From an uncultured bacterium (GTDB taxonomy: Bacteria > Cyanobacteriota > Vampirovibrionia > Gastranaerophilales > Gastranaerophilaceae): a stretch of DNA of 37,737 nt. The notes below the pieces were generated by a model. That model was not told the DNA's origin, searched no databases, and saw only the letters and a program-made list of their open reading frames with translations. Every line of letters starts with the position of its first letter. Position 1 is the stretch's first letter. Positions 1-37,737 of the stretch are shown in pieces. The stretch lies in contig CASFXY010000014.1 of NCBI GenBank assembly GCA_949298805.1, positions 11,351 through 49,087 on the forward strand, in the 5' to 3' direction. A program made the translations under genes and the position numbers.

Positions 1-266
1 CCATAGGAGTAACTCGGTTCGCATATTTTGTTGTTGACATCTAAGTACCTCTAATATATGTAATTACAATTAAATTTTAAAACAGCTGTTAATGGTATAT
101 CTTCTTTCTTGAGCTTATAAGTTTGCAAAAAATGATTTTATCCCATCCTGCAATATCTTAGTCAGACTTATAAAATCATATCTGCTAAAAGACACCAGTC
201 AAGAGTAAAATTTTACATATCTTTACATTTTATGGTAAAATCTTAAAATCAGAATAAGGAAATTTT
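1..266. other. Intergenic region upstream of the secreted SH3-like gene
   Basis: No convincing gene is seen in either strand. It holds a 10-bp inverted repeat (132-141 with 170-179, ATGATTTTAT/ATAAAATCAT, 28-nt loop) of unknown role, and a promoter region with a tandem TTTACA repeat just before the first gene. A TTGACA at 34-39 lacks a good -10 partner at normal spacing. Confidence 0.5.
212..241 (+). promoter_or_regulatory. Promoter of the secreted SH3-like gene overlapped by an HLR1-like repeat
   Basis: TTTACA (212-217) and TAAAAT (236-241) are separated by 18 bp, giving a start about 20 nt before the ATG at 267. A Shine-Dalgarno AAGGA lies at 256-260. The -35 is also the first half of TTTACATA-TC-TTTACATT (212-229), which exactly fits the cyanobacterial HLR1 consensus (two 8-bp G/TTTACAWW units, 2-bp gap). 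A regulator bound there would contact the -35 and spacer, so repression is plausible. Promoter function is inferred from sequence only. Confidence 0.5.
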
Positions 267-923
267 ATGAAAAAGATAATATTAACAATTTTATTTTTAC
301 TTATTTTCTCACTTAAATCAAATGCCGATGTTACTCCTCAATACCTTTCATCCGTTGGGCATTTTGGGATAGGTATCGCACAAAATGAAAAAAATATAAA
401 AATATATGAAAATCCAAATATCAGCTCAAAAATAAAAGCGCATATAATCTGGAATGAAAAAGGTGACTTATGGTGTAAAAATACAAAAATGCAATGTGAG
501 GCAAAAGATATATTTTTAGGTTTTGCACCTTCAAACAATATTGCACTCTTTAGCGTTGAGGACGAAAACGATAATTGGATTTATGTTTGTTACAACCAAA
601 GATACGGACTTTTTGGTTGGATTAAAAAAAGTGAATACACAAAATATTTGAGCTGGAGTGAATTTTTAATAAGTTACGGCAAAAAATATGGCATGTATTT
701 ATTTAGAGATGTACCCAAAGAATACAAAAGGCTTTATGCTTCGCCTGACAACCAAAGTGCTTGCGTAGACAGTTTTTTCTTGGCTACGCATATTGAACCT
801 TGGCTTATGAGAGGCAATTGGATTTTAGTAAAAGTTGAAAATTATGATGACAAACAAAAAACCGGCTGGCTTCGCTTCAGAAGCGATGACGGCAGGTTTT
901 TCGGTTTTGTTAATTTAAAATAA
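267..923 (+). CDS. Secreted SH3-like protein of unknown function
   Basis: Residues 1-20 are a classical signal peptide: KK, a hydrophobic core of I/L/F, then SNA before the mature part, so export across the inner membrane is expected. The mature protein has two segments resembling bacterial SH3-type beta barrels, around residues 45-125 (ending YGLFGWIKKSEY) and 180-218 (GWLRFRSDDGRFFGF). Proteins of this type often bind peptidoglycan or other wall material, but no ligand can be named here. Four cysteines in the mature part could form disulfides. The ATG at 267 has AAGGA six bases upstream. The stop directly abuts the stop of the convergent GH13-like gene with no terminator between them. Export is well supported; the SH3 assignment is tentative. 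Confidence 0.7.
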   Translation: MKKIILTILFLLIFSLKSNADVTPQYLSSVGHFGIGIAQNEKNIKIYENPNISSKIKAHIIWNEKGDLWCKNTKMQCEAKDIFLGFAPSNNIALFSVEDENDNWIYVCYNQRYGLFGWIKKSEYTKYLSWSEFLISYGKKYGMYLFRDVPKEYKRLYASPDNQSACVDSFFLATHIEPWLMRGNWILVKVENYDDKQKTGWLRFRSDDGRFFGFVNLK

Positions 924-3900
924 TTATTTATAAACATGGAAAAGTTGCATAATGTCCTGATGAGAAACTTTACTTTCCACAAGCGGCTTATAAAATGTTG
1001 TAACGGTATCATTTAAAACAATATTTTTACCGTCTTCGCGTCTTAATTTTCCGTCTGTAACAACATATTTAACCGGATTTCCGTTAGAATCAAGTTCATC
1101 AACAAATTTCGCCTTTGTTTCATCGTATACTTTTCTTTTAAGGTAAGTATCTTTTCCTTGCGAATCTTTAATCCTATATTGAACACCGTTTGAATCTTCT
1201 ATTTTAACGTATGGAATTTCGCAAGTCATATCATACATTCCCTGATAAGGATCAGCCGTAATACCTTTATTTGAAAACACGTGTATAACATTTGAGCCTT
1301 TTTTATCATATTTAAGAATTGCATACAAATCATGCGAGTTTTTCTGAGGCATTGATATTGGTGTACCGCTTGCAATTGCTGATAACCCATATTCTTTATA
1401 TAATGCACAACTTGCTTGAAATCTGTCAAAATATTTTCGTATTTCAGGTTTGTATTCTTTTGAATTTTTATCAATCCATTCACGTCTTAAAAGATTTCTA
1501 TTTTGTTGTGTCACGTTTTTTGAAGCATATTCATAACCGCTCAAACCCATATTATTACCTGCATAGAAAAAAGGAGTGCCGGTAACCGAATTAAGAAAAT
1601 CAGTCATAGCAATCATCTTTGTCAATGCAGGTTTTAAGATTTCAGCAAAAGTTTTGTCTGTTATCTCTTTTGTCTGAGTACGATTAAACCAGATTTTACC
1701 TTCTTTTCTGGCAATATATTGCGCCTGTTCCATAATATCATTTATTGAAATTTCGAATGCAGTTTGCCCAAAAGCCTCTGCGCGTATAAAATCAGGGTTT
1801 GTTTTATCTTTAAATTTACCTGATGCCAAATCTGAAATTGCTTGATAAATAATATCCAGTTTTTCCTTATCATGACCGAGGACTTTTTCAAAACCGTTTC
1901 TGAACATATCACCTGCAGCGACAGCTTTTGAGCTTATCAAGTCATAACTCATTTTATCTTGAGTTATTTCTTTGCCCAAAACTCTGTATGCCGCTTCTTT
2001 TGCGCGTTTAACATCATCAGAATTTATAGGTGTACCTTCAATATTAATTCCAAATCTTGACAAAAATACACCCATATCAAGCGCCAGACCATGCAGCCCG
2101 CGCGGTTTATCATGGTTATCCCAGAAAATATGGCTGTGTGTTATGCTCAATAAAGGTCCGGATGTCAAAAAACCTTCTATATTGGATTTAAGAGAATCCA
2201 TGTTTGCCAAATCGCCTTTTTTGTCACCTGTTTCAAAGTTTCTGGCAAACAAGTTATTTGAAAGTCCGAAAAATTTAGAATACTGAGAACCTGTAGTTGC
2301 GCCTGTTTTTTCATATAACATACGTTCTGCAGTGTCAGGCTCAATATATTTACCCCAATCCATTTTTCTTAACATTTTTGCTCTGTTTTCAATTTCTTCA
2401 TTTGTTGCACCTTCGCCAAGGTCATTTTTTGCTTCAAACCTGTAAATGCCCATATTATTATACAAAGGCCACAAATCGGTAACTTCGGCTACAACATAAG
2501 CAGAAGGATTAATTTCTCTTACATTTTCAACGAACTTACCCCAAAATTCAATAACATCATCCCAAGAATCTTCAAAATTTCTCAGACCGTTTCTGGTAGC
2601 AGTCAAATCGGCAACATCTTTTGCCGCATCAAAACGCCAATTCAAACCACCGCGAGTTTTTTGGACAAATTCACGAGCAAATTTTATACCCTTGTGTGAA
2701 TATTTATCCATATCAATTGCCTCAAGAGCATTGGCAAATTCCCATTCTTTGGCATTGAATAATTGTTTATTGGACAAGTTTTTAACTATGTTTGATACAA
2801 GAGTTTTTGCATCATCATTTGTATATCCCAAACTCACTACTCCGGCTTGATATAAAGAAGCATTTTTAAGAGATTGAGAATTTTTAAGAGTACCTTGTTT
2901 AGAATCAATCGACAATATTTCATCAGGATAAATAGCTTTTGTAAGGGCATACCCGATAATAGTCGGTGCCAAAAGTTCTATTACAGTTTTTCCATACTCT
3001 GTAAGCTTTGTGGTTTCAGCTAAGCTTGACAGGTCAGAGTCGATATTTTTTACTCTTTGTTTGGCAGAACTTTGCCCGTATATTCTTTCCATATCTTCCG
3101 ATGAGATAACATCACTTGCTTCATTTGTCGATGTAAGAATTTCTTCAACATAATTATCTTCCATCTTCATCAAAGCACCCACTATAAATTCTGCAAGCAA
3201 ACCTTTGACTTCAGGGTTATTCATATATTTTCTAAATGCAGGTGTCGAAACAACAGCCTGAAGTTGAGGTGAAAGATCCAAGCTTTCGTATCTGAAATCA
3301 TCTATTAATCTCATTATTGAATATTTAGCATTTTCATCGGTATCATTTTCATTGGGGTTTTCTTCTTCAGCATTTTTGAATATCTGGGCAACTTCTTCCA
3401 TTGGCAAATCGTTTGCCTGTGCAATTTGCGCAATTTCATTTAAACTTTGTTCATCGCCTTTTGTATAGCATTTCGCAATATAAGAAACAAGAGCATTATT
3501 TGCAAATTGGGTCCAATATGTAGCCGTATTATAAAGATAATCTCTTGCATCATAATAACCTTCAACGTTAGACCTTCTTGAATTTGGATTAGAAAGATTC
3601 ATTTTTACAAGGTCGACATTACCATCCCAAAAATCTGCGCCTGCAGCTCTACCTTTTCTTACTAAATCGTAATTTGGGAAAGAAAAGAAATTTTCAAGAT
3701 TATCAATAATTCTGCTATGCTGATCGCCAAATTCTTTCTCATAAATTTTGTGTCTGTCTGTGAGCATTTTGCAATCATAACCGCTAAATCTGTCCCTTAC
3801 GCCTTTATCGGAATAATCAAGCTCAAAAAAGAAAGGTTGTATTGAATCTTGATGAGTTGTGATATCGTAATGGTCATTACTGCGAGGTATATCATAATTT

Positions 3901-4994
3901 GTTATAAGATTTTTTGTATCTCTTTGTTGCTTAGTGCTTGCAAGTCTGTTATCGAAAAATTGTATATAACTTGGTTTATTATGGTCATAACCGGCCATGC
4001 CCATAGGGTTTATAATCTTGAAGCCTATATGTTGATAAGGATCAGTATGTTCTGCATTCGAACTGTGGATTTTATCGGGAAAAATACCTATTTTTAAATC
4101 ACCCTTAATTTTAAACCAATCATAATAAGGTGATTTTCTGCCATTCTTTAGAACATCTTGGAAAAAGGGGCTTTGAATACTTTGCGAAGTAAATGCGCCG
4201 TCTGCAATGTACCCTTTGCCTTCCTTATAAAGATTAACAAGGACCTTTTTAAACACTGCCAAAGACGGAACTCGGAAGAAATTTTCTCCCCAATATTTAT
4301 GTGAAGATTTTGAATCGGCACCAATATAAGGATTTGACATAACATAACGGTATGGGGAAAGTTCTTCATGTTTATTTGTAAATATACCGTCTAAATCCCC
4401 CAATGCCTTGTTAAAATGATTTCTTATAAATTTTGAACGATCAATGCCTCGTCCGCTTGTATAAGAATCATAAAATACATGTATTGCAGAGCCTGATTTT
4501 GGTGTGACTCCCATTTTATTGGATATTATTGTAAAATCACCAAATTTTTCATCATGAAACCTTGTTCCGGGATCAAAAATGTATTTTTTTGTTTCTATAT
4601 CACCGAAAACATTATTTTGATTTTCCGCATCAAGGTTTTTATAAGCTTTTTTTGCATCTTCTTTATCTACGAGTCTGAATCTGTAACCCATGTATTCACT
4701 TAAATAAGGATTACTGATAACTGTACTTCTGGGATACTCGGTAACACCGTATGCCCTGAAATCATTATAGGATTTATTTATTGTTACAGGAGTGCTTACA
4801 CTCTCATCAAGTTTAAAACCTCCTTTGCCATCTTCGACAACAGGACAAACTTCAAGCAAAATATCATATTTATCTTTATCGTATGGAGGAACATAAAAGC
4901 TGTATTTATCATCAATTGTATGTTCTAAGCCTTTAAAAGATGTTTTATTAATGTTTTTTTTGTCGTTTTGTATCTCTATTGCAGAAATTTTCAC
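924..4994 (-). CDS. Giant GH13-like (alpha-amylase superfamily) protein with long insertion
   Basis: A protein of about 1356 residues with GH13 hallmarks. RFDAAKD gives the nucleophile Asp at about 789, AEVTD the acid/base Glu at about 837, and NHDKPR the third Asp at about 962. A degraded region I (GKGYIADGAFTSQS, about 259-272) lacks the usual N-H pair and lies some 520 residues before region II, where about 100 is normal; an acidic helical segment fills the gap. The N terminus carries KTSFKG (residues 17-22). Activity on alpha-glucans is likely but not certain given the altered region I. I prefer the GTG at 4994-4992, with AAGG nine bases upstream, over the TTG at 5021, which has no Shine-Dalgarno. 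It is last in a minus-strand operon, 97 bp after the other GH13 gene. Confidence 0.75.
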   Translation of the reverse strand: MKISAIEIQNDKKNINKTSFKGLEHTIDDKYSFYVPPYDKDKYDILLEVCPVVEDGKGGFKLDESVSTPVTINKSYNDFRAYGVTEYPRSTVISNPYLSEYMGYRFRLVDKEDAKKAYKNLDAENQNNVFGDIETKKYIFDPGTRFHDEKFGDFTIISNKMGVTPKSGSAIHVFYDSYTSGRGIDRSKFIRNHFNKALGDLDGIFTNKHEELSPYRYVMSNPYIGADSKSSHKYWGENFFRVPSLAVFKKVLVNLYKEGKGYIADGAFTSQSIQSPFFQDVLKNGRKSPYYDWFKIKGDLKIGIFPDKIHSSNAEHTDPYQHIGFKIINPMGMAGYDHNKPSYIQFFDNRLASTKQQRDTKNLITNYDIPRSNDHYDITTHQDSIQPFFFELDYSDKGVRDRFSGYDCKMLTDRHKIYEKEFGDQHSRIIDNLENFFSFPNYDLVRKGRAAGADFWDGNVDLVKMNLSNPNSRRSNVEGYYDARDYLYNTATYWTQFANNALVSYIAKCYTKGDEQSLNEIAQIAQANDLPMEEVAQIFKNAEEENPNENDTDENAKYSIMRLIDDFRYESLDLSPQLQAVVSTPAFRKYMNNPEVKGLLAEFIVGALMKMEDNYVEEILTSTNEASDVISSEDMERIYGQSSAKQRVKNIDSDLSSLAETTKLTEYGKTVIELLAPTIIGYALTKAIYPDEILSIDSKQGTLKNSQSLKNASLYQAGVVSLGYTNDDAKTLVSNIVKNLSNKQLFNAKEWEFANALEAIDMDKYSHKGIKFAREFVQKTRGGLNWRFDAAKDVADLTATRNGLRNFEDSWDDVIEFWGKFVENVREINPSAYVVAEVTDLWPLYNNMGIYRFEAKNDLGEGATNEEIENRAKMLRKMDWGKYIEPDTAERMLYEKTGATTGSQYSKFFGLSNNLFARNFETGDKKGDLANMDSLKSNIEGFLTSGPLLSITHSHIFWDNHDKPRGLHGLALDMGVFLSRFGINIEGTPINSDDVKRAKEAAYRVLGKEITQDKMSYDLISSKAVAAGDMFRNGFEKVLGHDKEKLDIIYQAISDLASGKFKDKTNPDFIRAEAFGQTAFEISINDIMEQAQYIARKEGKIWFNRTQTKEITDKTFAEILKPALTKMIAMTDFLNSVTGTPFFYAGNNMGLSGYEYASKNVTQQNRNLLRREWIDKNSKEYKPEIRKYFDRFQASCALYKEYGLSAIASGTPISMPQKNSHDLYAILKYDKKGSNVIHVFSNKGITADPYQGMYDMTCEIPYVKIEDSNGVQYRIKDSQGKDTYLKRKVYDETKAKFVDELDSNGNPVKYVVTDGKLRREDGKNIVLNDTVTTFYKPLVESKVSHQDIMQLFHVYK

Positions 4995-5091
4995 AGTAAT
5001 TACCCTTGTTATTCCCTTCAATTTTATTAAAACATCTGAATTTATAAAATTGCCTTTTATGTATAAAGTTATTTTACAGATGTTAATTTAT

Positions 5092-6882
5092 TTAAGCCGC
5101 TTTTGTTTGAAAATTTTGCCTCATTACATTTTGAGGTTTGGAATAATACTCAATATCAGGAGTACTAATCTCAAAAACATGAGCCTTTAAAGGTCCTAAA
5201 TCAACGGTTAAAACATTATTTTCTTTTTGGAAATAACTTGGTTGAGAATAAAAAGGTAAAAGATTATTAAGCTCTTGAGTTGCTTTAAATCCGGGGATTT
5301 GTATCTTTGCGCTTCTTCTCAAGTTTGCATTCCTATTACCCACAAAAAGTAATGTTTTCCCGTCTTTGTGTCTGGCATAAGCAATTATTTCGGGGTCATT
5401 TGTTTCAAGTTTTATAAATGAACCGTACTGAATTATATCTTTATATTCAGGTTTAATATTGCCGCTTCTGATATTGTGAGCAGCTTTTATAAATTCCTGA
5501 ATTTGCGGAAAATCTCCGCCTGGTTTTCTTGAGAAATTAAATATATCAAGTCTGCCCGTATGCACCGTACATTCATTGTTATCAGTTTGAGAATTAGGTG
5601 CTTGAGCATGGTCATAAGGATATAAGAAATAATCACCGGTTTGAACACCGTCTATATAATACGGATTAACCATAGGAAGTGTATTTTGCAGAGCAGTTGT
5701 AAACATTACCCAAGGCGCACCGCCATAATACATAGGGCTTTGGTCATCATGGGTTGTCATTGAACCTATTAAAGATTTTGGCTCATGCAACCTGTTAGAC
5801 ATATCAATATTTTCTTTCATATAACCAAAAAGGTCGTCTGCTTTTGTCCATTGATTAAGTATATGGAATTGACCGTAATAAGAATTGAAACCGCCTCTTA
5901 ATTGATCTTCAGGTCTATCATAGGGCATATTAAGCTGAGGCGAAGCATCTTCATGCGTATAAGATTCTGCCAACCAACCGAATTGGGGATCTAATGTATG
6001 TGAATACGGGATAATAACATTCCAAAATTCAATTGGTTTTGCACGTGAAACATCAGCCCTTATACCATCTATTCCAAGTTCAACACATGCTTCTACATAT
6101 TTTTTATGCATATCAAGAAGTTTAGGGTTTAATTTTCTTTCACCTTCATTGTCCCAAACTCTAAACATTCTTATATCTTGCCAACCTTGGGGGGTTTTGT
6201 CCTGTCCGTCTTTTTCTTTTGCCATTAAATCAGGATTTCTTTTTGCAAAATCAAGACTTGCACAGGAAGGTAAATCAAGCATAACGGAAATACCGCGCTT
6301 ATGACATTCGTCAATAAATATTTTAAAATGATCCCAAGCACTTCCCGGTGTATTGGGGTCTTTTAGATTTGGATCAACCGCAAGTTTGCCGTTATCTTCA
6401 ACAAATTTATCCGGCGCATAAAGTGAGCCAGCAAGGCCCATTGCAAGAGTTTTGCCTGTGGGGTGGATAGGGAGAATATGCAATGTATTTATGCCCATAT
6501 CCTTAATCTCGTCAAGCCTGTCTATTGCGTTTATAAAATTGCCTGATTCTTCGCCTATTTGAATAAGACCATTGCCGTCCAAATCCTTGGCATTCATTGT
6601 TCTTGGAACAACTCCCAAGATTGTTGCCTCATTGTTTTTCAGCATGTCCCTAAAATGATTTTGCCATGTTATATTTTGCGCATTTGCATTATTATTAACC
6701 GCCTGTGTTTTTGCAACAGGAAGAATTTGACTTGTTTGTTTAATTATATACTTGCTAAGCATTGGATTATAGGGTAAATTTTGAGCATTATCAACCTGTT
6801 GAGGTTGTGTTTGCTGATTTTTCACAAGTGTCTTTTGAGGATAAACAAGATATTTATTTTGAGTAATATTATTTACTTGCAT
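5092..6882 (-). CDS. GH13 family alpha-amylase-like glycoside hydrolase
   Basis: A 596-residue cytoplasmic enzyme expected to cleave or transfer alpha-1,4/1,6-glucosyl bonds. Visible motifs: NTLHILPIHPTG (about 132-143) in an early strand of the barrel, MLDLPSCAS (201-209, a modified region I), GIRADVSR with nucleophile D277, WLAES with acid/base E306, and TTHDD with D379/D380. The C terminus resembles the beta-sandwich domain C of the family. Residues 100-111 form a textbook EF-hand-like calcium loop (DLDGNGLIQIGE). There is no signal peptide; the first 60 residues are Q/N-rich and probably disordered. The ATG sits behind GGAGGAG and overlaps the upstream gene by 14 bp, so translation is coupled. 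Exact specificity cannot be read from the sequence. Confidence 0.85.
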   Translation of the reverse strand: MQVNNITQNKYLVYPQKTLVKNQQTQPQQVDNAQNLPYNPMLSKYIIKQTSQILPVAKTQAVNNNANAQNITWQNHFRDMLKNNEATILGVVPRTMNAKDLDGNGLIQIGEESGNFINAIDRLDEIKDMGINTLHILPIHPTGKTLAMGLAGSLYAPDKFVEDNGKLAVDPNLKDPNTPGSAWDHFKIFIDECHKRGISVMLDLPSCASLDFAKRNPDLMAKEKDGQDKTPQGWQDIRMFRVWDNEGERKLNPKLLDMHKKYVEACVELGIDGIRADVSRAKPIEFWNVIIPYSHTLDPQFGWLAESYTHEDASPQLNMPYDRPEDQLRGGFNSYYGQFHILNQWTKADDLFGYMKENIDMSNRLHEPKSLIGSMTTHDDQSPMYYGGAPWVMFTTALQNTLPMVNPYYIDGVQTGDYFLYPYDHAQAPNSQTDNNECTVHTGRLDIFNFSRKPGGDFPQIQEFIKAAHNIRSGNIKPEYKDIIQYGSFIKLETNDPEIIAYARHKDGKTLLFVGNRNANLRRSAKIQIPGFKATQELNNLLPFYSQPSYFQKENNVLTVDLGPLKAHVFEISTPDIEYYSKPQNVMRQNFQTKAA

Positions 6883-9472
6883 TTACTCCTCCATTTTCTT
6901 TTTTGACTTTATACAAATGTTCATTCTTTGCTTTTCCAAAGAAAAATTGAGCAAATAAAGTAACGCCTATAACAATGCCTGTTAAAGTACCGAATATTCT
7001 CATCCAATGTTTATCGTTAAACATTTTACTTGCGGTGTCCATAAACAATTCTGTTCCGGATTTACCCAACATTGAATATTGAGTTTTTTGCAAAGCTTGC
7101 GTGCCGACACCGTCAATTTTATGACCCGCCCTTGCAAAATCAGCCATTTGAGCATATATTTTGTAGAAATTTTCTCTTGTTGCTACAAGTTTTTGTATAA
7201 GAGATTTGTCACAGCTTTCATAAGTCAACTTGGAAAGTCCGCTGCGCATTGCATCTTCACCTTGAGCACCCGGTTCTCCGAACAGAAGTTTTATAATTTT
7301 AACTGCAAATTCTCCGTTTCCGTCAGCATAAAATTTATTTGCAAGATCATTCATTGAGCTGTCATAAATTATACTGCGACAAATTTTAAGAACTTCTTCG
7401 CTTATTTCATCTTCGCCCGATAAATATTTCCAATAATTTTTAAGCTCGCCAGTTTGAATGCGTCTTTCAAAATCAGCCTCTAGCAAATATCTGTGACCTG
7501 TCGCCCTTATGCCGGCACCTTTTTCTTCTATAAACAAATTGATAATTCTCTTAAACATAGGCGCCCTTCTTAGTGAATCAACATCGGCACCTTTTGCCTT
7601 AAGCAATTCTGCTAATTTTTCCGCAGTGACATTTTCTGCCCCGTATTCTTTAATAAATGTGTCATAGGAAACACCAAAAGTTTTTTCAATTAAGCCTTTT
7701 AAAACTTCAATATCAATGCCGGACTGAGCCTTTAAAACTGCAAGAGGGGAATCTTCAGGCACATTATTAAATGCTGAAATAAGACCCTTATATACTTTTT
7801 CTTTTATCGAAGAAAGGAGTTTATCAACAGTACTTGCTTCAAATTTTGCCTGTCTTGAAGAAATATCGGAAATAAAATTAGCATAATTTGTTTCATCACT
7901 TGCAATTTGCGTAAAGCGACCTTGCAAAATGCCTCTTGCAGAATCAAGAGAATTTCTTGCAATATTAAGTTCATCGTATGGAATTTTAAGTGTTTGCATA
8001 AGTGCATTAACCGAATTTAAGTGTATGCTTGTATGCAAAGATTCATATTTTTGCCCCGCAAGAGCGTTAATAAAATCAGCATAAGTCGCAACTTTTGCAC
8101 TTATAGGTCTTGTTTGTTCGCTATAAATCTGCTGCAATGTTTTACATAATTTTTCCACAATTTCAGGTGTCGCAAATTGTCCTGCCAGCGTTTCTTCATA
8201 AGCCTTGGTAAGTCTTTCGATTTGTTTTGGTTTTGCACCTTTAATTGCTTCTTGGAACATATTATCAAATTGTTCAACCGTTATATATTTAATTTTATTT
8301 TGTTCACCTCTTGCAGCACGCAATTTTCTTGTAATCTTAACTATGAAATCATTTAATTCGGTATTACCCTGTATATCGCTAATTCCATTTGATGAATATT
8401 TTTTCATAACAGGAATAATTTTATCTATCTCAAGCATGCCTGAAACACCTTCTTGAGATTTAAGAGCCCCATAACCTTGTTCTATTTGTTTTCTTATTTT
8501 AGGACCAATACCGCCAAGTTCACCTATAAGATTTGCATCGTCGACATCTTTTGCATTATTTAGGGCACTAAAGGGATCAAGAATGCTTACAACCTTTCTG
8601 TAGAAGCTTTCATCAGGTTCTGTTACCCTTGTTTCAAGAATATGTTTGAGTTCTTTAGCTTCTGCAAGATTAAAACCTTTTTCTAATTGTCTTCTTGTTG
8701 CTATTTCTTCAAGTCCATCTGCTTGTTTTAATATTTTATTATACTGAGAGTTAACAATATATTTTGTAACACCTCTTTCTGCAAGATTACATATCATTGA
8801 AGTTAAAAGCGGGCTAAAACCAGCGCTTAACATCCAAAGAGTATTACCCTGAAGCGCAATTGTACGCATTTTTTCTTTAGTTAATTCGCGGTACTCGGGA
8901 TTTTTCTTGTCAATTCCCATTTTATCCGCAATTTTGTCAATTTCTTCATTGGAATATAAATCCGGAACAAATTGGTTATCAAGATATAATCTTTTTTTAC
9001 GTCCTTGAGCATCTATATATTGTTGGCGAATATCAAAACCAAAACGCATTTTCAACGGTTCAGAAATTAAGAGCCTTGGCCATGCCGCCATTGTTGCAAA
9101 AAATGCACCTGCGCCCAAAAACTCCATTATACCCTTTGTTCCTGTGCCACGCTTAGTAAAAAGATAAGATGCAATTCCCAAACCGCCAAGTTTCATGCCT
9201 AAATCGTTAAATCTGCCAAGTTGATTGTCGTTAGATTTTCCTGTAACCAGAGCCTTTCCCAACTCAACAATATCTTTACCGGTATCAGCAGTAGCAATTA
9301 TGAAACTTGAAACAGGATTACGTGTTTTAAGCAGATACGCTCTGTGCTCTTGAGGTGCAATAGAATTCGCATTAAGGACAAATGCTCTATACACATCTTG
9401 TTGTGCAATTTCTTTTCTTAGTTGCTGTTCTAAGTATCTGCTTTGAATTGAGGTATTAATATTATTGTTCAT
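6869..9472 (-). CDS. Large membrane-anchored protein of unknown function
   Basis: An 867-residue protein with no family I recognise. Hydrophobic segments lie near residues 95-140 (GGLGIASYLF, then LGAGAFFATMAAWP) and around 215-230 (LWMLSAGFSPLLTSM), and a clear final one sits close to the C terminus (IFGTLTGIVIGVTLFAQFFF). In between are about 550 mainly helical, charged residues that look soluble. Helical hairpin-like text around KLGGIGPK hints at a helix-hairpin-helix-like turn but is not enough to call DNA binding. The start overlaps the upstream stop as TAATG, and its last codons contain the Shine-Dalgarno of the following GH13 gene. The tight coupling suggests it works with the two glucan enzymes, perhaps as a membrane platform; that is inference. 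Confidence 0.7.
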   Translation of the reverse strand: MNNNINTSIQSRYLEQQLRKEIAQQDVYRAFVLNANSIAPQEHRAYLLKTRNPVSSFIIATADTGKDIVELGKALVTGKSNDNQLGRFNDLGMKLGGLGIASYLFTKRGTGTKGIMEFLGAGAFFATMAAWPRLLISEPLKMRFGFDIRQQYIDAQGRKKRLYLDNQFVPDLYSNEEIDKIADKMGIDKKNPEYRELTKEKMRTIALQGNTLWMLSAGFSPLLTSMICNLAERGVTKYIVNSQYNKILKQADGLEEIATRRQLEKGFNLAEAKELKHILETRVTEPDESFYRKVVSILDPFSALNNAKDVDDANLIGELGGIGPKIRKQIEQGYGALKSQEGVSGMLEIDKIIPVMKKYSSNGISDIQGNTELNDFIVKITRKLRAARGEQNKIKYITVEQFDNMFQEAIKGAKPKQIERLTKAYEETLAGQFATPEIVEKLCKTLQQIYSEQTRPISAKVATYADFINALAGQKYESLHTSIHLNSVNALMQTLKIPYDELNIARNSLDSARGILQGRFTQIASDETNYANFISDISSRQAKFEASTVDKLLSSIKEKVYKGLISAFNNVPEDSPLAVLKAQSGIDIEVLKGLIEKTFGVSYDTFIKEYGAENVTAEKLAELLKAKGADVDSLRRAPMFKRIINLFIEEKGAGIRATGHRYLLEADFERRIQTGELKNYWKYLSGEDEISEEVLKICRSIIYDSSMNDLANKFYADGNGEFAVKIIKLLFGEPGAQGEDAMRSGLSKLTYESCDKSLIQKLVATRENFYKIYAQMADFARAGHKIDGVGTQALQKTQYSMLGKSGTELFMDTASKMFNDKHWMRIFGTLTGIVIGVTLFAQFFFGKAKNEHLYKVKKENGGVNASK

Positions 9473-10506
9473 TATTGCACCTCATATTCTTTCTTCAGAT
9501 TTATTTGTGTGTCAGGTTGATTATCCGCAACTCTAAAACCGCGCGTTGCATTATATATACCCAAAATTGTAGAAGCCAAAGCACCAAAAATAATTGTTCT
9601 GCCGACTATTTTTGAACCATAGGTAAATTTCAAATTATTTCCGTTATACAAATCAACAAAACTGTTGCCTAAAGTTGTTGCAAATTGTTTAGCCAAGCTC
9701 AATGCTTTTTCTTTTCTTGTACCGCTTATCGGAATTGAAATTTTCCTTTCAAAAGGCTCTTGTGCGGCAAGCGCTACACCTAAAGCAGCCCATATAAAAG
9801 AGCTTATTGATTTTGCAGAGCTTGATTTTACTACAACCTCTTTTACCTTTTCTTGCACTGTTTGTTCGGGGGAATTAAGAGGGTCTTTAAAGCCCATTTT
9901 TTTAGCTATTTTATCCCACCACAAATGCCTGTTGCCTTGTTGCTCTCCCATTTTATTTATTAAATCAAAACGCGGAAAATCAGCACTTTCAAAAACTCTA
10001 TGGTATTCAATCCTTGTTAAATCTTTATCCCCCGGGTGATCCGGCAATTCCGTAACTACTTTTTTATATGGCATTTCAAGGTCTACACCGGTTTTTAGCT
10101 GAACTCCTTTATTAATTAATTTTGAACCGAGCCACTTACCTATCGCGTAGAATACAACTCCATAAGCCATTTTTCTTCCGGAAATTGAAGCAAAAGCTCT
10201 ATCGGGGCTTTTAAAGTTTTTATTTGCAGCGTTGAATAAAGCTATAAGCATAGCTGAACCGGTAATGTTAGGTATTAGTCCCATTGACAAAAATTCATAA
10301 AAATTTGAATTTCGAGAACCCTGCATACCTTTAGGTGCATAAATAAAAAGGCTGTTAACAAGCTTATCTGCAACAATTCTTGCGCCGGTAAGGGGTGTTT
10401 TTTTAATTATTCTGTCCGAAGTGCTGGATAACTTCTTATGCGCATCTCCTGAAGCGTAATAAGCATTTTTAGGTATATTTGCTGAATTAACCTTACCTGT
10501 TTGCAC
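9472..10506 (-). CDS. Multi-pass membrane protein of unknown function, first gene of the glucan operon
   Basis: A 344-residue protein with about four hydrophobic segments: MGLIPNITGSAMLIALF (around 90-107), AYGVVFYAIGKWLGSKL, SFIWAALGVALAAQ and IIFGALASTILGIY. There is no cleavable signal and I recognise no family. The start is GTG at 10506-10504; GGAG lies 13 bases upstream, which is long, but no better in-frame start exists before residue 60. It shares a TAATG junction with the next gene, so the two membrane proteins are made together, and it heads the four-gene operon ending in the GH13-like proteins. The promoter, TTGTTA-17-TAAAAT, is overlapped by a tandem TTTACA-type repeat. Confidence 0.7.
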   Translation of the reverse strand: MQTGKVNSANIPKNAYYASGDAHKKLSSTSDRIIKKTPLTGARIVADKLVNSLFIYAPKGMQGSRNSNFYEFLSMGLIPNITGSAMLIALFNAANKNFKSPDRAFASISGRKMAYGVVFYAIGKWLGSKLINKGVQLKTGVDLEMPYKKVVTELPDHPGDKDLTRIEYHRVFESADFPRFDLINKMGEQQGNRHLWWDKIAKKMGFKDPLNSPEQTVQEKVKEVVVKSSSAKSISSFIWAALGVALAAQEPFERKISIPISGTRKEKALSLAKQFATTLGNSFVDLYNGNNLKFTYGSKIVGRTIIFGALASTILGIYNATRGFRVADNQPDTQINLKKEYEVQ

Positions 10507-10579
10507 TGTAGTTTCGGGACTCCAAAATAACTAACACACATATTAAACAAAAAGCCTGAATGAAAATATTTGATATGGT

Positions 10580-10609
10580 ATTTTAAAAAAATTTACATTG
10601 GTTAACAAA
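10580..10609 (-). promoter_or_regulatory. Promoter of the glucan operon with HLR1-like repeat
   Basis: On the minus strand TTGTTA (10608-10603) and TAAAAT (10585-10580) are 17 bp apart. Read on the plus strand, 10592-10609 is TTTACATT-GG-TTAACAAA, two 8-bp units at 10-bp period with one mismatch from the HLR1 consensus in the second unit. The repeat covers the -35 and spacer. It also lies about 70 bp upstream of the divergent NTPase gene. Confidence 0.5.
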
Positions 10610-10665
10610 TATTTTAATTTTGACCTACAACAACACTAAATGTAGATAAATCCTTAAAAATTATG

Positions 10666-10671
10666 TAAAAT
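10666..10671 (+). promoter_or_regulatory. -10 box of an apparently leaderless NTPase-TPR gene
   Basis: TAAAAT preceded by TG ends six bases before the ATG at 10678, which predicts transcription starting at or next to the start codon. No Shine-Dalgarno sequence is visible in the preceding 20 bases. Confidence 0.45.
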
Positions 10672-10677
10672 AATTAT

Positions 10678-13029
10678 ATGGAAACATCTGATTTTCAATT
10701 TAGTATTGAGATTATAGACAAAATTTATAATTTCTACAACTCGACAGATGAGCTATTGCTTTTGTGCGGTTTTTCAGGTTGTGCAAAAAGTGAAATTGTA
10801 AACAAAACTTTAGAAAATCCTGATGAAGATACTCTTATCTTCAGACATTTATGTTTTGAAAACACGACTATAGATGATTTTTTACTGAATTTTTACGACT
10901 CTTTTCGCAAGTATTCTCTTGAAAAAAAAGTCAGTCTTAAAAAAAGCATGGGCGAAAGTTTTAAAAACAAAGTAAGTTTTTATTTTAAAAATATTGATAA
11001 AAAATGCATTATAGCAGTAGATAACTTTGAACTTGTAAAAGATAATATTGAAATTTTAAATTTTTTACACCATATTGCAAGTTTTGAAAATACAAAGCTT
11101 GTATTAATTTCTAAAGAAAATAATATAGACTTTTTTATAAATCGGGAATTACCCTCACAAATCATTGAAATTACACCATATACCAAAGAAGCATTCAAAG
11201 AAAAAATTAAAAATGAAAATGTTGATATTGACGAACAAACACAAGATAAGCTCTTTGAATGCACGCAAGGACACAGACTTTATTTTAGAATGATTTCAAG
11301 ATATTGCGAAATAACAGGAATAAAAATACCGGAATTACTTTTAGAATACGAAAAGCGCGAAAATGATTTTGAAAATTTTATTACCTTAAAACTTATTTCA
11401 CTTATACCAAGTGTTTATTTTCAATTCTTAAAAAATCTCAGCAGCATAAATCATGTGGTCAGTACTGATTTTATTAAATACTATAATCTTGGTGACATAA
11501 AGCAAATTGAATACCTCGAAAGAAACTATTTAATTTCTAAATATGACAACAATATTATTTTGAGAAACTATTTTAAGCAATATTTTGCACAAACCCTTTC
11601 ATTGCAGGAAAAATATGAAATTTTTTCAAATCTGGTTAACATTTATGAAGAAGAACTCACAAAAAGCCCGCGCGATAGGCTTCTAAGACTCTCCAGAGAA
11701 AGCATAAGAAAACAAATTGAAGTTCTTGAGAAAAATATACCTGCAATAAAAAAACAGTCAAATATTTCAAATAATAATTTTTCATACATCTCCCTTTCTC
11801 AAGAAGGTTCCAACCCTTGGTTTGATAAAAAAGAAATGGACAGAAAACAAAAATATCTTGATAAAAAAAGAGAATTGCAAAATAAAAAACTCACACCCAA
11901 AAAAATTACTCTCAGCGAAGAAGATGCCATTATGCTTAAAGAATACAGGCAGAAAAAATATGAAGAAGAACGAATTGAAAAAATTAAAAATGAAGAATTT
12001 AATTTTTTGGAAGAATTTAAAAAGGCTGATGAACTTGAACAAAATTATCAATACGTACAAGCTAATGAAATTTTATCAAACCTAAAAAGCAAAACCGATG
12101 ACACTCAAACAAAAATAGAAATCCTTGAACACCTTGCGCGCAACAGTGAAAAATTGAACAATTACGAGCATGCCCTTGATTATTATACACAAGTAAGTTC
12201 TTTACACCTTTTATTAAAGGATTACGAAAAATATTTCAAAACAGTTCTTGAAGTTGCTGATTTATATAAAAATTTATACAGATTTTCAAGTGCAAAAGAC
12301 GAATATTTTAAAATTATAAATTCCGAACAAGTAATAAATAATTCATTAAAAGCACTGGCATACTTGGGTCTTGGTGATGTTTTCGAAAGTGAAAATTCTA
12401 TAGAAAAAGCTCTTGAATACTACCATCTTGCAGGAAATTTTGCAAATCCTCAAAATGCAAGTACACTGTGCGAAATTTATTTTAAAACTGCAATTTTATA
12501 CGATGATATGCACGACTTTGATAATGCAAAAGAATTTTATACGAAAAATATAAACACAAGTTATGACACGACACAAAACAAATGGCTTTCGCAAAGCTAC
12601 ATTAATTTAGGCCTTATATATTCGTATGAAAACAATATCAACGAAGCAAAAAATTATATTAAGCTTGCCCTTGAAACTGATAAAAAAGACAAAAATCAGG
12701 CAGGAATATATTTTGCAGCACGCGAACTTTCAAAAATTTATGAAGTTGAAAATCTTGAGCTTGCAATTGATTATCTGAAAGAAGCTCTTGAATGCGCAAA
12801 ACAAATACATGATGAATTTAAAGAGGCATTTGCATATCTTGAATTAGGCGATTTATATTATAATTTTAATCAGGACGAACTTGCCCTTATAAGTTTTTTT
12901 GAAGCAAAAAAAGCTTTGGGAGAAAATATTCTTGAAGAAAATAAACAAATAATAGAACAAAGAATAAATGATATGAAAATAAAAATGCTGCCTTCGGAAT
13001 TTCAAAGAATAGAGGCAAATTATGTTTAA
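10678..13029 (+). CDS. P-loop NTPase with C-terminal TPR repeats (STAND-like)
   Basis: A 783-residue protein. Walker A is GFSGCAKS at residues 31-38 and Walker B is CIIAVDNFE with D115, followed by a sensor-like strand ending LVLISKE. Residues up to about 330 look like the helical half of an AAA/STAND-type ATPase. Residues 370-450 are very rich in K/E and likely coiled coil. From about 455 to the end at least six TPR units are visible, such as ALDYYTQVSS, ALEYYHLAGN, AKEFYTKNIN and AKNYIKLALE. The layout suggests an ATP-dependent switch that senses a partner through its TPRs; the partner is unknown. It overlaps rsmG by 8 bp, so the two are translationally coupled. It appears leaderless. Confidence 0.75.
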   Translation: METSDFQFSIEIIDKIYNFYNSTDELLLLCGFSGCAKSEIVNKTLENPDEDTLIFRHLCFENTTIDDFLLNFYDSFRKYSLEKKVSLKKSMGESFKNKVSFYFKNIDKKCIIAVDNFELVKDNIEILNFLHHIASFENTKLVLISKENNIDFFINRELPSQIIEITPYTKEAFKEKIKNENVDIDEQTQDKLFECTQGHRLYFRMISRYCEITGIKIPELLLEYEKRENDFENFITLKLISLIPSVYFQFLKNLSSINHVVSTDFIKYYNLGDIKQIEYLERNYLISKYDNNIILRNYFKQYFAQTLSLQEKYEIFSNLVNIYEEELTKSPRDRLLRLSRESIRKQIEVLEKNIPAIKKQSNISNNNFSYISLSQEGSNPWFDKKEMDRKQKYLDKKRELQNKKLTPKKITLSEEDAIMLKEYRQKKYEEERIEKIKNEEFNFLEEFKKADELEQNYQYVQANEILSNLKSKTDDTQTKIEILEHLARNSEKLNNYEHALDYYTQVSSLHLLLKDYEKYFKTVLEVADLYKNLYRFSSAKDEYFKIINSEQVINNSLKALAYLGLGDVFESENSIEKALEYYHLAGNFANPQNASTLCEIYFKTAILYDDMHDFDNAKEFYTKNINTSYDTTQNKWLSQSYINLGLIYSYENNINEAKNYIKLALETDKKDKNQAGIYFAARELSKIYEVENLELAIDYLKEALECAKQIHDEFKEAFAYLELGDLYYNFNQDELALISFFEAKKALGENILEENKQIIEQRINDMKIKMLPSEFQRIEANYV

Positions 13030-13651
13030 AGAAGAAAATTTTAACCTCATAAAAAAAGAATTTAATATAGAAACAAACAAAAAGACCATTGAAAAATTAA
13101 ACCTCTGGCACAATCTTTTTATTGAATACAACTCTCATACAAACCTTATGAGCGCAGGTGATGTTAAAGTTCTTTTTGAAAAACATGTTTTTGATTCACT
13201 TGCAATTTTAAAATGGGATGAATTTAATCCCAATAAAAAACAAAAAATTCTTGATGTGGGTACAGGAGGAGGATTTCCATCGATTATTCTGGCACTTTTT
13301 TTCCCTGAACTGGAAATTGTTGCAAATGATTCAAGAATAAAAAAAATTAATTTTATTATCGATATAAAAGATAAACTCGACATTGAAAATTTAAAAATAT
13401 CATACGCAAGGGTTGAAGATTTAGAACCGCTTAATTGTGATATTGTCATTTCTCGCGCAGTGGGCACAATCAAAAATATTTTAAGGCTTTCAAAAAAACA
13501 TATAAAAGAAGGCGGACATTTTGTAATTTATAAATCTAAAACACTCAAAGAAGAACTTGATGAAATTAAAGAAGCAAATGCAAAAATAGTTAGCTACAAC
13601 TTACCCTTAAAAGAAAATTTTGAAAGACACCTTGCAATTATTAAACAATAG
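13022..13651 (+). CDS. rsmG: 16S rRNA (guanine-527-N7)-methyltransferase RsmG (GidB)
   Basis: RsmG transfers a methyl group from S-adenosylmethionine to N7 of G527 in 16S rRNA, in the 530 loop near the streptomycin site. The 209-residue protein has the family N terminus (LNLWHNLFIEYNSHTNLMS), the heart of the Rossmann SAM site DVGTGGGFPSIILALFFP (about 77-94), the acidic end of strand 2 (IVANDSRIKK) and the later ISRAVG motif. The length is normal for the family. The start ATG at 13022 lies inside the end of the NTPase-TPR gene, whose sequence supplies the upstream context. Pairing rsmG with a TPR NTPase rather than mnmG or parA is unusual. Confidence 0.93.
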   Translation: MFKEENFNLIKKEFNIETNKKTIEKLNLWHNLFIEYNSHTNLMSAGDVKVLFEKHVFDSLAILKWDEFNPNKKQKILDVGTGGGFPSIILALFFPELEIVANDSRIKKINFIIDIKDKLDIENLKISYARVEDLEPLNCDIVISRAVGTIKNILRLSKKHIKEGGHFVIYKSKTLKEELDEIKEANAKIVSYNLPLKENFERHLAIIKQ

Positions 13652-13669
13652 TCTATAAGGAACATATAT

Positions 13670-13675
13670 TATAAT
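13670..13675 (+). promoter_or_regulatory. -10 box of the sigma factor gene
   Basis: TATAAT at 13670-13675 predicts a start near 13682, just after rsmG. No good -35 is seen at 16-18 bp. The resulting leader of about 44 nt would consist almost entirely of the hairpin at 13688-13716. Confidence 0.4.
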
Positions 13676-13687
13676 CGTTCGTCTATC

Positions 13688-13716
13688 CCTCCAAAAGACA
13701 ATTAAAAAGTTGGAGG
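13688..13716 (+). promoter_or_regulatory. Hairpin sequestering the Shine-Dalgarno of the sigma factor
   Basis: CCTCCAA (13688-13694) is exactly complementary to TTGGAGG (13710-13716), with a 15-nt A-rich loop. The right arm is the Shine-Dalgarno sequence (GGAGGAG) for the TTG start at 13726. In the folded leader the ribosome site is paired, which is the arrangement of RNA thermometers and other translational switches. Function is inferred. Confidence 0.55.
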
Positions 13717-13725
13717 AGTAATATT

Positions 13726-14664
13726 TTGAGTATTAGCGTTTGCGAGTATAAAGAAGATGTATTATTTGAAAATTTTTTAGAAGATGAAGAACAACAAGAA
13801 GAAATAAAAACCTTTTCAACAATTGCAAATAAAGACGAAGTTTTGCAAATGTATTTAAAAGACATAGGCAGAATTAAACTCTTAAATAAAAAATCAGAAA
13901 TGTCACTTGGCAAAGCAATTAAAGAAGGAAGCAAAAAAGAAGCTCAAATTGCCAAAAAGAAACTGGTACAAGCAAATTTAAGGCTTGTTGTATCAATTGC
14001 CAAAAAATATACCGGACAAGGAATTTTATTTATGGATTTAGTTCAAGAAGGCTCTTTAGGGCTTATTAAAGCAGCACAGAGATTTGACTACACAAAAGGT
14101 TTTAAATTTTCCACTTATGCAACCTGGTGGATAAAACAAACCATAATCCGTGCTATTGCAAATTCTTCGCGCTCTATCAGGATACCTGTTCATATGAGTG
14201 ATAAAATAAGAATGTTAAAAAAAGCAATTGTAAAATTGAGTGTGCAAAAGGGGGCAGAGCCGACAGATGAGGAATTGAGCGATTATCTGAAAATTGATGA
14301 AAAAAAAGTTAAATCAATCAAAAGGGCAATGATAAAAGAACCTGTTAGCCTTGATACACCTGTAGCGCAAGATTTATGCCTTGAAGATTACATATCCGAT
14401 GATGAAAATAAATTACCTGAAATAAATACAGAAAAAGAATTTTTAAATAAAGATATTTTAAACATTTTAGATATTTTAAATCAGAAAGAGAGATTTATTA
14501 TAATAAATCGCTTTGGCATAGGAGGGCGTAAAACAAGAACTTTGGAGGAGTTGGGGAAAATTTTAGGATTTTCAAAAGAAAGAATTCGTCAAATTGAATT
14601 TGAAGCATTAAAAAAACTAAGACGTTCACAAGAAGCAAAAAGCCTAAAAGACTACTTACATTAG
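13726..14664 (+). CDS. RNA polymerase sigma-70 family factor (group 1/2, SigA-like)
   Basis: A 312-residue sigma factor that directs core RNA polymerase to promoters. Region 1.2 is visible at about 43-70 ([14 protein letters not shown]), region 2 at about 80-150 with [19 protein letters not shown] and the -10 recognition helix [13 protein letters not shown], region 3 after [11 protein letters not shown], and region 4.2 near the C terminus with [18 protein letters not shown]. Region 1.1 is absent or very short, so it may be either the primary factor of a small genome or a group 2 factor. Translation starts at TTG behind a strong GGAGGAG that can pair with an upstream CCTCC, suggesting translational control. 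It stands alone between rsmG and an ABC ATPase. Confidence 0.9.
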
Positions 14665-14689
14665 CAATGTGTTAAGTTAAAAAATATGC

Positions 14690-14695
14690 TACAAT
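14690..14695 (+). promoter_or_regulatory. Extended -10 box of a leaderless ABC ATPase gene
   Basis: TGCTACAAT (14687-14695) is an extended -10 element ending seven bases before the GTG at 14703. Transcription would begin at the start codon. There is no Shine-Dalgarno. Confidence 0.45.
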
Positions 14696-14702
14696 CATTT
14701 TT

Positions 14703-15485
14703 GTGGAAAATTTAATTGAAATAAAAAATCTTTATAAAACTTACAGCGAAAACAACGGGCTCTTTGGCAAAAAAAAAGAGCCGGTTGTTGCACTTAAAGG
14801 GATTAATCTTGAAATTAAAAAAGGTGAAATACTTGCCCTTGTAGGAGAATCCGGTTGCGGCAAATCAACTTTGGGAAATTGTATTTTAAAACTTTTAGAT
14901 GTTACCTCAGGTGAAATTTTTTTCAAAGGAGAAAATATTTTAAATTATAATAAAAAACAAACAAAATCCTTTAGAAAATCAGCACAAATGATTTTTCAAA
15001 ATCCTTATTCCAGTTTAAATCCGAAAATGAAAATAAAAGAAATACTTGAAGAACCGCTTAAAATTCATAAAGAGAAAAAAATAAAAGAAAGAGTGCACGA
15101 AACGATTTCATTGTGCGGACTTAACCAAAATGACCTTAAAAAATATCCCCATGAATTTTCCGGAGGACAAAGGCAAAGAATTGCAATAGCACGGGCACTT
15201 GTTTTAAAACCCGAATTTATTGTGGCAGATGAAGCAATCTCGGCACTTGATGTAAGTATTGCAGCACAAATAATTAATTTACTTATCGAATTGAAAGACA
15301 AACTCAATCTAACCTTTTTATTTATCTCGCATGATTTGAATATTGTAAAATATATAAGTAATAGGATTGCAATATTAAATCGCGGAATAATTGTAGAAGA
15401 AGGTTTAACCGATAAAATTTTTGAAAATCCAAAAGATGATTATACAAAATTGCTTTTAAGTTCAATACCTAAAATCAATATTTAA
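14703..15485 (+). CDS. ABC transporter ATP-binding protein, OppF/DppF type
   Basis: A 260-residue cytoplasmic ATPase subunit expected to power an importer for peptides or related solutes. Walker A is GESGCGKST (about 48-56), the Q-loop is in MIFQNPYSSLNP, the ABC signature is FSGGQRQRIAIARAL, Walker B is FIVADEAISALD, and the switch His is in FISHDL. MIFQNPYSSLNP and the signature are typical of OppD/F. The C-terminal oligopeptide-transporter extension usual in OppF (total about 320) is missing or reduced. No permease or binding protein lies beside it, so its partners must be elsewhere. The start is GTG without a Shine-Dalgarno, next to an extended -10 box. The 3' end overlaps the convergent queE by 4 bp. 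Confidence 0.85.
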   Translation: MENLIEIKNLYKTYSENNGLFGKKKEPVVALKGINLEIKKGEILALVGESGCGKSTLGNCILKLLDVTSGEIFFKGENILNYNKKQTKSFRKSAQMIFQNPYSSLNPKMKIKEILEEPLKIHKEKKIKERVHETISLCGLNQNDLKKYPHEFSGGQRQRIAIARALVLKPEFIVADEAISALDVSIAAQIINLLIELKDKLNLTFLFISHDLNIVKYISNRIAILNRGIIVEEGLTDKIFENPKDDYTKLLLSSIPKINI

Positions 15486-16150
15486 CGTACATTTAAAAAC
15501 TTGTGGACCTGCGGAATAAGGCGAATATTTTTATATTTTGAGTAAAATTTTTCAAAGATTTCATCCAAGTTTAAAGCAGTGCTCATTGGCATTTTTGGCT
15601 GTAAAATAAGTAGTATTGAATGTTTTTTGGCCAAAGTCGCCGCTTCGATAATTTCGTATTCACTAATATTTTCATCAAAAACTATTTTTGCGAAAACTTC
15701 TTTTTGTTTGGCAACAGATAAAAATTCATCAAAGGTTATTAGACTAAATTGCAATCCTGTAGCGCTTTTAAGCTTAATATCCATAGAAATTATGTCAACA
15801 TAATCAATAATTTTACTTAAACTGCCCGCATGTGTCCCGTTTGTTTCAAGATAAATCTTTTTGTTGAGTCTGTTTTTATACTTTTTAAAAAATTCGGATA
15901 AAAAATTTGCCTCTAAAAGCGGCTCTCCGCCTGTAAAACTTACCGTTTGAGCATTACTTGCTCTTAAAATTTCAAAAAAATCGTCAAAATTATAAGTTTT
16001 TGAATTTTCATCACAAATAAAATCAGTATCACAATATTTGCAATTTAGATTACATTTTGTCGTACGAATGAAAAGTTGTTTTTCGCCAACATAAGGACCT
16101 TCGCCCTGTATTGATTCAAAAATCTCTTTAACAGTAATTTTGTCTGCCAT
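15482..16150 (-). CDS. queE: 7-carboxy-7-deazaguanine synthase QueE (radical SAM)
   Basis: QueE converts 6-carboxy-5,6,7,8-tetrahydropterin to 7-carboxy-7-deazaguanine on the route to preQ0 and queuosine in tRNA. The 222-residue protein has the N-terminal family signature EIFESIQGEGPYVGEKQLFIR and a CxxxCxxC iron-sulfur motif at C33, C37 and C40 (CNLNCKYCDTDF). SFTGGEPLLE follows, then LETNGTH and SMDIKLKS, as expected for this family. Other queuosine genes are not in this window. The start overlaps the dnaJ-like gene by 23 bp, so the two form an operon. Confidence 0.92.
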   Translation of the reverse strand: MADKITVKEIFESIQGEGPYVGEKQLFIRTTKCNLNCKYCDTDFICDENSKTYNFDDFFEILRASNAQTVSFTGGEPLLEANFLSEFFKKYKNRLNKKIYLETNGTHAGSLSKIIDYVDIISMDIKLKSATGLQFSLITFDEFLSVAKQKEVFAKIVFDENISEYEIIEAATLAKKHSILLILQPKMPMSTALNLDEIFEKFYSKYKNIRLIPQVHKFLNVR

Positions 16151-17135
16151 AAAAATCTTCTCTTAAGGTATCACAATGCTCGCTTGAAATAATACGATAC
16201 ATTTCAATTTCTTTATCTCTCATACAAGGCGATATGTCAATAAATACTTTTACTATAAGAGGGTCGCGTTTGTTTGTTTGGGCATTCAAAAAACCGCTTT
16301 CCAAGAGTTTGAATGTAGTATTTGTTCTTGTTTTGGGAGGAATTTTTAAAATTTTTGTTCTGCAATCAGGTGCAGGAATTTTGATTTGCGTACCCAGTAC
16401 CGCTTCGTAAGGATTGATAGGAACTTCAAGATAAGCAAAACCGTCCAAACTTTTAAAAGCGGCATTTTTTTCAATATGAATTATAAGATATAAATCACCG
16501 TTTTTACCGCCAAATTTTCCTTCTTCTCCTTCATTTTTCACTCTTATTTTAGCCGAATCTTTAATCCCCGAAGGAATTTTTACATTAATCTTTTTATAAT
16601 TTGTTTTTTCTCCCTTGCCATCGCAAAATGTGCATTTTGAGCCATTTATGAATTTTGCGCCAAAACACTTAGGACACTTTTCGCTTTGTAATATATTTAC
16701 TTTTCTGTTAGTACCATTAATCGCCTCATTGTAAGTTATGGTAACATTTGTAATTATATCCTCGCCGTCAAATTTTTTAGGGGTTTTAGTGGTTTTTTGG
16801 GTTTCTTTGAAAAAATCATAAAAGTTTTTTACAAAATCATTTTGCTTTTTATACGTTTCTTTTGCTTTTGCATAAGTATAGCCCGCGTTTTCGAATTTAT
16901 TTTGCTTATTTTGTTTTGTCTTTTTATTAAATCCGTAAGCAAAATCATATTGCGAGCGCATATTATCATCAAGCAATGTTTTTGCAGCAAGGTTAATTTG
17001 TTTAAAAATTATTTCCGCTTCAATAGTATGATTAACATCAGGATGGTATTTACGCGCTTTTGTACGAAAGGCGGATTTAATTTCTTCCTTTGTTGCGCTT
17101 GGCAAAATTTCTAAAATATCATAGTAGTTTTTCAT
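16128..17135 (-). CDS. DnaJ-like Hsp40 co-chaperone with half zinc finger
   Basis: A 335-residue J-domain protein that would stimulate DnaK ATPase and present clients. The J domain is residues 2-66 with the essential HPD at 31-33. A K/N-rich linker replaces the G/F region. Only two of the four zinc-finger repeats of DnaJ are present (CPKCFGA at 154-160 and CTFCDGKG at 168-175), enough for at most one zinc site. The C-terminal client-binding domain follows, with IPSGIKDSAKIRVKNEGEEG and NGDLYLIIHIE. I start at the ATG at 17135 (MKNYYDIL) because it begins the J domain exactly; the upstream TTG would add 15 unlikely residues. There is no Shine-Dalgarno, and TAAAAT ends eight bases upstream. Family membership is sure; whether it is the main DnaJ is not. 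Confidence 0.88.
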   Translation of the reverse strand: MKNYYDILEILPSATKEEIKSAFRTKARKYHPDVNHTIEAEIIFKQINLAAKTLLDDNMRSQYDFAYGFNKKTKQNKQNKFENAGYTYAKAKETYKKQNDFVKNFYDFFKETQKTTKTPKKFDGEDIITNVTITYNEAINGTNRKVNILQSEKCPKCFGAKFINGSKCTFCDGKGEKTNYKKINVKIPSGIKDSAKIRVKNEGEEGKFGGKNGDLYLIIHIEKNAAFKSLDGFAYLEVPINPYEAVLGTQIKIPAPDCRTKILKIPPKTRTNTTFKLLESGFLNAQTNKRDPLIVKVFIDISPCMRDKEIEMYRIISSEHCDTLREDFYGRQNYC

Positions 17136-17190
17136 TTGATTAGATTTTAATGAAGATTTTAAAAAAATCCAATTGCACAACTAATTAAAA

Positions 17191-17220
17191 AAAGCGGTCG
17201 TTTTTAAAAACGACCGCTTT
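17191..17220 (-). terminator. Rho-independent terminator of the GlgC-like gene
   Basis: A perfect 30-bp palindrome with arms AAAGCGGTCGTTTTT and its complement. On the minus strand it lies 18 bp after the stop of the nucleotidyltransferase gene and is followed by a further run of T. It also separates that gene from the dnaJ-like gene. Confidence 0.85.
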
Positions 17221-17238
17221 GTATTTGTATTTTAAGAA

Positions 17239-19080
17239 TTATTTACCTGCAACAAAAATATTACCGCAAACAGATTTTACACCATATTTCATAGCAAAAT
17301 CTCTAAGCGCATATTGTGCTTCTTTTGAATCAAATACAATGCCACGCTCTAAATCAGTGTTGTTTGCAAAGTCCTGAAGTACAAATTCAGGCATACCATA
17401 GTATTTGTTTTCAACAGATGTGCCATGTAATCTTACTTCATTTGCAACATCTTTAATTAATTTTAAATATGCTTCTGCCGTACCGATATCATCCCAAACA
17501 GCAGGTCTGCCGCCTTTTGCTTCAAGCGGAACTGTATATACCTTCATTTTGTTGCCTTTTTCATCAAGCAATTTGCCTTCATTTGCCAATTGAACTATTT
17601 TAGGCATTACATTTCCACCAAGACCGGTAGCTTCAGGCGTCAAAATGCCTTGAGCCATTAATATTTTTTGCGCTTCTTTGCTCAAGAAATACAAGCCGGG
17701 GTTAGCCAAAAATTTATTTTCATCGTTCGGATCAATTGCAGATTGGACTTTTCTAAACTCATCCATAGCTTTATCGTAGTCACCACGTTGAGTAAAATCG
17801 TTAGGCATTGGCGCATCCGATGTATATTTAGGTTTTTCCAAAAATTCCTTAATTTGCAAATTTCCTCTTTCATCTTGTTCAATACCCAATAACCCGAAGG
17901 ATTTTGCTCTTTGAGGATTGACAGGATAATAAGGAATAACAAGAGCAGCATCAGGCAGCGTTTTTAGCGCATTATAAACGCGGCTTATATCGGCATTTGT
18001 AAAAATATCCGCATTTAAAATAATAGAATCGCGGTCGTTTCTGATAATATCACGTCTTAATCCCTCAGCTATCGCACCGCCATCTGTTTTATATCTTGAA
18101 ACATAATAAACATCTTCGCCTTCTTCAATCTCATGATTTTGACTCAAATATTTAACATCATCACTGCCGTCACCTTTTAAAATCCCTGCAGATGCAGCAA
18201 GATTCAATGTAGTTCCTATTATGCGATATCTGTCATCTGTAGGTAATTTACCCGAAGGTTTATTTTCATGTTCTCTTGTAATATTAAAAAATCTTTCACC
18301 AAAACCACCTGCAGGAATAATAATTGTCGGATCATTTTCTTCAACAACATCAACAAAGTCACCCCTTATTGCTTCCTTTTGCAGACCTGACTCAACATAA
18401 GAATTTACCGCGTTGAGCGTTCTTGGTTCTTTATTCAATGTTGTAATTACCGTTCTTCCTTTAAAAGATACATCTTTATGTCCTCCGGTTAAAAGTGTTT
18501 CATATTGACCCGGCATTTTAAATTCAAATCCATTGCCGATTAACTCAGAACCTGCGAACATTTTAATTGCCTTGCCATCTAAAGAAGCATCTTTAATAGT
18601 AATTTCAGGCATAAATTTACCTTGTTTATATGTGACAACAGGCATTTCAGCCCTAGATGCATTAACCTTGCCTATAAAAATGACATTTCCTTTATCGTTT
18701 GTAACGGTATACTTATTTATATTGCCTATTGATTTTTTTGTAACATTTAATCCCGCAGCATTAAATTTTTCATAACCTTCAGGCATTTTCCTTAAAGGCA
18801 AATTTATATCCTCAGGAATTGCAAGTAGGTTAGGGATTCTTATTTCCTTGGGAGTAATAATTGATTTTTCAAAATCGCTAAGTTCGATTGAGCCTGCAAA
18901 ATTAACAGTTTTTGCCACTTTTATGCCATTGAGTGCTTGATAGGCACTTGCTAAACTTGAAGCCTGTACCTTTGTACCTTCAAAATTAACATTTTGACTT
19001 TTAACCGGTGCGGTTACACCATTTGAACGAGTTGCCCAATTTTTAACATTTACGGGGCTTAAAGTTACTTTTTGTATCAT
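17239..19080 (-). CDS. GlgC-like sugar-1-phosphate nucleotidyltransferase with tagged N-terminal extension
   Basis: A 613-residue protein. Its C-terminal two thirds is a nucleotidyltransferase of the ADP-glucose pyrophosphorylase type: IIIPAGGFGERF (about 254-264), KPSGKLP, YRIIGTTLNLAASAGI matching the GlgC FRIIDFALSN region, NADIFTNADISRVY, and IKEFLEKP. It would make NDP-glucose for glycogen synthesis, but the substrate is inferred. About 250 residues precede the domain. They contain three xFxG motifs, at 30-35 (NVNFEG), 59-63 (VNFAG) and 204-208 (VSFKG). The ATG at 19080 has AAAGGA eight bases upstream and is preferred over the start at 19143. It is monocistronic, ended by a strong terminator and preceded by an exact HLR1-type repeat. 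Confidence 0.75.
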   Translation of the reverse strand: MIQKVTLSPVNVKNWATRSNGVTAPVKSQNVNFEGTKVQASSLASAYQALNGIKVAKTVNFAGSIELSDFEKSIITPKEIRIPNLLAIPEDINLPLRKMPEGYEKFNAAGLNVTKKSIGNINKYTVTNDKGNVIFIGKVNASRAEMPVVTYKQGKFMPEITIKDASLDGKAIKMFAGSELIGNGFEFKMPGQYETLLTGGHKDVSFKGRTVITTLNKEPRTLNAVNSYVESGLQKEAIRGDFVDVVEENDPTIIIPAGGFGERFFNITREHENKPSGKLPTDDRYRIIGTTLNLAASAGILKGDGSDDVKYLSQNHEIEEGEDVYYVSRYKTDGGAIAEGLRRDIIRNDRDSIILNADIFTNADISRVYNALKTLPDAALVIPYYPVNPQRAKSFGLLGIEQDERGNLQIKEFLEKPKYTSDAPMPNDFTQRGDYDKAMDEFRKVQSAIDPNDENKFLANPGLYFLSKEAQKILMAQGILTPEATGLGGNVMPKIVQLANEGKLLDEKGNKMKVYTVPLEAKGGRPAVWDDIGTAEAYLKLIKDVANEVRLHGTSVENKYYGMPEFVLQDFANNTDLERGIVFDSKEAQYALRDFAMKYGVKSVCGNIFVAGK

Positions 19081-19181
19081 TAGAGTTTTCCTTTCAACTA
19101 CCCTCTCACAACTAACAATCTTTTTCTGCGAATAATAACGCATGATAATAAAAACACGTAAATATATTTTTTGTCTTACAA

Positions 19182-19199
19182 TTTACATTTTTTTACAAT
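19182..19199. promoter_or_regulatory. HLR1-like tandem TTTACA site upstream of the GlgC-like gene
   Basis: TTTACATT-TT-TTTACAAT is an exact match to the HLR1 consensus, with units at 10-bp period. An extra half-like CTTACAAT precedes it at 19175-19182. It starts 102 bp upstream of the ATG of the GlgC-like gene and lies immediately after the stop of the thymidylate-kinase-like gene, so it should serve the former. Confidence 0.5.
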
Positions 19200-19865
19200 T
19201 TATTTAACAATGCCCAAATCAAGAACTTCTTTAAGTTTATTTTTTATTGTTCTATGTATTTCTTCTTTAGTTTTTATGCCGTCAAGTTCAATAAAACCGT
19301 ATTCTTTTTCAAGTTTTTTATATTCATCAAGACATCTTTTTTGATATATTTCAAAACTCTTATAAATATCTGTCGAAAGTCCTATGTCCCTGCCGGATTC
19401 AAAATAATCAAGCCCGCCTGAAGCAATCAGCCTTTTAATTAATATATCCGGAGGCATCTTAAGATAAAAAACCAAATCAGGCTCAGGTGCAAATTCATAA
19501 AGCTTTTTTACCCAGTTTATATCATGACCTCGAACAGAATCTCGCACATAGGCTGTATAAACATATCTGTCCAAAAGAACAACAAAACCGGCTTTAAGAG
19601 CAGGGATTATAACATTTTCCAATCTGTCGGCATAATCTGCCGCATACAAAAGTGAAAAAGTCGTCGTATTAAGCAAATTTTTCTCTTTCGCTTCGTTAAT
19701 AAGACCTGAAATAAGTCTTGATGTTTTCCACTCAGACACAACGCAACCATAGCTTAAACCTTCAACAAAGCCTTTTAACATATTGACCTGAGTTGATTTT
19801 CCTGCACCGTCAGTTCCTTCTATTACAACCAAAAGCCCGTCATAGCCATGTTTTTTATATGTCAT
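19200..19865 (-). CDS. Thymidylate kinase-like nucleoside monophosphate kinase, copy 2
   Basis: A 221-residue P-loop kinase with EGTDGAGKST at residues 16-25 and DRYVYTAYVRD in mid-protein. The fold is that of dTMP kinase, which phosphorylates dTMP with ATP. However, the thymine-binding S..AYQ that follows DRY in standard Tmk is replaced by YTAYVRD, and the LID segment has few arginines (GGLDYFESGRDIGLS). The substrate may therefore differ. I choose the ATG at 19865, with GAGG seven bases upstream, over the ATG at 19877. It overlaps the upstream paralogue by 11 bp, so the two are translated together and may form a heteromer. Confidence 0.8.
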   Translation of the reverse strand: MTYKKHGYDGLLVVIEGTDGAGKSTQVNMLKGFVEGLSYGCVVSEWKTSRLISGLINEAKEKNLLNTTTFSLLYAADYADRLENVIIPALKAGFVVLLDRYVYTAYVRDSVRGHDINWVKKLYEFAPEPDLVFYLKMPPDILIKRLIASGGLDYFESGRDIGLSTDIYKSFEIYQKRCLDEYKKLEKEYGFIELDGIKTKEEIHRTIKNKLKEVLDLGIVK

Positions 19866-20550
19866 TTTCAACCTCATTAATTTCTATGCCGCGCTTTTTA
19901 AGCACATCCGCCACAAGTTTTCTGAAATATTGTTGCTTTTGATGTATTGTTTCATTGGCATCTATTTGCACAAGCGAATATTCATCAATCATATTTTTAT
20001 ACTGCTCAATAACTCTGTTTTGAAAAATTACATAACTTTTATAAGGGTTATTTGATAATTTTAAATCCATGCCCGCTTCGTAAAATTTAGGCTGGCGATT
20101 TGTGCAAATTCTATCAAGCGAAACTTTTGCACTGACATCAAAATAAACGGTTAAATCAGGCTTTATTGCAAACCCATACATATTTCTGACCCACTTTGGG
20201 TCAACCTCGCGAGCAACATCTCGAGCAAAAGCAGTATATACATATCTGTCGGCAAGCACTATAAAACCTGCTTTAAGAGCAGGTATAATTGTGCGCTCAA
20301 GCCTGTCTGCAAAATCAACCGCATGTAATATGGAAAAAGTTCTGCCCGAAAGCAGATTTTTCTTTTTTGCACGTTTTGTTGTTTGTGAAATTAACTCTGA
20401 AGAATTCCACTGAGTTAAAATCACATCAAGATTTTTTGATTTTAACCAACTGTATAACAAATCAAGTTGAGTACTCTTACCCGAACCGTCAATACCTTCA
20501 ACACAAATCAACACACCTTGCAGTTTATGGTCTTTTGAAAATCTTAACAT
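19855..20550 (-). CDS. Thymidylate kinase-like nucleoside monophosphate kinase, copy 1
   Basis: A 231-residue paralogue of the following gene. The P-loop is EGIDGSGKST (18-27), the central motif is DRYVYTAFARD, and the lid is FYEAGMDLKLS. Shared features beyond the P-loop (IIPALKAGF-V, DRYVYTA, F.I/LLHA-D-ADRLE) show the two arose by duplication, but they differ enough that the event is old. As with its neighbour, residues used by canonical Tmk to hold thymine are not recognisable. The start has GGTAGGAA directly upstream. It is first in a two-gene operon divergent from the six-helix membrane protein. Confidence 0.8.
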   Translation of the reverse strand: MLRFSKDHKLQGVLICVEGIDGSGKSTQLDLLYSWLKSKNLDVILTQWNSSELISQTTKRAKKKNLLSGRTFSILHAVDFADRLERTIIPALKAGFIVLADRYVYTAFARDVAREVDPKWVRNMYGFAIKPDLTVYFDVSAKVSLDRICTNRQPKFYEAGMDLKLSNNPYKSYVIFQNRVIEQYKNMIDEYSLVQIDANETIHQKQQYFRKLVADVLKKRGIEINEVENDI

Positions 20551-20625
20551 TTCCTACCTTGTTTTTTTTATCGTTTAACAATAATATCTATATAGTAAAA
20601 CATAAATTTTAAAAGAGAGCAATAA

Positions 20626-21504
20626 ATGTATAGTGCAATTAAAAAAAGTATTTCAATTATAATTGATAATCCGATTTTAACCTTGAGTTTTGTAATTTAT
20701 TTAATTTTTCTGACTTTTATAATTCCAAAAATGTTTTTAGGACAGAACATTATTTTATTCATATTAATTTTAGGTCTTTTGCTTGTTTTTACCTCTGCTT
20801 TTTTTGCAGGATGGCTTCAAATGGTAAAAACCGCAATTGCAAATTCCAAAAAAGAAAAACGTAATGACGAAGAAAAAATAAAAGAATTTACAGGTATGAA
20901 AAATGATTTTTTTGCAGCAATTCCTGTTTATATTTTACCGCTTTTAGGGGGAATTATTTTATATCTGATTATGTTTTTCTTATTAATAACTTTTAATATA
21001 AAATTTGCAAATCATTTTATTGGCAGTCTTGATTTTCTTGTTGAGAAAATAAATTCAATTCCTCAAGACTCGCAAGGGCTACATGCATTTTTTGCCTCTA
21101 TGCCGCAGGATAAAATTTTGATTTTATGGTATTGGCAAATATTATTTTTATTCACAATAGGACTTTTTAACTTTTTTATGATGTTTTGGGCATCAGCTCT
21201 TTATTTCCCTGAAAAATGTACAACAAACCCCCTAAGTGCCCTTAAAAATTCGCTCTTTGCAATTTTTAAACATCCTGTGAAATCTTTTACGCTTTATATG
21301 TTTATATTGATTTTAGGGTTAATTTTTAGAATTACAAGCACACTTTTTGCAACAAATATGGTTTTTTACTTTATTTTTATGATTTTGGCCATATATTTCT
21401 GGGTATTTGTGTTTGTGCTAATATTTGACTATTATGAGTCAAGATTTTACAATCACGGTGATAACGGGTGCGACCTGCTCGGGAAAAACAAGCCTTGCAA
21501 TTGA
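20626..21504 (+). CDS. Six-helix integral membrane protein of unknown function
   Basis: A 292-residue inner-membrane protein with about six hydrophobic helices: near residues 15-35, 40-65, 98-125, 165-190, 220-240 and 250-275. A cytoplasmic-looking lysine-rich loop (KKEKRNDEEKIKE) lies between helices 2 and 3. There is no signal peptide, and I recognise no enzyme or transporter motif. GAGAG lies six bases before the ATG. The 3' end runs 71 bp into miaA in another frame, so its last 24 residues are encoded by the same DNA as the MiaA P-loop. It is probably co-transcribed with miaA. Confidence 0.7.
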   Translation: MYSAIKKSISIIIDNPILTLSFVIYLIFLTFIIPKMFLGQNIILFILILGLLLVFTSAFFAGWLQMVKTAIANSKKEKRNDEEKIKEFTGMKNDFFAAIPVYILPLLGGIILYLIMFFLLITFNIKFANHFIGSLDFLVEKINSIPQDSQGLHAFFASMPQDKILILWYWQILFLFTIGLFNFFMMFWASALYFPEKCTTNPLSALKNSLFAIFKHPVKSFTLYMFILILGLIFRITSTLFATNMVFYFIFMILAIYFWVFVFVLIFDYYESRFYNHGDNGCDLLGKNKPCN

Positions 21505-22285
21505 TTTAGCAAAAAAAAATAATGCCGAAATTATTTGCGCAGATTCACGGAGTGTATACAAAAATCTTGATATTGTAAGTGCAAAACCAACAATAGAGGA
21601 AATGCAAGGCATTAAACACCATTTAATTGACATTATTGAACCTAATCAAAACTTTAGCGCGGGAGATTTTGTAAAATATGCTAAAATTGCGCTTGAAGAT
21701 ATTAAAAAAAGGGGGAAAAATGTTATTATTGCAGGAGGTACCTGGTTTTATATAAAATCTTTTCTGGATGAAAAAGAACTGCCTCAAGTAGGAATAAATA
21801 AAGATTTAAGAGAAAAATTAAATACAAAAAATAATGATGAACTTTGGCAAATTTTATATCAGCTTGACCCTGCGCGTGCCAAGCTGATACACAAAAACAA
21901 CAAGGATAAAGTTATACGCTCAATTGAAATGTGCAAAGGCTTAAATATGCCGATTTCGCAGTATCAACGAGAGCAAAAAGAGCCTGTTTGCGCCTTATGG
22001 TACATGCCAAAAATAGAACGTGATAAACTTTATGAAAGAATTAACAAAAGAGTTGATTTTATGCTTGAAATAGGGCTTTTTGAGGAATGGCAAAGAAACA
22101 AAATGCGCTATCCTAATTCTAAAATACTTGAAAACACAATCGGTTACAGAGAATTCTTTGAGCTTGAATGCGGCATTTGGCAAGATTTTAATCAAGCAGT
22201 TGATAAAATTAAACAAAGAACAAGAAACTTTGCAAAAAGACAACTTACATATTTTCGCTCAAATCCCGACATAAAAGAGATTTAA
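21434..22285 (+). CDS. miaA: tRNA dimethylallyltransferase MiaA
   Basis: MiaA transfers a dimethylallyl group from DMAPP to N6 of A37 in tRNAs reading UNN codons. The protein has the P-loop GATCSGKTSLA (about 12-22), the catalytic CADSRSVYKNLDIVSAKPT segment with the conserved DSRxVY, GGTWFYIKSFL, and the C-terminal AVDKIKQRTRNFAKRQLTYFR region typical of the family. At 283 residues it is slightly shorter than usual. I use the ATG at 21434; a TTG nine bases upstream is also open. The start lies within the end of the membrane-protein gene. A strong hairpin terminator follows the stop directly. Confidence 0.95.
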   Translation: MSQDFTITVITGATCSGKTSLAIDLAKKNNAEIICADSRSVYKNLDIVSAKPTIEEMQGIKHHLIDIIEPNQNFSAGDFVKYAKIALEDIKKRGKNVIIAGGTWFYIKSFLDEKELPQVGINKDLREKLNTKNNDELWQILYQLDPARAKLIHKNNKDKVIRSIEMCKGLNMPISQYQREQKEPVCALWYMPKIERDKLYERINKRVDFMLEIGLFEEWQRNKMRYPNSKILENTIGYREFFELECGIWQDFNQAVDKIKQRTRNFAKRQLTYFRSNPDIKEI

Positions 22286-22308
22286 AAAGCCCTCTTAAAG
22301 AGGGCTTT
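22286..22308. terminator. Bidirectional rho-independent terminator between miaA and hpf
   Basis: AAAGCCCTCT and AGAGGGCTTT pair around a 3-nt loop. It is followed by T-rich sequence on the plus strand and by AAATCTCT-rich sequence on the minus strand. It sits between two convergent stops and can end both transcripts. Confidence 0.85.
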
Positions 22309-22322
22309 AGTTTTATTATTAT

Positions 22323-22679
22323 TTAAACTGTTTCCTCATCAGCAATAGTTTCCGTTCTGATGGAAGGTGAACCGCTTTTTGCTTTTAAGTATTTTTCTTT
22401 GTACTTTCTTACCTGTCTGTCCAATTTGTCACAAACAAGGTCAATTGAAGCATACATTGATTCAGCCTTTTCTTCAACCCTTACGGTATCTCCGAGGACT
22501 TTGCAGTTAATTTCCGCAACGTGAGAATCAGCAACGGACGGATTTTTAATAACTGTCAAAACAACGTCAATAGCCTGAATTTGATCATAATGTGCAGCAA
22601 CTTTTCCCGCTTTTTCTTTAACGTAGGCTTTAATAGCGTCTGTGATTTCTACGTTTCGTCCGTTAACATGAATATGCAT
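22323..22679 (-). CDS. hpf: Ribosome hibernation promoting factor, short form (HPF/RaiA family)
   Basis: A 118-residue protein that binds the small ribosomal subunit in the channel used by mRNA and tRNA and inactivates ribosomes under stress. The fold is read from MHIHVNGRNVEITDAIKAYVKEK at the start, a central VHVAEI-like strand (VADSHVAEINCKVLG) and the lysine-rich helix DLVCDKLDRQVRKYKEKYLKAK. The dimerising C-terminal domain of long HPF, common in cyanobacteria and Gram-positives, is absent. The start has GGAG seven bases upstream. The promoter TTTAAA-17-TATAAT lies upstream on the same strand. Confidence 0.92.
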   Translation of the reverse strand: MHIHVNGRNVEITDAIKAYVKEKAGKVAAHYDQIQAIDVVLTVIKNPSVADSHVAEINCKVLGDTVRVEEKAESMYASIDLVCDKLDRQVRKYKEKYLKAKSGSPSIRTETIADEETV

Positions 22680-22723
22680 AGTGTCTCCGTTTCTAGCTGC
22701 GCCACCTTCTGCGCAACTTTTCC

Positions 22724-22752
22724 ATTATACAACATCAAACCATGTTTTTAAA
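22724..22752 (-). promoter_or_regulatory. Promoter of hpf
   Basis: TTTAAA (22752-22747) and TATAAT (22729-22724) are spaced by 17 bp, with TG before the -10. The leader of about 40 nt contains a GCGCAG direct repeat and ends with CGGAGACAC before the ATG. Confidence 0.5.
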
Positions 22753-22784
22753 GACACAAGAGGTAAAAAATTAAACTTTTGTAG

Positions 22785-22790
22785 TATAAT
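22785..22790 (+). promoter_or_regulatory. -10 box of the aminotransferase-hisH operon
   Basis: A perfect TATAAT lies 32 bp before the ATG at 22823, and AAGAGGAA provides the ribosome site. No good -35 is seen at normal spacing. Confidence 0.45.
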
Positions 22791-22822
22791 AAATTTCAGA
22801 CGCATTAACAAGAGGAAAAAAT

Positions 22823-24058
22823 ATGCAAAATTTCAACAGTTACATGGGTACACTTGAAACTTATATCATGTTTCAAATTAAAGCAAAAATGATTGCTATG
22901 ACCGAAGAATTAACAAAAAAAGGTCGAAAGCCCATTGCACTTTCTATGGGTGCGCCTGTTGATATGGTTCCTGACTTTGTAATTAATCGTACGAAAGAAC
23001 TTTTAAACAACCCCAAAAATCACACATATTCAACACCAAAAGGTGAAGCACCTTTTCTTGATGCAGTTGCAAAAAGGATGAAAAAACGCTTTGGAGTTGA
23101 ACTTGACCCAAAAACCGAGGTATTTTCACTAATCGGTTCAAAAGAGGGTATTGCAAACTTTGTACGTGCAGTAATTAATCCGACAATGGATAAAAAAGAA
23201 CAGGAAATAATTTTAATTCCTGACCCCGGATATGCTTCATACACTGAAATGATAAAAGTTTCGGGCGGAAAGGCTTATGGCATACCATTAACAAAAGAAA
23301 ATAATTATATGCCAAATTTAGATGAAGTTTGGGAGAAATTTTTAAAAGAAGGAAACGACCCTAAAAAAGTTAAAGCTTTAATCATTAACTACCCAAATAA
23401 TCCGCTTGGCTGCACTTGCACAAAAGAATATTTACAACACTGTGTAGATTTTTGCAAAAAACACAATATAATTTTAATGTCGGATAATGCATACTGCGAC
23501 ATTTATTTCGATGAGAAAGACAAACCATGCTCGGTTCTTGAGTGCAAAGGTGCAAAGGATATTGCTGTAGAATTTTACAGTTTTTCAAAACCTTATGCCA
23601 TGACAGGTTGGCGTCTTGGATGGGTTTGCGGAAACAAAGATTTAGTAGGCACTTTCGGCAAATTAAAATCGAGTCTTGACACAGGTGTATTCAAAGTAAT
23701 ACAACTTGCAGGCGCAGAACTTTTAAATTCTCAGGAAGGCGATGAGTATATTAAATGTGCAAATGAAAAATTTAAGAAAAAAATCGGCGATTTTGTTCAA
23801 GGTTTACGCGAACTTGGCTGGACAATTGAGATGCCAAAAGCCACATTTTACCTCTGGATTGATCTCCCGCCAAGATACGCTTGCGCAAAAGATTTTTGTG
23901 ATGAATTAATTGAAAAATCAGGCATTGTTGCGGTTCCGGGAGATGCGTTCGGTGATGAAGGCAAACGTTATTTAAGGCTTTCAATAGTTGCCGATGAAAA
24001 TGAACTAAAAGAAGTTATAAGACGTATGAAAGAGGACGGGCATACATTTGTCAAATAA
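22823..24058 (+). CDS. Class I/II PLP aminotransferase, DapL-like
   Basis: A 411-residue fold-type I aminotransferase. The PLP lysine is K256 in YSFSKPYAMTGWRLGW; YPNNPLG (about 190-196), DNAYCDIYFD with D221 and Y224, and the C-terminal YLRLSIV with its arginine are also in place. LIGSKEGIANF (103-113) is characteristic of LL-diaminopimelate aminotransferases and close relatives, enzymes that make LL-diaminopimelate from tetrahydrodipicolinate in cyanobacteria and plants. Overlap with hisH by 11 bp leaves a role as aspartate, alanine or histidinol-phosphate aminotransferase possible. AAGAGGAA lies before the ATG. Confidence 0.85.
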   Translation: MQNFNSYMGTLETYIMFQIKAKMIAMTEELTKKGRKPIALSMGAPVDMVPDFVINRTKELLNNPKNHTYSTPKGEAPFLDAVAKRMKKRFGVELDPKTEVFSLIGSKEGIANFVRAVINPTMDKKEQEIILIPDPGYASYTEMIKVSGGKAYGIPLTKENNYMPNLDEVWEKFLKEGNDPKKVKALIINYPNNPLGCTCTKEYLQHCVDFCKKHNIILMSDNAYCDIYFDEKDKPCSVLECKGAKDIAVEFYSFSKPYAMTGWRLGWVCGNKDLVGTFGKLKSSLDTGVFKVIQLAGAELLNSQEGDEYIKCANEKFKKKIGDFVQGLRELGWTIEMPKATFYLWIDLPPRYACAKDFCDELIEKSGIVAVPGDAFGDEGKRYLRLSIVADENELKEVIRRMKEDGHTFVK

Positions 24059-24638
24059 AATTGTAATAATTGACTATGGTGCCGGAAATGTCAAAAGCTT
24101 GGGCAATATGCTTGAATTTCTGGGACGTCAATATGAAATTACCAATAATAAAGATAAAATTCTTGCGGCAGATAAAATAATTTTCCCCGGTCAAGGGCAT
24201 TTTGAGCAGGCAATGAATAAACTAAATGCCCAAAATTTACCGCAAACAATAAAAAAAGCTATTAAAAATGGGGCAGATTTTTTGGGAATCTGCCTCGGAT
24301 TACAGGTTTTATTTGAAAAAAGTGAAGAAGCACCAAACATAGAGGGACTTGGAATTTTTGAAGGTGAAGTTAAAAAATTTCAAACAGGAAAAATACCTCA
24401 AATAGGATGGAATGAAATTAAAACAACTCAAGCAAATACATACTTAAAAGATGATTATTTTTATTTCGTAAATTCTTATTACGTTAATCCAAAAGATAAA
24501 AATATTATAAGTTCAATAACAAATTACCATATTGACTTCTGTTCGTCCGTTCAAAAAGATAACATCTGCGCAGTACAATTTCACCCCGAAAAAAGTTCAA
24601 AAGCAGGTATTGAATTCTTTGAAAAATGGCTTATTTAA
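24048..24638 (+). CDS. hisH: Imidazole glycerol phosphate synthase glutaminase subunit HisH
   Basis: HisH hydrolyses glutamine and channels ammonia to HisF, which forms imidazole glycerol phosphate and AICAR in histidine synthesis. The N terminus IVIIDYGAGNVKSL is diagnostic. The glutaminase triad is C82 in FLGICLGLQ, with H179 and E181 in QFHPEKS. At 196 residues it has normal length. The start is TTG at 24048 inside the end of the aminotransferase gene, with GAGGA upstream. hisF and hisA are not adjacent. The stop overlaps the convergent GGDEF gene by 8 bp. Confidence 0.94.
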   Translation: MSNKIVIIDYGAGNVKSLGNMLEFLGRQYEITNNKDKILAADKIIFPGQGHFEQAMNKLNAQNLPQTIKKAIKNGADFLGICLGLQVLFEKSEEAPNIEGLGIFEGEVKKFQTGKIPQIGWNEIKTTQANTYLKDDYFYFVNSYYVNPKDKNIISSITNYHIDFCSSVQKDNICAVQFHPEKSSKAGIEFFEKWLI

Positions 24639-26547
24639 TATTATAAAACTCGTCTAAAGCAAGAATAAATTCGTTTGTCAGTTCTTCAGAATATTTTTTA
24701 CCTGCCTGACGTTTAATTTCTTCAATTGCTTCTTCTTGAGTGTAGGCGCGCCTGTAGGGTCTGTCTGAAATCATTGCAAAATATGAATCAACAATTAAAA
24801 TAATTTGCGAGGTTATAGGTATCTTTTCACCCTTAACCTGATTGGGATAACCGCTACCGTCCCAATTTTCATGGTGGTGTTCAATAATTGGAATAATATC
24901 AGATATATTTGTGATGGGTTTTAAAATTTCACGCGCAGCTAAAAGCGGGTGCTCAACAATTTTATCTTTTTCTTCTTTTGTTAAAGGTGCAGGCTTTTTA
25001 AGTATCTCATCAGGTAACATTGTATTGCCTATGTCATAGAGCAAAATCGCAATTTTAAGTTTATCAATTTCCGATTTTGAAAGCTTAAATTTCTTTGCAA
25101 CAAGTGTCGCAAGGGACATTTTTGACTTAGTAATCCCTTCCTGATTAGAAGTGGTATAAGTTTGTGAAATTGTGTCAACAACCGAGTATAAAAGCTCTTG
25201 AGCCGAATTGCCCTTAACATTTTCCTGACGGGTTTGTAATTTATGAGAAAGTTCAAGCGCAAGCTTATTATTAAAAGGTATACGATGCTTTTCAAGTATT
25301 TCAACAAAAGCATTAACCGCAACATCTTGCCAAGAAATGTTTTTTTGCGGTTGTGCCAAACACACCCTGTTTCTGCCCTGCTCTTTTGCATCATACATAG
25401 CCTTATCCGACATTTCGATTAAATCATCCAAGTCAAGCGTATGCTCAATAAAAGTTGCAACACCAATACTTGCCGTAACATTGCCCAGACCTTCAACAGG
25501 CTCATTTTCAATTGACACTCTCAATCTTTCTGCTGCGGCAAGCCCGCCTTGAGCATCAATACCGGGTAAAATTATCGAGAATTCTTCACCGCCGATACGA
25601 GATGCAATATCCACCGAACGCGCATTTCTCAAAATTACACGCGCTATGGTCGAGATAGCTCTATCGCCCATAGAATGCCCGTAAGTGTCATTAATTTCTT
25701 TTAAGTGGTCTAAATCAAGTCCTATCAATGTAAACGGTTGATTTAAACGCAATGCACGATTCGCTTCACGCTCGATAGCATCATCAAAAAATCTTCTGTT
25801 AAACAATTCCGTAAGAGGATCGGTAACCGCTTGTTTTTTAACTGTTTCGAAAAGGTTTGCTATTGTAATTGCAAGCTCAATTTGACGTGCGAATAAATTT
25901 AAGAAATTAAGTTCGTCATCTTTTGCCTCCTCTCTTGGAGAAAAGACTGCCAAAAAGCCTGTGAATTCTTTTGAAGCAATAAGCGGCAGAATTATAACAG
26001 ATTTCGTAAATGTTTTTTTAGCTATTTCATGCGCTTGTTCATCACTCAACTCGGGGAAAACTTCTGTCAGAATTTCAAATAAATCCGTATAATGAACAGC
26101 TGTTTTATTTTCAATTGCCTCTTGTATTTTACCGTTTTTCTTAATTTTTAATTTAACATCAAAAATAGATTTTCCTAAAAATTTTTCAAGCCTTTGCGAA
26201 AATTCATTTTTTAGATAAGTCCTAAGCGAATAAAATACACCGTCTTTATCAAGCTGTTTTTGAACAATACAACTGTATAGATAACCAAATTCGCCATGCA
26301 AAGAAGAAACAATGGTTTCAAGAACATTGGATAACGGGCGTGACGAATTCATCATATCCCAAACATGCTCAAGTGTAAGCAAAGTTTGGTTTGCCTTGTG
26401 CAATTCTTCGGTACGTTGTGCAATCTCACGCTCTAATGCCTGATTTCGCTGATATACTTCAAGATAATCTTTCTTGTGCTCGTATATTCTGCTCTCGACA
26501 CGTTTCAGATTTTCATTTGATGTTTTAATCCAGTCAAAAAAACCCAT
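24631..26547 (-). CDS. GAF-GGDEF-(degenerate HD-GYP) signalling protein
   Basis: A 638-residue cytoplasmic regulator of cyclic di-GMP. Residues 15-60 are coiled coil. A GAF-like sensor spans about 60-235. The GGDEF domain (238-395) has an intact active site GGEEF at 319-323 and an inhibitory-site RxxD at 310-313, so diguanylate cyclase activity is expected. The C-terminal HD-GYP domain (410-630) keeps HHENWDGSGYP and a downstream Asp (D587). The defining H-D pair, however, reads Y504-D505 (LLYDIGNTMLPDEIL), and the D.FDA motif has Phe for the second Asp, so phosphodiesterase activity is doubtful. The gene looks leaderless: TATAAT ends seven bases before the ATG. Confidence 0.9.
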   Translation of the reverse strand: MGFFDWIKTSNENLKRVESRIYEHKKDYLEVYQRNQALEREIAQRTEELHKANQTLLTLEHVWDMMNSSRPLSNVLETIVSSLHGEFGYLYSCIVQKQLDKDGVFYSLRTYLKNEFSQRLEKFLGKSIFDVKLKIKKNGKIQEAIENKTAVHYTDLFEILTEVFPELSDEQAHEIAKKTFTKSVIILPLIASKEFTGFLAVFSPREEAKDDELNFLNLFARQIELAITIANLFETVKKQAVTDPLTELFNRRFFDDAIEREANRALRLNQPFTLIGLDLDHLKEINDTYGHSMGDRAISTIARVILRNARSVDIASRIGGEEFSIILPGIDAQGGLAAAERLRVSIENEPVEGLGNVTASIGVATFIEHTLDLDDLIEMSDKAMYDAKEQGRNRVCLAQPQKNISWQDVAVNAFVEILEKHRIPFNNKLALELSHKLQTRQENVKGNSAQELLYSVVDTISQTYTTSNQEGITKSKMSLATLVAKKFKLSKSEIDKLKIAILLYDIGNTMLPDEILKKPAPLTKEEKDKIVEHPLLAAREILKPITNISDIIPIIEHHHENWDGSGYPNQVKGEKIPITSQIILIVDSYFAMISDRPYRRAYTQEEAIEEIKRQAGKKYSEELTNEFILALDEFYNIK

Positions 26548-26554
26548 ATCAACT

Positions 26555-26584
26555 ATTATACAACTTTAATTATATATTTTTCAA
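26555..26584 (-). promoter_or_regulatory. Promoter of the GAF-GGDEF-HD-GYP gene
   Basis: TTGAAA (26584-26579) and TATAAT (26560-26555) are 18 bp apart, with TG before the -10. The ATG at 26547 starts seven bases after the -10, so the mRNA should have no leader. Confidence 0.5.
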
Positions 26585-26604
26585 TACCTTGTTTTGTTGA
26601 AAAG

Positions 26605-27333
26605 TTAATCTTTTACCCAATATTTATCAAGCCATTTTGTCGGTTTAATATACCTAAAGCCCATTTTACCAAAATACCCTTTATAAGCTTGTTTTGGATT
26701 TGGTTTGCCATGGAATATAACAATTTTTGCCTCATCGGGGTCTTTTGGAACTTTAAACCAGCACATTGGAAATTTATGTAAACAACATCTTTTAAAACTT
26801 ACGCACCAATTTTTATCCCAATATTTTAAAATACCTTTTTCATACATTTCATAAGTTAAAAAAGCCTGTTCATTTTTAAAATGTTTTCTTATTGCAGTAC
26901 CCAAACCGTAAAAATGTTCCAAAACTTCAGGATGTTTGCCTATCTCAAAACGAAAAACGGAAGAATTGCCTATAATATCATCAGGAAAATCCCAATCTTT
27001 TATAATTAAAAAATCACCTTCTTCTTCAAAAAAAGCATCAATGTTTTGTCTTATAACAATATCTAAATCCAAAAACAAAGCTGTTCCTTTTAAATCATAT
27101 AATTCTTTATTAAATACAGTAAGCTTTTTCCACATCCTATCGGGTATTCCGTCCTCTTTTAGCGCAGGTATAGGAAAAGTTTCAACATTTTCATCAATCC
27201 CCTGAGGATTATCCGTAAAACAAATAAATCTGTGAGGTACGGTTATGTTTTTTTGTACCATTTTATACAAGCGATTTACATAGGATGAATCAAATTTTTC
27301 GCCCCATTTCATGCAAATTATATTTTTGTCCAT
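26605..27333 (-). CDS. Glycosyltransferase-like protein with DxD motif
   Basis: A 242-residue protein resembling GT-A fold transferases. Features are an N-terminal strand pattern (NIICMKWGEKFDSSYVNRLY), HRFICFTDNPQGI, and a DxD-type motif in ALFLDLDIVI near residue 97 that would hold the metal and nucleotide sugar. DWDFPDDIIGNSSVFRF and FHGKPNPKQAY follow, as in family 8-like and related bacterial transferases. The sugar and acceptor are unknown. The ATG at 27333 has AAGGGAG five bases upstream and is preferred over the start at 27363. It follows a hairpin that separates it from a small upstream gene. Confidence 0.65.
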   Translation of the reverse strand: MDKNIICMKWGEKFDSSYVNRLYKMVQKNITVPHRFICFTDNPQGIDENVETFPIPALKEDGIPDRMWKKLTVFNKELYDLKGTALFLDLDIVIRQNIDAFFEEEGDFLIIKDWDFPDDIIGNSSVFRFEIGKHPEVLEHFYGLGTAIRKHFKNEQAFLTYEMYEKGILKYWDKNWCVSFKRCCLHKFPMCWFKVPKDPDEAKIVIFHGKPNPKQAYKGYFGKMGFRYIKPTKWLDKYWVKD

Positions 27334-27350
27334 ATTACTCCCTTGCAACA

Positions 27351-27386
27351 AATAAACAGGCAAAATTATATTACTGCCTGTTTATT
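27351..27386 (-). terminator. Hairpin between a small gene and the glycosyltransferase-like gene
   Basis: A perfect 12-bp stem (AATAAACAGGCA with its complement) closes a 12-nt loop. It begins two bases after the stop of the 104-residue gene and is followed by TTTATTTG-like sequence, so it may terminate that transcript. The loop contains TATAAT on the same strand, which could restart transcription for the downstream gene. Confidence 0.55.
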
Positions 27387-27387
27387 G

Positions 27388-27702
27388 TTAAATTTCTTCA
27401 TCATCCAGACCGCCCATTGCTTCAAGTTGTTTCTTTTTTAAATTATGAACAACAGCATCAACAAGCAACTCATAAGATTTTGCATCTTTAATTTTTGGTG
27501 AAAATTCTTTTGCAAGAGTTTCTCTCACCATTTTTTCTAATTTATCATTATCATATCCCGGTGCTTTTTGCTCATCGGGAATAAGATAATCGATATACTT
27601 TGAACCTATTTTGTAGTCTTGAATACTTTTAAACATAAACCACTTTAATTTTGGACTAAGGTTTGCAAGTTTTCTGACTATTTTAAAATTTTTAAAATTC
27701 AT
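27388..27702 (-). CDS. Small helical protein of unknown function
   Basis: A protein of 104 residues, highly charged and mostly helical, with no signal peptide, membrane segment or motif I recognise. It starts MNFKNFKIVRKLANLSPKL and ends with the acidic GGLDDEEI. The ATG at 27702 has GAGG five bases upstream and is better than the upstream alternative at 27762. Good Shine-Dalgarno and codon use like the neighbours support it as a real gene. The hairpin directly after its stop suggests its own transcript. Confidence 0.6.
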   Translation of the reverse strand: MNFKNFKIVRKLANLSPKLKWFMFKSIQDYKIGSKYIDYLIPDEQKAPGYDNDKLEKMVRETLAKEFSPKIKDAKSYELLVDAVVHNLKKKQLEAMGGLDDEEI

Positions 27703-27939
27703 CCTAACCTCAGATGTTGTGCCTTCTTCTTTTTTAAGTGCCCTAAATAAAAAAAGTGTCAAATTTTAAAATTTTATTAACAAAAATTTACTTAATTGTA
27801 TAACATTTTTTCAAGTTTGAAAAGAGATGTATTTTTGTAAATTTTCTTTACAACTAAAGAAAAATCATTAAAGTTTTACAGTAAATATTTCGATGATATT
27901 AACACAAGGATAGACCCCCTTAAGGAGACAAAGAATTAT
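27703..27939. other. Intergenic region with TTGTAAA/TTTACAA inverted repeat
   Basis: No gene is seen. TTGTAAA (27835-27841) and TTTACAA (27847-27853) form a perfect 7-bp inverted repeat with a 5-bp gap, and another TTTACA lies at 27875-27880. These are the same hexamers as in the tandem sites elsewhere in the window but arranged head to head. They should serve the 85-residue gene at 27940. Confidence 0.4.
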
Positions 27940-28197
27940 ATGTCTACAAATTTTAACGTAAAATCTTTCGGCTTAAATGTAATTCCTGATTTAAAACAGG
28001 GCAAACAAGCGGCCCATACAGTTGAAAAAGCAATAGGGGATATGTGGGAGCCGGTTCTTGACTATCTTGCTTCAAACGAGAATGTTTTCAGCGGAGATGT
28101 CGCACGCGAAATTAACAAAATCAATATACAGACAATGCAGCTTGGCACAATTGTAAACGGCGACAAAGAAACAAGAAATCTGGACACACAATTTTAA
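27940..28197 (+). CDS. Small protein of unknown function with N-terminal SFG motif
   Basis: An 85-residue cytoplasmic protein with no known domain. The N terminus, NFNVKSFGLNVIP, resembles the xFxG tag of other proteins in the window (SFG at residues 9-11). The rest is predicted helical (AAHTVEKAIGDMW, GDVAREINKINIQTMQLGTIV). AAGGAG lies 11 bases before the ATG. It is monocistronic and its stop overlaps the convergent GAF-GGDEF gene by 4 bp. The text from VFSGDVAREIN to TMQLGTIVNG suggests a structured helical hairpin, but no function can be given. Confidence 0.6.
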   Translation: MSTNFNVKSFGLNVIPDLKQGKQAAHTVEKAIGDMWEPVLDYLASNENVFSGDVAREINKINIQTMQLGTIVNGDKETRNLDTQF

Positions 28198-29804
28198 ATT
28201 ATTTCCGTTCTTTCAACTAGCTGACAGCCGTCTTTTGAGTATATTGAAACAATATTTTTGCCATTGTTCTTGGAATTATAAAGAGCAGTATCTGCTGCAT
28301 TTATAAGAGTTTTTGGGTCAATACCGTCATAGGGATATTGAGCAACACCAATACTTGTTGTAGGGGAAATTGTCGTAACTTCGTTTGCCTCAACACAAAT
28401 TTTTGAAATGTTCTTTCTTAAGCGTTCGGCGATAATTACTGCATCTTCTTTTGTAGTTTCAGGTAAAATTACAACAAATTCTTCGCCGCCGTAACGCGCA
28501 GGAATATCAATTTTTCTTACAGTTTCAGATATTACATGGGAAAGTTCTCTTAAAATTTGATCGCCTATTAAATGACCGTATGTATCATTTACATTTTTAA
28601 AATTATCTATATCAAGCATTAAAAGTGACATATCACGCTTATAGCGGGCACATCTACGTATTTCATTTTCCAACAATGTATAAAAATGACGATATATATA
28701 TAACTTTGTAAGTCCATCTTTAGTTGCAAGTTCATATAATTTAGCATTATCAATTGCTATTGCAGCTTGGTTTGCAAGAGATGTCATAAACTCTAAATCT
28801 TTTTGATTAAACAATTTTCCGTTCTTTTTATTTGTAATATTTATAACACCTATTGCTTCACCTTTTGCAATTAAAGGAACACACAAAAGAGAATGTGTAT
28901 TTGTTAAAATATCTTTTACAATAAAACGGGGATCAGCAGAACCGAGATTTGTAATAATCGGCTTTCTTTCCAAAAATACCATGCCGGCTACACCTTCGCC
29001 TGCTTTAATTTTAGAACATTGAATAATGCCGTTATTAATTCCTTCTTCTATTTTTTTATCCTGCAAACCATATACAACCCGAACTTGCAATGAGTTTTGA
29101 GAATAATCATAAAGCATAAGAGAGCCTTTTTCGGCTTCGATTGTATCTATTGCTTTAGATAAAATCACTTGCAACAAGCGTTTTAAATCGTCGATAAAAT
29201 TAACTGCCTGAGAAATATTATAAAGTATTGAAATATTATAAAGAGATTTTTGAAGTTGGACAATTTCATGTTCTTTTTTAAGGTCATTCAAATATTTACC
29301 TATAATTGGTTCAACATAATCAAACGCTATATTAAGCATTTCTCTTTGCTCACAAGTAAGCCCTTCAAAACCCTCACTTTCACCTATAAAACAAAAACAT
29401 ACGGGAACACCGTTTGAAAAAAAAGCTCTCAGATATTTTGTTTTTAGCTTTTCAAGTCCGTTTTTTTCCCAAAAAGAACCGTAAAGAACATCGCCATGCT
29501 CATTTTTGGCATCTATGATTTTACTTTCATTAATTGCGCTTAAAAAAGCCTCATTATCCTGCTCAGATTCAAAGCACTCGTCTGCGCGGGCATTTTGAGC
29601 AGTAACAACACTTTTAAAAATTTGTCCTTCCAAAATATAAAAAGAAATATTTTTATTATTTATAAGTTTAACAATATAATCGGACAACTTTTTTAAAAGT
29701 TCATAAACACTACCTGCCTGATTGGCAATAGTGCTGATATTAAACATTCTGTTAAGATAATCTACGTTATTTTCAATATTTGAAATTTCGTTTTCGTTTG
29801 ACAT
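28194..29804 (-). CDS. Tandem GAF-GGDEF diguanylate cyclase
   Basis: A 536-residue cytoplasmic protein expected to make cyclic di-GMP from two GTP. A first, divergent GAF-like domain spans about 20-170. A second, clearer GAF spans about 190-355 (SLMLYDYSQNSLQVRVVYGL, GEGVAGMVFLERKPIITNL, LLCVPLIAKGEAIGVINI). The GGDEF domain runs from about 360 to 525, with LMLDIDNFKNVNDTYGH, an intact GGEEF at 439-443 and RKID in the inhibitory-site position. The ligands of the GAF domains are unknown. The promoter TTGTAT-17-TATAAT lies upstream, and AGG lies five bases before the ATG. It is divergent from the methyltransferase gene. Confidence 0.92.
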   Translation of the reverse strand: MSNENEISNIENNVDYLNRMFNISTIANQAGSVYELLKKLSDYIVKLINNKNISFYILEGQIFKSVVTAQNARADECFESEQDNEAFLSAINESKIIDAKNEHGDVLYGSFWEKNGLEKLKTKYLRAFFSNGVPVCFCFIGESEGFEGLTCEQREMLNIAFDYVEPIIGKYLNDLKKEHEIVQLQKSLYNISILYNISQAVNFIDDLKRLLQVILSKAIDTIEAEKGSLMLYDYSQNSLQVRVVYGLQDKKIEEGINNGIIQCSKIKAGEGVAGMVFLERKPIITNLGSADPRFIVKDILTNTHSLLCVPLIAKGEAIGVINITNKKNGKLFNQKDLEFMTSLANQAAIAIDNAKLYELATKDGLTKLYIYRHFYTLLENEIRRCARYKRDMSLLMLDIDNFKNVNDTYGHLIGDQILRELSHVISETVRKIDIPARYGGEEFVVILPETTKEDAVIIAERLRKNISKICVEANEVTTISPTTSIGVAQYPYDGIDPKTLINAADTALYNSKNNGKNIVSIYSKDGCQLVERTEII

Positions 29805-29831
29805 CGTTGCCTAAATTTGAACTCTTGTAAC

Positions 29832-29860
29832 ATTATAAAATAATATATGGTAAAATACAA
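29832..29860 (-). promoter_or_regulatory. Promoter of the GAF-GGDEF gene
   Basis: On the minus strand TTGTAT (29860-29855) and TATAAT (29837-29832) are spaced by exactly 17 bp, about 25 bp before the ATG. The same interval holds GGTAAAAT (29849-29856) on the plus strand, a candidate -10 for the divergent methyltransferase gene. Confidence 0.6.
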
Positions 29861-29898
29861 TTTTAGAATACACCAAAATACATAATTCGGAGGATATA

Positions 29899-30765
29899 TT
29901 GAGCGATATTTGCAAAAATTGGACACAATGGCTGAGTGAAACTCGATTTGCACACATGGATAAAATTCAAATACAGCAAACATTTAATTGGCTTTTTGCT
30001 CTAAGAGATATTGTTATTTCAAAAGCTGGCATACAAACCGGCGATAAAATAATAGATATTGGATGCGGAAGCGGGCTTTTGGCTTTTGGAGTAATTGAAA
30101 AATTTTCAGACAATGTTGAAGTCATATTTTCTGATAAATTTAGCGACTGCCTTGATGAATGCAAAAAACTTCTTAGTGAATGCAAAGTTCCAAATAAAGC
30201 AACTTTTTTGCAAAGCGACTGCCTTGATATTAAATTACCGAATTGCGCAGTGGATAAAGCACTCACCCGCTCTGTTTTAGTACACATTGTTGACAAACAA
30301 AAAGCAATAAATGAAATATACAGAATCTTAAAAAAAGGTGGAACATACAGTGCATTTGAACCCATAATAAAATCAAACACAAGATATCATCAGCTCACCA
30401 ATCCTGATGAAATAACAGATTGGCAAGCTTTTAAAGAAGCGGAGGATGATTTTATGACAGATATAAACGACCCTCTTACAAATTTTGATGCCCAATCAAT
30501 TGCGCAAAATCTGGATATTGCAGGATTTTGCGATGGAGATATTGATGTTCAGGATACGCCTTCAACATATATTGCACAAAAAGATTCCATTATAAAATGG
30601 TTTGAAAGTGCACCGAGTCCGGACAGACCAACATCAAAAGAAAGATTTTTAAAATATTTTGATGAAAAAAAAGTCGACAACTACATAAAAGAAGTACAAG
30701 AGGCACTTGGCGGAAAAACAATAACAGTAAGTTCAAAAACAATTTTTATAAGAGCAACAAAATGA
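29899..30765 (+). CDS. SAM-dependent methyltransferase, substrate unknown
   Basis: A 288-residue class I methyltransferase. SAM motif I is KIIDIGCGSGLLAFGVIE (about 54-71), motif II ends EVIFSDKF, and a post-II region reads DKALTRSVLVHI, followed by LKKGGTYSAFEPI (motif III-like). It resembles UbiE/MerR-type small-molecule methyltransferases, but nothing identifies the acceptor. The start is TTG with a strong GGAGG six bases upstream. It overlaps ylxR by 4 bp (ATGA), so the products are made together; a link to RNA or translation is possible but not shown. Confidence 0.8.
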   Translation: MSDICKNWTQWLSETRFAHMDKIQIQQTFNWLFALRDIVISKAGIQTGDKIIDIGCGSGLLAFGVIEKFSDNVEVIFSDKFSDCLDECKKLLSECKVPNKATFLQSDCLDIKLPNCAVDKALTRSVLVHIVDKQKAINEIYRILKKGGTYSAFEPIIKSNTRYHQLTNPDEITDWQAFKEAEDDFMTDINDPLTNFDAQSIAQNLDIAGFCDGDIDVQDTPSTYIAQKDSIIKWFESAPSPDRPTSKERFLKYFDEKKVDNYIKEVQEALGGKTITVSSKTIFIRATK

Positions 30766-31016
30766 AACAAAGAAAATGTCAAGGATGCAAACAGATAAAA
30801 AATGCCGATTTAATGTACAAAATAACACGCGAACATAAAAGCGGCAAAATTTTTTTAAACCCGAGCTCAAAAATTTTGGGCAGAAGTGCTTATGTTTGCA
30901 AAAATAAAGACTGTATAAAGGCGCTGCTTAAAAAGAAAGTCCTCAAAAATGCTTTAAAAACAAATGAAATTTGCAATATTGAACAAGAACTTTTAAACAT
31001 CATTGTTGAGAGCTAA
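30762..31016 (+). CDS. rnpM: YlxR/RnpM family RNA-binding protein (DUF448)
   Basis: An 84-residue basic protein with the YlxR signature: RKCQGCKQIK at the start, then SSKILGRSAYVCKNKDCI, then a lysine-rich helix (KALLKKKVLKNALK). Family members bind RNA, and B. subtilis YlxR (RnpM) has been linked to RNase P. In most bacteria the gene lies between nusA and infB; here it overlaps a methyltransferase instead. The cysteine pairs CxxC and C-x4-C could hold a metal. Its 3' end overlaps the convergent GH57 gene by 24 bp. Confidence 0.85.
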   Translation: MKQRKCQGCKQIKNADLMYKITREHKSGKIFLNPSSKILGRSAYVCKNKDCIKALLKKKVLKNALKTNEICNIEQELLNIIVES

Positions 31017-33260
31017 AAGCACATCCTGAGGGTAAACTTCATTCATAACTTCGCCTGTTGCACTTACAACACAAAATTCAACAGGGGTATTTTGGTCAAG
31101 CCCCAAATCTTTGTATGAAATTTTAAGCTCAATAACATCCTTATAGGCATATTCATCATGTTTCATAAGCACCATTTGCCACAAACCACCTTGAATAGCA
31201 ACGCTTAAAACGGGAGGCAAAAGGTCATCTTTATTAAAAGCAAACATAATCTCATGAGAAAAACCGTTTTTTGCACTGGGGTATATATTGCTTGTTCTTG
31301 ATATTACTCGCATAGGAGAAAGAGCACTTTGTAAAAGGCTTCTTAAATAAATATGTATTTGATTTTTCAAAAAATGATTTGTCTTTGAAACAGTTTGACG
31401 ATTAACCTCAAATTTGAAATATAAATTTTCACTGTCACATCCGTAATAAATACCTTTTATAGATTTCATTTTAGAAAATGTCGGAGAATCAGGCAGGAAT
31501 ATGTAACCTGCATTTTCCCATTCATCAAACATTTCATCATTATTTCCGTTAATATTAGGACTGATATGACCTATTGATTGTCTTATAGGTTTTCCTACCA
31601 TAGAAATTAAAGGTATATTAAGATATTCCGGAATGTCTTTAGAAAATATTCTATATACGTTTCTTAATCTTTCGCGGAAAAGATAATCGAAAATAATATC
31701 ACTGCCCGACTCATTAGGTTCACCATACCACCAAAACCAATCCGAGCCTTCGGCAATAAATATTTCTTCTTTTGCTTCATGTATTGTCTTATTCGCGCTT
31801 GCCTTTTGAATATTTGTTTTTGCCTTTGAAATAATTTCCTTAGAAAATTTTTCAAAATCTTCTTTTGTTTTATTTAAATAACGCCAAGCAACATTTTTTG
31901 TAGGCTCGCCTATCCACAGTTCAAAACTTCTGTTAATCCAAGAACCCGATGCAATTTTAGGCAAATCTTCAGGCTTAGATTTATCTATAAAATCACTCAC
32001 AAGTGTAGTGCATAATGTTTCATCCGCCTCAATAAGGCCATAAAGGGTATTTAAAAATTCTTCACCGTCATTTTGATAACTTTCCCAACAGTTTTCACCA
32101 TCCATGGCAATTGTTAATATATGGTGGTCTTTGGGCGAATTTTGCAACTTATTTTGAATTGTCTTTATTTTTTCATACAAATCATTTGCAGCAATTTCCC
32201 CATCATAACTTCCATATCCAAAGCCCACAAGGTTTGCGAAAAGAGAATCAGCAAAGATTATGTTTGTCTTATTTTTATCTTTCTTGAAGGCATAATTTAC
32301 GCAAAGCGCAAAAGGATCTTCTAAATTTCCTTCAAAATCACGCGCAAATTCTTTCCCTATGCTTTCAGATAATATTCCTTCATCCAAAACCGTCCAATCA
32401 ATATTAAAATAAGAGAGTAAATTCATTGTTTTTTTACTTACGCATTGCTCTGAAAGCCACATACCCCTTGGGCGTTTAGCGAATATTTTTTCAAATTTAT
32501 CCAAAGCGCGTGCAACTTGCTCTTTTGCATCTTTCACACCGCTCAAAAGTGCATCGGGCAAGTTTTCATCATAAGGATAATTGCTTTCCCTTAAATTAAT
32601 CAACAAAGGTAAAATCGGATGGTAATAAGGATTGGTAGAAATTTCTATTTTGCCTTCATCTTGGTATTTTTTATATGTGGGTAAAATATCTTTTATTATT
32701 TGCAGTTGTATTTCATATATTTTCTGTCTGTCCTCAAGTGTAAAATCTTTTTCTTTATCTAAGAGATAATCCAAACCTTTATAACGATATTTAAATCTTT
32801 TATCAATCCAACACAAAGTAAAATTTGCCATAATATCGGCATAATCTTGATTGCTAAAACTATCGATGAGGGAGGTCTTTGTATCACAATGAACCCTTCT
32901 ATCGTTTAATTGCGAATAATAAGGACGAGAAAGCAACATATTGGAGTAATTTACATCAAAAAAGTTTTCCAAAATAAAAAGTTTATCATCCCTGTCTAAA
33001 TCTTTTATGTCACATAAAAGAAGTTTTAAATGAATATCTTTTGCACCATTTATATACTTTTCAATTGAATCGATTAAAACCGGAGATATGTTAAAATTTA
33101 ATTTTATATTTTTAAAACCATCAAGTCTGGTTAACATATCCAAATAGTCTTTTGTAGCATGGAGTCTGACCCATGGCATTAAAAAATCACCCTGCATATT
33201 TTCCTGATATGAAGGTTGATGAAAATGCCAAACAAAGGCTATATTTAATTTTTTAACCAT
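30993..33260 (-). CDS. GH57 family glycoside hydrolase (alpha-amylase/4-alpha-glucanotransferase type)
   Basis: A 755-residue cytoplasmic enzyme acting on alpha-glucans. Family 57 motifs are clear: FVWHFHQPSY (9-18), MPWVRLHATKDYLDM (28-42), EISTNPYYHPILPL (206-219), and RGMWLSEQCVS (265-275) with nucleophile E271. TIAMDGENCWE (383-393) probably supplies the acid/base Asp387. The C-terminal 250 residues resemble a beta-sandwich domain (IYYGCDSENLYFKFEVN, FCVVSATGEV) and may bind substrate. There is no signal peptide. A -10 box TATAAT lies at 33297-33302, just beyond the terminator of the preceding operon. Together with the two GH13 proteins this gives three distinct glucan-active candidates in one window. 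Confidence 0.9.
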   Translation of the reverse strand: MVKKLNIAFVWHFHQPSYQENMQGDFLMPWVRLHATKDYLDMLTRLDGFKNIKLNFNISPVLIDSIEKYINGAKDIHLKLLLCDIKDLDRDDKLFILENFFDVNYSNMLLSRPYYSQLNDRRVHCDTKTSLIDSFSNQDYADIMANFTLCWIDKRFKYRYKGLDYLLDKEKDFTLEDRQKIYEIQLQIIKDILPTYKKYQDEGKIEISTNPYYHPILPLLINLRESNYPYDENLPDALLSGVKDAKEQVARALDKFEKIFAKRPRGMWLSEQCVSKKTMNLLSYFNIDWTVLDEGILSESIGKEFARDFEGNLEDPFALCVNYAFKKDKNKTNIIFADSLFANLVGFGYGSYDGEIAANDLYEKIKTIQNKLQNSPKDHHILTIAMDGENCWESYQNDGEEFLNTLYGLIEADETLCTTLVSDFIDKSKPEDLPKIASGSWINRSFELWIGEPTKNVAWRYLNKTKEDFEKFSKEIISKAKTNIQKASANKTIHEAKEEIFIAEGSDWFWWYGEPNESGSDIIFDYLFRERLRNVYRIFSKDIPEYLNIPLISMVGKPIRQSIGHISPNINGNNDEMFDEWENAGYIFLPDSPTFSKMKSIKGIYYGCDSENLYFKFEVNRQTVSKTNHFLKNQIHIYLRSLLQSALSPMRVISRTSNIYPSAKNGFSHEIMFAFNKDDLLPPVLSVAIQGGLWQMVLMKHDEYAYKDVIELKISYKDLGLDQNTPVEFCVVSATGEVMNEVYPQDVLLALNNDV

Positions 33261-33296
33261 AGAACAGCTCTTTTAATAAACCTTAACGCAATATTT

Positions 33297-33302
33297 ATTA
33301 TA
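33297..33302 (-). promoter_or_regulatory. -10 box of the GH57 gene
   Basis: TATAAT on the minus strand, 37 bp before the ATG and directly downstream of the hairpin at 33305-33339. The -35 position falls in the hairpin loop and is a poor match. Confidence 0.4.
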
Positions 33303-33304
33303 CT

Positions 33305-33339
33305 AACTAAAAAGCCCACAGGTAATGGGCTTTTTAGTT
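33305..33339 (-). terminator. Rho-independent terminator of the small tagged-protein operon
   Basis: A perfect 14-bp stem (AACTAAAAAGCCCA and its complement) with a 7-nt loop. On the minus strand the right arm ends in GGGCTTTTTAGTT, giving the T tract. It lies 22 bp after the stop of the 130-residue gene. Confidence 0.85.
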
Positions 33340-33361
33340 GATTTATTTTTATTTGATAATT

Positions 33362-33754
33362 TTATCTTTCAGGGTTTGATTTTGTAGCAATATCATAAAC
33401 TTCTTTTATCGCAAATCCGCCTGCAACAATAGCAGTAAGGGCGGTAGCAACAAGTTTTACACCCTTTGTACCTTTATGGTTTGCAATAAAATTAGCAACA
33501 TTTTGTTTGCCTTTTTTAAAGCCTCTGACTGCCGCCTCAGAGAATACACCTGCACCTTTTTTAACCTCAGCTGCAATAAATTTTGCAGTGTTTCCAATTG
33601 TTTCACCTGTTTTTTTAGCAACATTTGAAACTGTTTCCCCTGCATTTTTAATATGTTGATTTTTTATTTCCATTTTCTTACCGAAAGAAACATTGTTTCT
33701 TGGAACTTGGCGTCTGCCCAAAACAGGACTTGCATTTATCGCTTGAATGTTCAT
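33362..33754 (-). CDS. Small membrane-anchored protein with N-terminal VSFG motif
   Basis: A 130-residue protein of unknown function. NNVSFGKK at residues 20-27 is the xFxG-type tag. Residues 35-95 are an amphipathic, lysine/alanine-rich helix with repeated KKTGET/KKGAGV-like steps, reminiscent of LEA or phasin-like helices. Residues 99-117 (VKLVATALTAIVAGGFAIK) form one hydrophobic segment followed by a short polar tail, so it may be tail-anchored. AAAGGAAA precedes the ATG. It is 15 bp downstream of the 219-residue gene, with a strong terminator after it. Confidence 0.65.
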   Translation of the reverse strand: MNIQAINASPVLGRRQVPRNNVSFGKKMEIKNQHIKNAGETVSNVAKKTGETIGNTAKFIAAEVKKGAGVFSEAAVRGFKKGKQNVANFIANHKGTKGVKLVATALTAIVAGGFAIKEVYDIATKSNPER

Positions 33755-33769
33755 TTTATTTCCTTTCGA

Positions 33770-34429
33770 TTATTGTATTTCCGGTATTACTTCAACACCC
33801 GGCAATACACTCATTACCTTTGTAATATCACCTAACGCATCTCTTAAAGTATGCTCTTTTTGCGCACCGTCCGCAATATCCCCTGCTTCACGGCCCGCAA
33901 GAACAGCAGCACCAATTGCAATTGCCGTATCTGCAACATCACCGCCTGTTTCAATTCCTATACGTTTAAGACTTTCCAGAGCTTTTGTACCATTTTTTTC
34001 ACCCAAAACTTTCATGGTGGCTTTTCTTAAAAGAGTGCCGTCGCCTTTTTGAGCTATTTTTGAAGACTCTTTGAGCATTTCATCAGCTACCTGATTAATG
34101 TTACCGTTATTGACTTGTTTTCCAAATGAAGCGAATTGAGAAGCAATTTTTCCGGTAGCACTTGCTATTCCATGTCTTAATTTCGGTGCAACTTTTTTAA
34201 ATGACATTGTAGCAGCGGCAAAACTTGCACCTGAGACCATCATATTGACAATTTTTCTGCCTGCTTGAGTTTTTTTGAGTTTACCGTCAAGCACATCCGC
34301 AACATATTCGGGTTTAATACCAAAATCTGAACTTTGCTCATTTTCCAGAGCTGTTGCACGGGCTTCGAGAGCTTCCGGAGTTAATCTGCCTGACGAAAAA
34401 TTAATGTTTTTAACACCTTGTATTTGCAT
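33770..34429 (-). CDS. Alanine-rich protein with N-terminal NFSSG motif, unknown function
   Basis: A 219-residue protein beginning MQIQGVKNINFSSGRL, a variant of the xFxG tag. Two weakly hydrophobic alanine-rich stretches are seen: 60-77 (VNMMVSGASFAAATMSF) and about 165-183 (GDVADTAIAIGAAVLAG), neither a clear transmembrane helix. No family is recognised. AAGGTTAGGA lies upstream of the ATG. It is first in a two-gene operon with the 130-residue tagged protein and is preceded by a tandem TTTACA site. Confidence 0.65.
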   Translation of the reverse strand: MQIQGVKNINFSSGRLTPEALEARATALENEQSSDFGIKPEYVADVLDGKLKKTQAGRKIVNMMVSGASFAAATMSFKKVAPKLRHGIASATGKIASQFASFGKQVNNGNINQVADEMLKESSKIAQKGDGTLLRKATMKVLGEKNGTKALESLKRIGIETGGDVADTAIAIGAAVLAGREAGDIADGAQKEHTLRDALGDITKVMSVLPGVEVIPEIQ

Positions 34430-34497
34430 TTTTTATTCCTAACCTTGCAATAATCGAAAGTCTGTAAATATTTTTTATTGCTATTTTATCAAAAAAT

Positions 34498-34515
34498 TTT
34501 ACAAAACTTTACACA
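34498..34515. promoter_or_regulatory. HLR1-like tandem TTTACA site upstream of the tagged-protein operon
   Basis: TTTACAAA-AC-TTTACACA, two 8-bp units at 10-bp period with one mismatch (C for W) to the HLR1 consensus. It lies 69-86 bp upstream of the ATG at 34429. On the minus strand a TAAAAT at about 34484-34489 could be the -10. Confidence 0.5.
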
Positions 34516-34554
34516 CCTGCCAACCAAGTACAAGAATTATACTACATTTTAGAT

Positions 34555-35775
34555 TTATGTAAAATACTTTTTATCGGCTATTTCATCAGGCAAAAATTGC
34601 TGATAAACATCAGGCGCATCATGAGTGTATACATAATCTACTCCAAAGCCGTATTTTGCAGCATCTTTATAATGTGCATCCCTTAGATGCAGTGGTGGTT
34701 TATAATCAAGCCCGTTTTTAATATCAGAAATAGCCGCATCGACAGCACAAATAGCGCGATTAGATTTTTTCGCACGAGCAACAAATTCGGTTGCTTGTGC
34801 AAGGGCAATTCTGCCTTCAGGCATTCCAAGGTGTTCAACCGCTCTTAATGCTGCTTCCGCTACAAGAAGTGCACGAAAATCTGCATTCCCGACATCTTCC
34901 GATGCCACAACCAAAAGTCTGCGCGCAATAAAACGAGGGTCTTCGCCGGATACAATCATTTTGGCAAGGTAATAAATTGCAGCATTTGCATCTGAGCCTC
35001 TTAGAGATTTTTGATAAGCGGAAGCTAAATCATAATGTTCATCAATTCCATACTTTGCAGTCCTTTTTTGCAAAAGAGCTTCTATTATTTCTTTTGTAAT
35101 CTCACCTTTTGTTGCAAAATAAGAATTCTCGACCGTATTAAGCGCAAATCTGGCATCTCCGCGGGCCAACTTAACTATTGTTTCTACAGCTTCATTTGTA
35201 ACTTCTGCACCCTGAGAAGAATAATGTTTTAAAAGATAATCAAATCCTTTTTGAGTAATTTTTTTTATGCTTAAATCGTCGACAGGATTTAAAATTACAA
35301 CCTGTGCGCGTGATAAAAGTGCAGGTATAACCTGAAAAGAAGGATTTTCGGTAGTTGAGCCCATAAAGTGAAAAGTTCCGTTTTCAATATGTGGCAAAAG
35401 TGCATCCTGCTGAGTTTTTGAATAACGATGAATTTCATCGATAAAGACAATTGTGCGTATGCCTGACCTCAATGCCTCCTTAGCTGATGTAACAGCATCT
35501 TTTACATCTTTTACGCCGGATGTGACTGCGGAAAGTTCAATAAAATTTGCATTATGATGATTGGCAATGAGCCTTGCAAGAGTTGTTTTTCCGCAACCCG
35601 GCGGTCCCCAGAGAATAAAAGAAAACAATCTTTTTGCTTTTATTAAATTATAAATCGGAGAATTTTGCGAAATAACATTTGTCTGCCCCAAATATTCATC
35701 AAGGGTTTTTGGACGCAACAGCTCTGCAAGGGGCATTTGTTTATTATTATTTTCTAGCGAATCAAATAAATTCAT
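34555..35775 (-). CDS. rarA: Replication-associated recombination protein RarA (MgsA)
   Basis: A 406-residue AAA+ ATPase that acts at stalled replication forks. The family start is LAELLRPKTLDEYLGQ, Walker A is GPPGCGKTTLA (about 58-68), Walker B is IVFIDEIHRYSKTQQDALLPHIE, sensor 1 is FMGSTTENPSF, and LLSRAQVVIL follows. The C-terminal tetramerisation part (GSDANAAIYYLAKMIVSGEDPRFIARRL) is complete. Length is normal. There is no Shine-Dalgarno; TAGAAT preceded by TGG ends six bases before the ATG. The divergent solute-binding-protein gene begins only 14 bp away. Confidence 0.95.
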   Translation of the reverse strand: MNLFDSLENNNKQMPLAELLRPKTLDEYLGQTNVISQNSPIYNLIKAKRLFSFILWGPPGCGKTTLARLIANHHNANFIELSAVTSGVKDVKDAVTSAKEALRSGIRTIVFIDEIHRYSKTQQDALLPHIENGTFHFMGSTTENPSFQVIPALLSRAQVVILNPVDDLSIKKITQKGFDYLLKHYSSQGAEVTNEAVETIVKLARGDARFALNTVENSYFATKGEITKEIIEALLQKRTAKYGIDEHYDLASAYQKSLRGSDANAAIYYLAKMIVSGEDPRFIARRLLVVASEDVGNADFRALLVAEAALRAVEHLGMPEGRIALAQATEFVARAKKSNRAICAVDAAISDIKNGLDYKPPLHLRDAHYKDAAKYGFGVDYVYTHDAPDVYQQFLPDEIADKKYFT

Positions 35776-35777
35776 AG

Positions 35778-35787
35778 TATAATTCTA
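35778..35787. promoter_or_regulatory. Overlapping divergent -10 boxes of rarA and the solute-binding protein gene
   Basis: Plus strand: TATAAT at 35778-35783, six bases before the ATG at 35790. Minus strand: TAGAAT at 35787-35782, six bases before the ATG at 35775, with an extended TGG. The two boxes overlap by two bases, and each -35 would lie inside the opposite gene. Both mRNAs are predicted leaderless. Confidence 0.45.
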
Positions 35788-35789
35788 CC

Positions 35790-37034
35790 ATGGTTAAAAA
35801 GTTTTTATTTATTATTATTTTAATAGTCTTTATTTGTGGCATTTTTTTATTTTATAAATCAGAAGGCAAAAAAAATACAAACGAATTTACCATTTGGACA
35901 ATTCAACTAAAACCGGTTGCTCAAGAAATAATTGAAGAAAATATTTCTTTCTTCAAACAAATACATCCCGGAATAAAAGTAATCTGGGTAGATATACCTA
36001 TAGCCGAAGCTCAAAAAAGAACTTTGGCAGCTGTTTTAGGAGGAAATCCGCCTGATTTAATAAATCTAAATCCTGATTTTTCGGTAATTTTAGCTCAAAG
36101 AGGTGCTCTTGATTACTTCAGCGAAGAAGAAGGAGGAAAATTTATACCTTCTGCCCTAAGCCATTTTAGGTATAATAACAAAATATTTGCCCTACCTTTT
36201 TATGCAACAAGTTCAATTACTCTGTACAATAAAAAACTTTTTGAATCATGCGGATATAAAAATCCTCCTCAAACATACGAAGAACTTGCTTCTATGGCAC
36301 CAAATTTAAAAAATTGTACAGGAATTTATCCTCTTGCAATCAATTTAAATGAAAATGATTCTCTTGCAAAAATTTTAAACAAATACAATATAAACACTTT
36401 TGAAAATGATGAAGAAATGCAAAAAGCTATTTTTGTGTATTCGTTATTTAATAATTTGTATAAGCAAAACCTTATTTCAAAAGATACTCTTACCATAAAT
36501 CACCGTGAAATGGCAGAAAAATATATGTCAGGCAATGCTCTTTTTGTGGTATTGGGGTCAAACTTTTTAAACATGGTAAAAGAAAATGCCCCTCAAATAT
36601 ATAATTCATCAGACATTTCAACGCAACTTACCGGTAGCAACGGAAAATATGATATTGCTCTTATGAATCTTGTTATACCGAAACATGCAAAAAATAAAGC
36701 CCTAGCCCATGAATTTGCAAACCTTTTGACGGGAGAAGATACTCAGATTAAGCTTGCCAAGCTTACGAATGTAATTCCCGTAAATAAAGAAGCGCTAAAA
36801 AATGAATATTTTAACAACTGTACTTCCGATTTAACGGCAAAAGCAAGATGCGAAAGTATAAAACAACTTCAAAATTCTGATAATAAAGATTTTGGAATAA
36901 AAAACAAAAAAGAAATAAATGATTCCATCAATAAAACTGCAGAAACAATATTACTTAATAACACAATTACAAAAAAACAAATTGAAAAAGAAGTAAGAAA
37001 GCTTGCAAATCAAATAAAAACTTTTAGACAGTAG
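35790..37034 (+). CDS. Extracellular solute-binding protein of an ABC sugar-type importer
   Basis: A 414-residue family 1 binding protein. Residues 1-22 are a hydrophobic N-terminal segment (KK then FLFIIILIVFICGIFLFY) that exports or anchors it; the cysteine in VFICG does not form a standard lipobox. The body has EFTIWTIQLKP, an early lobe strand IKVIWVDIPIAEAQKRTLAAVLGGNPPDLI, FALPFYATSSITLYNKKLFE, and the later lobe GNALFVVLGSNFL, all typical of maltose/sugar-binding proteins. The ligand is not predictable. No permease or matching ATPase is adjacent. The C-terminal 30 residues are lysine-rich. The 3' end overlaps the convergent gene by 11 bp. Confidence 0.85.
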   Translation: MVKKFLFIIILIVFICGIFLFYKSEGKKNTNEFTIWTIQLKPVAQEIIEENISFFKQIHPGIKVIWVDIPIAEAQKRTLAAVLGGNPPDLINLNPDFSVILAQRGALDYFSEEEGGKFIPSALSHFRYNNKIFALPFYATSSITLYNKKLFESCGYKNPPQTYEELASMAPNLKNCTGIYPLAINLNENDSLAKILNKYNINTFENDEEMQKAIFVYSLFNNLYKQNLISKDTLTINHREMAEKYMSGNALFVVLGSNFLNMVKENAPQIYNSSDISTQLTGSNGKYDIALMNLVIPKHAKNKALAHEFANLLTGEDTQIKLAKLTNVIPVNKEALKNEYFNNCTSDLTAKARCESIKQLQNSDNKDFGIKNKKEINDSINKTAETILLNNTITKKQIEKEVRKLANQIKTFRQ

Positions 37035-37737
37035 CTTTCTTACCGCTTTTAATTTTATCGAGTGTTTTTTTTGAACCTTCTTGCTCTTTTGAAAGTTCAA
37101 GAACAAAATCAATTGCATCCAAATCACGTCTTAGGGCTTCTTTTAGCGCCATAATATCACTGTAGGAAAGTTCTTTGACTTTGTCGGCATCTGCAAATTC
37201 AAAAACTCTTTTAAAATTTTCTTGCGCAGTTTCATCATAACCCGGTAACCTCATTTTATAAGAATACCATTTATGAAACTGATGTGACATAACATAAATA
37301 TTTAAAGGTAAATCTCTCAAAACAAACATTTCCGAAGTTTTAAAAGATATTTTTTTATTTAATACAAGATTTAGATAAAATGCCTCAAAACCGCTTTTGG
37401 GAGTAATAAAACCTTCCTCCTCATTTACAAAGGATAAAATTTTATCCGCATAAGGAACTTTTATTACTTTTGTACCAGCATTTTCCACATATTCAAGTAA
37501 TTTTTCAGGTGTTTTAATATTCTTTTTAACAATTTCTTTTACTTTAATTTTTATTTTTTGCACCTTTTCACGCATTTTTAAGTCAAAAGAAACGGTTGCA
37601 AAAGAAGTAATATGCGAACTTGATGTGCCATTTGAATAAGAATAAAGATTATTCTGCGGCAATTCAATTTTTTTTTGCATACTCTGCTCTTGCATTTTTA
37701 ATATTAAATTTAAAATATTTTTTATAAACTTCCTCAT
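37024..37737 (-). CDS. Protein of unknown function, possibly partial at window edge
   Basis: At least 237 residues; an ATG coincides with the last three bases of the window, so the true start may be here or upstream. It has a short basic-hydrophobic start (MRKFIKNILNLILKM), a lysine-rich central helix (KIKIKVKEIVKKNIKT), a mixed region with FITPKSGFEAFYLNLVLNKK and FHKWYSYKMRLPGYDET, and an acidic-basic helical tail. I recognise no domain, catalytic motif or clear membrane segment beyond the N terminus. The composition matches the neighbouring genes. Confidence 0.55.
   Translation of the reverse strand: MRKFIKNILNLILKMQEQSMQKKIELPQNNLYSYSNGTSSSHITSFATVSFDLKMREKVQKIKIKVKEIVKKNIKTPEKLLEYVENAGTKVIKVPYADKILSFVNEEEGFITPKSGFEAFYLNLVLNKKISFKTSEMFVLRDLPLNIYVMSHQFHKWYSYKMRLPGYDETAQENFKRVFEFADADKVKELSYSDIMALKEALRRDLDAIDFVLELSKEQEGSKKTLDKIKSGKKATV

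Follow-up and report, generated by a model that had tools for sequence, protein, structure and literature searches.

The tandem TTTACA-type sites that stand at four places in the window, that is, in the whole 37,737-nucleotide stretch analysed here (C14:11351-49087 of a genome of 1.68 Mb in 32 contigs), are real and do not result from chance. They are very probably genuine HLR1 elements bound by the OmpR-family regulator RpaB, in a lineage reported to lack photosynthesis. This interpretation, already put forward in a preliminary description, is supported by the consensus, the 10-bp phasing, the confinement of the sites to intergenic regions, their conservation and the presence of an RpaB ortholog. 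The clearest targets appear to be rpoB for site 212 and, for site 10592, an amylase-like operon that begins at 10506.

The consensus was KTTACAWWNNKTTACAWW (18 bp, KTTACAWW-N2-KTTACAWW). All four sites of the preliminary description were found where it had placed them (Table 1), those at 212 and 19182 being exact and those at 10592 and 34498 deviating by one mismatch each, and their intergenic placement was borne out in every case. When up to one mismatch was allowed, the window contained six matches vs. 0.55 expected, a number reached in none of 100 shuffles. Of the two additional matches, 10582-10599 extends the 10592 pair by a half-site, and 26765-26782 sits within a gene and was taken as chance.

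Table 1. Positions of the HLR1 elements in the window and of the genes and putative promoters next to them.
Feature	Position	Strand	Basis or remarks
rpoB, 5' part with its start codon at 40; continues beyond the window	1..40	-	Homologs, of which the one at L306 has Pfam RNA_pol_Rpb2 domains
Putative sigma-70 promoter of rpoB	175..202	-	TTGACT (197-202), 16-bp spacer, TATGAT (175-180), 9 bp from HLR1
HLR1 element, exact consensus	212..229	+	Divergent rpoB / ORF 267 promoter
Putative -10 element TAAAAT of ORF 267, with upstream TG	236..241	+	Promoter would be overlapped by HLR1
ORF 267, 218 aa, downstream of HLR1	267..923	+	Pfam: no match
Putative operon gene 3, distant alpha-amylase superfamily	5092..6882	-	Matches alpha-amylase among PDB sequences (E 1.5e-12)
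Putative operon gene 1 below the 10592 site	9472..10506	-	No Pfam or NCBIfam match
Possible third half-site, TTTAAAAA	10582..10589	+	10 bp from the 10592 pair
HLR1 element, one mismatch (TTAACA half)	10592..10609	+	85 bp 5' of the minus-strand operon
GlgC-like nucleotidyltransferase	17239..19080	-	Pfam NTP_transferase; 101 bp after the 19182 site
HLR1 element, exact	19182..19199	+	Motif scan of the window
ORF, 219 aa	33770..34429	-	Pfam: no match; the 34498 site lies 68 bp upstream
HLR1 element, one mismatch	34498..34515	+	Motif scan of the window

The phasing was analysed in an 800-kb sample (48% of the genome) composed of contig stretches picked irrespective of the sites, with gene boundaries set by a simple self-written gene caller, according to which 11% of the sample is intergenic. 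There were seven exact KTTACAWW pairs with a period of 10, every one of them between genes; each of the other periods from 8 to 40 gave at most one intergenic pair. With up to one mismatch, period 10 accounted for 25 intergenic pairs compared to a mean of 4.9 and a maximum of 11 (at period 21) for the 22 remaining periods in the 8-30 range, and inside genes for four pairs compared to a mean of 8.8 at other periods. Over the whole genome, 59 matches with at most one mismatch were obtained vs. 33 for the reversed pattern; 52 of them are intergenic (some at contig edges), seven are intragenic, and the exact matches are intergenic without exception (15/15). The scan of intergenic vs. coding DNA with controls, as proposed in advance, clearly showed intergenic enrichment, with the period-10 phasing standing out. 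A different phased repeat, TTGCAC/GTGCAA, also with a period of 10, came out at the top of a k-mer scan and lies near contig starts (C5:197-350, C3:401-520).

The exact motif was found in all 146 family genomes searched, with 3079 matches (from 4 to 71 per genome); the controls gave 390 (period 11) and 360 (reversed pattern), and both were exceeded in each of these genomes. At loci of other genera, 71 of the 72 exact sites are intergenic by our own caller (three sites being counted twice). In the sister family f2 of the same class, the genomes G199, G209 and G216 contain one, none and none of the exact sites, respectively, and give RpaB matches with E of about 1e-105. For G216, which has the same GC content (34%), no period-10 excess was seen in 371,560 bases, and neither eight chosen half-sites nor a k-mer scan revealed a convincing phased repeat there. 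In a draw of 194 genomes across the phylum, the exact site is absent from 18, and an RpaB-like match was obtained in all 194. Weaker RpaB matches were given by four of the 85 family genomes in this draw (G041, E 4e-47; G045, E 2e-75; G068, E 6e-45; G080, E 3e-49). HLR1 is abundant in these four despite the weak matches, which may reflect assembly gaps or true loss.

Alignment of the orthologous promoters showed that no genus genome compared has lost site 212 or 10592 and that most retain the sites 19182 and 34498; the lack of conservation that would have refuted the preliminary description was not seen. Among 13 genus genomes (our own included), site 212 carries one mismatch in one and is exact in the other 12. 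As to its target, ORF 267 indeed adjoins the site, but the promoter is divergent, and in two further genera HLR1 has rpoB as its neighbour. The putative rpoB promoter is kept in six aligned relatives, and the same geometry, with 9 bp between HLR1 and the promoter, recurs at rpoB of another genus (L306); a third genus (L277) has a similar rpoB promoter at 39 bp from HLR1. The place of the -10 element of ORF 267 is occupied by TAAAAT in 12 of the 13 aligned genus promoters and by TAGAAT in L193.

All 13 genus relatives fetched have site 10592 as the identical one-mismatch type, in the same orientation and at the same place (within a few bases), with variation mainly at the two free spacer bases; the pair that uses the 10582 half-site is within one mismatch in four of the 13. 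Of its neighbours, the minus-strand amylase-like operon from 10506 is most likely the target, and not the plus-strand gene at 10678. In three other genera, an exact HLR1 with this orientation precedes the homologs of operon gene 1 at a distance of 72-93 bp. A second protein further down the putative operon also has a distant structure match to the alpha-amylase superfamily (E 1.5e-6). The minus strand from 924 to 10506 is an operon-like run encoding four proteins, none with a Pfam match at E 0.001.

Site 19182 was followed in 15 genus genomes (our own included), where it is exact in seven, has one mismatch in five and is lost in three. For site 34498, the corresponding figures in 14 genus genomes, again with our own, are two exact, nine with one mismatch (three of these nine shifted by one half-site) and three with two mismatches. 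Rows in which the C-terminal part alone matched (L198, L184), row L155 and weak paralog matches were dropped. The gene below site 19182 more likely starts at 19080 than at 19143: the gene caller picks 19080, and several relatives have no ATG at the place of 19143. On its product, the glgC model gave E 8e-11, far under the model cut-off. In four genus relatives, G115, G279, G095 and G036 (L151-L154), the match to the 17239-19143 gene is limited to roughly the N-terminal 90 residues. The open frames concerned have about 700 codons, and this N-terminus seems to be joined there to a different body.

The OmpR-family regulator predicted in the preliminary description is encoded in the genome as an RpaB ortholog. 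Four OmpR-type winged-helix matches were obtained, one of them marginal, and the full-length regulators comprise RpaB and two others. A 248-aa protein on contig C19 (13825-14568, minus strand) passes the NCBI RpaB equivalog NF045944.1 with 364.2 bits vs. a cut-off of 330, and the two other full-length regulators stay under this cut-off (210.7 and 173.7 bits). Among the matches listed, our RpaB is 69-73% identical, over nearly the full length, to its counterparts in other classes of the phylum, whose genomes in the draw would mostly be Cyanobacteriia. Of 15 readable sequences from these classes, 13 share the recognition segment DTRVVDVHISRLR unchanged and the other two differ from it by one residue, with L231 and L133 left out of the comparison. 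One of the paralogs, L033, is RpaA-like by our own reading, being under every model cut-off; a one-mismatch site lies 42 bp upstream of its gene (C3:7207-7224, L021). With regard to NblS, two sensor kinases were scanned, and neither reached a cut-off among the 25 models listed for each.

Homologs of RpaA, RpaB and NblS in Melainabacteria are described in the available parts of two earlier reports (Di Rienzi 2013, PMC3787301; Soo 2014, PMC4040986). The former, in the same part, reports the lineage to be without photosynthesis genes and suggests another function for RpaB/NblS in Melainabacteria, which it leaves open. The source of the DNA had been guessed to be a non-photosynthetic cyanobacterial relative; this was right as to the lineage, and the absence of photosynthesis is taken from what is available of PMC3787301. 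The literature provided no report on RpaB binding sites in Melainabacteria/Gastranaerophilales, within a coverage from which subscription papers and preprints were mostly missing.

In an AT-rich genome, sites of this kind might be chance tandem copies of a -35-like TTTACA, all the more because single KTTACAWW in the 800-kb sample is already 2.6 times denser between genes than inside them. We find this very unlikely and, for the site set as a whole, refuted: period 10 alone stands out, and between genes only, orthologous promoters keep the sites, and the excess of the exact motif over both controls recurs in every family genome. Single one-mismatch sites may nevertheless be chance, and some of the 59 in our own genome, such as the seven intragenic ones, probably are. 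Another candidate, mentioned in the preliminary description with reference to Bacillus PhoP, is that the sites are PhoB/PhoP-type boxes serving phosphate genes, Pho boxes being likewise direct repeats bound by OmpR-family dimers. Their typical period, however, is 11 bp, and in the family genomes the count at period 11 is close to that of the reversed-pattern control and far from that at period 10. Moreover, no regulator in the genome reaches the PhoB cut-off, and no phosphate genes were recognised among the nameable targets (most targets being unnamed), so that this alternative is left unsupported and seems to us extremely improbable.

The element might also be genuine and yet be bound by the RpaA-like L033 or by the L032 paralog, or be shared among several regulators. 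Both proteins have OmpR-type winged-helix domains, and the L033 gene itself is preceded by a site; we nonetheless consider this unlikely, since their DNA-binding domains share only 32 and 36% identity with that of RpaB, neither reaches the RpaB cut-off, and this exact motif is assigned to RpaB in the available part of a review (PMC13421787).

Elsewhere in our own genome, an exact site lies ahead of a 4-alpha-glucanotransferase gene, and one-mismatch sites precede the genes for FliD, the RpaA-like regulator and a ribonucleotide reductase. A flagellin and a hook/rod protein have exact sites ahead of them in other genera. When 29 proteins (nine from the window and twenty from elsewhere, the last ten picked partly for looking recognisable) were scanned with Pfam, nine were over a family cut-off and 20 were not. 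The proposed link to genes for tagged proteins turned out to be weak in our own genome, where a loose pattern was present in 9 of 20 targets vs. 122 of 698 in the background, and absent in relatives (7 of 35 targets).

In other genera, 36 of the 50 sites (within 400 bp) whose TGTAA strand points toward the gene lie 60-99 bp before the start codon, compared to 12 of 35 sites in the opposite orientation. Several of the toward-gene sites are followed by a promoter of the sigma-28 type. Of 40 toward-gene targets at 55-130 bp from the start, 21 have one of the elements TAAAG, GCAA or GAAAT 15-19 bp downstream, compared to none of 35 opposite-orientation targets, which were taken up to a distance of 400 and often represent the other side of the same site. 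We counted composites of HLR1 and a sigma-28-type promoter (TAAAG-N14..16-CGA) with any gap from 2 to 32 bp between them. This pattern gave 205 matches in 66 of the 146 family genomes vs. one match with the reversed control; 90 of the 205 come from the genera g25 and g30, and because related genomes are in the set, the composites are not independent events. Among the 150 matches listed, the gap is 17 bp in 112, 16 or 18 bp in 10, 27-28 bp in 18, 5-7 bp in 8 and of another length in 2. The clustering at 17, 27-28 and 5-7 bp points to one preferred helical face.

FliA/sigma-28 promoters have the consensus TAAAGTTT-N11-GCCGATAA. Sequences like this, with the 11-bp spacer, were found in the composite sites of other genera, and a FliA/WhiG sigma factor is present in all 146 family genomes, in 140 of them over the model cut-off (the same model gave matches in 10 of 14 control genomes, over the cut-off in three). 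What distinguishes the composites from FliA/sigma-28 promoters is the RpaB-type site that precedes them at a fixed helical phase. To our knowledge, no pairing of an RpaB site with a sigma-28 promoter has been described, and no literature naming RpaB together with FliA was found.

Most probably, RpaB would bind the head-to-tail HLR1 sites as a dimer. Transcription typically starts about 7 bp after the -10 element, and the start positions used here were placed at this distance from the -10 element of the promoter-like sequences. With respect to such starts, the element at site 212 would lie at about -61 to -44 of rpoB, and it would cover the promoter of ORF 267 at about -37 to -20; in the composites with the 17-bp gap, HLR1 falls at about -68 to -51. 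According to the available part of the review, cyanobacterial RpaB activates from positions -66 to -45 and represses from positions -38 to +23 (PMC13421787). Comparison with these windows suggests that rpoB and the composite promoters would be activated by RpaB and ORF 267 repressed. The phase-locking of many HLR1 sites to sigma-28-type promoters further suggests that in other genera the RNA polymerase activated by RpaB would contain a FliA-like sigma factor.

RpaB has been described as a global regulator of photosynthesis genes. With the HLR1/RpaB (Ycf27) system of Cyanobacteriia, the system considered here has in common the 18-bp consensus, the 10-bp period and an orthologous regulator with a conserved recognition helix. 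The positions estimated above fit the reported windows of activation and repression, and the one-mismatch site before the rpaA-like gene has its parallel in the binding of cyanobacterial RpaB upstream of rpaA, as stated in the available part of PMC13421787. In contrast to Cyanobacteriia, the candidate targets here are rpoB and genes for amylase-like, glucanotransferase, ribonucleotide reductase, flagellar and unnamed proteins, the lineage is one without photosynthesis genes as far as the accessible text of PMC3787301 goes, and many sites in other genera are locked to sigma-28-type promoters. Compared to the accessible portions of the reports on RpaA, RpaB and NblS in Melainabacteria (PMC3787301, PMC4040986), the lineage and the regulator are the same; the presence of RpaB was already published, whereas no binding sites, targets or promoter architecture are mentioned there.

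These comparisons leave room for a tentative and still doubtful scenario in which RpaB and HLR1 predate oxygenic photosynthesis. The ancestral circuit would have tied the supply of RNA polymerase, carbohydrate storage and the production of flagellar or secreted proteins to a cell-state signal, activating promoters of both the sigma-70 and the sigma-28 type from one helical face; the recruitment of photosynthesis genes to it would have come later. With a site conserved in 146 family genomes and with defined promoters and geometry, the role of RpaB without photosynthesis becomes testable, and candidate targets for this are given here. An RpaB-type site coupled in this fixed way to a sigma-28-type promoter would be, as far as known, a new promoter architecture.

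Our own genome contains one exact composite (C7:36073-36118), located before a 51-aa reading frame, and none in the window. In half of this genome, 12 sigma-28-like promoters are intergenic, and five of them are preceded at 6-18 bp by a sequence resembling HLR1 with 0-3 mismatches, in one case in the other orientation. The 51-aa frame (L305:1579-1731, corresponding to the one on C7, as well as L304, L294 and L312) is conserved in three genera, directly after composites. A second promoter-like class was observed at L265, L273, L278, L284, L085 and L088, where GCAATTTT or GAAAT stands at the same distance from HLR1 and is followed in most cases by a TTTATATA-like run.
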